DNA from: Longimicrobiales bacterium
GTDB taxonomy: Bacteria > Gemmatimonadota > Gemmatimonadetes > Longimicrobiales > RSA9
Direction: 5' to 3'
NCBI GenBank assembly: GCA_035764935.1
Contig: DASTYK010000094.1
Span: 1-48,278 of the forward strand
DNA: 48,278 nucleotides
The position numbers and the translations under genes are program-made. Numbering within the stretch: the stretch's first letter is position 1; the number at the start of each line of letters is the position of its first letter. The notes below the pieces were generated by a model. That model searched no databases, was not told where the DNA came from, and saw only the letters and a list, made by a program, of their open reading frames with translations. Below, piece by piece: positions 1 to 48,278 of this stretch.

Positions 1-77
<77 letters not shown>

Positions 78-237
78 AAAAGTCCGATACAGCTCTCATC
101 AACGAAACGCTCACGTGTTGTTCTGTGAACGTTCGGAATCATTACCTTTGCAGTACCTCGTGGTGCGTTGCCGCACCTGCGCGGCGGAAGGTATGCCGCC
201 ACGCGAGGCCCACACGAACGTCTTACCCGACCTCGAT

Positions 238-267
238 TGTCAAAGAGCAATTGGCGCGAAACGCGCC
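238..267 (-). promoter_or_regulatory. rRNA leader antitermination region: boxB-like hairpin and boxA
   Basis: On the minus strand a small hairpin (GGCGCG-ttt-CGCGCC, 253-267) is followed by TGCTCTTTGACA (238-249). This differs at one base from the E. coli rrn boxA TGCTCTTTAACA, the NusB/NusE(S10) RNA-binding site that keeps polymerase elongating through untranslated rRNA. Order (hairpin, then boxA, then 16S) and position, downstream of the promoter and 160 nt before 16S, match the classical rrn leader. The TTGACA inside it would pass for a -35 box but has no -10 at proper spacing. Confidence 0.8.
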
Positions 268-276
268 GAGCAGAAC

Positions 277-305
277 AGTATACAGGACGGTCGCCGACTC
301 GTCAA
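277..305 (-). promoter_or_regulatory. rRNA operon promoter
   Basis: Minus strand: -35 TTGACG (300-305), 17-bp spacer, -10 TATACT (277-282). Five of six bases match the sigma70 consensus in each box, the best promoter in the window. Transcription would start near 270, just ahead of the boxB-like hairpin and boxA, giving a leader of roughly 190 nt before the 16S 5' end. Confidence 0.8.
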
Positions 306-325
306 CCCCGTGTTTCACGAAGGGT

Positions 326-382
326 GCCGGCCGTCTGAACGACCCGGCCGGCAGAGCTCCTTCCGATTGCGGAACGGAGCTC
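326..382 (-). terminator. Two tandem strong hairpins between the acidic-protein gene and the rrn promoter
   Basis: Hairpin 1 (354-382): arms GAGCTCC+TTCCG and CGGAA+GGAGCTC, 12 bp with one bulged base and a 4-nt loop. Hairpin 2 (326-352): GCCGGCCG/CGGCCGGC around an 11-nt loop. They follow the stop codon at 400 and lie just upstream of the rrn -35 box. Neither has a clear U-tract, so they may be weakly intrinsic or Rho-assisted. I infer they insulate the rRNA promoter from read-through. Confidence 0.55.
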
Positions 383-399
383 ACGGAGCGGGGGAGGAG

Positions 400-654
400 C
401 TATTCCTCCTCGTCCTCGACGTCCTCCTCGAGGTCCTCTTCCCACTCTTCGTCTTCGTCTTCTTCCCAGTCCTCGTCCTCGTCCCAGTCCTCGTCCCAGT
501 CCTCGTCGTCGTCCCAGTCCTCGTCGTCTTCGTCGTCCCAGTCCTCGTCTTCGAGCTCATCGTCCTCGAAGTCGTCCTCGTCGCCGGCGAGGATCGTGGG
601 GATGTCCTCGTCCTCGAGCCACGCGCTCCGGCGCCGATGCAGAACCTCCGCCAT
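400..654 (-). CDS. Extremely acidic small protein with Asp/Glu-Trp repeats, unknown function
   Basis: 84 aa. A short basic-to-neutral head (residues 1-12, including HRRR) leads into a tail made almost only of Asp and Glu, with six Trp spaced by 3-7 acidic residues in motifs such as DEDW. The start at 654 is supported by AGGAGA 8 nt upstream and by a TTGACA-16-TACCTT promoter at 747-774. The repeat also exists at DNA level (GAGGACTGG-type units), so the gene probably grew by slippage. No enzyme fold is possible with this composition; the tail should be disordered. Its place directly upstream of an rRNA promoter invites a link to basic partners such as ribosomal proteins, but that is inference. 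Other frames of the repeat give poly-Ser or poly-Val artefacts. Confidence 0.75.
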   Translation of the reverse strand: MAEVLHRRRSAWLEDEDIPTILAGDEDDFEDDELEDEDWDDEDDEDWDDDEDWDEDWDEDEDWEEDEDEEWEEDLEEDVEDEEE

Positions 655-1037
655 TTGCCGACTCTCCTATGACAGGGCGGTATGGAAATGGTGCCGGCCC
701 CCGCAGGCAGCACCTGTCGACGTGCGTACTGCGCGTCGGACGGCCCAAGGTAAAGGCATGATCAGGAGTGTCAAGGGGATTATTTCCCTCGAAAAACCTT
801 GTGAACACGCCAAGAATTTATGCGTCGCTCTCTGCCCGGTGATGAGACGGAACGCGCGCCCCGAACCCAACGTCGACGGGCGTTGCACTGGCTGCTCGGC
901 AGCACGCGATCGAGCCGGCGCGGGGGCACGGCGCAACTGCATGGAATGGTCCGCTGGTGCGGGAGCCGGAACCCTGCCGCCGCGTGGGCGGCGATGAACA
1001 GAGTTCCGGAGACCTGTGGAAGAGGCGGCGCGTCCGC
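655..1037. other. Intergenic region between typA and the acidic-protein gene; no further gene seen
   Basis: The stretch holds the promoter of the acidic-protein gene (747-774) and a weak hairpin (976-981 with 987-992, GCCGCC/GGCGGC) about 45 nt past the typA stop, possibly its terminator. Several frames stay open across it on both strands, but their products are Arg/Ala/Ser-rich, lack ribosome-binding sites and resemble no protein family, so I call no gene. Confidence 0.5.
747..774 (-). promoter_or_regulatory. Promoter of the acidic-protein gene
   Basis: Minus strand: TTGACA (769-774), 16-bp spacer, TACCTT (747-752). The same -10 hexamer, TACCTT, occurs at 6817-6822 in front of the DUF4837 lipoprotein gene. 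A start near 740 leaves a leader of about 85 nt before the ATG at 654. Confidence 0.5.
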
Positions 1038-2888
1038 TCAGCTCGCGGCGCGCGCGGCCTTTTTGCGTTCGTGCTGCTTGAGAAAGCGCTTGCGGAGACG
1101 GATCGCCGCGGGCGTGATCTCGACGAGCTCGTCGTCGCCGATGAACTCGAGAGCGCTCTCCAGGGTGTGGGCGCGCGGCGTTTCGAGCTGGATCGCCTCG
1201 TCTGCACCGGACGCGCGGATGTTCGTGAGCTTCTTGCCCTTGGTGACGTTGACCTCGAGATCACCGGGTCTTGCGTTGCTGCCGACGATCATCCCCTCGT
1301 AGACGTCGATGCCGGGGCCGATGAACAGCTCCCCCCGCTCCTGCAGGTTCCAGAGGGAGAAGGCCACGGAAACGCCGTCGGCCATCGATACCATGACACC
1401 GCGGTCGCGGCTGCGGATCGTGCCGGCCCAGGGTCCATAGCCGCTGAAGCGGTGGTGCAGCACGCCTTCGCCACGCGTGTCCGTCAGGAACTCGCTGCGG
1501 TAGCCGAACAGGCCGCGCGCAGGCATGCGGTAGACGATCCGGGTCAGCCCGCTGCCCTCGCCCTGCCCTGCGCTCCGCATCTCGAGCATCTCGCCGCGGC
1601 GGCTGCCGAGCTTCTCGATGACGACGCCGACGAACGCCTCGGGCACGTCGATCACGACCTCCTCGTACGGCTCCAGCGTCTCGCCGTCGGGGCCCTTCTT
1701 GGTGATGATGCGCGGTCGGGAAACGGCGAACTCGTAGCCTTCGCGGCGCATCGTCTCCATGAGGATGCCGAGGTGCAGCTCGCCGCGGCCGCTCACGGTG
1801 AAGGTGTCGGGCGAGTCGGTGTCCTCGACGCGCAGGGCGACGTTGCGCTCCAGCTCCTTGTAGAGCCGGTCGCGGAGCTGGCGGCTCGTGACGTACTTGC
1901 CGTCACGGCCTGCGAACGGCGACATGTTGACCATGAAGTCGACGGAGATCGTCGGCTCCTCGACCGCGATGCCGGCGAGCCGCTCCGGTCGCTCAGGGTC
2001 CGTGATGGTCGAGCCGATCTCCACGTCCTCGATACCGGCGAGCGCGACGATATCGCCGGCCGATGCGCTCTGCACCTCCACGCGCTGCAGCCCCTCGAAC
2101 GTGTAGAGCTTCGAGACGCGCCCCTGGCGGTCGCCCTCGTCGGGTGCAAAGCCCACCACGTCGTCGGTGCGATGCGCGAGCAGCAGGATCGAATCACCGA
2201 CGTTGACACTGCCACGCTCGACCCGGCCGATCGCCAGGCGGCCCAGGTAGGGCGAGTGATCGATCGTCGAGACCAGCATCTGGAACTGCGCCTCTGCATC
2301 GCTCGGCGGCGGCGGCACATGCTCGAGGATCGCCTCGAAGAGCGGCTCCAGGCTGTCGCGCGGCTGGTCCAGCTCGCGGACCGCGTAGCCGTTGCGGCCG
2401 GAGGCGTACAGGAAGGGGGCGTCCAGCTGCGCCTCGTCCGCCTCCAGCTCCATGAACAGCTCCAGCACCTCGTCGTGGACACGCAGCGGGTCCGCGCCGT
2501 CGCGATCGATCTTGTTGATCACGACGATCGGCTGCAGCCCGAGCGCGAGCGCCTTGCGCGTGACGAAGCGCGTCTGAGGCATCGGCCCGTCAAAGGCGTC
2601 CACCAGCAGCAGCACACCGTCGACCATCCGCAGGATGCGCTCGACCTCGCCGCCGAAGTCGGCGTGGCCGGGCGTATCGACGATGTTGACCTTGTGCTCG
2701 CGCCAGTGGATCGACGTGTTCTTGGAAAGGATCGTGATCCCGCGCTCGCGCTCGAGCGGGTTGGAGTCCATGACCCGCTCCTCCACGACCTGGTTGTCGC
2801 GGAAAGCGCCGGCCTGGCGCAGCATCTTGTCGACCAGTGTGGTCTTGCCGTGGTCGACGTGTGCAATGATGGCAATGTTGCGGATCAT
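1038..2888 (-). CDS. typA: Ribosome-associated translational GTPase TypA/BipA
   Basis: 616 aa, the usual TypA length. The G domain comes first: P-loop [10 protein letters not shown] at about residues 8-17, switch [18 protein letters not shown], and NKID for guanine recognition. EF-G-like domains and the TypA-specific C-terminal domain follow, with the motif [13 protein letters not shown]. TypA binds 70S ribosomes like EF-G and supports ribosome assembly and growth under cold or other stress. The start was set at 2888 ([10 protein letters not shown]), because an in-frame extension to 3122 would run through the inverted repeat and gives non-conserved sequence. The Shine-Dalgarno is weak. The coupled set otsB to CDF lies upstream on the same strand, separated by the repeat at 2978-3129, so typA may have its own promoter, which I could not identify. 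Confidence 0.95.
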
Positions 2889-2977
2889 GTGTCGGATCGT
2901 TCGGGTCTCGTGTAGAGCCCTTGAAAATAACGGGACTGGATGGGTAGGCGGCACCCCCCAATTTCGGACGGAAAACT

Positions 2978-3129
2978 GCGGGTTGTGGGCGGGTGGGTGG
3001 TGCGAGATGGGTGGTGGGCACTTCGGGAACACCCTGGGGCGGCGGGCGGCGGGCGCCCTTCGCCCGTTAACCCCGTCGTTCCCGAAGTGCCCACCACCCC
3101 TCTCGCACCACCCATCGCCCAAAACCCGC
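2978..3129. repeat. Long imperfect inverted repeat (arms ~52 bp, spacer 47 bp)
   Basis: Left arm 2978-3030 and right arm 3078-3129 are reverse complements with one 1-bp indel and a few mismatches; the inner 15 bases (GGGCACTTCGGGAAC) match exactly. The spacer (GGGGCGGCGGGC and a GTTAACCCC segment) can itself pair in part. It starts 7 bp past the CDF stop codon and ends about 90 bp before the typA start. As RNA it would form one very stable hairpin, so it could act as a terminator or processing site. Its length and internal GGGTGGT repetition look more like a dispersed palindromic element. No other copy was found in this window. Confidence 0.8.
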
Positions 3130-3136
3130 CGTGTAT

Positions 3137-4135
3137 TCAGCCTTCGATCCGGTACAGCCTGACCGGCTCGATCTGCACCGTGACATGGTTGATGTCGTAG
3201 TCGTCGTGCATGCGCTGGTGGATCGCGTCGAGCACGGTGCGGTGCGTGGCCGCGTCCGTGATGACGACATGGCCGCTCATGGCGACGAAGCCGCTGGTGA
3301 GGGTCCAGACGTGGAGGTCGTAGACGCGCTCGACGCCGGAGATGCTCTCGATGCGCGCCTGTACGTCGGCCAGGTCGATATGGGAGGGGGTCGCCTCGAG
3401 CAGCACGTCGACGCTCTCGCGCACGAGGCGGAAGCTGCTGTAAAGGATGAGGGTTGCGACCAGGGCGGAGATGATGGGGTCGGCGGGCATCCAGCCGGTG
3501 AAGAGGATGACGAGTGCGGCCGCGATGGCGCCGACGGAGCCGAGCAGGTCACCGAGGACGTGGAGATAGGCGCCGCGCACGTTCAGGGAGTGACCGGACG
3601 CGCCGTGCAGCAGGAGTGCCCCGACGATGTTCACGAGGAGGCCGCCACTGGCGACCGCCAGCATCAGTCCGCCCTCGACCTCCTGCGGCACACGCAGGCG
3701 TGACCAGGCCTGCCAGTAGATGAGCAGGGAGAGCGCGATCAGGGTGGCGCCGTTGATGAGGGCGGCGAGGATCTCGATGCGCAGGTAGCCGAAGCTGCGG
3801 CGCGCCGTGGCGGGTCGTCGCGAGAACCAGAGCGCAAAGATGGCGAGCGCAAGGGAGGCGACGTCGCTGAGCATGTGTGCCGCATCGGCGACGAGCGCGA
3901 GCGAGTTTGCCAGGATGCCGCCGACCAGCTCGACCACCATGAACGCCGCGGTGATCGCGAGCACGATGGAGAGTCGGCGTCGACCCAGCTCACGCAGATC
4001 GTGACTGTGGTCATGCTCATGGCCATGGTCGTGCACGTGATCGTGCCTGTGCCCATGCTCGTGCTCGTCGCTGCGCCCCTGCCGCAGCTGCTGAGCTTCC
4101 CGGTGGCCGTTGTGGTCGCGCGCGTGAACAGTCAT
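3137..4135 (-). CDS. Cation diffusion facilitator (CDF), probable Zn2+ exporter with His-rich N-terminus
   Basis: 332 aa. Residues 20-50 are a metal-sensing-type stretch of alternating His, Asp and Glu ([20 protein letters not shown]), then six predicted membrane helices and a cytoplasmic ferredoxin-like C-terminal domain. Transport-site motifs HMLSD (helix 2) and HVLGD (helix 5) give the HxxxD/HxxxD tetrad typical of zinc-selective members, which exchange Zn2+ for protons at the inner membrane. The start at 4135 overlaps the upstream lipoprotein stop (ATGA), so translation is likely coupled. An in-frame extension to 4468 lies antisense to nothing but fully overlaps the lipoprotein gene and was rejected. 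Cd2+ or Co2+ are possible additional substrates. Confidence 0.92.
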
Positions 4136-4548
4136 CGTGGGGGCGGCGTGAACGCGGCGTCGCGGGCGATCACCCATGTGAACGTGCTGTCGATGTCGAT
4201 CGCGCGCGGTGCGTCCTGCAGCAGCGCGCCCGCCTCGTCGCGGGCGAACAGAACGATCGGCTCGCGCGCGGGCACGGGGGGCATGGTGTCGATCGTCTCG
4301 GGCTCGACGCGACCGATGACGACGTGGCCGCCGCCCGACTCCAGGTAGTCGTAGCCGACGGTCAGCCGGCGCTGGGAGCGGTTGTCGACGATCAGGGTTG
4401 CGAGTGCGGCGCGCGAGGAGGCGGCGTCCCTCGGTGCTTCCGGGAGTGTGGCGGGCGCAACCGCGCACGCCGTTGCGGACGCGAGCGCAACGGCTGCCGG
4501 CAATCTGCGCCCGAACAGGCCTGCTCGCACGACTCTGTACTCACGCAT
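4132..4548 (-). CDS. Small predicted lipoprotein, unknown function
   Basis: 138 aa. The N-terminus (MREYRVVRAG...) is basic, then hydrophobic, ending in an ASATAC stretch that could be a lipobox with Cys at about residue 28. The mature part has a beta-rich pattern (ATLIVDNRSQ, LTVGYDYL, HVVIGRVEP) like small immunoglobulin-type periplasmic domains, but I recognise no family. The start at 4548 overlaps the antiporter stop by 8 nt; an in-frame ATG at 4596 would add 16 basic residues. An AGGAGG 21 nt upstream of 4548 is too distant to decide the start. It is translationally coupled on both sides: antiporter upstream and CDF exporter downstream, suggesting an envelope role in ion homeostasis. Confidence 0.7.
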   Translation of the reverse strand: MREYRVVRAGLFGRRLPAAVALASATACAVAPATLPEAPRDAASSRAALATLIVDNRSQRRLTVGYDYLESGGGHVVIGRVEPETIDTMPPVPAREPIVLFARDEAGALLQDAPRAIDIDSTFTWVIARDAAFTPPPR

Positions 4549-5929
4549 GTGCCTGTCGGACCGTGTGAACCTCCTCGGCCTGCGCCGGCAGCTCACCGGC
4601 GCGCGACAGTGCCGTGCGGAACAGCACGGGGCCGATGATCTCGTGGATTGCGATCATGGCAAGGAACATGGTCTGGATCTGTCCTCCGTACTCGCCGAGT
4701 GCCCGACTCGCGACGGTCGCAAGCCCGAGTGCGACACCCGCCTGAGACACCAGTCCCATCCACGTGTACCGCTTCACCTGCGGCTCCGCCTGTGCCCATT
4801 CTGCGCCGATGCGGGTTCCGAGCCACAGCCCTCCCGCCCGCAGCGCAACCGCTCCGAGCGCGACCGGCCACAGCATCGCAAGCTCGCGCAGGTGAATCGA
4901 GCCGCCGGCGACGCTGAAGAACATCACGTAGGCGGGCACGCTCGCATCCTGGATCGCCTCGATCAGCGGCTCGCCGTCCACGGGGCTGATGTTCTCCACG
5001 AAGAAACCGGCCGCGAGCATGAAGAGCATGTACTCGACGTGCAGCACGTCGGCGAGCTCGTACCCGAAGAAGATAACGAAGATGACGAAGATGACGAGCC
5101 GGGTACCGACGCGGCGCAGGTACAGGTCGATGAGCAGACCGAGCAGTGCGCCGGCGACGAGTGCGCCGATCAGCTCCCATGCGATCGTGCCGATCGCGGC
5201 GATATCGAAGCCGGCTTCGGGAGAGAGTACACTCTGCGCGCCCGCGATGGAGAGCGTCGCCAGCAGCACGACGAGCACATCGGCCACTACGACGACGCCG
5301 AGGGTGGTGCTGGTGACAGGTCCGCTCGATCGCACCTCGTTGAGCAACGCAATCGTCACGGCCGGTGAATGCACGGTTGCGATCGATGCGAAGACGAACG
5401 CCATCGCTACGGCCGCGGCGAACGGGAGCCCGGCGAGGAATGGGACGAACTCGCGGAGCAGGAGCGCAACCGCTGCGAGAAGCACGAAGACGATCCCGAT
5501 CTCGCAGACCAGGATCCGCAGGATGATGCCGCCTCGCTCCCGCAGAAGCTGCGGTCGCAGCTCGGCCCCCGCGACAAAGGCGATCACGCCGATCGCGAAG
5601 CCATTGACGACGGAAAGATCGGCGATGTTGCGGGCCGAGAGCGTGCCGAGCAGTTCCGGTCCCACGAGCATCCCGCCGAGCAGATAACCGGTGATTTTCG
5701 GCAGTCCGAGCAACTGCGCGATGCCGCCCAGCGTGAACGCGAACAGGAAGAGGAACCCGGCAGCCATCGCCGAGCCTGCTGCGCCTACGGCGGTTTCCGG
5801 AAGTCCGAACGAACCGGGGACGAAGGCATCACGCAGAAACCGGATGCTGGCAATCACTCCGAGCAGGGAGATCGCAAGCACGATCTGCGTCCCCATCCCG
5901 CCGCCCGATGATGGGCCGTCGTGGCTCAT
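4541..5929 (-). CDS. Kef/NhaP-type cation:proton antiporter (CPA2 family), membrane domain only
   Basis: 462 aa, about 12 membrane helices of the Na+/H+ exchanger fold. Family features include GYLLGGMLVGPELLG in the early helices and a central ATVHSPAVTIALLNE segment, followed by GVVVVADVLVVLL. CPA2 proteins exchange K+ or Na+ for H+ across the inner membrane. Unlike KefB/KefC it lacks a C-terminal RCK/TrkA-N nucleotide-binding domain: the chain ends about 45 residues after the last helix. The start ATG overlaps the otsB stop (ATGA, 5926-5929), so it is the second cistron of the otsB unit. The pairing with a trehalose-phosphate phosphatase points to osmotic or ionic stress. The ion cannot be told from sequence. 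Confidence 0.85.
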   Translation of the reverse strand: MSHDGPSSGGGMGTQIVLAISLLGVIASIRFLRDAFVPGSFGLPETAVGAAGSAMAAGFLFLFAFTLGGIAQLLGLPKITGYLLGGMLVGPELLGTLSARNIADLSVVNGFAIGVIAFVAGAELRPQLLRERGGIILRILVCEIGIVFVLLAAVALLLREFVPFLAGLPFAAAVAMAFVFASIATVHSPAVTIALLNEVRSSGPVTSTTLGVVVVADVLVVLLATLSIAGAQSVLSPEAGFDIAAIGTIAWELIGALVAGALLGLLIDLYLRRVGTRLVIFVIFVIFFGYELADVLHVEYMLFMLAAGFFVENISPVDGEPLIEAIQDASVPAYVMFFSVAGGSIHLRELAMLWPVALGAVALRAGGLWLGTRIGAEWAQAEPQVKRYTWMGLVSQAGVALGLATVASRALGEYGGQIQTMFLAMIAIHEIIGPVLFRTALSRAGELPAQAEEVHTVRQAHA

Positions 5930-6720
5930 GCGTCGTCCGCAAGCCTCTCGAGCAGGGTGATCACCTCATCCGGGGAGCGGACCCACGCGGTGGCCGCGGA
6001 GTGTTCCAGCCGATGGGGCGCGACGAGCACACCGGCGCCACGGCCGCGCAACGCCTGGAATGCGTCCTCGTCCGTGCGGTCGTCACCGATGTAGATCACC
6101 GGTGCGATGCCGTTGCTGCCGAGCAGCGTCTCCACGAGGAAGCTCGTGGCCCTGCCCTTGTCCCACTCCACGTCGGGACGCACTTCCACGACCTTCTTGC
6201 CCTCCAGCAGACGCAGGCCGCGACGTCCGCCGCAGCAGCGCTCGACCCGCGCCCGTATCGCCTGCTCCCTGGCTTCGTCTCTCACCAGTCGGAAATGGAC
6301 CGACAGCGAGAGATGCTTGTCCTCGACCAGCACCTCGGGTTCCGCGCGAAACTCCGCCTCCAGCGCGGCCCTGCACTCCGCCACGACATGCGTCGTTTCC
6401 AGCGCCTCCGGGTGAATACGCTCCACGCCCGCGCCCTCGATCTCCAGGCCGTGGTTTCCGGCGTAATAGATCTCGCCCAGGCCGACGCGTGCGCGTGCAT
6501 CCTCCAGCGCTCGCCCGCTCACGACCGCAACGAGCATGTCCTCCCGGTCGAGCAGGCGCTGGAGCGCGGCGCGGGCGCCGGGCAGCAATGCGGCGTCGTC
6601 AGGTACGGGAACGATCGGCGCGAGCGTCCCGTCGAAATCGAGCGCCAGGAGCATCCGTCCGGCGCGGGCGCGCGCAGCGCGCCACTCAGGTATACAGTCG
6701 TATGCGTGCACCATTTTCAT
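5926..6720 (-). CDS. otsB: Trehalose-6-phosphate phosphatase
   Basis: 264 aa, typical length. HAD-superfamily phosphatase: motif I LDFDGTLAP (nucleophile and acid/base Asp), VVSGR for motif II, the OtsB-specific GNHGLEIEG loop, EVRPDVEWDKG with the motif III Lys, and GDDRTDEDAF for motif IV. It removes phosphate from trehalose 6-phosphate. The start at 6720 was chosen because a TTGACC-18-TAAGCT promoter at 6738-6767 would start transcription near 6731, excluding the longer frame to 6873; an ATG at 6714 is also possible. No otsA is in the window, so the synthase must lie elsewhere. First gene of a four-cistron overlapping set. Confidence 0.92.
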   Translation of the reverse strand: MKMVHAYDCIPEWRAARARAGRMLLALDFDGTLAPIVPVPDDAALLPGARAALQRLLDREDMLVAVVSGRALEDARARVGLGEIYYAGNHGLEIEGAGVERIHPEALETTHVVAECRAALEAEFRAEPEVLVEDKHLSLSVHFRLVRDEAREQAIRARVERCCGGRRGLRLLEGKKVVEVRPDVEWDKGRATSFLVETLLGSNGIAPVIYIGDDRTDEDAFQALRGRGAGVLVAPHRLEHSAATAWVRSPDEVITLLERLADDA

Positions 6721-6737
6721 CAGCGTCGGGGAACGGC

Positions 6738-6767
6738 AGCTTAGCCCGCCTGGCGGAATGCGGTCAA
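6738..6767 (-). promoter_or_regulatory. Promoter of the otsB-antiporter-lipoprotein-CDF unit
   Basis: Minus strand: TTGACC (6762-6767), 18-bp spacer, TAAGCT (6738-6743). The predicted start near 6731 is only about 11 nt before the otsB ATG, so the leader is very short. The spacer holds CCGCCAGGCGG, a perfect CCGCC/GGCGG dyad that could be an operator. Confidence 0.5.
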
Positions 6768-6793
6768 ACACCACGGCGCCCTGCTGCGCGCCG

Positions 6794-6822
6794 TTGCAGC
6801 GCCCTCTGGCCGCCGCTACCTT
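6794..6822 (+). promoter_or_regulatory. Promoter of the DUF4837 lipoprotein-dnaE unit
   Basis: TTGCAG (6794-6799), 17-bp spacer, TACCTT (6817-6822). The start near 6829 gives a leader of about 35 nt. It faces away from the otsB promoter; the two -35 boxes are 26 bp apart. Confidence 0.5.
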
Positions 6823-6863
6823 TTTCCTTTCACGACCGCCATCGCCTCGAGCCAAGTTCAGTA

Positions 6864-7871
6864 ATGCGAACAAAATACGCCCGGCTGACCTCCGTCGCGC
6901 TGGCGTCCGCCACGCTGCTCGGCTGTGATCCCGACAGCTCGGCGCGGGCGCTCGGCGACTTCAACACCATCGTCGTCCTGGCCGTCGACTCCCTCTGGGC
7001 CCAAGTTGGCGACAGCCTCTCGACGGCGCTCGAACCGCGGGTCTTCACGACACGCAACGAGCGCACCTTCGAGGTAGAGCAGATGACACCGCTCGATCCT
7101 CGCTGGGAGCAGCTGCGCGGCTTCGTGCAGGTGCTGGCGATCGGGGTGCCCGGCGATGGCTGGATCTCGCCGGTCGTGAGCGACGGGTCGGTGCAGCCGC
7201 CGTCGATCGTGCAGAAGACGGACGTCTGGGCACGGGGGCAGCTCGTGACAGCGCTGGTCCTGTCCCCTGACAATGCCGCGGCCGATGCCCTCGCCCTCGC
7301 CGACTCGCTCGGCGCAACCTACGACGCGCTGTTCCGTCGCTACGTTGCGCAGCGCATGTTCGCCTCGGGCGAGGACACCGCGACACGCGACTCGCTCCTC
7401 GCGCGCTACGGCTTCGGCATCACCATTCCCAACGTGTACAACCCGACCGCAGCCAGCGACTCGGTCCACATCTTCCGCAGCGACGCGCAGATGGGGGGCA
7501 CGCTGTTCCGCTCGATCGGGATTGCGCGGCGCGAGGGTGTGCTGCCCGCGGATCCGCAGGCGGCGCTCGACTGGCGCGATCGGATCGCGGCGGAGTACTA
7601 CACGCGGCCGCCGCAGGCGACCCTGCGCGATACGCTCATCACCAGCTCCCTGCCGCAGGGCGGCATCGAGGTGCAGGGCGTGTGGCAGAGCGCGGACCCG
7701 TCGTTCCCGGAGGCGGGTGTCTTCGTCACGCGCATGGTCCCGTGCCCCGAACGCAACGAGACGTACCTGCTCGACGCCTGGCTGCTCGCGCCAGGTCGGG
7801 GCAAGGTCGAGTACATGATCCAGTTCCAGACGATCCTGGATTCCTTCACGTGCGCGGGCGCGCAGTCCTGA
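6864..7871 (+). CDS. DUF4837-type lipoprotein
   Basis: 335 aa. A signal peptide with lipobox (TLLGC, Cys at about residue 20) predicts a lipid-anchored envelope protein. The mature part fits my recollection of DUF4837: an N-terminal strand IVVLAVDSLW followed by GDSL, a middle part that would contain FRSIGIARREGVL, and a C-terminal LLDAWLLAPGRGKVEYM stretch followed by a closing helix. The family was described mainly from Bacteroidota and has no known function. The start at 6864 places the lipobox correctly; the frame stays open to 6060 only because of high GC. The dnaE start lies 20 bp downstream, so the two are probably co-transcribed. Confidence 0.65.
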   Translation: MRTKYARLTSVALASATLLGCDPDSSARALGDFNTIVVLAVDSLWAQVGDSLSTALEPRVFTTRNERTFEVEQMTPLDPRWEQLRGFVQVLAIGVPGDGWISPVVSDGSVQPPSIVQKTDVWARGQLVTALVLSPDNAAADALALADSLGATYDALFRRYVAQRMFASGEDTATRDSLLARYGFGITIPNVYNPTAASDSVHIFRSDAQMGGTLFRSIGIARREGVLPADPQAALDWRDRIAAEYYTRPPQATLRDTLITSSLPQGGIEVQGVWQSADPSFPEAGVFVTRMVPCPERNETYLLDAWLLAPGRGKVEYMIQFQTILDSFTCAGAQS

Positions 7872-7891
7872 AGAAGAGGCGGCAGTAACGG

Positions 7892-10800
7892 ATGTCGTTC
7901 GTACACCTGCACACCCACAGCGAATACTCGCTGCTCGACGGCGCGAACCGGCTCGGCGACCTGGTCCGGCGCGCCGTCGATCTCGAGATGCCTGCGCTCG
8001 CGCTGACCGACCACGGCTGCATGTTCGGCGCGTGGACGTTCCAGCAGCAGGCCGGCAAGCACGGCATCAAGCCGCTGCTCGGGATGGAGGCGTACGTGGC
8101 ACCGGGCGACCGGCGCGTGAAGAGCGGCGGCTCCGGTGAGGACAAGTACTATCACCTGGTGCTGCTCGCCCGCGACGAGGTCGGCTACCGCAACATCGTC
8201 CGGCTCACCTCGATCGGGTACCTGGAAGGCTTCTACCACCGTCCGCGCATCGACCGGGAGGTGCTGCGACAGCACTCCGAGGGGGTGATCGTGACGTCCG
8301 CCTGCATGGCGGGCGAGGTCGCACGGCACCTGATGGCGGGGCGCCAGGAGCAGGCGCGGGAAGCGGCCGCGTGGTATGCGGACGTGTTCCGTGACCGCTA
8401 CTACCTCGAGGTGCAGGCCCACGACTCCGAGGGACAGCACCAGCTCAACCGCCAGGTGATCGGCCTCGCGGACGAAATGGGACTGCCGCTCGTCGCGACC
8501 AACGATGCGCACTTCCTGCGGGCGGAAGACCACGACGCGCACGACGTCCTGCTCTGCATCGGCCTGGGCAAGGACCGCAGCGACGAAAACCGGATGAAGT
8601 ACGATCGCGGTCTGTACTTCAAGACCGCACAGGAGATCGCCGCACGCTTCCCCGACCGCCCGGAGGTCGTCGAGAATACGCTCGCGATCGCCGACAGCGT
8701 CAACGTCGCGTTCCGGAAGCAGTACTACGTGCCGCAGTTCCCGCTGCCGGAGGACGTGTCCGACGAGCCTTCACTGCTGCGGAAGCTGGTCTACGACAAG
8801 GCGCCGGAGCGTCTGGGCGAGTTGACGCCGGAGCTGCGCGAGCGGATCGACTACGAGCTGGGCGTGATCACCAACCCCAAGGCCGACTACGCCGGCTACT
8901 TCCTGATCACGCAGGACTTCATCAACTGGGCGAAGGAGCACGGCATCCCGGTCGGGCCGGGACGCGGCTCGGCAGCGGGCTCCATCGTCGCGTACGTGCT
9001 CGGCATCACGGATGTCGACCCGATCCGCTTCGACCTGCTGTTCGAGCGCTTCCTCAACCCCGACCGCGTGTCGATGCCCGACATCGACGTCGACTTCTGC
9101 TACGAGCGCCGCGGCGAGGTGATCGAGTACGTGCGCGCGAAGTACGGCAAGGACTCGGTCGGGCAGATCATCACGTTCGGCACGATGAAGTCGCGGGCCG
9201 TGATCCGCGACGTCGGCCGTGTGCTCGGCTTCGAGCCGTCGGAGACGGACCGGCTCGCGAAACTGATTCCGAACGCGCCGAACAACTCGCTGACGGTCGC
9301 GGAAGCCGCGGAGCAGATTCCCGAGCTGCGCGATTTGATCGCGAGCGACACGCGCGTGCGCCAGCTGGTCGAGTACGCCAAGGTGCTCGAGGGACTGTCG
9401 CGCCACGCGAGCGTGCACGCTGCCGGCGTCGTCATCGCGCCGGGGCCGCTGCACGAGTACGTGCCGGTCTGCACGCAGCCGACGCGCGGCTCGGGCGCCG
9501 CTGCGGAGGCGGGCGACGATGGCGTGCTCGTCACGCAGTGGGACATGATCGCGCTCGAGCAGGCCGGGATGCTCAAGATGGACTTCCTCGGCCTCAAGAC
9601 GCTGACCGTGATCAATGACGCGGTCACCGCGATCCGGCAGCGGCACGGCGCACTGCGCCATCCGGATTCGGGCGAGGAGTACGCACGCATCGAGGACGTG
9701 CCGCTGGACGACCCGGCAGTCTACGACATGCTGGCGCGCGGCGGTACGACCGGCGTGTTCCAGTTCGAATCGCCGCTCGCGACGGACAAGCTGCGCGCGA
9801 TGCGCTGCGACACGTTCGAAGACCTGGTCGCGACCAACGCGCTGATCCGGCCGGGCCCGCTCGACAGCGGCATGACGGACGTATACATCCGTCGCAAGCT
9901 GGGCAAGGAGAAGGTGCGCTACCCGCACCCGCTGCTGGAAGAGGTGCTCCGGCCGACACACGGCGTGATCACCTACCAGGAGCAGGTGATGCGCATGGCG
10001 CAGGTCCTGGCCGACTTCACGCTGGCGGAAGCGGACGTGCTCCGTAAGGCGGTCGGCAAGAAGGACATGGAGCTGATTCAGCAGGAGGTCGGCAAGTTCA
10101 AGGAGCGCGCGCTCGCGAAGGGTGTCGAGCAGCGCGTCGTCGACGAGATCGCCGAGCAGGTCGTGACCTTCGGCCGCTACGGCTTCAACCGGTCTCACTC
10201 GGTGGCGTACGCACTGCTCAGCTACCAGACCGCATGGCTGAAGCGGCACTACCCGGCGGAGTTCATGGCCGCGCTGCTGTCGTCCGTGCTCGACAAGACC
10301 GACGACGTCGTGCACTACATCGGCGAGTGCCGGGAGATGGCGCGCTACATCCCGCCACGCGCAGGCAAGCGCTTCGATGGCATCCAGGTGCTGCCGCCGG
10401 ACGTGAACGAGTCCGGCTGGAAGTTCACGCCGGTCGCCGACGACCAGATCCGCTTCGGCCTGGGTGCGCTGCGCGGCATCGGCGCCGCGGCGGTCCAGTC
10501 GATCCTGGAGAACCGCGCGGAAGGGCCGTACACCTCGCTCTTCAGCCTGGCGGAGCGCATCGACCTGCGCGTCGCCGGCCGGCGCGCGCTGGAAGCGCTG
10601 ATCCTGTCGGGTGCGTGCGATCAGCTCGCCCCGCCGGGCGAGCCGCACCCGCACCGCGCCCAGATGATGGACGGTCTGGACCTGATCGTGCGCGAGGCGC
10701 AGCTCCGCCAGGAGGAGAAGTCCAGCGGCCAGGCCTCGCTGTTCGACTTCGGCGCCGAGAGTGCGCCCGTCGAGCGGCCGGAGCCTTCCCTGCCGGATGT

Positions 10801-11485
10801 GCCCCGCTGGCCGGAATCGGAGCGGCTCGCGCGCGAGAAGGAGATCCTGGGGTTCTTCATCAGCGGCCACCCGCTGGACCGCTTCCGTGACGAGGTCCGC
10901 GTCTTCGAGCACGTGAACACGTCCTCGCTGAAGCAGTTCCGCGACCAGAAGGTCGAGCTGGCGTGCGTGGTGACACAGGTCTCGCGTCAGATCTCACGGC
11001 GCAACGGGGCCGAATGGGGACGCATCCAGGTCGAAGACTTCCGCGGCACCGCCACCGTGCTCGCATTCGGTGACGTCTGGGACCAGTATCATGACCTGAT
11101 CGTGCAGGATGCGCCGGTGCTGATCCGCGGGCAGGTGAGCGGGCGCGACCGGGACGAGGAGGATCCGCCGATCTTCCTGGACAGCGTGATCCCGCTGTCG
11201 CAGCTGCGCGAAAGCGGCACGCTCGGCCTCGAGCTCATATTGAATGGCGGCAATGACACCGCGCTGATCGATGCGGCAACGCAGGTGCTGCGCGCGCATC
11301 CCGGCCAGGCCCCGGTGCTGGTCGTCGCGGACCAGGCCGAGCATGCCGCCAACGGCAGCGCGAAGCCGGAGACGGTGACGCTGCGGCTCCGTTCCCGCTC
11401 GCTGCAGGTGCAGCCGAACGATATGCTGCTGGCCGAGCTGCGGGAGATCCTGGGCGGCGACCGAGTGCGCCTGGTCAAATCGTGA
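7892..11485 (+). CDS. dnaE: DNA polymerase III alpha subunit
   Basis: 1197 aa, full length for a DnaE1-type replicative polymerase. Order: PHP domain (about 1-280), polymerase palm with the catalytic PDIDVDF pair near residues 394-400, fingers, a beta-binding region, then an OB-fold and C-terminal domain. All nine metal ligands of the PHP site, as defined in Mycobacterium DnaE1, are present: H7, H9, D16, H41, E66, H88, C138, D205, H207. A built-in 3'-5' exonuclease is therefore likely. It is followed by accA after 7 bp and preceded by the DUF4837 gene. Confidence 0.97.
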   Translation: MSFVHLHTHSEYSLLDGANRLGDLVRRAVDLEMPALALTDHGCMFGAWTFQQQAGKHGIKPLLGMEAYVAPGDRRVKSGGSGEDKYYHLVLLARDEVGYRNIVRLTSIGYLEGFYHRPRIDREVLRQHSEGVIVTSACMAGEVARHLMAGRQEQAREAAAWYADVFRDRYYLEVQAHDSEGQHQLNRQVIGLADEMGLPLVATNDAHFLRAEDHDAHDVLLCIGLGKDRSDENRMKYDRGLYFKTAQEIAARFPDRPEVVENTLAIADSVNVAFRKQYYVPQFPLPEDVSDEPSLLRKLVYDKAPERLGELTPELRERIDYELGVITNPKADYAGYFLITQDFINWAKEHGIPVGPGRGSAAGSIVAYVLGITDVDPIRFDLLFERFLNPDRVSMPDIDVDFCYERRGEVIEYVRAKYGKDSVGQIITFGTMKSRAVIRDVGRVLGFEPSETDRLAKLIPNAPNNSLTVAEAAEQIPELRDLIASDTRVRQLVEYAKVLEGLSRHASVHAAGVVIAPGPLHEYVPVCTQPTRGSGAAAEAGDDGVLVTQWDMIALEQAGMLKMDFLGLKTLTVINDAVTAIRQRHGALRHPDSGEEYARIEDVPLDDPAVYDMLARGGTTGVFQFESPLATDKLRAMRCDTFEDLVATNALIRPGPLDSGMTDVYIRRKLGKEKVRYPHPLLEEVLRPTHGVITYQEQVMRMAQVLADFTLAEADVLRKAVGKKDMELIQQEVGKFKERALAKGVEQRVVDEIAEQVVTFGRYGFNRSHSVAYALLSYQTAWLKRHYPAEFMAALLSSVLDKTDDVVHYIGECREMARYIPPRAGKRFDGIQVLPPDVNESGWKFTPVADDQIRFGLGALRGIGAAAVQSILENRAEGPYTSLFSLAERIDLRVAGRRALEALILSGACDQLAPPGEPHPHRAQMMDGLDLIVREAQLRQEEKSSGQASLFDFGAESAPVERPEPSLPDVPRWPESERLAREKEILGFFISGHPLDRFRDEVRVFEHVNTSSLKQFRDQKVELACVVTQVSRQISRRNGAEWGRIQVEDFRGTATVLAFGDVWDQYHDLIVQDAPVLIRGQVSGRDRDEEDPPIFLDSVIPLSQLRESGTLGLELILNGGNDTALIDAATQVLRAHPGQAPVLVVADQAEHAANGSAKPETVTLRLRSRSLQVQPNDMLLAELREILGGDRVRLVKS

Positions 11486-11492
11486 GGAACGC

Positions 11493-12467
11493 ATGACCGA
11501 CCGACCGCTTGACTTCGAGGAAGGCATCCGCGAGCTGGAGGCGCAGATCGAGCGTCTCGAGTCGCTGGCGTCGCAGCACGGCCTCGAGGTCGGTGACGAA
11601 GTGCGGCTGCTCGAGGAGAAGCTCGCGCAGCTCCGCCAGCATACGTACGAGAACATGAGCGCGGTGGCGCGGGTCCAGCTCGCGCGCCACCCGAAGCGTC
11701 CGTACACGCTCGATTACACGAGCAGCGTCTTCACGGATTTCGTCGAGCTGCACGGCGACCGCAGCTTCCGCGACGACGAGGCGATCGTCGGGGGCTGGGC
11801 GCGGCTCGACGGCGAGTCCGTGATGCTGATCGGGCACCAGAAGGGGCGCGACATGAAGGAGAACCTGCGGCGCAACTTCGGGATGCCGCATCCCGAGGGG
11901 TACCGCAAGGCGCTCCGTCTCATGCAGCTCGCCGACAAGTTCGGCCGGCCGATCATCACGCTGATCGACACCCCCGGTGCGTACCCGGGCATCGGCGCGG
12001 AGGAGCGCGGTCAGGCGGAGGCGATCGCGCGCAACCTGCGCGAGATGGCGCGGCTGCACGTGCCGATCGTCGCCGCCGTGATCGGCGAGGGCGGCAGCGG
12101 CGGTGCGCTCGCACTGGGCGTCGCGGATCGCCTGCTCATGCTCGAGAACTCGATCTACAGCGTCATTTCGCCCGAAGGCTGCGCCGCGATCCTGTGGAAG
12201 AGCGCCTCCGCCAAGGACAAGGCGGCCGAGGCGCTCAAGCTCACCGCAGGTGACCTCGCCAGGCTCGGCGTGGTCGACGAAATCGTGCCGGAGCCGACGG
12301 GCGGGGCGCACACGGATCCCGATTCGACCGCTGCAGCACTCCGGTCCGCACTGATCCGCAGCGTGCGTGAGCTGAAGGAGCTGGATCCCGCGACACTGCG
12401 ACGGCAGCGGTGGCAGAAGTACGAATCGCTCGGCGCCTGGCGTGAGGTGACGCCGGCCGGGACGTGA
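11493..12467 (+). CDS. accA: Acetyl-CoA carboxylase, carboxyltransferase subunit alpha
   Basis: 324 aa, normal AccA length. It has the N-terminal helical region (EEGIRELEAQIERLE...), the core HGDRSFRDDEAIVGGW, TPGAYPGIGAEERGQAEAIA, and the oxyanion/CoA loop EGGSGGALALGVAD followed by SVISPEGCAAILWK. With AccD it transfers the carboxyl group from carboxybiotin to acetyl-CoA, the committed step of fatty-acid synthesis. accD is not in the window. It sits 7 bp after dnaE and 7 bp before the PSP1 gene. dnaE-accA adjacency also occurs in E. coli and many other bacteria. Confidence 0.97.
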   Translation: MTDRPLDFEEGIRELEAQIERLESLASQHGLEVGDEVRLLEEKLAQLRQHTYENMSAVARVQLARHPKRPYTLDYTSSVFTDFVELHGDRSFRDDEAIVGGWARLDGESVMLIGHQKGRDMKENLRRNFGMPHPEGYRKALRLMQLADKFGRPIITLIDTPGAYPGIGAEERGQAEAIARNLREMARLHVPIVAAVIGEGGSGGALALGVADRLLMLENSIYSVISPEGCAAILWKSASAKDKAAEALKLTAGDLARLGVVDEIVPEPTGGAHTDPDSTAAALRSALIRSVRELKELDPATLRRQRWQKYESLGAWREVTPAGT

Positions 12468-12474
12468 GGCATGG

Positions 12475-13440
12475 ATGGCTACGATCGTCGAAGTAAGCTT
12501 CAAGGGAAACCGCCGCGAGTACTATGTCGCGGAGCAGGAAGTCGGCATCAGCGACTACGTCATCGTCGAAGCGGACCGGGGCGAGGATCTCGGGCGGGTG
12601 ACGGCCGCGGGTGCGGTCGCGGAGCGCAAATGCTCCGGCTGCTCTACGGGCTGCTCTGCGCCGGTCCCGGAGCGACGCGTGCTGCGCACCGCACGCTCCG
12701 AGGAAGTCGACAACGCGGTGCAGCTGCGCGAGGACGAGCCGCGCGTGCGTCGTATCACGCGCGAGAAGGTTCTGCAGTACGGCCTCAAGATGAAGGTCAG
12801 CGAAGCGGAGTGGCAGCACGACCGCAACAAGCTGACGATCTATTTCACGGCTGAGCGTCGGGTCGATTTCCGCGAGCTGGTGCGCGACCTGGCGCGTACG
12901 TTCCGCACGCGCATCGAGCTGAAGCAGATCGGCGTGCGCGACGAGGCCGCCCTGCTCGGCGGCGTGGGCCGCTGCGGCCGCGAGCTGTGCTGCTCGACCT
13001 GGCTCCGGGAGCTGAAGCCGGTCAGCCTGCAGCTCGCCAAGGACCAGCGACTCTCGCTCAACCCTGCGCAGATCTCCGGGTGCTGCGGCCGGCTCATGTG
13101 CTGCCTGACATACGAGCACGACTCGTACGTGGCGGCACGCAAGCGCTTCCCGCGCGAGGGTCGCACGCTGCAGACATCGCTCGGCCGCGAAAAGGTGATC
13201 GGTGTCGACATCTGGCGTGAGCGCGTGACGCTGCGCCACGAGGATGGCAGCCGGCGCACGATCGCGCTGGCCGACCTCAAGCAGGAAGTCGTCGAGGGCG
13301 GTGAGGGCGGCGGCCGGGGTGATGGGGGCCCGAGGGGCGATCGCGGTGATGGCAATAACGACGCTCCGGGCGGGCAGTACCCGTTCCGCCCACGCCGTGG
13401 CAATCCGCGCGACCGGGGTGGAGAGGGGCGGCGCTCGTGA
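12475..13440 (+). CDS. ricT: PSP1-domain protein, RicT/YaaT-like
   Basis: 321 aa. The PSP1 C-terminal domain spans about residues 60-240 and carries three Cys clusters: KCSGCSTGC near 52-60, RCGRELCCS near 165-172 and CCGRLMCC near 203-210. In Bacillus, RicT (YaaT) forms a complex with RicA and RicF that binds Fe-S clusters and steers RNase Y-dependent mRNA processing. The Cys here suggest similar cluster binding, but RicA and RicF are not in this window. The tail (about 280-321) is Gly/Arg/Asp-rich, RGG-like and probably disordered, a possible RNA contact. Its stop overlaps the metG GTG start by 4 nt. The alternative ATG at 12471 is out of frame. Confidence 0.85.
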   Translation: MATIVEVSFKGNRREYYVAEQEVGISDYVIVEADRGEDLGRVTAAGAVAERKCSGCSTGCSAPVPERRVLRTARSEEVDNAVQLREDEPRVRRITREKVLQYGLKMKVSEAEWQHDRNKLTIYFTAERRVDFRELVRDLARTFRTRIELKQIGVRDEAALLGGVGRCGRELCCSTWLRELKPVSLQLAKDQRLSLNPAQISGCCGRLMCCLTYEHDSYVAARKRFPREGRTLQTSLGREKVIGVDIWRERVTLRHEDGSRRTIALADLKQEVVEGGEGGGRGDGGPRGDRGDGNNDAPGGQYPFRPRRGNPRDRGGEGRRS

Positions 13441-14972
13441 ACACCAAGGACACCTGGTACATCACGACAGCGATCGACTACGCCAACGGCCCGCCTCACC
13501 TGGGGCATGCGGTCGAGAAGATCGGTGCCGACGTGATGGCGCGCTATCACCGGCAGAAGGGCGAGCAGGTCCACTTCGTCATCGGCACCGATGAGCACGG
13601 CGTGAAGGTGCTGCAGAGTGCGCAGGCCGCCGGCGTCACGCCGCAGGAGTGGGTCGACCGCATCAGTGCGCGCTTCCAGGAGACGTGGGACCGGCTGGCG
13701 ATCTCGTACGACGATTTCATGCGCACCACGCAGCCGCGCCACCGCCTCACGTCGCAGGAGATCATCCGTCGCATGCGCGCCAACGGCGACGTGTACCGCG
13801 GCCGGTATGAGGGCTACTACTGCGTCGGTTGCGAGGCGTTCAAGCGCGACGAGGAGCTGACGCGCGACGCCGCCGGCACGATCCGCTGCCCGCTTCATCC
13901 CACGCGCACGGTCGAGTGGACGGAGGAGGAGAACTGGTTCTTCCGCCTGTCCGCGTACGGTGACCGGCTGCTCAAGCTCTACGACGAGCGGCCCGACTTC
14001 CTGCGGCCGCAGAGTCGGATGAACGAGGTGCGACGGCTGGTCGAGAGCGGCCTCGAGGACATCTCGATCTCGCGCGCGCAGCTCGCCTGGGGCGTTCCCT
14101 TCCCGACGGAATCCGGCGAGGGCGATGCGGTCATCTACGTCTGGGTCGAGGCCCTCATCAACTACGTGTCCGCCACGGGGTTCCCTGACGGAGACTGGGA
14201 GCGGCTCTGGCCGGCCGACATGCACGTCATCGGCAAGGACATTACGCGCTTCCACGCCGTGTACTGGCCGGCCATGCTCATGAGTGCAGGGCTCGCCCTG
14301 CCGCGTGCCGTCTGGGCTCACGGCTTCGTCACGATCGGCGGCGGCAAGCTCTCGAAGTCCGAGGGCGTTACAGTGGAGCTCGACGACGCGATCGACCGCT
14401 ACGGCGTCGACGCGTTCCGCTACTACCTCGTGCGCGATGTGCCGTGGAACGGCGACGGCGAGTTCTCCTGGGAGCGCTTCGATGCGCGCTACACCGCCGA
14501 GCTCGCGGACGACATCGGCAACCTCGCGAGCCGCACGATCTCGATGATCCTGCGCTACCGCGACGGCATCGTGCCCGCGCATGCGCAGACCGACCTCGAC
14601 ACCGAGATCGTGCGCACCCTCGTGCGCTACCGCGGCGTGATGGACGACCATCTCCATCACCAGGGCATGCAGGCGGCGCTCGAGCTCGCCGCAGCAGCGA
14701 ACGGCTTCGTCGAGTCGCAGGCACCCTGGACACTGGCCAGGGACCCCGCACGTGCCGCAGAGCTGGACGCGACGCTGTCGGCACTCGCTCGCTCGCTCGC
14801 AGCACTCTCCGCGATGCTCTTTCCCGTCATGCCGGGCCGCATGACGGACCTTGCACTCTCCATCGGCCTGGATGCGCCGCCTCTGCTCGACCAGGTCGCC
14901 GGCTGCGATCTCCAGGGTCGCCGCGTCACCAGGGGCGCCGTGCTCTTCCCCAAGCCGACCACGCCCGTGTGA
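13437..14972 (+). CDS. metG: Methionyl-tRNA synthetase
   Basis: 511 aa, class I synthetase charging tRNA-Met. HIGH-type motif PPHLGH at about residues 19-24, KMSKS equivalent KLSKS near 304-308, and a connective insert with a zinc knuckle (CVGC ... CPLH, the last ligand apparently His). The anticodon-binding helical domain ends at PTTPV; the C-terminal tRNA-binding (EMAP/Trbp) domain of the longer form is absent. The GTG start overlaps the PSP1 stop (GTGA), so translation is likely coupled. Confidence 0.96.
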   Translation: MNTKDTWYITTAIDYANGPPHLGHAVEKIGADVMARYHRQKGEQVHFVIGTDEHGVKVLQSAQAAGVTPQEWVDRISARFQETWDRLAISYDDFMRTTQPRHRLTSQEIIRRMRANGDVYRGRYEGYYCVGCEAFKRDEELTRDAAGTIRCPLHPTRTVEWTEEENWFFRLSAYGDRLLKLYDERPDFLRPQSRMNEVRRLVESGLEDISISRAQLAWGVPFPTESGEGDAVIYVWVEALINYVSATGFPDGDWERLWPADMHVIGKDITRFHAVYWPAMLMSAGLALPRAVWAHGFVTIGGGKLSKSEGVTVELDDAIDRYGVDAFRYYLVRDVPWNGDGEFSWERFDARYTAELADDIGNLASRTISMILRYRDGIVPAHAQTDLDTEIVRTLVRYRGVMDDHLHHQGMQAALELAAAANGFVESQAPWTLARDPARAAELDATLSALARSLAALSAMLFPVMPGRMTDLALSIGLDAPPLLDQVAGCDLQGRRVTRGAVLFPKPTTPV

Positions 14973-15099
14973 GGCCGTCGCGCTGCCGCGCAGTGTTTCA
15001 ACGCCCATTGTGGCGAACACGGGGAACGCAACGGCAGCTCGAGCGTATGTCAGTGCCGCGCGCACATCCGGGACACGCACGCAATCCGTCAGATCGTGC

Positions 15100-15129
15100 T
15101 TGACAGCGGTTTGCACGACGGGGTATCCT
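15100..15129 (+). promoter_or_regulatory. Promoter of the M23 peptidase gene
   Basis: TTGACA (15100-15105), 18-bp spacer, TATCCT (15124-15129). It lies in the 257-bp gap after metG and about 95 bp upstream of the next start codon. The rest of that gap (14973-15099) shows no gene and no clear terminator. Confidence 0.6.
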
Positions 15130-15229
15130 GCGGCGCCGTTCGTCCCGGCGGCGCCCTGCTACATGTCGCTGCGTCCCTGCCCTGCAGGCGATTGCATCGG
15201 CACGTGTGTTCCTCCCAGGCTGGAGTCTG

Positions 15230-16165
15230 ATGGCAGCAAGACAGTGGACGCTCGTGGTGGTCTCGGAGGAGAACCGCCCGGTTCGACAGGTCCGTCTGAC
15301 ACGGGGCATCGTCAGACTGGCGATCGGCGCGGGACTGCTCGTGGCAGCGCTGGTGAGCGGGCTGCTGGTGAATGCACTGTTCCCCGAGGCACCCAGTGCG
15401 GAAGCACGGCGTCTCGCGAAGCACAACGCAGCGCTGACGGGCGAGCTGGACACGCTGAGCCGGCGCATGGCGATTCTGCAGGAATCGATTGCGGCACTGG
15501 AGCAGAAGGACGAGCTGTACCGACTCCTCGCGGGACTCGAGCCGATCGATGCGGACACGCGCAAGGTCGGCATCGGCGGGCCGGGCGGCCCCAGGGTGCA
15601 GGAGGCGGCGCTCTGGCAGCACGACCGCGACGCCGCCCGTTCCGCGTTCCAGGCGTCGTCGCAGGTGAACGAGATGCTCCGGCGGGCGCGACTGCTCGAG
15701 TTCAGCTGGCGCGAAGCCGAGGACACGCTGCGCAACAAGCACGCGCGCCTGGCGGCTACCCCATCGATCTACCCGACGGCCGGCTACATGACGAGCGGCT
15801 TCAGCTCGAGCCGCTGGCACCCGATCCTGGACAGGCCGAGGCCACACAAGGGCGTCGACATCGTCGCCCGTCCGGGCACGCCGATCGTTGCGGCGGCCCA
15901 TGGCCGCGTCGTACACGCCGGCCCGATGGGCGAGTACGGCCTGACCGTCGAGATCGACCACGGCTACGGGATCACGACCCGCTACGCTCACGCATCGCGC
16001 CTGCTGGCCCGCGTCGGGCAGACGGTCGCCCGCGGTGACACGATCGCCCGTGTCGGCCAGACCGGCCTCGCCGTCGGTCCGCACCTCCACTACGAGGTGA
16101 TGGTCGGCGGGCAGCCCGCGGACCCTCGCATGTTCATCCTGCAGTCCACGGTCGTGCCGGACTGA
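15230..16165 (+). CDS. Membrane-anchored M23 (LytM-type) metallopeptidase
   Basis: 311 aa. A single membrane helix at about residues 25-48 follows a short cytoplasmic N-terminus, then a periplasmic coiled-coil stretch (about 55-170), then a C-terminal M23 domain. Zinc-site motifs are intact: HKGVDIV (HxxxD) and HLHYEV (HxH), with the usual GRVVHAG strand between. Enzymes of this kind cut peptidoglycan cross-bridges, or activate amidases when degenerate; here the ligands favour an active endopeptidase. The start at 15230 is preceded by TGGAG at good spacing; an in-frame GTG at 15206 would add 8 residues. Confidence 0.9.
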   Translation: MAARQWTLVVVSEENRPVRQVRLTRGIVRLAIGAGLLVAALVSGLLVNALFPEAPSAEARRLAKHNAALTGELDTLSRRMAILQESIAALEQKDELYRLLAGLEPIDADTRKVGIGGPGGPRVQEAALWQHDRDAARSAFQASSQVNEMLRRARLLEFSWREAEDTLRNKHARLAATPSIYPTAGYMTSGFSSSRWHPILDRPRPHKGVDIVARPGTPIVAAAHGRVVHAGPMGEYGLTVEIDHGYGITTRYAHASRLLARVGQTVARGDTIARVGQTGLAVGPHLHYEVMVGGQPADPRMFILQSTVVPD

Positions 16166-16175
16166 GCGCTCGTTC

Positions 16176-16205
16176 TTGATCGAAGGCGGGTCCGCCGCTT
16201 AGGTT
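16176..16205 (+). promoter_or_regulatory. Promoter of the lipoprotein-fadJ-DUF402 unit
   Basis: TTGATC (16176-16181), 18-bp spacer, TAGGTT (16200-16205). The spacer contains GGCGGGTCCGCC, a short perfect dyad that could bind a regulator. The start near 16212 leaves a leader of about 35 nt. Confidence 0.4.
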
Positions 16206-16246
16206 CCCGCAGATCACCGACAACTCGGACATTTCGGAGAAGCCTG

Positions 16247-17020
16247 ATGAGACGACTCGTGCTGGGCCTTGTCGTGGCCGGAAGCGGTCTACTCGCCGCC
16301 TGCGGCGGTGGTGAGGTCGTGGTACAGGCGGCGATCCGCCCCGAGGCCGACGACGCAGCAGAGCCGACACCGCTGCCGAACCTCGAGGTCCGCGCAATTC
16401 CGTACGACCGCGACGCGATCTTCGACTCGCTGCGCACCGCCTACGGCGAGCCGGAGCCGGAGATTCCCGACAGCCTCTCGCAGCTGCAGGACGCGCTGGT
16501 CGAGGCGCAGGAGCAGCTCGCCGAGTCGGAAACACGCTGGAACGCGGCGCGCGACAGCCTGAAGACGCTCAGCGACCAGATGCAGCAGATGTCGCGTGGC
16601 AGCCCGCAGTACGTGGTCGCGTTCCGCGACTTCAACGCGCAGGAGGCGATCGAGCAGCAGCAGCGGCGCCTGATGGAGCAGGCGAACCAGCGCTACACGC
16701 AGATGCTGAGCGCGTTCAATGAGCAGAGTGCGGCGATCCGCGCCCGCCGGCAGGCCTGGGGGGACGAGGCGTTCGCATCGGTGAACGAAGTCATCGAAGC
16801 GCGTCTCGAGGCGAGCGGCCTGACGGAGCACTGGGACACGACGGACGGGAACGGCGTCGTGCGCTTCGAAGGGCTGAAGCAGGGCGACTGGTGGATTCAC
16901 GCGCGCTACGACCTGCCGTACACAGAGCTGTACTGGAACGTGCCGGTCCAGGTGGAGGGCAGTGATCCGGTCACCCTCATCCTGAACCGCCAGAACGCGC
17001 AGGTCCGGCCCAAGCTGTGA
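16247..17020 (+). CDS. Coiled-coil lipoprotein, unknown function
   Basis: 257 aa. Signal peptide with lipobox LLAAC (Cys at about residue 19). Residues 70-190 are Gln/Glu/Arg-rich with heptad character (QLQDALVEAQEQLAESETRW, then QQQQRRLMEQANQRY), predicting a long helical segment. The C-terminus turns to beta strands (GVVRFEGLKQGDWWIHARYD, VQVEGSDPVTLIL), a small domain like the carboxypeptidase-regulatory or transthyretin fold. GGAGAAG upstream supports the start. Its stop overlaps the GTG start of the fadJ-type gene (GTGA), an odd partner for an envelope protein. I recognise no family. Confidence 0.75.
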   Translation: MRRLVLGLVVAGSGLLAACGGGEVVVQAAIRPEADDAAEPTPLPNLEVRAIPYDRDAIFDSLRTAYGEPEPEIPDSLSQLQDALVEAQEQLAESETRWNAARDSLKTLSDQMQQMSRGSPQYVVAFRDFNAQEAIEQQQRRLMEQANQRYTQMLSAFNEQSAAIRARRQAWGDEAFASVNEVIEARLEASGLTEHWDTTDGNGVVRFEGLKQGDWWIHARYDLPYTELYWNVPVQVEGSDPVTLILNRQNAQVRPKL

Positions 17021-19194
17021 CGGGTCCGACGGCAACGCGCGACCAGGCGGCGCTGACGCTCGAACAGACGGGCGACGGCGTCGCCTGGCTCGTTTTCGAC
17101 CGACCCGACAGCAAGGTCAACCTGCTGGACGAGCCGACGATGCAGCGGCTCGAGCAGCTGCTCGGTGAGCTCGAGGAGCTGGTGCGCACGCATGCAGTGC
17201 GCGTGGTGCTCGTGCGGAGCGGCAAGGAGGGCAGCTTCATTGCCGGTGCCGACGTGAACGCGATCGCGGCGATCACGGACCCGGCAGAAGCGGAGGCCAA
17301 GGCACGCTCGGGCCAGCGGCTCTTCCGGCGGCTCGAGCAGCTTGCCGTGCCGACCATCGCAGCGGTCGACGGCATCTGCCTGGGTGGTGGCACGGAGCTC
17401 ATCCTCGCCTGCACCTACCGGCTTGCGAGCGAGCGGCCCGAGACGAAGATCGGGCTTCCGGAAGTGCAGCTCGGCATCATCCCGGGCTTCGGCGGCACGA
17501 CTCGCCTGCCGCGCCTGATCGGCCTGCGCGCCGCCTCGGACCTGATCCTCACGGGTCGCAACGTGGATGCGCGCCGGGCGCAGCGCATGGGTCTGATCGA
17601 CGAGGCAGTGCCCACACCGGCGCTCTACGAGCGCGCGGAAGCGGTGGCGCGTGCGTACATGCAGGGGCGACCGCCGGAGCGGCGTGACCGTCGCGGCGCG
17701 GCGACGAAGGTGCTCGAAGGCACGATGCCGGGACGCCGCGTGCTGTTCTCGCAGGCACGCAAGCAGGTGATGAAGCAGACGAGGGGGCACTACCCCGCCC
17801 CGCTGGCTGCGCTGCAGGTCATGAAGGAGTCTGTCGGGCTGCCGCTCGACGCGGCGCTGGACGTGGAAGCGCGGGCGGTCGGCACGCTCGTCGTGAGCGA
17901 AGTTTCCAAGAACCTGATTCACGTGTTCCACCTGATGGAAGCGGCCAGGAAGGCCGCGCCGGCGGGTGCAGCGGCGCGCGAGGTGGAGCGTGCGGCCGTG
18001 GTCGGGGCGGGAGTGATGGGCGGCGGGATCGCGCAGCTGCTGGCCACGCGCGGCATCGGCGTGCGACTCAAGGACATCAACAACCCCGCATTGTCGAGCG
18101 GGCTGCGTCACGCGCGCGAGCTGTTCGACGGGGCGGTGAGCCGCAGGCGGCTGACGAAGCGCGAGGCCAATCAGCAGATGGACCTGATCGCGCCCACATT
18201 GGAGTACTCCGGGTTCGGCCAGGTCGACGTGGTGATCGAGGCGGTCGTCGAGCGGATGGACGTGAAGAAGCAGGTGCTCGCCGACGTCGAGTCGCGGACC
18301 CGCGGGGAGTGCGTGCTGTCGACGAACACGTCATCGCTGTCGGTCAGCGAGATGCAGAGCGCGCTCGCGCGGCCCGGCGACTTCTGCGGCATGCACTTCT
18401 TCAATCCCGTGCACCGCATGCCGCTGGTGGAGGTCATCCGCGGGCAGCAGTCGTCCGACGCGGCCATCGCGACGATCGTCGCGCTCGCGCGCCGGCTGGG
18501 GAAGACGCCGATCATCGTGGAAGACGGGCCCGGTTTCCTCGTCAACCGCATCCTTGGTCCGTACATCAACGAAGCCGGCTGGCTGCTCGCGGACGGCGCA
18601 TCGGTCGTAGCTGTCGACCAGGTGCTCACCCGTTTCGGCATGCCGATGGGGCCTCTCCGACTGCTCGACGAGGTGGGCTTCGACGTGTCCCGCCATGCCG
18701 GCGCCACGCTTCACGAGGCGTTCGGCGAGCGGCTGGCTCCCGCGCCACCGCTCATCGCGCTGGAGCACACGAAGCTGCTCGGCAGGAAGGGCGGCAAGGG
18801 CTTCTACGAGTACGAGAAGGACCGTGAGAAGGGGCGCAACGAGGGGATCTACCAGGCGCTCGGCGCCGCCGTCCCGTCGGAGCGGCGTGAGATCAGCGCC
18901 AACGAGATCCGTGACCGGACCGTTCTCGCGATGGTGAACGAGGCGGCGCGGGCACTGGAGGACGGCATCGTCCCCGGGCCCGGCGAAGTCGACCTCGGCA
19001 TGATCACCGGCACTGGCTTTCCGCCCTTCCACGGCGGCCTGCTCCGGTATGCGGACCGCCGCGGCATTTCCTCGATCGTGCAACGCCTCGAGGAGCTGGC
19101 GGAGCGCCACGGCGCCCGCTTCACGCCGGCACCGTTGCTGCGCCGTTACGCGGACGAGGGGCGCGGCTTCTACCCTGCAGGTCCGTCGGCGTGA
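17017..19194 (+). CDS. fadJ: Fused enoyl-CoA hydratase / 3-hydroxyacyl-CoA dehydrogenase (FadJ/FadB type)
   Basis: 725 aa, the length of fatty-oxidation alpha subunits. The N-terminal crotonase domain (1-190) carries the oxyanion loop GADVNAIAAI and the catalytic-Glu segment GLPEVQLGIIPGFGGTTRLP. The NAD-binding domain begins near residue 325 (GAGVMGGGIAQ), with STNTSSLS and HFFNPVHRMPLVEV for substrate and catalytic His. Two helical C-terminal dehydrogenase domains follow. It hydrates enoyl-CoA and oxidises 3-hydroxyacyl-CoA in beta-oxidation. No thiolase is next to it. It overlaps by 4 nt with both neighbours. Confidence 0.93.
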   Translation: MTGPTATRDQAALTLEQTGDGVAWLVFDRPDSKVNLLDEPTMQRLEQLLGELEELVRTHAVRVVLVRSGKEGSFIAGADVNAIAAITDPAEAEAKARSGQRLFRRLEQLAVPTIAAVDGICLGGGTELILACTYRLASERPETKIGLPEVQLGIIPGFGGTTRLPRLIGLRAASDLILTGRNVDARRAQRMGLIDEAVPTPALYERAEAVARAYMQGRPPERRDRRGAATKVLEGTMPGRRVLFSQARKQVMKQTRGHYPAPLAALQVMKESVGLPLDAALDVEARAVGTLVVSEVSKNLIHVFHLMEAARKAAPAGAAAREVERAAVVGAGVMGGGIAQLLATRGIGVRLKDINNPALSSGLRHARELFDGAVSRRRLTKREANQQMDLIAPTLEYSGFGQVDVVIEAVVERMDVKKQVLADVESRTRGECVLSTNTSSLSVSEMQSALARPGDFCGMHFFNPVHRMPLVEVIRGQQSSDAAIATIVALARRLGKTPIIVEDGPGFLVNRILGPYINEAGWLLADGASVVAVDQVLTRFGMPMGPLRLLDEVGFDVSRHAGATLHEAFGERLAPAPPLIALEHTKLLGRKGGKGFYEYEKDREKGRNEGIYQALGAAVPSERREISANEIRDRTVLAMVNEAARALEDGIVPGPGEVDLGMITGTGFPPFHGGLLRYADRRGISSIVQRLEELAERHGARFTPAPLLRRYADEGRGFYPAGPSA

Positions 19195-19739
19195 GCGCCG
19201 GCGACGTCGTCATCCACTACCATCGCCCACCGGATCGCTACGAGCGGTTCGAGCAGCACCTCGTGCACCGCACGCAGGACTGCGTCGTGACGCTGCTCGA
19301 ATCTGCGAGCGTCAGGCGCAACATCATGATCGGTGGCGTCACCGCGCTCGAGCCGGGCGCGAGTGTCGTGTGGTTCACGTTCCGCAATGCGTGGCACGAC
19401 GTCGGGCGCTTCCACACGCGGGCCGACGAGTTCACCGGCGTGTATGCAAACGTGCTGACGCCGGTGGACGGGTTCGACGGACACGAGTGGCGCACGACGG
19501 ACCTGTTCCTCGATGTCTGGCAGCCGCCGGGCGGCCGCGCGCGGATCCTCGATGAGGACGAGCTCGCAGAGGCACGCCGGGCGGGTGTCATCGACGAGGC
19601 GACAGCACGACGCGCCGAAGCGGAGGCCGCCGCACTGGTGGAAGCGGCACGAACCGGCGCATGGCCGCCGGCGATCGTTCACGAGTGGACGCTCGAGCGC
19701 GCGCGAGGGCACGTTCGCCGGCAGGAGGGTGTACGCTAG
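19191..19739 (+). CDS. DUF402 (FomD/Ntdp-like) protein
   Basis: 182 aa. The family core is clear: a beta-barrel segment with WFTFRNAWHDVGRFH, then GVYANVLTP and TTDLFLDVWQPPGGRARILDEDEL, where the conserved Asp and Glu bind metal. Characterised relatives hydrolyse nucleoside di- or triphosphates (Staphylococcus Ntdp) or CMP-phosphonates (FomD). The substrate here is unknown. A helical C-terminal extension (about 125-182) follows the core. The GTG start overlaps the fadJ stop (GTGA). Confidence 0.8.
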   Translation: MSAGDVVIHYHRPPDRYERFEQHLVHRTQDCVVTLLESASVRRNIMIGGVTALEPGASVVWFTFRNAWHDVGRFHTRADEFTGVYANVLTPVDGFDGHEWRTTDLFLDVWQPPGGRARILDEDELAEARRAGVIDEATARRAEAEAAALVEAARTGAWPPAIVHEWTLERARGHVRRQEGVR

Positions 19740-19788
19740 CCGGGCCGCGCTGCCGCGGCTGCACCATCGCATCCCGGGAGTCCAGTTG

Positions 19789-20421
19789 ATGCACGCAACC
19801 GCTTTCGCCCGTTTCGCCCTGCTGCTCGGCCTGCTGGCCGTCGCGCAGCCGGTGGCGGCGCAGGGCGATTCGTTCTTCGAGCGCGCCTCGCGCAGTCGCA
19901 TGAAGGGTCCACAATCCGCGCCCGTGCTCATCTACGAGATCTCGGATTTCCAGTGTCCGTTCTGCGCCGAGTTCGCGCGTACCGTTTACCCGAGGATCGA
20001 CAGCACCTTCATCCGCGCCGGCCATGTGCAGTGGGTCTTCGTACATCTGCCGATGCCGAACCACGCGAACGCCTGGGCGGCATCGGAAGCATCACTTTGC
20101 GCAGGGGCGCTCGGCGACCGCTTCTGGCAGATGCACGACAGGATCTTTGCGAGCCAGGACGAGTGGAACGTTGCCGATGATCCGGTGGCCATGTTCGCGC
20201 GCTACGCCAGCGAGCTGGGCATACCCGCCGATGCGTATGCCGACTGCGTGCGCGAGGATCGCGTGGCAAGTCTCATCCTGGCCGATGTGATCTTCGCCGC
20301 GAGCACGCGCGTAAGCGGCACGCCGATGTTCATCATCAACAATGAGCGGACGATCGTCGGCCTGAAATCCTTCGATGAATGGCAGGCGCTGCTGAAGAAG
20401 GAAATCGAACGGAAGCAGTAG
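19789..20421 (+). CDS. Periplasmic DsbA-like thioredoxin-fold protein (CPFC)
   Basis: 210 aa. Cleavable signal peptide (about 1-25, ending VAAQG), then a thioredoxin fold with the helical insert of the DsbA family. The active site is CPFC (near residues 55-58) and the cis-Pro loop is SGTPMF. Two further Cys (SLCAG and DCVRED) may form a second disulfide. The start at 19789 has GGGAG upstream and yields the signal peptide; earlier in-frame starts overlap the DUF402 gene. It probably oxidises or isomerises disulfides in exported proteins. It converges with the minus-strand disulfide set, and the two stop codons abut at 20421/20422. Confidence 0.88.
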   Translation: MHATAFARFALLLGLLAVAQPVAAQGDSFFERASRSRMKGPQSAPVLIYEISDFQCPFCAEFARTVYPRIDSTFIRAGHVQWVFVHLPMPNHANAWAASEASLCAGALGDRFWQMHDRIFASQDEWNVADDPVAMFARYASELGIPADAYADCVREDRVASLILADVIFAASTRVSGTPMFIINNERTIVGLKSFDEWQALLKKEIERKQ

Positions 20422-20622
20422 CTACTCGGCCGCCACGCGATACGCCGCGACCAGGCGGCGCCTGTCGATGTAGATCTCACCCGTGATCGCAAGGTCCTCG
20501 CGCAGCGCATCGATGAGACGATCGTAGCGGGCCAGAACGTCGCCTGGCAGATCCACCACCATCTCGTGAAACGAGCCGCGGTCGGCAAAAACGAGTCGGA
20601 CGGGTACGCGTGTCTGGCTCAC
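20422..20622 (-). CDS. 66-aa protein coupled to VKOR, unknown function
   Basis: 66 aa from a GTG at 20622 that overlaps the VKOR stop (GTGA); GGGAG lies 7 nt upstream. The sequence runs VPVRLVFADRGSFHEMVVDL, then a helix (DVLARYDRLIDALREDL), then GEIYIDRRRLVAAYRV: a small beta-alpha-beta fold, cytoplasmic, with no Cys and no membrane helix. The longer frame up to 20952 is antisense-like Arg-rich sequence inside VKOR and was rejected. I know no family for it. Its tight coupling as third cistron of the DsbA-VKOR set suggests a role with that system, which is inference. Confidence 0.65.
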   Translation of the reverse strand: MSQTRVPVRLVFADRGSFHEMVVDLPGDVLARYDRLIDALREDLAITGEIYIDRRRLVAAYRVAAE

Positions 20623-21119
20623 GAAGCGCTCCCGCGCATGCGCGCGAATTCGGGAATCACGGCAAGGAAGAGAAGCCCGGCAACGACCGCGGAGCCGATG
20701 CACCACCTGCACCAGGCGTGGATCACGTACATCTCGAGGTACGTCAGGTAGATGCTGAAGCCGGCACCGATCACGGCGCCGGTGACCAGCACCGCGGCGA
20801 TGCGCCGGTCTGCGAGCCCGCCCGCCCGTGTACCGATCAGGGCCGCCAGGAAGAGCACACCGTAACCGAGCAGGCCGATGAGTGGGACGGGCACCCCGAG
20901 AACGTCTGCCCACGGAGAGTTCTGCACGGTCTGGCAGCCACCCGTACCACACATGATGGACCCGATCAGGCCGACATGGTACAGCAGCATGTACGTGGAG
21001 ATCAGCATGCCGATGAGCGCAAGGACCGCCACGACCATCCGGTTCAGCGGTGGTGTCGCCTCGATCTGCGACTCCACCGCCTCACCCGACCGCTGTTCCG
21101 TCACGGCATCCCGGCTCAC
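20619..21119 (-). CDS. Vitamin K epoxide reductase (VKOR) family, DsbB-like quinone-linked thiol oxidase
   Basis: 166 aa, four membrane helices. The active-site pair is CRWC at the periplasmic end of the last helices (HAWCRWCIGSA), and the loop Cys pair is in MCGTGGCQTVQNSPWA, whose NSPWA resembles the conserved Ser/Trp region of bacterial VKOR. Such proteins reoxidise DsbA using quinones. The start is a GTG at 21119 overlapping the DsbA stop; the frame stays open to 21392 but that part lies inside dsbA. It is translated between its likely partner (21116-21841) and a 66-aa protein. Confidence 0.9.
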   Translation of the reverse strand: MSRDAVTEQRSGEAVESQIEATPPLNRMVVAVLALIGMLISTYMLLYHVGLIGSIMCGTGGCQTVQNSPWADVLGVPVPLIGLLGYGVLFLAALIGTRAGGLADRRIAAVLVTGAVIGAGFSIYLTYLEMYVIHAWCRWCIGSAVVAGLLFLAVIPEFARMRGSAS

Positions 21120-21841
21120 GTACCGGTCGCCGCTCCGGCCGAGGCGCCCGCCATCGCCTGGATCTCCGCCCTGGCTGCCTCGAAATCGTTCCAGTTCTGA
21201 AGCTGGCGCCCGTTCACGAAGACGGTCGGGGTTCCGCGCACGCCGAGCTGACTGCCCAGCATCTGGCTTGCCGTGACCGTTTCCGCGTGGGCATCGCTCT
21301 CCAGGCAGCTGCGGAACTGGCTCATGTCCAGGCCGAGCGTCTGCGCGTACTCGACCAGCAGGTCGGTCGGCGTCGTCCTGCTGTACGACCACTGCTCCTG
21401 CTGCGCGAAGGCGAGGTCATGGTACTCCCAGAACTTGCCCTGGTCGTTCGCGCAGCGCGCGGCACGCGACACGATGAACGAGTGCGGGTGTCCCGAGAGG
21501 GGGAAATCGTAGTAGACGAGCTGCACCTGGCCGCTCTCGACCAGGTCCGCCTTGAGCGGCGCCTCCACCTGCAGCGCCCAGTGCTTGCAGCCCGGGCACT
21601 GGAAGTCGCTGAACACGAGCATCTTGATCGGCGCATTCGGATCACCGACCGGGATGCCCTGGGCGCGCTCGAGAAGCGCGGACGCGTCCTCGACGTTGGA
21701 AAGCTCGATCGGCTCCGTCACCATGCCGGAGTCGCCGCCCATTGCAGCGAGGAGGATCGCGCCGACGCCCAGCACCGCAACGATGCCGAGAATCCAGTAG
21801 AACGTCTTCGGGCTGGAGCCCTTCTGCTTCGCTTTCGCCAC
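21116..21841 (-). CDS. Membrane-anchored DsbA-family thiol oxidoreductase (CPGC)
   Basis: 241 aa. An N-terminal membrane helix (about 14-34, YWILGIVAVLGVGAILLAAM) without a cleavage site anchors a DsbA/DsbG-like thioredoxin domain. Active site CPGC near residues 82-85 (DFQCPGCKHW); cis-Pro loop RGTPTVFVNG. Start is a GTG with AGGAGT 5 nt upstream. It is the first cistron of the set with VKOR and is the obvious substrate of that enzyme. The C-terminus is Ala/Gly-rich. Promoter TTTACC-17-TAGCTT lies at 21870-21898. Confidence 0.92.
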   Translation of the reverse strand: MAKAKQKGSSPKTFYWILGIVAVLGVGAILLAAMGGDSGMVTEPIELSNVEDASALLERAQGIPVGDPNAPIKMLVFSDFQCPGCKHWALQVEAPLKADLVESGQVQLVYYDFPLSGHPHSFIVSRAARCANDQGKFWEYHDLAFAQQEQWSYSRTTPTDLLVEYAQTLGLDMSQFRSCLESDAHAETVTASQMLGSQLGVRGTPTVFVNGRQLQNWNDFEAARAEIQAMAGASAGAATGT

Positions 21842-21869
21842 GTTTCACTCCTGGGTCGATGATGCCGCC

Positions 21870-21898
21870 AAGCTACTCGCTGGCACCTGCCCGGTAAA
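21870..21898 (-). promoter_or_regulatory. Promoter of the DsbA-VKOR-66aa unit
   Basis: Minus strand: TTTACC (21893-21898), 17-bp spacer, TAGCTT (21870-21875). The same -10 hexamer TAGCTT serves the amidohydrolase pair (31926-31931). The start would be near 21863, 20 nt before the GTG. Confidence 0.5.
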
Positions 21899-21899
21899 G

Positions 21900-22595
21900 T
21901 CAGGCCAGGAGCACGTCGAGCACGGAGGCGGTGTCGCTCAGGTCCGCGAATACCACGTCCGCGCCCGCCGCCCGCAGCGACTCGCCGTCATGGCTGCCGG
22001 TCGCAACCGCGACGGCCGTCACGCCCAGTGCCCGGCCGCACGTCACGTCGTTCGGGGTGTCCCCGACGACCACCACGTCCCGCCCCCTGAACTCGACCCC
22101 GGTCAGCTCCGCCGCGCGCTGCACTGCGACCGGGGGGAGCCCGTCCCGCTGCTCGCAGTCGCTGCCGAAGGCGCCGAAGCGGAACAGCGCGGGCTGGATC
22201 CGGGCGGACGTCAGCTTGAGCGCGGCACCCTGCGCGATGTTGCCCGTCAGCAGTGCCAGCACCGCATCGTCCTCGCCGTCCAGCGCATCCAGCAGCGCCC
22301 GCACACCCGGCAGCACCACCGTCTCGTGGCCCGGCGATTCCAGCTCGGAGGCCAGCTCCCGCAGGTAGGTGTCCCACAGCCGCGACAACCGCGCATCGAT
22401 GGCCGCATCGCTCAGGCCTGCCAGCCGGAGCAGCTCGCGCGCGATTTGCGGATCCGTCTTGCCGCTGAAATGATGCGTGGAGATCGGGCCCGCCGTGCCG
22501 TACACTTCCAGCAGCGCGCGGTGGAACGCCCGCCGTGGTGCGCCACGGGCCGTCAGAATGGTGCCGTCGATATCGAACAGGATGAGCTTGCGCAT
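21900..22595 (-). CDS. HAD-superfamily hydrolase (phosphoglycolate phosphatase-like)
   Basis: 231 aa. Motif I FDIDGTIL at residues 7-14, a four-helix cap, motif II LLTGN, a Lys in the RIQPALFRF region or later as motif III, and motif IV VGDTPNDVTCGRALG. This is the layout of Gph/PgmB-type small-molecule phosphatases; the substrate cannot be told. The start at 22595 puts motif I seven residues in, as usual; the frame extends to 22874 only antisense to mtgA. Its start codon is 3 bp from the divergent mtgA start. Confidence 0.88.
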   Translation of the reverse strand: MRKLILFDIDGTILTARGAPRRAFHRALLEVYGTAGPISTHHFSGKTDPQIARELLRLAGLSDAAIDARLSRLWDTYLRELASELESPGHETVVLPGVRALLDALDGEDDAVLALLTGNIAQGAALKLTSARIQPALFRFGAFGSDCEQRDGLPPVAVQRAAELTGVEFRGRDVVVVGDTPNDVTCGRALGVTAVAVATGSHDGESLRAAGADVVFADLSDTASVLDVLLA

Positions 22596-22598
22596 ACG

Positions 22599-23552
22599 AT
22601 GATCCGCCGACTGCTGCTCGCGCTGCCGCTCGCGGCATTCGGCGCGTTCTGGTTCTGGTTTCTGACCGCGCCCTGGCCCGTCACGCTGCCGTTCCGCGAT
22701 CCGTCCGCAACCGCGTTCATGCGGATGCGCGTCGACGAGGCCGCCGCCGCAGGGGACGAGCTCGACATCGAGCACCGCCCGGTCCCGCTCGAGGAAATCG
22801 CGCCCGCCATGCGCCGCGCGGTCGTTGTCGCCGAGGACGGTCGATTTCACGACCACGGGGGCATCGACTGGCACGCCCTGGCCGAGGAAGTCCGCTGGAG
22901 CGGCGACGATGATTTCAGCGTCCTCAGCCTCTCCGACTGGGGCGCCATGCTCGACGCGCTCCGCTACTACCGCGCGAACTCCGAAAAGATTCGCGGCCGC
23001 AGCACGATCACGCAGCAGCTCGCGAAAAACCTCTACTTCTCCGACGATCGCTCACTGATGCGCAAGCTCGAGGAGCTGATCGTCGCGAAGCGGCTCGAAT
23101 GGTTCCTCTCCAAGGAGCGCATCCTCGAGCTGTACCTCAACACGGTGGAGCTCGGCCCGGGCATCTTCGGCGTGGAGGCGGCAGCGCAGCACTACTTCGG
23201 TGTGCCGGCCTCGGAGCTGTCGCGTTACCAGGCCGCGTCGCTCGCTGCGACCCTGCCGCATCCGCTCTCCTCCAACCCGTCGCGCAACCCGGGGCGTATG
23301 GCGTGGCGACGCGACATGATCCTGGGCCGCATGGGCGGCAGCGGTCCCGTGGAGACGGTGCCGCTCGCGCCCGAGGACGTCGAGGTGGATGAGCCGGACG
23401 TGATCGGAGAGCCGGTCAATGAGCGTGTGCCCGTCGAGGAGCCGGCCGAGTCGACCGGGCGCGCCGGGCCGCCGACGGCCGGCGAGCCCGTACCTCCAGC
23501 CGAGCCGATCGACACCTCGACAGCCTCGCCGGATCCTCCTGCTCGTCGCTGA
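22599..23552 (+). CDS. mtgA: Monofunctional peptidoglycan transglycosylase (GT51)
   Basis: 317 aa. An N-terminal membrane helix (about 4-24) precedes a GT51 domain: EDGRFHDHGGID with the catalytic Glu, GRSTITQQLAKNLY, RKLEELIVAKRLE, ELYLNTVELGPGIFGVEAAA with the second Glu, and FGVPASELSRYQAASLAA. It polymerises lipid II into glycan strands and lacks a transpeptidase domain. A Pro/Glu-rich disordered tail of about 65 residues (250-317) is longer than usual. The start at 22599 is needed for the membrane helix. No ribosome-binding site is evident. Confidence 0.92.
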   Translation: MIRRLLLALPLAAFGAFWFWFLTAPWPVTLPFRDPSATAFMRMRVDEAAAAGDELDIEHRPVPLEEIAPAMRRAVVVAEDGRFHDHGGIDWHALAEEVRWSGDDDFSVLSLSDWGAMLDALRYYRANSEKIRGRSTITQQLAKNLYFSDDRSLMRKLEELIVAKRLEWFLSKERILELYLNTVELGPGIFGVEAAAQHYFGVPASELSRYQAASLAATLPHPLSSNPSRNPGRMAWRRDMILGRMGGSGPVETVPLAPEDVEVDEPDVIGEPVNERVPVEEPAESTGRAGPPTAGEPVPPAEPIDTSTASPDPPARR

Positions 23553-23581
23553 GCGAGCGCAGGTCGCCGGCTCAGCGAGCA
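23540..23581. terminator. Possible bidirectional hairpin between convergent mtgA and P1 peptidase
   Basis: CGCTGAGC (23547-23554) pairs with GCTCAGCG (23570-23577), extended by TGCT/AGCA after a 3-nt bulge, around a 15-nt loop. It spans both stop codons. No U-tract is present, so function as a terminator is uncertain. Confidence 0.3.
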
Positions 23582-24495
23582 ACTCCGCGCTCGATTGCCT
23601 GCTCCAGCGCGTGACCGGCACGCACGCCGAGCGACAGAAGGTCAGCCGGCGCAAGCTCGCGCGTATCCGGCGCAGTGGTGAGAGCAAAGACGACATCGCC
23701 GTCGAACGGGGTGTTCACCGGCGTGATGCGTCGGGCGAGCGCATTGGCCGCGATGTGCGCAACCGTCTGCAGTGCCGCGCGCGTGAGCGGCGCATCGAGC
23801 ACGACCGCGGCCAGCGTCGTATTCGTTCCCGCTGATGCGCCGAACCGTCCACCGCTGAGAGCGCCGTTGCGCAGCAGTGCCTCGGCGTCCGCGAACGCGC
23901 CACTCGCATCGCGTGCACCGGCGATGATGCGACCGTCGGCGCCGCGCACGTCCCCGAGTGCGTTCACTACGGCGACTGCGCTGATGCTGCCGCTCGTCGA
24001 GTGCTCCGTATGAATGCCGAGCCCGCCCGCGGACGCCCGCTCCGGGCCGAGCAGCTTTCCGACAGTAGCGCCGGTGCCCGCCCCCACTGCGCCCTCGGCG
24101 ACGTCGGCCGCGCGCGCGTCGTCGCACGCGGCCTCCCCCAGCGCCGCGTCCGGGCGTCGCGTTGCGCTGCCGGCCCCGAGATCGAAAATGACCGCCGCCG
24201 GCACGATCGGCACACGCGCGACGCCCACGTCGAAGCCCACGCCCGCGCGTTCGAGCCACCGCATCACGCCGTCGGCCGCTGCGAGTCCGAATGCGGATCC
24301 ACCCGTGAGCAGAACCGCATCGATGCCGGGGACCAGGTGGGTGGGGGAAAGTGCGTCCAGCTCCCGCGTGCCGGTCGCGAGGCCGCGGACGCTGACTGCT
24401 CCGCGGAACGGCCCGAGCAGCACCGTGCACCCCGTGCGCGCTGCAACGTCGGTCGCATGGCCGATGCGCAGGCCGTCAACGAGCTGTGCGGGCAT
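23572..24495 (-). CDS. P1 (S58, DmpA-type) family aminopeptidase
   Basis: 307 aa. Typical of the Ntn-type DmpA/BapA fold: an N-terminal LRIGHATD, a Gly-rich LLTGGSAFGLAAADGVMRWLE, VGAGTGATVGKLLG, and the self-processing region ASAGTNTTLAAVVLDAPL in which the Thr before or within TTL becomes the new N-terminal nucleophile. Members hydrolyse N-terminal residues of peptides, sometimes D- or beta-amino-acid peptides. No signal peptide. It starts 2 bp after the class I amidotransferase stop, the last cistron of the gyrA set. Confidence 0.9.
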   Translation of the reverse strand: MPAQLVDGLRIGHATDVAARTGCTVLLGPFRGAVSVRGLATGTRELDALSPTHLVPGIDAVLLTGGSAFGLAAADGVMRWLERAGVGFDVGVARVPIVPAAVIFDLGAGSATRRPDAALGEAACDDARAADVAEGAVGAGTGATVGKLLGPERASAGGLGIHTEHSTSGSISAVAVVNALGDVRGADGRIIAGARDASGAFADAEALLRNGALSGGRFGASAGTNTTLAAVVLDAPLTRAALQTVAHIAANALARRITPVNTPFDGDVVFALTTAPDTRELAPADLLSLGVRAGHALEQAIERGVAR

Positions 24496-24497
24496 GG

Positions 24498-25292
24498 TCA
24501 GGAAGCGAACCCTCTCCCGGTCGCGGCCTCGCTTCCCGCGACGGCGCCGTGCAGAACCTCCGCAAACGCCTGGAACAGCAGACGGTCGGGATCATTGCCG
24601 GGGGTCGAGGCCTCATAGCGTTCGGGATGCCACTGCACCCCCACCAGCCACGGCTGATCGCGCCCCTCCACCGCCTCGACCATCCCGTCCTCCGCACGCG
24701 CAACGACGGACAGCCCCGGCGCGACGTCGCGGATCGCCTGGTGGTGGTAGGAGTTGATGAACAGCTCTTCGTTCTGGACGATCTCGTGCAGTCGTGAGCC
24801 CGTGACCACGCTCGCGCAGTGCGTGCGCTGTCCCCAGTCTTCGCGCTGCTGATGCAGCACGGGGCCGGGACGCTCCGTTGCCAGGTCCTGGAAGAGCGTG
24901 CCGCCCATGGCGACGTTGATCACCTGCGCACCCCGACAGATGCCGAGCACCGGCATCTGCTGCTGCAGTGCGTATTCCAGCGCGTTGAACTCGACCTCAT
25001 CACGGCGGCGGTTGACACTGCCGAGCGCCGGGCTTGGCTCCGCTCCGTAGCGCGCCGGATCCACGTCCTCGCCGCCACTCAGCACGAGGCCGGCGCATGC
25101 GTTCATCAGTGCACGCACCGCCTGCGGCGAATGCGCCGGTGTGATCAGTACGGTGGCGAGGCCGACTGCCTCGAGCGCATTGATGTAGGACTCGTATATG
25201 GCGACGGCGGGCCGCTGATACGTGCCGCCCTCATCGATGCACGTGGTGGTCAGGGCAACACGGGGAGCGCTGTGTCCTGCAGGTCCGTTCAT
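24498..25292 (-). CDS. Class I glutamine amidotransferase-like gamma-glutamyl hydrolase (PuuD family)
   Basis: 264 aa. Peptidase C26 fold: GLVLSGGEDVDPARYG near the N-terminal third, nucleophile Cys in GICRGAQVINVAMGGTLFQDL, HHQAI and the catalytic His/Glu in GVQWHPE. The closest characterised type is gamma-glutamyl-gamma-aminobutyrate hydrolase of putrescine breakdown, but no other puu gene is nearby, so the substrate is open. It lies 33 bp after the dehydratase gene and 2 bp before the P1 peptidase gene; the latter could act on its peptide-like products (inference). Confidence 0.88.
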   Translation of the reverse strand: MNGPAGHSAPRVALTTTCIDEGGTYQRPAVAIYESYINALEAVGLATVLITPAHSPQAVRALMNACAGLVLSGGEDVDPARYGAEPSPALGSVNRRRDEVEFNALEYALQQQMPVLGICRGAQVINVAMGGTLFQDLATERPGPVLHQQREDWGQRTHCASVVTGSRLHEIVQNEELFINSYHHQAIRDVAPGLSVVARAEDGMVEAVEGRDQPWLVGVQWHPERYEASTPGNDPDRLLFQAFAEVLHGAVAGSEAATGRGFAS

Positions 25293-25325
25293 GGTCCCCA
25301 GGGGGTGGCAATCATCGCGCCAGAG

Positions 25326-26313
25326 TCAGACGGCGGGCAGTGTCGGAGGTGGCTCACTGCGTGCGGCCAGTAGTTCCAGCGCACGCACGGGATCGAGATT
25401 GCCGCCGGACAGAACCGCGACCGTGCGCAGACCGCGCGCATCGAACGCACCGCTTCGCAGCGCCGCAACCGTCGCTGCGCCGGAAAATTCGACGACGAGC
25501 TTGCTCTTCTGCAACAGCAGCCCGGTCGCCTCGATGATTGCGTCGTCGCTGACGGTGACGACCTCGTCCACGAACGCGAGCGCGTGCGCCACGTTCAGAT
25601 CGCCCGGCCGCACCGGCATGAGTCCGTCGGCTACCGTGCGGTGCGCCTGGATCGTGACCGGATGGCCTGCCCTGATCGACTGCTGCATCGCATTCGCGTG
25701 CTCCGGCTCCACGCCGATGATGCGGCAGCCGGGCAGTACGTCCCTGATCCAGGCGGCGATGCCGCTGATCAGGCCGCCACCTCCGACCGGAACGAGCACG
25801 ACCTCTGCCTCCGGCCAGTCCTCCGCGATCTCGACGCCGGCGGTGCCCTGCCCCGCGATCGTGCGGGCATCATCGAATGCGGGAATGATCGTCAGCCCCT
25901 GCTCCGCCGCGATCGCTTCCGCGCGCTCCTGGCGCTCGACGGACGTCGTTCCCTCGAGCACGACGTCGGCGCCGAGCGCGCGCGCGCCATCGAGCTTCAC
26001 GCGCGGCGCCGTCGTCGGCATGACGACGACGGCCCGTATGCCGAACAGCTTCGCTGCGAGCGCGACCCCCTGGGCGTGGTTGCCGGACGAGTATGCGATC
26101 ACGCCGCGGGCACGTTCCTCGTCCGTCAGCGATGCCACGGCGTTGTACGCGCCGCGGATCTTGAACGCCCCTGCCCGCTGCAGGTTCTCGCACTTGAGTC
26201 GCACTTCGGCGCCGAGCTCCTCGTCGAGCCAGGGCGCGGGCAGCAGCGGCGTCCGGATGACGACGTCGCGCAGGCGGTCGGCCGCAGCGCGGATCGCTGC
26301 GGCCCCGACCAGC

Positions 26314-26321
<8 letters not shown>
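25326..26321 (-). CDS. PLP-dependent threonine/serine dehydratase (catabolic or serine-racemase type)
   Basis: 331 aa. Fold-type II PLP enzyme: Schiff-base Lys in [23 protein letters not shown], a Gly-rich phosphate loop [15 protein letters not shown], and LSGGNLDP near the end. It is short and lacks the C-terminal ACT regulatory domain of biosynthetic IlvA, which points to a TdcB-like threonine deaminase or serine racemase. Its first 8 nt overlap the gyrA stop, so it is read from the gyrA transcript. Confidence 0.88.
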
Positions 26322-28956
<2,635 letters not shown>

Positions 28957-29035
28957 CGATACTCCGTCTTGCAGTTCGGTCACCGGGGCGGTTGCGCCGG
29001 CAGACCTTCCTGATACCCTCGTACGCGCGCGTGGT

Positions 29036-29192
29036 GCCCGCGTGCGCGGGCGCGCGGGCGCGCGAGGCCGGCCGCCTCAGCCGGCCGGGGACCGCCAGCC
29101 ACGCGGCGCGTCCCGGAACGCAGACCGCCACCCGCGCTCCAGGCGCGGGTGGCGGCTCCCGTGGGCCCGACGCGGCCGGCGGCCGCCGGCCG
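29036..29192 (-). terminator. Cluster of hairpins between the amidohydrolase pair and gyrA
   Basis: In order of minus-strand transcription: a perfect 20-bp palindrome just past the stop codon (29173-29192, CGGCCGGCGGCCGCCGGCCG); a perfect 13-bp stem with 5-nt loop (29125-29137 with 29143-29155, arm CCGCCACCCGCGC); GGCCGGC/GCCGGCC (29066-29086); and GCCCGCG/CGCGGGC (29036-29051). None has a U-tract. The 13-bp stem is the likeliest terminator of the amidohydrolase transcript. No confident gyrA promoter was seen in this 238-bp gap. Confidence 0.55.
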
Positions 29193-29194
29193 GG

Positions 29195-30496
29195 TCAGTT
29201 CCGATACCGCTCGAAAAGCTGCTGCTGGCGGGTGTCCCGGATCTGCTCGTGGCCGCGGATGAAGACGTAGTCGGCCGAGGTCGTGAACTCGAAGGGGTCG
29301 CCGGACCAGACCACCACGTCGGCGTCCTGGCCGACCTCGAGCGTCCCGTACCGATCCGCGATGCCGAAGACCCGGGCGGGCGCCTGCGTGACGGCGGCGA
29401 GCGCCGCATCGTGCGGCAGGCCGTAGCTGACCGCGTTGCCGGCGACCTGCCGCAGATTGCGCACGTTGCTGCCATCGAACGACGAGAGCATCACGGTCAC
29501 GCCCGCCGCATGGAGGCGCGCGGCGTTCTCCAGCGTTGCGCCCAGGTTGTCGAAGCCGGGGATGTTGTTCATCGAATTGATGATCACCGGCACGTCGGCG
29601 CTCGCCAGCTCGTCCGCCACCATCCAGCCCTCTTCGACGCCGGACAGGATGATCCGGACGTTCTCCTGCCGCGCGAAGTGAAGCGCATTCATGATGTCGG
29701 AGGCGCGGTTCACGGTCACGATGAGCGGCACCTCGCGACGGAGCACGGGCTGCAGCGCCTCCAGGTCGAGCCGGGACAACGCATACTCGCGCCGGTTCCC
29801 CTGCTGGAAGGCATTGCGGTTGGAGGCGTAGTCGCGGGCATCCTGGAGCGCCTCGCGCAGCAGCAGCATGGCCGCCGCCCGCGAGCCACCGGCGCGTCCC
29901 GCGCCGGCCTCGCCCAGTGTGACGTAGACGCCGACGGGGTTGCGCACGATCATCTCGTCGGCCCGCAGCCCGTCCAGGTGGATCAGCACGCCCTGGCCGC
30001 GCAGGATCGACTGGAAGCCACCCGGCACGACGACAGCCCGCGTGATGCCTTCCACACGGGTCACCGGGATCGCCGTGGCGCGCGGGTTGAGCGCATCGGC
30101 GACGTTGAAGGCGGCCGTCAGCCGGTCATTCGAGGTGGCGGCGTCGTTGGTGCCCGACACGCCGCCGATCTCGACGATGCCGAGCGACGTCGACGCGTCG
30201 AGGAAGCCGGGCGTCACCACCTTGCCGGTCCCGTCGATCACGCGCGCGTTTTCCGGGACCTCCACGTCCGCGCCGACGGCAGCAATGCGGCCGTTGCGAA
30301 TGACGATCGTACCGTTCTCGATCGTCGGTCCGCTGATCGTATGGATGCGCGCGTTGGTGATGGCGGTCGTCTGCGCGTGCAGGGCTGCGGCGGGAGCGAG
30401 CAGCGCGGCCATGGCGGCACCCAGTCCGGCCCGGGCGATGCGCGCAATGAATCGATTCCTGTGCAGCCGGGCGATCATCGGATGGAGGCGGCTCAT
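29195..30496 (-). CDS. Exported amidohydrolase-like protein lacking metal ligands (probable pseudoenzyme)
   Basis: 433 aa. Signal peptide ending near ALHAQ (about residue 41), then the amidohydrolase beta-sandwich (TNARIHTISGPTIENGTIVI) and TIM barrel. Where active members read DxHxH, this has TPGFLDASTSLG: both His are Ser or Thr. The strand-5, strand-6 and strand-8 ligands are also missing (IVTVNRASDI, IILSGVEEGW, MLSSFDGSN). Length and fold signature are otherwise complete, so this is not a decayed gene. It starts with ATGA overlap and AGGAGG 7 nt upstream, right behind its catalytically intact paralogue, suggesting a paired or heteromeric complex. Confidence 0.85.
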   Translation of the reverse strand: MSRLHPMIARLHRNRFIARIARAGLGAAMAALLAPAAALHAQTTAITNARIHTISGPTIENGTIVIRNGRIAAVGADVEVPENARVIDGTGKVVTPGFLDASTSLGIVEIGGVSGTNDAATSNDRLTAAFNVADALNPRATAIPVTRVEGITRAVVVPGGFQSILRGQGVLIHLDGLRADEMIVRNPVGVYVTLGEAGAGRAGGSRAAAMLLLREALQDARDYASNRNAFQQGNRREYALSRLDLEALQPVLRREVPLIVTVNRASDIMNALHFARQENVRIILSGVEEGWMVADELASADVPVIINSMNNIPGFDNLGATLENAARLHAAGVTVMLSSFDGSNVRNLRQVAGNAVSYGLPHDAALAAVTQAPARVFGIADRYGTLEVGQDADVVVWSGDPFEFTTSADYVFIRGHEQIRDTRQQQLFERYRN

Positions 30497-31875
30497 GGCA
30501 TCACCTCCTGCGGCAGGATGCCCAGCATGAAGTCGCTCTGGCGGTGCGTGGACGGATCGAGCCGGTCGTAGAGCAGCGCGCCATCGACGAAGACCTTCTC
30601 CGCCTTGGAGTAAACGCTGAACGGATCGCCGTCCCAGATGACGACGTCGGCCATCTTGCCGGACTCGAGCGAGCCCGTCACGTCGTCGACGCCGATCGCT
30701 TTCGCAGGGTTGATGGTGATCCAGCGAATCGCATCCTCGTAGCTGATGCGGATGCCGTTCCGGTTGCCGGCGGCCATGGCCTTCGCGGCCTCCTGGTTCA
30801 ACCGCTGGATCCCCTGCGCGTCGTCGGAGTGGATGACGATGCATGCCCCGTCCTCGTGGAGCAGCGCGGCATTCTGCTGGATGCCGTCGTAGGCCTCGAG
30901 CTTGAAGCCCCACCAGTCCGCCCAGATTGAAGCGCAGATGTCGCGCTCCCTGAGCAGCTCGCCAATCTTGTACGCTTCGACGGCGTGGTGAAACGACGAG
31001 ACCTGGTAGCCGAACTCGTCCGCGACGTCGATGACCTGCGCCATCTCGTCCGCGCGGTAGCAGTGGTGCTGCACCAGGATGTCGCCCTCGAGCACCCCGG
31101 CCAGGGTCTCGAGCTCGAGGTCGCGCGTGGGGCGACGCGCCGGATCACCTTCCATGTCGTCGCGGTACTTTGCCGCACGGATCCATGCAGCGCGGTACCC
31201 TGCGACGTTGCCCATCCGCGTTGCCGGTCCGCCGCGCTCGCCGTACACGCGCTTCGGATTCTCGCCACACGCCATCTTGAGACCGTACGGCGCCCCCGGG
31301 AACTTCATCCCCTGCACCGTGACGGACGGCACGTTCTTGACCGTGACGCTGCGTCCGCCGAACAGGTTTGCGGAGCCCGGCAGGATCTGCAGTGCGGTGA
31401 TGCCACCCGCGCGCGCCAGCTCGAACTGCGGGTCCTGCGGCCAGACCGAATGCTCCGCCCACACCTCGGCCGTGTTCGGGCTCACCATCTCGTTGCCGTC
31501 GCTGACCGCGTCGACACCGGGTGCCGGATAGTCACCGAGATGCGAGTGCGAATCGATGATGCCGGGCGTGACCCACTTGCCCGAAGCGTCGATCACGCGG
31601 GCGCCCGGCGGCACGTCGATGTCGCGGCCCACCGCCGCGATCCGGCCGTTCCGCATCAGCACGGACCCGTTCTCGATCCGTGGCCCCGCGGCGGTCAGGA
31701 TCGTCGCGTTCCGGATGAGGACGGGCGGTGCCTCGCGCGCCTCGTACGTCGACGGGAACGCGACGTCCGCTTCGCCGTCGCGCCGCTCGCCCGGTGCCGG
31801 TGATTGCGCCCCCGGCGTCTGCGCGGATGCGCAGCCGAGCCCGAGCAGCGCGCACGCAACAAGCGCTCGCTTCAT
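30493..31875 (-). CDS. Amidohydrolase-family lipoprotein (metal ligands present)
   Basis: 460 aa. Signal peptide with lipobox LGLGC (Cys at about residue 15), then the amidohydrolase fold: IRNATILTAAGPRIENG, metal pair TPGIIDSHSHLGDYP, strand-5 His (VQHHCYRADEM), strand-6 His (SSFHHAVEAYKI) and strand-8 Asp (VIHSDDAQ). This is an imidazolonepropionase/prolidase-like binuclear or mononuclear hydrolase; the substrate is unknown, possibly a peptide or cyclic amide outside the inner membrane. The start at 31875 has GGAG 9 nt upstream; a TTG two codons earlier is possible. It is followed by a coupled paralogue without these residues. Confidence 0.88.
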   Translation of the reverse strand: MKRALVACALLGLGCASAQTPGAQSPAPGERRDGEADVAFPSTYEAREAPPVLIRNATILTAAGPRIENGSVLMRNGRIAAVGRDIDVPPGARVIDASGKWVTPGIIDSHSHLGDYPAPGVDAVSDGNEMVSPNTAEVWAEHSVWPQDPQFELARAGGITALQILPGSANLFGGRSVTVKNVPSVTVQGMKFPGAPYGLKMACGENPKRVYGERGGPATRMGNVAGYRAAWIRAAKYRDDMEGDPARRPTRDLELETLAGVLEGDILVQHHCYRADEMAQVIDVADEFGYQVSSFHHAVEAYKIGELLRERDICASIWADWWGFKLEAYDGIQQNAALLHEDGACIVIHSDDAQGIQRLNQEAAKAMAAGNRNGIRISYEDAIRWITINPAKAIGVDDVTGSLESGKMADVVIWDGDPFSVYSKAEKVFVDGALLYDRLDPSTHRQSDFMLGILPQEVMP

Positions 31876-31925
31876 GGGCAATGCTCCAACGATGTGAGGG
31901 TTGAGTCGGGTCTGGTTCAGGAGGC

Positions 31926-31954
31926 GAAGCTACGCGGGTCCGGCAGGCGCGGCA
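31926..31954 (-). promoter_or_regulatory. Promoter of the amidohydrolase pair
   Basis: Minus strand: TTGCCG (31949-31954), 17-bp spacer, TAGCTT (31926-31931). The start near 31919 gives a leader of about 45 nt. The -10 equals that of the DsbA-VKOR unit. Confidence 0.45.
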
Positions 31955-31960
31955 ACCGAC

Positions 31961-32962
31961 TCAGGCCACCGCGCAGAAGCCGGTGATCTCGTCCCGGCCG
32001 GCGGCGATGAGCGCAGCGCGGATCTCCGAGCGCGCCGCCGCACCGGCGACCGCCGCCACCACATAGTACCCGCGAAATGCTGCGATGCGCTCGGGTGCCA
32101 CGACCGGCGCGCCGTGCACGGTCTGGCCGATCTTGCGTGGGTCGACGTCGACGAACGCGGCGACCCTCACCTGCTCGCACGCGAGAGCGCGGGCAAAGCG
32201 CTTTCCCACCGGGCCTGCCCCCCAGACCACCACGTCACGACCGGCCAGGCGCGTGGCCGCGAGGTGATGTGCCTTGCACTGCTGGAAGGCGAACTCCGTG
32301 TACCGCTCATCCGTCCGCGACAGGCGCCCCTCGCCCTCGCGCCAGTCGAGCAGCACCTCCGGTACGTTTGCGAGCCGCGCGCCCGCGGCATGCAGCCGGA
32401 GCACCAGGTCGTAGTCCTCGGGCCAGCCGTGCTCCTGGTAGCCACCGGCCCTCTCGTACGCGACGCGGCGCATCATCAGGGCGGGATGCGCGATGGGACA
32501 CTCGACGAAGAGGTCGCGCTCCAGCTCGGACGGCTCCGTCAGCGAGTTGAGCCAGCGTTCGTAGCGACGCGCTCCGCCCCGGACGCGCTCGCGGGGGAAG
32601 TAGCGTACGCGCGTGCCGCACGCACCGATGCTGTCATCGGAATCGAGCAGTGCGACCTGCCTCGCCAGGCGCTCCGGATGTGCGACATCGTCGGCGTCCA
32701 TGCGCGCGAGCAGGTCGCCATCGGCGGCATTCGCAGCGGCATCCAGCGCGGCGACGATGCCACGCGCGCGGCCGGGCAGCACGCGCACACGGCCGTCGCG
32801 CACCGCCCAGTCGGCCAGCAGTGCGCCGGTGCGGTCCGTCGAGCCGTCGTCGACGGCAATGACTTCGTAGTCGGAGAATGTCTGGGCTTCGAGAGACGCG
32901 ATTGCCGCGGCCAGGTGGGCCGCGGCATCACGCGCGGGCAGCAGGATGGAAACGCGCGGCAA
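31961..32962 (-). CDS. GT-A family 2 glycosyltransferase with C-terminal Rossmann-like domain
   Basis: 333 aa. The N-terminal GT2 domain (1-215) has PRVSILLPARDAA, VDDGSTDRT, RMDADDVAHPERL (the DxD metal site) and GWPEDYDLVLRL with the catalytic ED. The last 110 residues (VVVWGAGPVGKRFARAL, then VAAFVDVDPRKIG) form a nucleotide-binding-type beta-alpha-beta unit resembling the N-terminal domain of PglD-like acyltransferases. The start is a TTG 3 nt after the lipoprotein stop, fixed by the GT2 N-terminus. The acceptor is unknown; with a lipoprotein in front, an envelope glycan is plausible. Confidence 0.88.
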   Translation of the reverse strand: MPRVSILLPARDAAAHLAAAIASLEAQTFSDYEVIAVDDGSTDRTGALLADWAVRDGRVRVLPGRARGIVAALDAAANAADGDLLARMDADDVAHPERLARQVALLDSDDSIGACGTRVRYFPRERVRGGARRYERWLNSLTEPSELERDLFVECPIAHPALMMRRVAYERAGGYQEHGWPEDYDLVLRLHAAGARLANVPEVLLDWREGEGRLSRTDERYTEFAFQQCKAHHLAATRLAGRDVVVWGAGPVGKRFARALACEQVRVAAFVDVDPRKIGQTVHGAPVVAPERIAAFRGYYVVAAVAGAAARSEIRAALIAAGRDEITGFCAVA

Positions 32963-32965
32963 GCC

Positions 32966-33424
32966 TCAACGCACGGCTCGGAAGGTGCCGCTGTCGGTGC
33001 CGTAGTAGTCGGTGTGCAGATCCCAGTAGCCGACCATGGTACGGCCCCTCACCTCGCCCTCGTGCTCGAGCACGAAATCGATCTGGCGGCCCCCGTCGTC
33101 CAGCCAGCCCTCGAAGTCGAAGCGGATGTAGTCGTCGCGCACGTAGGCGCGTGCGGGTGAGTCGCTGCGGATCCGGTAGATCAGCGTACCCCGATCATCG
33201 CGCATGACCCAGTCGATATCGACCAACGCCTCATCGCCACGCTGGTCACGCACGCGGATCTCGCCATCGATGTAGTAGAACGGCGCGCCATCGACACTGC
33301 CGTCGTAGCTGTACCGCCCCTCGAGGTCACCGTACCCGAGGCCGAGCCGGTCACTGCACGCGCTCGTCAACAGGCCCAGCAACAGCACGGCGGGCAGAGC
33401 CAGCCTGGATCGAATCGACTTCAT
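32966..33424 (-). CDS. Small beta-rich lipoprotein, unknown function
   Basis: 152 aa. Signal peptide with lipobox LLTSAC (Cys at about residue 23). The mature part alternates strands with Asp, Tyr and Arg (GRYSYDGSVDG, FYYIDGEIRVRD, YIRFDFEGWLDDGGRQIDFVLEHEGEVRG), like a small beta-barrel of lipocalin or META type. No family recognised. AGGAGAAG lies upstream of the ATG, and an extended -10 (TGCTGTAAT) at 33458-33466 on the minus strand may be its promoter. It is co-transcribed with the glycosyltransferase (3-nt gap). Confidence 0.75.
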   Translation of the reverse strand: MKSIRSRLALPAVLLLGLLTSACSDRLGLGYGDLEGRYSYDGSVDGAPFYYIDGEIRVRDQRGDEALVDIDWVMRDDRGTLIYRIRSDSPARAYVRDDYIRFDFEGWLDDGGRQIDFVLEHEGEVRGRTMVGYWDLHTDYYGTDSGTFRAVR

Positions 33425-33498
33425 ACTGCTTCTCCTCCGGTGTGGCGCTCCGACCTCATTACAGCAGGTCGAAGGGCGAGTTCCCGCAGGAGCGTCGT

Positions 33499-36348
33499 TC
33501 ACACTCCCAGCGCAGGCTCCTCCATCGCGTCACGCAGGTAGCGTGCTGTCACGCCGTCGCTCTGCGCCACCTCGCGGGGGGTGCCCATGGCGACCACCTG
33601 TCCACCGGCATCGCCCGCACCCGGCCCCAGGTCGATGATCCAGTCCGCGGCCAGCATGACGTCGATGTTGTGCTCGATCACGATCACGGTATGGCCCTGC
33701 TCGACCAGACGGCCGAGCACGCCGATCAGCTTGCGCACCTCCGGACCCGACAGCCCGGTGGTCGGCTCGTCGAGCACGTACACGCGCCGGCCACGTCGCT
33801 TTGCCGCGGTGATCAGCTCGCGCGCGATCTTGAGCCGCTGCGCCTCACCCCCGGACAGCGTGGGCGCCGGCTGGCCCAGCCGCAGGTAGCCCAGCCCCAC
33901 CTGCTGGAGCTGCCACAGCATCTGGCCGAGGCGGTCCTCCCGGATGAAGAACTTGATCGCCTCGTCCACCGTGAGGTCGAGCGCCTCACGGATGTTGACT
34001 CCCTTGTAGGTGACCTCGAGCGTTTCCGGCTTGTAACGGCGGCCGCCACACACCTCGCACGGGATGAAGACGTCGGCGAGGAACACCATCTCGATCTGCA
34101 TGACGCCCTCGCCCTGACACGCCTCGCAGCGGCCGCCCTTCACGTTGAAGGAGAAGAAGCCCGGCTTCCAGCCTCGCTGCTTCGCGAGCGGCTGGGACGC
34201 GTACAGCTCGCGGATGAAGTCGAACGCCTTGACGTACGTCACGGGATTCGAGCGGTGCGAGCGGCCGATCGGCGCCTGGTCGACGAGCACTACATCGTCG
34301 ATGTGCGCGATTCCCTCCAGCCGGTCGTACTCGCCCACCGCTTCGCCCAGGTGGCGTTTGGCCGTCGTCTCACCGGCGGCGAGCTCGCGCTCGAGTGCAC
34401 GGTAGAAGACATCGTGCACCAGAGTGCTCTTGCCGGAGCCGCTGACACCGGTGACCACCGTCAGTGCACCGACGGGGAACTCGACGTCGACGCCCTGCAG
34501 GTTGTGCTGTCGTGCCCCTGTCAGCCGGATGCGCGCGCCGTCGAGCGGGCGCCGCTTGCGAACGGGCGGGCCGCCGTCGCGTCCGGACAGGTACCGGCCG
34601 GTCGCGGTGTCCGCGTCGAGAAGCGAATCGTAGCTGCCTTCGTACACGATAATGCCACCGCGCTCGCCACTGCCCGGCCCCAGCTCGACGACGTGGTCCG
34701 CAACCCTGATTGCGGCGGGATCATGCTCCACGACGAGCACGCTGTTGCCACGCTGTCGCAGCTGCTTCAGCAGGCCCAGCAGCCGATCGCTGTCGCCGGG
34801 GTGCAGCCCGATGGTCGGCTCGTCGAGCACATACAGCGTGTCCGTCAGCGCGGAGCCGAGCGAGTTCGCGAGCGAGATGCGCTGCGCCTCGCCGCCCGAC
34901 AGCGTGCGTGTCTGGCGCTGCAGGGAGAGATAGCCGAGACCGACGTCGTCGAGGAAGCGCAGCCTGGCGAGCAGCTCGCGCAGGATCGGTGCGGCAATCG
35001 CATGCTCCTGCGGCGCCAGTGCAAGCTCGCCGCCTTCGCCCGCCTCCAGGCCTTCGGCCCAGTCGAGCAGGATGGACACGGGCAGCTCCGCTGCTTCCGC
35101 GATGTTCATGTCACAGACGCGCACGAACAGGGCTTCCGGGCGCAGCCGCGAGCCGCCGCACGCCGGGCAGGTGAGCGCACTCTGGTAGCGCCGCAGGAAA
35201 ACACGGATGTACTGCTTGTACCGCTTCGGCTCGCGTGAGCGGAGGAACGGGATCACACCCGTGAACCCGCGCGTGCCGTGCACCACGGCATCCTGGAAGT
35301 CCGGATCGAGGTCCGCCCACGGCTCCTCGAGCGAGACGCCCTGCTCCCGGGCGAACGACAGCAGCTTGCTGCGGTAGCGCGCGTACCGCGGCTTCTCCCA
35401 CGGATCGACCGCGCCCTCGTCCAGCGAACGATCGGGGTTGGGCACGATCAGCGACTCGTCGTACTCGAGCACCGCGCCGAAGCCCGTGCACTCGGGACAG
35501 GAGCCGTACGGGTTGTTGAAGGAGAAGAGCCGCGGCGTCGGCTCGAGGAACCGGATCTCCGGATGATCCGGGCAGTGGAACTGCTCGGAGAAGCGGTGAC
35601 GCCGCTCCTCCGTGGCATTCACCACGATCAGCTCGCCCTCGCCCTCCCGGTAGCCGGTGCCCACCGAGTCGGCAATCCGCTCGCGCGCGTCGGGGCGCAC
35701 GATCGTCCGATCGACGACGACGAGCAGTTCCTCCGCGCCCGCGAGATCGTGACCGAGCACGGCGGCGTCCTCGGCCCCCGCTGCATCCAGCTCCAGCGTT
35801 GCGCCGTCGACGAGCACGCGCATGAAGCCCAGTGCACGCAGATTTTCGACGACCGTGCGGTGCGCGATGCGTGCGCTGCGCGGCAGCGGGAAGGTGATCA
35901 TCAGGCGCGTGCCGTCCGGAAGCGCCATGAGCGTGTCCGTGACCGACTGCACGGTGTCGGGCAGCACGCGGCGGCCGCACACCGGGCACCAGGTGCGACC
36001 TGCCCGGGCGAAGAGCAGGCGGAGGTAGTCGTAGGTCTCGGTGGCCGTGCCGACCGTGGAACGGCTGGTCTTGGTCGGGTTCTTCTGTTCGATCGCGACC
36101 GCCGGCGACAGCCCCTCGATCACGTCGACGTGCGGCTTCTCCATGCGCTCGAGGAACTGCTTGGCATAGCTCGACAGCGACTCGACGTAGCGTCGCTGCC
36201 CCTCGGCATAGATGGTGTCGAACGCAAGGGTCGACTTGCCCGAGCCGCTCGGCCCGGTCATCACGACCAGTGCGCGCCGCGGCAGCTCGAGGTCGACGCC
36301 CTTGAGATTGTGCTGCCGCGCATTCCGGATAACGATGCGATCCTTCAC
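33499..36348 (-). CDS. uvrA: Excinuclease ABC subunit A
   Basis: 949 aa, standard UvrA. Two ABC ATPase modules: Walker A GPSGSGKSTL (near 35) and GVSGSGKSTL (near 650), with signature LSGGEAQRI and LSGGEAQRL. Zn-binding Cys pairs occur in CPVCG, CPECTGFG, CPACGG, CEACQGEG and CEVCGG. It recognises DNA damage as a dimer and loads UvrB. The start is a GTG at 36348 (VKDRIVIRNARQHNLKG); an extension to 36465 is not conserved in type. The Shine-Dalgarno is weak. Confidence 0.97.
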   Translation of the reverse strand: MKDRIVIRNARQHNLKGVDLELPRRALVVMTGPSGSGKSTLAFDTIYAEGQRRYVESLSSYAKQFLERMEKPHVDVIEGLSPAVAIEQKNPTKTSRSTVGTATETYDYLRLLFARAGRTWCPVCGRRVLPDTVQSVTDTLMALPDGTRLMITFPLPRSARIAHRTVVENLRALGFMRVLVDGATLELDAAGAEDAAVLGHDLAGAEELLVVVDRTIVRPDARERIADSVGTGYREGEGELIVVNATEERRHRFSEQFHCPDHPEIRFLEPTPRLFSFNNPYGSCPECTGFGAVLEYDESLIVPNPDRSLDEGAVDPWEKPRYARYRSKLLSFAREQGVSLEEPWADLDPDFQDAVVHGTRGFTGVIPFLRSREPKRYKQYIRVFLRRYQSALTCPACGGSRLRPEALFVRVCDMNIAEAAELPVSILLDWAEGLEAGEGGELALAPQEHAIAAPILRELLARLRFLDDVGLGYLSLQRQTRTLSGGEAQRISLANSLGSALTDTLYVLDEPTIGLHPGDSDRLLGLLKQLRQRGNSVLVVEHDPAAIRVADHVVELGPGSGERGGIIVYEGSYDSLLDADTATGRYLSGRDGGPPVRKRRPLDGARIRLTGARQHNLQGVDVEFPVGALTVVTGVSGSGKSTLVHDVFYRALERELAAGETTAKRHLGEAVGEYDRLEGIAHIDDVVLVDQAPIGRSHRSNPVTYVKAFDFIRELYASQPLAKQRGWKPGFFSFNVKGGRCEACQGEGVMQIEMVFLADVFIPCEVCGGRRYKPETLEVTYKGVNIREALDLTVDEAIKFFIREDRLGQMLWQLQQVGLGYLRLGQPAPTLSGGEAQRLKIARELITAAKRRGRRVYVLDEPTTGLSGPEVRKLIGVLGRLVEQGHTVIVIEHNIDVMLAADWIIDLGPGAGDAGGQVVAMGTPREVAQSDGVTARYLRDAMEEPALGV

Positions 36349-36706
36349 AGTACCCGACCGGTGTTGCTGCTGATTCGAACCCCGCTGGTACCCCCCTCGG
36401 GCCGGAAGGATCGATGGTCGGCGGGCGGATGCGCCCGCGCCGTCTCGACCGGGGGCCCGGACCACGACACGCGCAGCCGACCGGCTCGACCACCCCGCGT
36501 CCGATCGCCCGTCCCGCCTCCTCCACGCCCTGCGACACCATGCACCTCATCCGTCACCGTATACGCAACGGTCGGCAGGCACGCCGAAACTAACGGTCAA
36601 CAGAGGTCGTACGGCGTGCAGCAGTCAGAACCAACGCAGCACCGACCACAGCAGCACCGGCTCAGTTCCCAGGCGACGTCCTGTCGCCTTACATGGAGGT
36701 GGATAG
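36349..36706. other. Divergent intergenic region between uvrA and the 41-aa gene
   Basis: 358 bp holding both divergent leaders. Visible elements are the hairpin 36671-36689 just before the 41-aa start, and TTGACC on the minus strand at 36597-36602 without a -10 at proper spacing. A TATACG centred near 36563 is the only A/T-rich -10-like hexamer. I could not assign either promoter. A T-arm-like stretch at 36373-36382 is not a tRNA. Long open frames across here show no coding character. Confidence 0.4.
36671..36689 (+). promoter_or_regulatory. 5'-UTR hairpin directly upstream of the 41-aa gene's ribosome-binding site
   Basis: AGGCGAC (36671-36677) and GTCGCCT (36683-36689) form a perfect 7-bp stem with 5-nt loop GTCCT. 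It ends 5-6 nt before the Shine-Dalgarno GGAGG. Such a placement can stabilise the mRNA 5' end or modulate ribosome access; the SD itself is outside the stem. Confidence 0.5.
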
Positions 36707-36832
36707 ATGATCGCTCGAGTGCGTCAGACCCAGGCCAGCGTATACGCGGAAGTCTTCGGTGTCAGCTTCGCCTACGTCGCCATGATCACCGGCTTCGCTT
36801 ACCAGATCGCCCGTTCGGCGGGTATTGCCTGA
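36707..36832 (+). CDS. 41-aa hydrophobic protein, probable single-pass membrane peptide
   Basis: 41 aa. A short basic N-terminus (MIARVRQTQ) precedes a mostly hydrophobic and aromatic segment (about residues 13-34, VYAEVFGVSFAYVAMITGFA), consistent with one membrane helix, then QIARSAGIA. GGAGG 7 nt before the ATG and a 10-bp stem terminator after the stop frame a clean monocistronic unit. Codon use is GC-rich at third positions like its neighbours. No family is known to me. The gene is short enough to be missed by standard gene callers. Confidence 0.7.
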   Translation: MIARVRQTQASVYAEVFGVSFAYVAMITGFAYQIARSAGIA

Positions 36833-36899
36833 CCCGCCGGGGACATCGGCCCCGGCAACACTGCCCTCCCCACTGTCCCACCGGAGTGCGCGAATGAAC

Positions 36900-36928
36900 G
36901 GCCGGAGCGGAAGGACGCTCCGGCCAGT
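36900..36928. terminator. Bidirectional terminator between the 41-aa gene and the aminotransferase
   Basis: GGCCGGAGCG (36900-36909) and CGCTCCGGCC (36916-36925) form a perfect 10-bp stem with loop GAAGGA. It lies in the 101-bp gap between two convergent genes. The downstream sequence is only modestly T-rich on the plus strand (AGTTCGTTTC). Confidence 0.65.
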
Positions 36929-36933
36929 TCGTT

Positions 36934-38124
36934 TCAGCCACTCGCGATCGCCTCGATCGCTCCGACCACGATGTCGATCTCACGCGCCGTGTTGTAGTAA
37001 TGCGGCGAAACGCGCAGCGCGCTGCGCGCCTGCTTGTCATCCATGTCGAGCACGGCAGACGAGCGATCCAGCGCGCTGGTGTTGATCGCCTCGTCGCGCA
37101 GCTCGCGCACGACGTCGTGTGCATCGTGCCCATCGATCTCCACCGTCACGATCGCACACAGCTCTTCACCGGCATCGAGAACACGCACTCCCGGGATAGC
37201 GGCCAGCTGCTCCCGGGCGTGACGAGCGAGCTGCGACGCGTGGCGTCCGGCAGCCTCCACCCCGACGCGCTGCGCATAGGCCGCGGCCGTGCCCATCCCG
37301 AGCATCAGCGCGTAGGCGAACTCCCAGTTCTCGAAGCGGGTCGCGTCGCGCACGAGCTCGAAGCGGTCGGGCTCCGCCCAGTGCGCGCCGTGCAGGTCGA
37401 TGTACAGCGGATACTGGCCGGCCGCGAGTGCCGCGTCGCTGACATACAGGAACCCGACGCCCCGGGGGCCACGCAGGAACTTGCGCGCCGTTGCAGCCAG
37501 GTACGTGCACTGAAGCCGCTCCACGTCGAGCGGCAGCTGTCCGACGGACTGGCATGCATCGACGAGGTACGGCACGTCTTCCCGGGCACAGATGCGGCCG
37601 ATGTCCTCGACCCGCTGCACGAGTCCGGAATTGGTCGGCACGTGTGTGATCGCGACCAGGCGCGGCCGCTCGCTGCGTACGAGCCGGGCGACCGAATCCG
37701 GATCGACTCCGCCCGCCGGCAGATCCGCCGCCCGCAGCACGCGCACGCCACGACGCTGCGCGAGCGAGAGGTACATCAGCTGGTTGGAGCTGTAGTCGTT
37801 GCGGCTCGTGACGATCACGTCGCCGGGCTGGAAATCGAACGCCGAGAGCGCCTGCGAGAATGCGACCGTTGCATTCTCGACGACGGCGATGTTGCGCGCG
37901 GCAGCGCCGATCAGGGCGCCGACGTCGGCGTGGGCCTGCCCGATCGCTTCCCGTGCGAGGTCGGCCGCCTCGTAGCCGCCCAGACTGACCTCGCGCTGGA
38001 GGTGCTGCACGATCGTCTCGTGCACCGGGCGCGGCATCAGCGATGCACCGGCATTGTTGAGGTGGATGCGGCCGGCGGCGACCGCCTCCGTATCGGCTCT
38101 CCACGGCGCTGGATCGAACGACAT
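36934..38124 (-). CDS. Class V PLP-dependent aminotransferase / cysteine desulfurase-like
   Basis: 396 aa. N-terminal HLNNAGASLMPRPV, mid-chain NATVAFSQALSAF, VDACQSVGQLPLDV with the PLP-binding Asp, and the Schiff-base Lys in ATARKFLRGPRGVGFLY. The C-terminal domain ends with RVSPHYYNTAREID, the small-domain Arg motif of this class. No Cys loop typical of active IscS/SufS is apparent, so an isopenicillin-N-epimerase-like or selenocysteine-lyase-like activity is possible; the substrate is open. GGGAG precedes the start. It follows yhbY on the same strand, with a strong hairpin in between. Confidence 0.88.
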   Translation of the reverse strand: MSFDPAPWRADTEAVAAGRIHLNNAGASLMPRPVHETIVQHLQREVSLGGYEAADLAREAIGQAHADVGALIGAAARNIAVVENATVAFSQALSAFDFQPGDVIVTSRNDYSSNQLMYLSLAQRRGVRVLRAADLPAGGVDPDSVARLVRSERPRLVAITHVPTNSGLVQRVEDIGRICAREDVPYLVDACQSVGQLPLDVERLQCTYLAATARKFLRGPRGVGFLYVSDAALAAGQYPLYIDLHGAHWAEPDRFELVRDATRFENWEFAYALMLGMGTAAAYAQRVGVEAAGRHASQLARHAREQLAAIPGVRVLDAGEELCAIVTVEIDGHDAHDVVRELRDEAINTSALDRSSAVLDMDDKQARSALRVSPHYYNTAREIDIVVGAIEAIASG

Positions 38125-38157
38125 GCATGCTCCCGGGTGGCGAAGGGCTGGCCGGGA

Positions 38158-38184
38158 TGCTGGCGCGGCGTGAGCGCGCCAGCA
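38158..38184 (-). terminator. Hairpin between yhbY and the aminotransferase gene
   Basis: TGCTGGCGCG (38158-38167) and CGCGCCAGCA (38175-38184) form a perfect 10-bp stem with a 7-nt loop, 10 nt past the yhbY stop on the minus strand. No U-tract, so attenuation or processing is as likely as full termination. Confidence 0.5.
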
Positions 38185-38193
38185 AGCCGGGCC

Positions 38194-38493
38194 CTAGGGC
38201 AGGCGGATCTCCGGCTTCTCCGGGTGGCGGCGGTACAGCACGATGGTGCGGCCGATCACCTGCACGACGTGCATCGCTTCGACCTGCCCCGCCAGCTCGT
38301 CTGCCGCCTCGCGAGCAGAGACGGGTGCACCCTCCAGGACCTTGACCTTCAGCAGCTCGCGCGTTTCCAGTGCGGCCGCGATCGTGCCGGCGACGTTCGA
38401 GGTGACGCCCTCACGGCCGATCTGGAAGAGTGGCTTCAGGGGATGAGCGAGCGACTTGAGATGCGCACGCTGGCGGGCTGTAAGTGATTCCAT
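38194..38493 (-). CDS. yhbY: YhbY-type CRM-domain RNA-binding protein
   Basis: 99 aa, one complete CRM domain. It begins with LTARQRAHLKSLAHPLKPLFQ, has the RNA-contact loop IGREGVTSNV (GxxG), and ends with GRTIVLYRR, all hallmarks of YhbY. The family associates with pre-50S ribosomal subunits. ACGGAG lies upstream of the ATG. It diverges from the histidine operon; its start is about 50 bp from the his -35 box. Confidence 0.93.
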   Translation of the reverse strand: MESLTARQRAHLKSLAHPLKPLFQIGREGVTSNVAGTIAAALETRELLKVKVLEGAPVSAREAADELAGQVEAMHVVQVIGRTIVLYRRHPEKPEIRLP

Positions 38494-38540
38494 CTCGATC
38501 TCCGTTTTTCCTCTGCCGGATGCACGCGATGTGCCCCCGC

Positions 38541-38569
38541 TTGACGCCGCCCGGGGCTCGCATTAGCCT
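38541..38569 (+). promoter_or_regulatory. Histidine operon promoter
   Basis: TTGACG (38541-38546), 17-bp spacer, TAGCCT (38564-38569). With the usual 6-nt distance, transcription begins at A38576, which is the first base of the leader-peptide ATG. The leader peptide mRNA would therefore be leaderless. Confidence 0.75.
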
Positions 38570-38575
38570 CGTTGC

Positions 38576-38650
38576 ATGAGCTACCGCTTCGCGCAGCATC
38601 GCCATCACGCCCATCATCACGGCCCGGCGGGTCGGGACGGAGGCGTGTAG
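38576..38650 (+). CDS. hisL: Histidine operon leader peptide
   Basis: 24 aa, MSYRFAQ then HRHHAHHH then GPAGRDGGV. Six of eight consecutive codons (residues 8-15) are His (four CAT, two CAC). This is the signature of ribosome-mediated attenuation: scarce charged tRNA-His stalls the ribosome here and changes folding of the downstream RNA. A perfect intrinsic terminator follows 38 nt after the TAG stop, ahead of hisG. No Shine-Dalgarno is present and the ATG coincides with the predicted transcription start, so initiation on leaderless mRNA is expected. Confidence 0.85.
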   Translation: MSYRFAQHRHHAHHHGPAGRDGGV

Positions 38651-38688
38651 CGCGTTCTGCAGGCGAATCGAACGCACGACGTTATCCG

Positions 38689-38723
38689 GCCGCGGCCCGT
38701 CTGTCGACGGGCCGCGGCTTTTT
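38689..38723 (+). terminator. Histidine operon attenuator (intrinsic terminator)
   Basis: Perfect 13-bp stem: GCCGCGGCCCGTC (38689-38701) and GACGGGCCGCGGC (38706-38718), loop TGTC, followed by TTTTT (38719-38723). It ends 17 nt before the hisG start. It is the only hairpin in the window with a real U-tract. The competing antiterminator should involve the GC-rich segment 38620-38640 after the His codons pairing with the left arm (for example GACGG with CCGTC), but I could not settle its exact pairing. Confidence 0.88.
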
Positions 38724-38740
38724 CGTGTCCGGAGAGGCCG

Positions 38741-39604
38741 ATGGTCAGGATTGCACTACCGAACAAGGGTCGCCTCGCCACCGAGGCGCGCGACCTGCTC
38801 GAGCGGGCAGGACTCGGGCTCGAGGTCTCGAGCGAGCGCGCGCTGCAGGCGTCGCTGGGCGGCGAGTTCCTGGCGCTGTTCGTGCGCGCGCAGGACATCC
38901 CCGAGTTCGTGGCGGACGGCGCCGCGGATCTCGGGATCACGGGGCACGACCTCGTGGTCGAGAGTGGACGCGACGTCAGGGACGTGCTCGACCTCGGCTT
39001 CGGCCGCTGCCGGATCGTGGTCGCCGCCCGCGATGACTCCGACATCAACGGCCTTGGTGACGTGCCGCGCGGCGCCCGCGTCGCCACGGTGTTCCCGGCG
39101 ATCGCGCGTGCGTGCTTCGAGGAACGCGGATGCGACGTCACCATCGTGCCGGTCTCCGGCGCCGCCGAGATCGCGCCGCACCTCGGCGTCGCGGACATCA
39201 TCGTCGACATCACGTCCACGGGTTCCACTCTCAAGGTCAATGGGCTGCGGGAGATCGAAACGGTGCTCGAGTCGTCTGCCCGGCTGATCGCGCGGCCCGC
39301 GCTGCTCGAGACGGAGCAGGGCGAGCGCGCCACGCGGGAGCTCTCGGCTGCACTCGAGTCGGTGCTGCGCGCGCAGGGCAAGCGCTACCTGATGGCAAAC
39401 GTGCCGCGGGCAGCTCTCGAGCAGGTGAAGCGCATCATCCCCGGTCTCAACGGCCCCACAATCATCGACATCCTGAACGGCGGCGAACACGTTGCCGCGC
39501 ACGCGGTCGTCAACGCAACCGACGTATACCGTGTCATCGCGGAGCTGAAGCAGGCGGGCGCCGAGGGCATCCTCGTCACGCGCATCGAGAGGCTGATGCC
39601 ATGA
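38741..39604 (+). CDS. hisG: ATP phosphoribosyltransferase, long (HisG-L) form
   Basis: 287 aa, the long form with a C-terminal ACT-like regulatory domain (about 210-287), which does not need HisZ and is normally feedback-inhibited by histidine. N-terminal IALPNKGRLATEARDLLERAG, ADLGITGHDLV, and the PRPP loop DIIVDITSTGSTLKVNGL are clear. It joins ATP and PRPP, the first step of the pathway. GGAGAGG precedes the ATG, right after the attenuator. The stop overlaps hisDC (ATGA). Confidence 0.96.
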   Translation: MVRIALPNKGRLATEARDLLERAGLGLEVSSERALQASLGGEFLALFVRAQDIPEFVADGAADLGITGHDLVVESGRDVRDVLDLGFGRCRIVVAARDDSDINGLGDVPRGARVATVFPAIARACFEERGCDVTIVPVSGAAEIAPHLGVADIIVDITSTGSTLKVNGLREIETVLESSARLIARPALLETEQGERATRELSAALESVLRAQGKRYLMANVPRAALEQVKRIIPGLNGPTIIDILNGGEHVAAHAVVNATDVYRVIAELKQAGAEGILVTRIERLMP

Positions 39605-42060
39605 GCCCGGAACTGCGAAGCGAAGGCGGGGCACCCGGACGGATCGCCGCGGCGACGGCCGGTGCCCCTGCGATTGCACTCGTGTCCGCCCTCGATGCGT
39701 TGCCGCGCGACGCGGAGCGGATCCTGTTCCAGCGCGGGTCCGCCGACGAGCCGGACGTGGCGTCCGCGGTGGCTGCGATCCTCGGCGATGTCCGTGCGCG
39801 CGGGGATGCCGCGCTCATCGAGCTGGCGCAGCGCTTCGACGGCGTGACGCTCACGTCGCTGGAAGTGCCGCGTGCAGAATGGGAGCAGGCGCTGCGCGCT
39901 CTCGATCCCGACGTCCGGGCCGCGCTGGAGCAGGCCGCACGCGCGATCGAAGCGTTCCACCGTGCGCAGCTGCCCCGCGACATCGAGATCGAAGGCCGGC
40001 CGGGTCTCCGTCTCGGCAGGCGCGCCGAGCCACTGGAGCGGATTGGCGTCTATGCGCCCGGCGGGCGGGCGGCGTATCCGAGCAGCGTGCTCATGGGCGT
40101 GGTGCCGGCGCGTGTCGCCGGCGTGGGCGACATCGTCGTCTGCTCACCGCCGGGACGCGACGGCCTGCCGCCCGCGGTCGTGCTGGCGGCCGCAGCGATC
40201 GGGGGTGCGGACAGGGTCTTCGCGATCGGTGGCGCCGGTGCCATTGCCGCACTGGCCTACGGCACGGCAAGCGTGCCCGCGGTGGATCGCATCGTCGGGC
40301 CCGGCAATGCCTGGGTGAACGAGGCGAAGCTGCAGGTCACGCGCGTCGTGGGGATCGACAATCCTGCGGGCCCCTCTGAGCTGCTCGTCCTCGCGGACGA
40401 TTCGGCAGATGCCGACCTTGTCGCCGTGGAGCTGCTGGCGCAGGCCGAGCACGATCCGGATGCAAGCTGCGTCCTCGTGACCACCAGCGGAGGGCTCCTC
40501 GGCCGGGTACGTGAGCGGCTCGCGGAACGGGTGCCGCGCGAGCCGCGCCGCGAGATCATCGAACAGTCGCTCGCCAGCAATGGCGCGCTCCTCCTGGCGG
40601 AGGACGTCGATGGCGCCATCGCGTTCGCGAACCGCTACGCACCGGAGCACCTGCTGGTGCTGACGCGTGAGCCGCGGTCCCTGCTGTCACGACTGCGCAA
40701 TGCGGGCACGATCTTTCTCGGGCCGTCGAGCTCCGTTGCCTTCGGCGACTACATGACGGGGGCGAATCACGTGCTGCCGACCGGCGGCCTGGCCCGCCTC
40801 CATTCGGGCCTGTCGGTACAGGACTTCCTGCGCTTCAGCACCTGGCAGGAGCTGGACGCGCCGGCTGCGGCAGCCCTGGCAACGCCCACCGGTGTGCTCG
40901 CGGATGCCGAAGGGCTGCCCGCGCACGCGGCCGCAGCGCGGCTGCGCTCGGACGGCGACGCAGGCACGCGCGCCGAGCTCGGGCCGGATCGCCCAGTGCT
41001 GCGCGCCGAGTACCGCGCGCTGACCACGTACGATCCCGGTCGTGAGCCCTGCGCGATCGACCTGAGTGACAATACGAACCTGTGGGGCCCGAACCCCGCC
41101 GCCGCCCGGGCGGTGCGCACAGCGGCCGACGCTGCGCTCACGCGCTATCCACCCGTCTACGTCCCGGCCCTGAAACGACGCATCGCAGCGCTGCTCGGCG
41201 TCGCGCCGGACAACGTGGCCACCGGCTGCGGCTCCGACGACGTGATCGACAGCGCGCTGCGTGCCTTCTGTGCGCCTGGCGACCTGGTCGCCTACGCCGA
41301 GCCGACGTTCGGCATGATCCCGGCCTTCGCTCGCATGAACGCGCTGAATGCTGCTGCCGTGCCACTCGCGCCGGAGCTGGCGCTGGACGTGAATGCGCTG
41401 CTCGCTGCGCGCGCCGCGGTGACGTACGTCTGCCGGCCGAACAACCCGACGGGGACCCTGTTCGAACGTGGCGCGCTCGACCGACTCGAGCGTCAGGCAG
41501 CGGGTGTGCTGCTCGTCGACGAGGCGTACATCGACTTCGCCGGGGAGGCAGGACTTGCCGGTGCGGCAACAGCCTCGTCGCGCACGATCGTGCTGCGCAC
41601 CTTTTCCAAGGCGTGGGGACTCGCGGGGCTGCGCCTGGGCTTTGCAGTCGGGCCGGCCGACCTGATCGCCGAGATCGAGAAGTCGCGGGGGCCATACAAG
41701 GTGAACGCGCTCGCGGAGCAGGCGGCGTTCGCGGTTCTCGACGAGGGGCGGGAGTGGGTCGAAGCGAGGGTCAGGGACGTCGTGCTCAACCGCGACAGGC
41801 TGACGGACGCACTCACGGCGCTCGGGCTGCGTGTACTGCCATCGGCCGCGAACTTCGTCCTCGCCGTGCTTCCCGAGGGTGAGGATGCGAACGACTGGAA
41901 TGCCCGCCTGCGCGCCGCCGGGGTCGCCGTGCGACCCTTCCCCGCGCTGCGGTCGCTCGGTGAGTGTGTCCGCATCACGGTCGGACCACCGGAAATGATG
42001 GAGCCCGCGGTCGATGCGATCTCCACGATCCTGCGTCAGCGAGAAACGGTGAACGGATGA
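39601..42060 (+). CDS. hisDC: Fused histidinol dehydrogenase (HisD) - histidinol-phosphate aminotransferase (HisC)
   Basis: 819 aa in one uninterrupted frame. HisD part (about 1-450): ERIGVYAPGGRAAYPSSVLM, IVGPGNAWVNEAKLQV, NPAGPSELLVLAD, EHDPDAS and GANHVLPTGGLARLHSGLS with the Zn-site His residues. HisC part (about 465-819): SDNTNLWGPNP, RPNNPTGTLF, DEAYIDFAG and PLP Lys in TFSKAWGLAGLRLGF, ending ECVRITVGPPEMM. HisC makes histidinol phosphate and HisD carries out the last two oxidations, so the fused steps are separated by HisN. Both halves keep their catalytic motifs. There is no stop or frameshift between them and only a short Ala/Gly/Asp-rich linker near 450-465. It overlaps 4 nt with hisG and hisH. 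Confidence 0.93.
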   Translation: MSPELRSEGGAPGRIAAATAGAPAIALVSALDALPRDAERILFQRGSADEPDVASAVAAILGDVRARGDAALIELAQRFDGVTLTSLEVPRAEWEQALRALDPDVRAALEQAARAIEAFHRAQLPRDIEIEGRPGLRLGRRAEPLERIGVYAPGGRAAYPSSVLMGVVPARVAGVGDIVVCSPPGRDGLPPAVVLAAAAIGGADRVFAIGGAGAIAALAYGTASVPAVDRIVGPGNAWVNEAKLQVTRVVGIDNPAGPSELLVLADDSADADLVAVELLAQAEHDPDASCVLVTTSGGLLGRVRERLAERVPREPRREIIEQSLASNGALLLAEDVDGAIAFANRYAPEHLLVLTREPRSLLSRLRNAGTIFLGPSSSVAFGDYMTGANHVLPTGGLARLHSGLSVQDFLRFSTWQELDAPAAAALATPTGVLADAEGLPAHAAAARLRSDGDAGTRAELGPDRPVLRAEYRALTTYDPGREPCAIDLSDNTNLWGPNPAAARAVRTAADAALTRYPPVYVPALKRRIAALLGVAPDNVATGCGSDDVIDSALRAFCAPGDLVAYAEPTFGMIPAFARMNALNAAAVPLAPELALDVNALLAARAAVTYVCRPNNPTGTLFERGALDRLERQAAGVLLVDEAYIDFAGEAGLAGAATASSRTIVLRTFSKAWGLAGLRLGFAVGPADLIAEIEKSRGPYKVNALAEQAAFAVLDEGREWVEARVRDVVLNRDRLTDALTALGLRVLPSAANFVLAVLPEGEDANDWNARLRAAGVAVRPFPALRSLGECVRITVGPPEMMEPAVDAISTILRQRETVNG

Positions 42061-42653
42061 ACGTCGCGATCTTCGATTACGGCACGGGCAACCTGCACTC
42101 GCTCAGGAAGGCGATCGAGGCCGCGGGCGAGCGCGCGTCCTTCGTGCAGGATGCACACAGCGCCGCCAGCTCGGATGCGCTGGTGCTGCCCGGCGTCGGT
42201 GCATTCGGTGCGGCGGCGGCGCGGCTGGCGCGTTCCGGCGCGGAGCTGCGCGATGCGATCCGCAGCGGACTGCCGACGCTCGGCATCTGCCTCGGCATGC
42301 AGCTCCTCTTCGATGCGAGCGACGAGGGAGGCGGGCACGGCCTCGGCGTGATCCCGGGGCGCGTGCGGAAAATGAGGGCGCGCCGGCTGCCGCAGATGGG
42401 CTGGAACGACGTCGAGACGTCGCCCGATCCGCTGTTCCAGGCGCTGCCGCCGCTGCTCGCATACTACGCCAACAGCTATATCGTGCGACCTGCGCAGCCG
42501 GAATGCGTGATCGCATGGTCCGAGCACGGGGGCGAGCGTTTTCCCGCGGCGGTTCGCAGTGGCAGCGCCGTGGGCGTGCAGTTCCATCCCGAGAAGAGCG
42601 GTGCCAGCGGACTGCAGCTCATCGCCAACTTCCTCGCCGGCGCGCGCCGATGA
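42057..42653 (+). CDS. hisH: Imidazole glycerol phosphate synthase, glutaminase subunit
   Basis: 198 aa. Class I amidotransferase: VAIFDYGTGNLHSLRKA, PGVGAFG, nucleophile Cys in GICLGMQLLF, and the His/Glu pair in GVQFHPEKSG. It supplies ammonia to HisF. The start at 42057 overlaps the hisDC stop (ATGA) and gives the conserved N-terminus; the frame extends to 41964 inside hisDC. Confidence 0.96.
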   Translation: MNVAIFDYGTGNLHSLRKAIEAAGERASFVQDAHSAASSDALVLPGVGAFGAAAARLARSGAELRDAIRSGLPTLGICLGMQLLFDASDEGGGHGLGVIPGRVRKMRARRLPQMGWNDVETSPDPLFQALPPLLAYYANSYIVRPAQPECVIAWSEHGGERFPAAVRSGSAVGVQFHPEKSGASGLQLIANFLAGARR

Positions 42654-43363
42654 TCGCCGTTCCTGCGATCGACCTGCGTGGCGGGCGGGTGGTACAGCTC
42701 GTCGGTGGCGAGCCGGGGACGGAACGCGTTTCCCTGCCCGATCCCGCCAGCGTCGCTGCCCGGTGGGAACGCGACGGCTTCGCGATGCTGCACGTCGTCG
42801 ACCTGGATGCGGCCCTCGGCACGGGCAGCAACCACGACGCCGTGCGTGCAGTGCTGGACGCCGTTGGAATACCTGTACAGGTTGGCGGCGGCGTGCGCAG
42901 CGACGAGGACGTCGAGGCGTTGCTCGGGGCGGGCGCGGCGCGCGTCGTCGTGGGTACCCGCGCAATCGAGGATGCGCGTTGGCTGGAGCGTATCACCGCG
43001 CAGCATCCCGGGCGCGTGGTGCTCGCCGCGGACACCCGCGATGGCCGCGTGGTCACGCGCGGCTGGACCGCGTCCACGGCGCTCGCGACCACCGATCTCG
43101 TTGCGCGCGTCGGCGCACTGCCCCTGGCGGCCGTGCTGGTGACCGACGTCGGCCGGGAAGGTCGCATGGAAGGCGCGGACGTCGTGCAGTTCGAGACCCT
43201 GGTCGAGACGAGCCGGCAGCCACTCATCGCCTCCGGCGGCATCGCCGACAGCGCTGACCTGACTGCCCTCGCCGCCGTTGGCGTTCATGCGGTCGTGCTC
43301 GGCATGGCCCTTTATACCGGGGCGCTCGATGCGCCCGTCATCGCCCGGAGCTATCAGAAATGA
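42650..43363 (+). CDS. hisA: ProFAR isomerase
   Basis: 237 aa TIM barrel. Catalytic Asp8-type motif PAIDLRGGRVVQLVGG, phosphate sites VGGGVRSDED and SGGIADSADL, second catalytic Asp in LAADTRDGRV, and TDVGREGRMEG. It isomerises the ProFAR aminoaldose to PRFAR. ATGA overlap with hisH; the frame is open upstream but only within hisH. Confidence 0.96.
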   Translation: MIAVPAIDLRGGRVVQLVGGEPGTERVSLPDPASVAARWERDGFAMLHVVDLDAALGTGSNHDAVRAVLDAVGIPVQVGGGVRSDEDVEALLGAGAARVVVGTRAIEDARWLERITAQHPGRVVLAADTRDGRVVTRGWTASTALATTDLVARVGALPLAAVLVTDVGREGRMEGADVVQFETLVETSRQPLIASGGIADSADLTALAAVGVHAVVLGMALYTGALDAPVIARSYQK

Positions 43364-43905
43364 GCACGATCCGCAGGGACACGCGGGAAACGAGTGTTAA
43401 CGTCACGATCCGCCCGGACCTGGCGACGGATGGTGCAATAGGAACCGGAGAACCGTTCCTCGATCACATGCTCGGCACGCTCGCCCGGTACAGCGGCCTG
43501 CACCTTGCCATTGAAGCGTCCGGGGATCTGCGACACCACCTGGTCGAGGACGTCGCGATCAGCGTCGGACTTGCGCTGCGGGACGTCATCCCGGAGGAGT
43601 GCGCACGCTACGGCAACGCAACCGTGCCGATGGATGATGCGCTCGTGCAGGCAGCACTCGATGCGGGCGGACGCTTCTACTATCGCGGTCGCCTCGGCTC
43701 GACACTCTACGAGCACTTCTTCCGTTCGCTCGCGGAGAATGCGGCCATGACACTGCACGTGCGCGTGCTCCGAGGGCGTGACCGGCATCACGTGGTCGAG
43801 GCGGCCTTCAAGGCATTCGGGCTGGCACTGCGAGAGGCGCTGGTCCCCACGGGCGCCGTGTTCAGCACCAAGGGAAGTGTGCGCGTAAGGCGGGAGGACA
43901 ACTGA
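43360..43905 (+). CDS. hisB: Imidazoleglycerol-phosphate dehydratase (monofunctional)
   Basis: 181 aa, dehydratase only; no phosphatase domain, hence the separate hisN. The Mn-binding motif pair is present: [10 protein letters not shown] near residue 60 and [19 protein letters not shown] near 145. In the first motif only two residues separate GD from HH, where many HisB have five (GDxxIxxHHTxED), so the loop is about three residues shorter. [15 protein letters not shown] is normal. ATGA overlap with hisA. Confidence 0.95.
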
Positions 43906-44762
43906 TGCTGCACAAGCGGATCATCGTCTGCCTGGATGTGAAGGACGGCCGTGTCGTGAAGGGCACTCGATTCGAGGACCTGCGCGATGTCGGCGATCCG
44001 GTGGAACTCGCTGCCAGGTACGAGGCAGAGGGCGCCGACGAGATCGTGTTCCTCGACATCTCGGCCTCCGCCGAGGGCCGGCGCACGCTGCTCGACGTCG
44101 TGCAGCGCACGGCGGAGCGGCTGTTCATCCCGCTGACGGTCGGGGGCGGCGTGAGCGACCTGGAGGGAATCGGCGCCGCACTGCGCGCCGGCGCCGACAA
44201 GGTCAGCATCAACACGGCAGCCGTGCAGAACCCGGAGCTGCTCCGCGAAGCGTCGGTCGAATTCGGCCGGCAGTGCATCGTCGCAAGCATCGATGCCCGC
44301 GTCGAGAAGAGGCAGATCGAGATTGCCGCGCGACCGCAGGGCGCCGTGGCCGATGCAATGGCAAGCCCGGGCGGTGCCTGGTTCCGGGTCTTCACGCACG
44401 GTGGCCGCACCGCCACTGAGCTGGACGCCGTCACCTGGGCAAAGCAGTGCGAGGAGCTCGGTGCCGGGGAGGTCCTGCTCACGAGCATCGACCAGGACGG
44501 CTCACGCGCCGGCTACGATCTCGAGATGACGGCACGCATCGTCGAGGCGCTGTCGGTACCCGTGATCGCAAGCGGCGGTGCAGGATCCGCCGAGCACATC
44601 CGCGACGCGTTCCTGCTGGCCGGCGCGGATGCGGCCCTCGTCGCCGGCATCTTCCACGATGGCACGACCACCATCCGGGCCGTGAAGCGCGTGCTCGCCG
44701 AAGCCGGCATCAGCGTGCGCGACGTACCCCCCGCCACCCGTCAGATCGCTGCGCAACAGTGA
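43905..44762 (+). CDS. hisF: Imidazole glycerol phosphate synthase, cyclase subunit
   Basis: 285 aa TIM barrel, about 30 residues longer than usual because of an insertion after [12 protein letters not shown] (about 129-160) and a C-terminal extension. Catalytic Asp in [15 protein letters not shown] and SIDAR; phosphate loops VGGGVSDLE and [23 protein letters not shown]. It makes IGP and AICAR with HisH. The ATG overlaps the hisB stop by 1 nt (TGATG), with GGGAGG upstream. Confidence 0.96.
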
Positions 44763-45538
44763 CCCTCACCGCGTACCGTGACCTGCTCGACTTCGCGGTG
44801 GAAGTCGCGTGGCGCGCCGGGCGGGTGACCCTCGCCGGCTACCAGACGGGTATTGCAGCCGAAACCAAGGCGGACGACTCGCCGGTCACGCGTGCAGACC
44901 GCGATGCGGAGCGGCTCGCGCGTGAGCTGATCGCGTCCCGCTTCCCCCACGACGGCATTGTCGGCGAGGAAGAGGGGGAAACACGGCCGGGTGCAGACCG
45001 CCGCTGGATCCTGGACCCGATCGACGGCACACGCAGCTACATCCGCGGTGTGCCGCTCTACGGTGTGCTGCTCGCACTGGAGGAGGAGGGTGAGGCTGTC
45101 CTGGGCGTCATCCACTTCCCCGCGCTGGACGAGACCGTCTATGCGGCGCGCGGGCTCGGCTGCTGGTGGAACGGCCGTCGTGCACTGGTCTCGGACACGC
45201 ACACGCTCGAGCAGGCGTTCGTGCTCACGACCGACGCCGAGAACGTGTACGATGCGAACCGCGGCGCGGGCTGGGATGCATTGCGCGCGCGTGTCGGTGG
45301 CTGGCGCACGTGGGGAGACTGCTACGGCTACGCACTCGTCGCGACCGGTCGTGCCGATGCCATGCTGGATCCCATGCTGAGCATCTGGGACGCAGCGGCG
45401 CTGGTGCCGGTCGTGGAGGAGGCAGGAGGCGTATTCACCGACTGGGACGGCCGGCCGGGCCATACCGGCAGCAGCGCGATTGCCACCAACGCGGCACTTG
45501 CACGGGACATCCGCACCATTCTGTCCGGAACGGTCTGA
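44759..45538 (+). CDS. hisN: Histidinol-phosphatase, inositol-monophosphatase family
   Basis: 259 aa. IMPase fold with the metal site: [14 protein letters not shown] (Glu pair), [20 protein letters not shown], and [20 protein letters not shown]. Family members include inositol phosphatases, but the place between hisF and hisIE, with no hisB phosphatase domain in the operon, argues for HisN. It removes phosphate from histidinol phosphate. The GTG start overlaps the hisF stop (GTGA). Confidence 0.92.
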
Positions 45539-45543
45539 CCTTC

Positions 45544-46218
45544 ATGCAGATACACACGGCTGCCGATCTGGACGGCCTCGACTTCGCACGCGGCGATGGA
45601 CTCGTCACTGTCATCGTGCAGCATGCGCGCACGGGCGTGGTGCTGATGCTCGCACATGCGGACCGCGCCGCGCTGGAGCGCACACTGGACACGGGTGAGC
45701 TGTGGTTCTGGTCACGCAGCCGGCGGGAGCTGTGGCACAAGGGCGCCACCAGCGGCAATACACTGGGCCTGGTCTCGCTGCACGCAGACTGTGACCGGGA
45801 TGCGCTGCTGGCGCTGGTCGAGCCCGCCGGGCCGGCGTGTCACACGGGTGCCGAGAGCTGCTTCACAGCGCGGCCGACGCTGCCGGCACTGGCCGACGTG
45901 ATCGAGACACGCCGCAGCTCATCAGCGGGGCAGAGCTACACCGCCCGCCTGTTTGCGAACGAAAATCTGCGGCTCAAGAAGCTGGGCGAAGAAGCCGTCG
46001 AGCTGGCACTCGCGTGCAGCTCGGGGGACACGCGCGGCGCGGGCGAGGAAGCGGCGGACATGCTGTACCACCTGCTCGTCGCGTGTGCCGGATCGGGAGT
46101 CCGTCTGGACGACGTGCTGCGCGTGCTGGACGCGCGCCGCTCAGCGGCGGCGGCGTCCGAGAAAGATGCGGTAGATCAGGAGCAGCACGATCGCGCCCAG
46201 GATGGCGATCGCGAATGA
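45544..46218 (+). CDS. hisIE: Fused phosphoribosyl-AMP cyclohydrolase / phosphoribosyl-ATP pyrophosphatase
   Basis: 224 aa. HisI (1-110): [39 protein letters not shown], and Zn/Mg-site Cys in DCDRDALL and CHTGAESCF. HisE (about 115-197): [27 protein letters not shown] and [15 protein letters not shown]. They catalyse steps 3 and 2. After the HisE helix the chain runs 25-27 residues ([20 protein letters not shown]...) encoded entirely opposite the end of the convergent glsB-like gene. The start follows the hisN stop after 5 nt. Confidence 0.94.
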
Positions 46219-46404
46219 CCGCAGGTTGAAGCCGGTGACGGTGCCCCAGCCGAGCAGCTCGGTACTGAGAAAGCCGCCGATCAGCGCGCCGAGGATCCCG
46301 ATGATCACCGTGACCAGGCACCCGCCCGGATCCTTGCCGGGAAGGATGAGCTTGGCGATGCCACCGGCCAGCAGGCCGAAAACGATCCAAGAAAGAATGT
46401 TCAT
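46141..46404 (-). CDS. GlsB/YeaQ/YmgE-family small membrane protein
   Basis: 87 aa, three hydrophobic segments with Gly-rich helices ([53 protein letters not shown]) and basic end RRRR. This is the transglycosylase-associated (Gly-zipper) family, often stress-induced, of unknown mechanism. The start lies 3 nt after the chemoreceptor stop on the same strand, so the two are probably co-transcribed. Its last 78 bp overlap the end of hisIE on the other strand. Confidence 0.9.
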
Positions 46405-46407
46405 TCG

Positions 46408-48111
46408 CTAGACCTGGAACTCCGAGACCAGCTCCTTCAGTGTTTCCGCCGCATGCAGCAGCTCGAGGCTGGCTGCGCTCAACTCCTCCGTCGCGGCTGA
46501 CTGCTCCTCCGCGGCAGCGCTCACCTGCTGCGCACTCGCCGCGTGCGCCTCGGCGGTCGCACCGACCGAGCGCACATTGGCATCTACGGACTGGACCGCC
46601 CGCTGGTTTTCGCCCGCCGCCTCCGCCACGCGCGTTGCTGCCTCGTTGACGTGGGCCACGGCGGCAACGATCTCCTCGAACGCGGCCTCCGCTTCCTTGG
46701 ACGTCTCCTCGACGCCGCTCACCCGGCGGAACCCCCGGTCCATGGTGTGGACCACGGTTTCGATCTGTGTCCGTACGTGCTTGACCGTCGATGCGACGTC
46801 GTCGGCTGCGCGCGCACTCTCGTCCGCCAGCTTGCGCACTTCATCGGCCACGACGCCGAACCCGCGGCCGTGCTCGCCTGCGCGCGCGGCCTCGATCGCG
46901 GCATTGAGCGCGAGCAGGTTCGTCTGGCGGGCGATACCCTGGATCGTTGCAACGAACTGGGTGATGCGCTCGGAGGCGCGCTGCAGCTCGCTCACCTCCG
47001 CGCCGGAGCTGCGGACGACTTCACGCACCTCCAGCAGCATGGCGAGCGCGCGGCCGACTTCCTGCCTGCGCAGCTGTGCGACGTCGCCGATCTGCGCGCC
47101 GACCTCGCGCACGCGATCCGCCGCGGCGCCGATCTCGTCGGCGCGAGAGCGCATCGTGGCCAGCGCCTCGTCGACACCGCGCAGGCCGAGGGCCTGCTCT
47201 TCCGCGCCGTTGGTGATGCCGACCATCGCCGTGGACACTTCCCCGCTCGATGCTGCGACCTCTTCCGAGATGCTCGAAAGATCGGCAGCTGACGCCGTGA
47301 TCTTGTTGGCAGTGCGCACGGTCTCGCCCACGACCACGCGCAGCCGGTCCGCCATGCCCGTGAACGCGCCGGCGAGCACGCGGAACTCGCCCGGCATCCT
47401 GCCATTCAAGCTGACGTTCAGGTTGCCGGAGCCGAACTCGTTGGCCGCATGCACGAGACGGTTGAGCGGCCCTTCCACGGCGCGGACGGTCAGGTACGCG
47501 AAGCCGATCATCAGGGCGGAGGTGATGCCGAGGATGACGAGCAGCACGGTCTGGACACGTTCCTTCTCAGCCTCGAAGGCGCCGGGAGCGAGCTGCGCGC
47601 GCCCCAGCTCGTCACGGCCCAGGGCGCGGATCAGGGCCCGGACGCGCTCCCCCGCCGCGAGTACCGCTTCGCCCTGCTGCAGCGCGGCGTTCGTCTCGCC
47701 GCGCTCGAACGCAGCCTGGACCCGACGGTTGTCCTGCATCAGCCCTGCGTGGAGCCGCTCGATCTCCGCGAGGCGCGAGCGCTGCTCGTCACTGAGATCG
47801 GCCAGCCCCGCATAGCGGCGCTGGATCTCGACGACAGTGCTGCCCAGCGTGTCGAAGCGCGATAGGGCCGCGCTGTCGCCGGTCTGCAGGTACGTCTGCC
47901 CCGCCGCGAGCTGGGCGGACAGCGTGCTCTCCAGCTCGGCGGTCGTCTGGATTCCGTTGTAGAGCGTGGAGACCCTGTCGCTGACCTCGTCGGTGAACGA
48001 GTTCAGCATGACCGTGCTGACGATGACGATCGTCAACGTGCCGAGGAAGGTCAGCACCAACCCGAGGAACAGTCGTCCCTCAATCCTGTCGAAGTAGGCT
48101 CTCAAGCTCAT
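46408..48111 (-). CDS. Methyl-accepting chemotaxis protein
   Basis: 567 aa. Membrane helix 1 (about 13-36), a periplasmic four-helix-type sensor domain (37-187), helix 2 (about 188-210), HAMP (211-263), then a long coiled-coil signalling domain. The hairpin tip is canonical: [20 protein letters not shown] followed by [14 protein letters not shown], where CheA and CheW bind. Gln/Glu pairs such as EEVAASS and [14 protein letters not shown] are likely methylation sites. The ligand is unknown. No C-terminal CheR-tethering pentapeptide. Promoter at 48150-48178. Confidence 0.95.
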
Positions 48112-48149
48112 CGCCGAGCGACGGGAAGAATGGCCGGGGAGGCTGGGAC

Positions 48150-48178
48150 AAGATGCCGACGGCGCTTGCGGCTGTCAA
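48150..48178 (-). promoter_or_regulatory. Promoter of the chemoreceptor gene
   Basis: Minus strand: TTGACA (48173-48178), 17-bp spacer, CATCTT (48150-48155). The start near 48143 gives a leader of about 32 nt. A weaker plus-strand pair, TTGCGG (48166-48171) and CATACT (48190-48195) with 18-bp spacing, overlaps it and could serve the gene at the right edge. Confidence 0.45.
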
Positions 48179-48223
48179 CGAGAAAACGCCATACTCGACA
48201 GGGAATTACACGCGTGGGGAGGC

Positions 48224-48278
48224 ATGGTGCAAGAAGAGCGGTCCGGGCTCACCCCGATTCCGCAGGAGCGCAGGCAGA
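48224..48278 (+). CDS. Start of a gene truncated by the window edge, possibly an NCS1-type transporter
   Basis: Only 18 codons are present: MVQEERSGLTPIPQERRQ. GGGGAGG lies directly before the ATG, only 1 nt away; a GTG at the next codon would have better spacing. The LTPIPxxxR pattern resembles the N-terminus of nucleobase:cation symporters (NCS1), but the match is too short to rely on. Confidence 0.4.
   Translation, partial: MVQEERSGLTPIPQERRQ

Follow-up and report, generated by a model that had tools for sequence, protein, structure and literature searches.

How does this member of the Longimicrobiales control its histidine operon, and does the ribosome that would sense histidine begin at the very 5' end of the transcript? 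The window, which is the whole 48,278-nt stretch of DNA analysed, belongs to a host genome of 3.83 Mb in 195 contigs whose nearest database records are Gemmatimonadota MAGs. A leader open reading frame (hisL) precedes hisG, with about 80 nt of intergenic room for its promoter, the upstream yhbY-type gene being divergent; more his genes, judged from translations, lie 3' of a hisD-hisC fusion (Table 1). A preliminary description of the region had named a promoter, a 24-codon ORF with six His codons in eight, a 13-bp stem with TTTTT, and hisG, and each of these elements was recovered to the base. The terminator stem consists of 13 perfect G-C and A-T pairs (38689-38701 with 38706-38718) plus one G-T pair, and is followed by a T tract (38719-38723) that ends 17 nt 5' of the hisG ATG. 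The fold of the leader region beats 200 of 200 shuffles (z -2.8). Three features that mark the functional class are found computationally: a His-rich ORF before the his operon, a terminator before hisG, and mutually exclusive 2:3 and 1:2 pairings of the leader RNA. We conclude that transcription of the his operon is very probably attenuated here by a ribosome, one that would begin translating on, or very close to, the 5'-terminal nucleotides of the transcript. The attenuator proposed in the preliminary description is strongly supported by the conserved His codons, terminator, 1:2 helix and antiterminator.

Table 1. Features of the hisL-hisG region, in window coordinates
Feature	Position	Strand	Basis
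-35 element, TTGACG	38541..38546	+	sequence; TTGAC at the equivalent position in 80/83 distinct promoter-matched loci
-10 element, TAGCCT, spacer 17 nt	38564..38569	+	sequence; TAnnnT in 59/83 loci
Predicted transcription start, the A of the leader ATG, 6 nt past the -10 hexamer	38576	+	inferred from spacing
hisL, 24-codon leader ORF MSYRFAQHRHHAHHHGPAGRDGGV plus TAG	38576..38650	+	sequence
Regulatory codons, six His in eight (codons 8-15)	38597..38620	+	sequence
Segment 1, GGCCC, abutting the last His codon	38621..38625	+	1:2 helix covariation
Segment 2, core GGCGGGTC (38626-38633) plus 16-nt extension, within the leader ORF	38626..38649	+	covariation, duplex energies
Segment 3, core GGCCCGTC (38694-38701) and the 18 nt 5' of it, paired with segment 2 in the antiterminator	38676..38701	+	swap test
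Segment 4 core, GACGGGCC, 3' arm of the terminator	38706..38713	+	3:4 covariation
Intrinsic terminator, 14-pair stem, TGTC loop, five T	38688..38723	+	sequence; candidate in 88/88 distinct loci
Shine-Dalgarno-like GGAGAGG of hisG	38731..38737	+	sequence; anti-SD pairing -6.6 kcal/mol
hisG, first his operon gene, ATG at 38741	38741..39604	+	Pfam PF01634 and PF08029
yhbY-type gene, divergent from hisL	38194-38493	-	sequence
hisD-hisC fusion, single 819-aa ORF	39601-42057	+	Pfam Histidinol_dh 45-449, Aminotran_1_2 486-807

We compared 106 hisG loci for which 100 nt or more of upstream sequence was available; 93 carry a His-rich leader (at least four His within eight codons), and 88 of these are distinct after reduction. 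The carriers belong to Gemmatimonadota, to Myxococcota (Corallococcus, Myxococcus, Pyxidicoccus, Archangium and Hyalangium) and to records labelled Candidatus Eisenbacteria. Leader presence is clustered by HisG relationship, with 8 changes as against 16 in shuffles, on a quick tree in which some of the rows without a leader are merely short upstream sequences; loci with a more distant HisG type (family f3) have no such leader directly upstream. Across the HisG clade the His codons are kept while the remaining peptide varies. The peptide motif GPTGRG is also conserved 3' of the His codons, with T in the third position of the second Gly codon in 21/40, and this conservation probably reflects RNA structure. 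The preliminary description had held that loss of the His codons and terminator from close relatives would speak against it; both are retained over the broad HisG clade together with the 1:2 helix and the antiterminator, and that objection therefore fails.

A few loci depart from this pattern. In four genomes of one genus (loci L018, L019, L020 and L021) the leader is absent and hisG lies 38-39 nt 3' of another ORF, which, judged from these sequences, is a loss of the attenuator. The leader at L015 (G048) has just two His codons (MLLATTARRYHHRATLTGSAVVEVRG) with an intact terminator, and is possibly a decaying attenuator. Two records are probably misnamed or misbinned: one titled Comamonas sp. 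KCTC 72670 (L086), with a myxococcal HisG and leader region that falls inside the Myxococcota group of the HisG tree, and one titled Candidatus Kuenenia (L109), with a gemmatimonad HisG and leader region inside the Gemmatimonadota group.

After the last His codon the segments follow in a fixed order, GGCCC (1), G(A/G)CGGGTC or GACGGGYC (2) and, later, GGCCCGTC (3) and GACGGGCC (4), the last two forming the terminator core in nearly all of the 88 distinct loci. The 1:2 helix covaries, with 264 of 300 cells paired against 250.5 in column shuffles, a level that none of 2000 shuffles reached. Only covariation speaks for this helix, since the hairpin shows no excess stability over synonymous recodings (mean z +0.14). 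The 3:4 helix likewise covaries (461 of 480 cells against 445.6, above all 2000 column shuffles). The eight pairs of the 2:3 core taken alone show no covariation (411 cells against 411.2 in shuffles) and are uninformative because the core is nearly invariant. We therefore turned to the extended duplex, in which segment 2 with 16 further nt was paired with segment 3 and its 18-nt 5' flank, from the same locus or from other loci (n = 78, excluding L042 and L046, where a different hairpin was picked). The native duplex is on average 4.3 kcal/mol more stable and beats the average of the swapped ones at 70 of these 78 loci, with z -11.5, or -7.3 in a thinned set of 36 diverse loci, values that are not strict probabilities, the sequences being related. 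Against shuffled extensions or flanks the mean z is -1.55, and the window's own 2:3 duplex reaches -30.9 kcal/mol. One locus, L007, has matching changes in all four segments (GGCCT, GACAGGTC, GGCCTGTC and GACAGGCC). The covarying stems that the preliminary description proposed to seek in relatives are thus present for 1:2 and 3:4, and 2:3 is supported by the energy of the extended duplex.

Where would the transcript begin? A generic sigma-70 scan called no promoter, because TAGCCT differs from TATAAT by more than its threshold allows, and comparative spacing was used for the assignment in its place. A promoter match lies upstream of 83 of the 88 distinct leaders, the other five having none; TTGAC is exact in 80, and the spacer is 17 nt in 56 loci and 18 nt in 26, together 82 of the 83 matched loci. 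From the first T of the -35 element to the start codon the distance is 34-39 nt in 79 loci, with a mode of 36 nt (33 loci), and the gap between the -10 element and the start codon has its mode at 6-7 nt in relatives and is exactly 6 in the window. A strict motif (TTGAC, TAnnnT, 3-11 nt, start codon) occurs at 58 of 88 leader starts, where shuffles predict 0.02, and at none of 88 hisG starts. Because TTGAC keeps a constant distance to the first codon of the leader, the predicted transcript start coincides with the start codon or falls only a few bases from it. Mapped transcription starts in Streptomyces lividans lie on average 6.3 nt from the -10 element (PMC8079986), from which we predict +1 at the start codon in the window. 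No Shine-Dalgarno sequence precedes the window's leader (anti-SD pairing +1.3 kcal/mol), and pairing of -6 kcal/mol or stronger is found at 4 of 88 leaders, near the shuffled level, versus 14 at hisG. The leader start is thus likely leaderless: the preliminary description's proposal to this effect gains from the conserved promoter-to-start spacing, with the 5' end of the transcript standing as a prediction.

The elements, their conservation and their partner-specific pairing can be read directly from the DNA; from them we infer a transcript 5' end, leader translation, stalling and a histidine response in the following model, the classical attenuators of his and trp operons serving as guide to the direction of control. 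RNA polymerase would start at about 38576, and the AUG at the 5' terminus would be engaged by a ribosome with no help from a Shine-Dalgarno sequence. When His-tRNA is charged, the ribosome would pass the His codons and reach the stop codon (38648-38650), covering the distal part of segment 2 and its extension; the segment 2 core could then pair with segment 1, and the 3:4 terminator would form before hisG. When charged His-tRNA is scarce, the ribosome would stall in the (later) His codons, covering segment 1 and freeing segment 2, which together with its extension would pair with segment 3 and its 5' flank, so that no terminator forms and hisG and the genes beyond it are transcribed.

It is conceivable that the same attenuator is served by an ordinary or short 5' UTR, with initiation that is independent of a Shine-Dalgarno sequence and not truly leaderless. 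About a third of relatives have the start codon 8-11 nt past the -10 match, and some have a second in-frame start, which may leave a 5' UTR of a few bases in those relatives; moreover, Shine-Dalgarno motifs are weak throughout these loci, even at hisG, which makes their lack at the leader, taken alone, weak evidence. Against such a reading stand the fixed distance between the TTGAC/TAnnnT promoter and the start, 34-39 nt for most loci, and the gap of exactly 6 nt in the window, and the divergent yhbY gene crowds hisL. The fixed spacing and the crowding make a distant transcription start unlikely, and we consider a short-UTR attenuator improbable, though not negligible, beside one read from the 5'-terminal codon.

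Two other explanations, each of which we judge very improbable, would dispense with the ribosome or with termination. The leader ORF, whose translation is predicted, might be untranslated, its terminator being constitutive or under an RNA-binding protein or a T-box-like RNA; yet the His codons are conserved clade-wide while other peptide positions vary, and segment 1 abutting the last His codon and segment 2 lying inside the ORF fit control by a ribosome. Nor is there an Rfam match to a T-box or another family near the site: the T-box covariance model had no match in the window, where Rfam families gave sub-threshold chance matches only, mostly on the terminator hairpin, and none reached the gathering score in 13 relatives. 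Control of hisG could instead act on translation, as is known for leader peptides in other systems (PMC9413887), but a strong stem and T tract precede the hisG Shine-Dalgarno sequence, and every one of the 88 distinct loci has a terminator candidate. Ribosome-mediated attenuation of transcription is the reading that we retain.

Are such starts peculiar to hisL? The pattern TTGACN{15,20}TAnnnTN{2,30}ATG occurs at 43 sites in the host genome (G000) versus 3 for its reverse, and the gap peaks at 5-8 nt (12/39), where the ORFs include some whose translations resemble ArgC, GltX and ArsR- and MarR-type regulators. Leaderless-type promoters thus appear to be common in this genome and hence not special to hisL. 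In a genome of the same family (G006, locus L175), a Trp leader (MIERTLFPVMIGSGWWWWPSGEECVSAGSS) about 1091 nt upstream of a trpE match combines a run of four Trp codons with the arrangement TTGACA-17-TATCCC-9-ATG and a strong terminator, in the same layout as hisL; it is a candidate second leaderless-looking amino-acid leader in the family. The regions upstream of ilvB and leuA in relatives gave no leader candidate under the filter used.

The preliminary description saw in this locus the enterobacterial hisL design, and the regulatory logic is indeed shared: a leader peptide with His codons, alternative hairpins and a terminator before hisG. The likeness does not extend to the covariance model, since Rfam RF00514 (His_leader) has no match at E <= 5 in the window and none at the gathering score in 13 relatives. 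Unlike the enterobacterial leader, the one described here is predicted to lie at or near the transcript 5' end, lacks a Shine-Dalgarno sequence and has interrupted His codons, and its helices are built on the GGCCC / GACGGGYC / GGCCCGTC / GACGGGCC core. The further remark that leaderless leader-peptide attenuation is little described proved too strong, given precedents in S. meliloti, S. lividans, C. glutamicum and mycobacteria.

Canestrari 2020 reportedly deals with leaderless poly-Cys uORFs of mycobacteria. These uORFs, for which PMC13236596 cites that work and for which an attenuation role has been put forward as a hypothesis (PMC4633059), resemble hisL in being leaderless and rich in the sensed amino acid, and differ in that amino acid, cysteine, and in phylum. 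The attenuator transcript of Sinorhizobium meliloti trpL/rnTrpL begins with the ATG of the leader ORF (PMC7298713), but senses Trp and belongs to another operon and host, in Alphaproteobacteria. In S. lividans the leuL, trpL, ilvL, thrL and metL leader peptides are reported to be transcribed leaderless (PMC8079986), and the leader of the C. glutamicum ilvBNC (ilvB) attenuator is treated as leaderless (PMC11857589); these actinobacterial leaders share TAnnnT about 6 nt before the start with hisL, and differ in sensing other amino acids and, in several cases, in having no clear intrinsic terminator. His-rich leader peptides with terminator/antiterminator structures are described for Firmicutes his and hisS genes, in another phylum, in two papers that name neither Gemmatimonadota nor Myxococcota and whose relevant passages do not speak of leaderless starts (PMC9413887, PMC2965389). 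The literature searched, with most subscription papers outside it, holds no description of his attenuation in Gemmatimonadota or Myxococcota. What appears to be new here is the lineage, the histidine case for a leaderless design and the unusual depth of conservation; the principle is known elsewhere.

What is the relevance of a sensor ORF at the transcript's edge? These findings would extend his attenuation by a ribosome, sensed through an ORF that is predicted to be leaderless, to two or three neighbouring phyla. The approximately 88 distinct leaders with covarying helices form a set for studying leaderless initiation in relation to the timing of attenuation, and because the device also occurs in the culturable genera Corallococcus, Myxococcus and Archangium, the prediction is open to bench testing. 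We speculate, with more doubt than conviction, that this is a deeply conserved class of His attenuator, ancestral to the HisG lineage of Gemmatimonadota, Myxococcota and Eisenbacteria, in which the 5'-end start of the leader is part of the mechanism and not a by-product of general leaderless translation. If so, starting at the 5' end could, for example, keep RNA polymerase and the first ribosome in step along the leader of about 150 nt.
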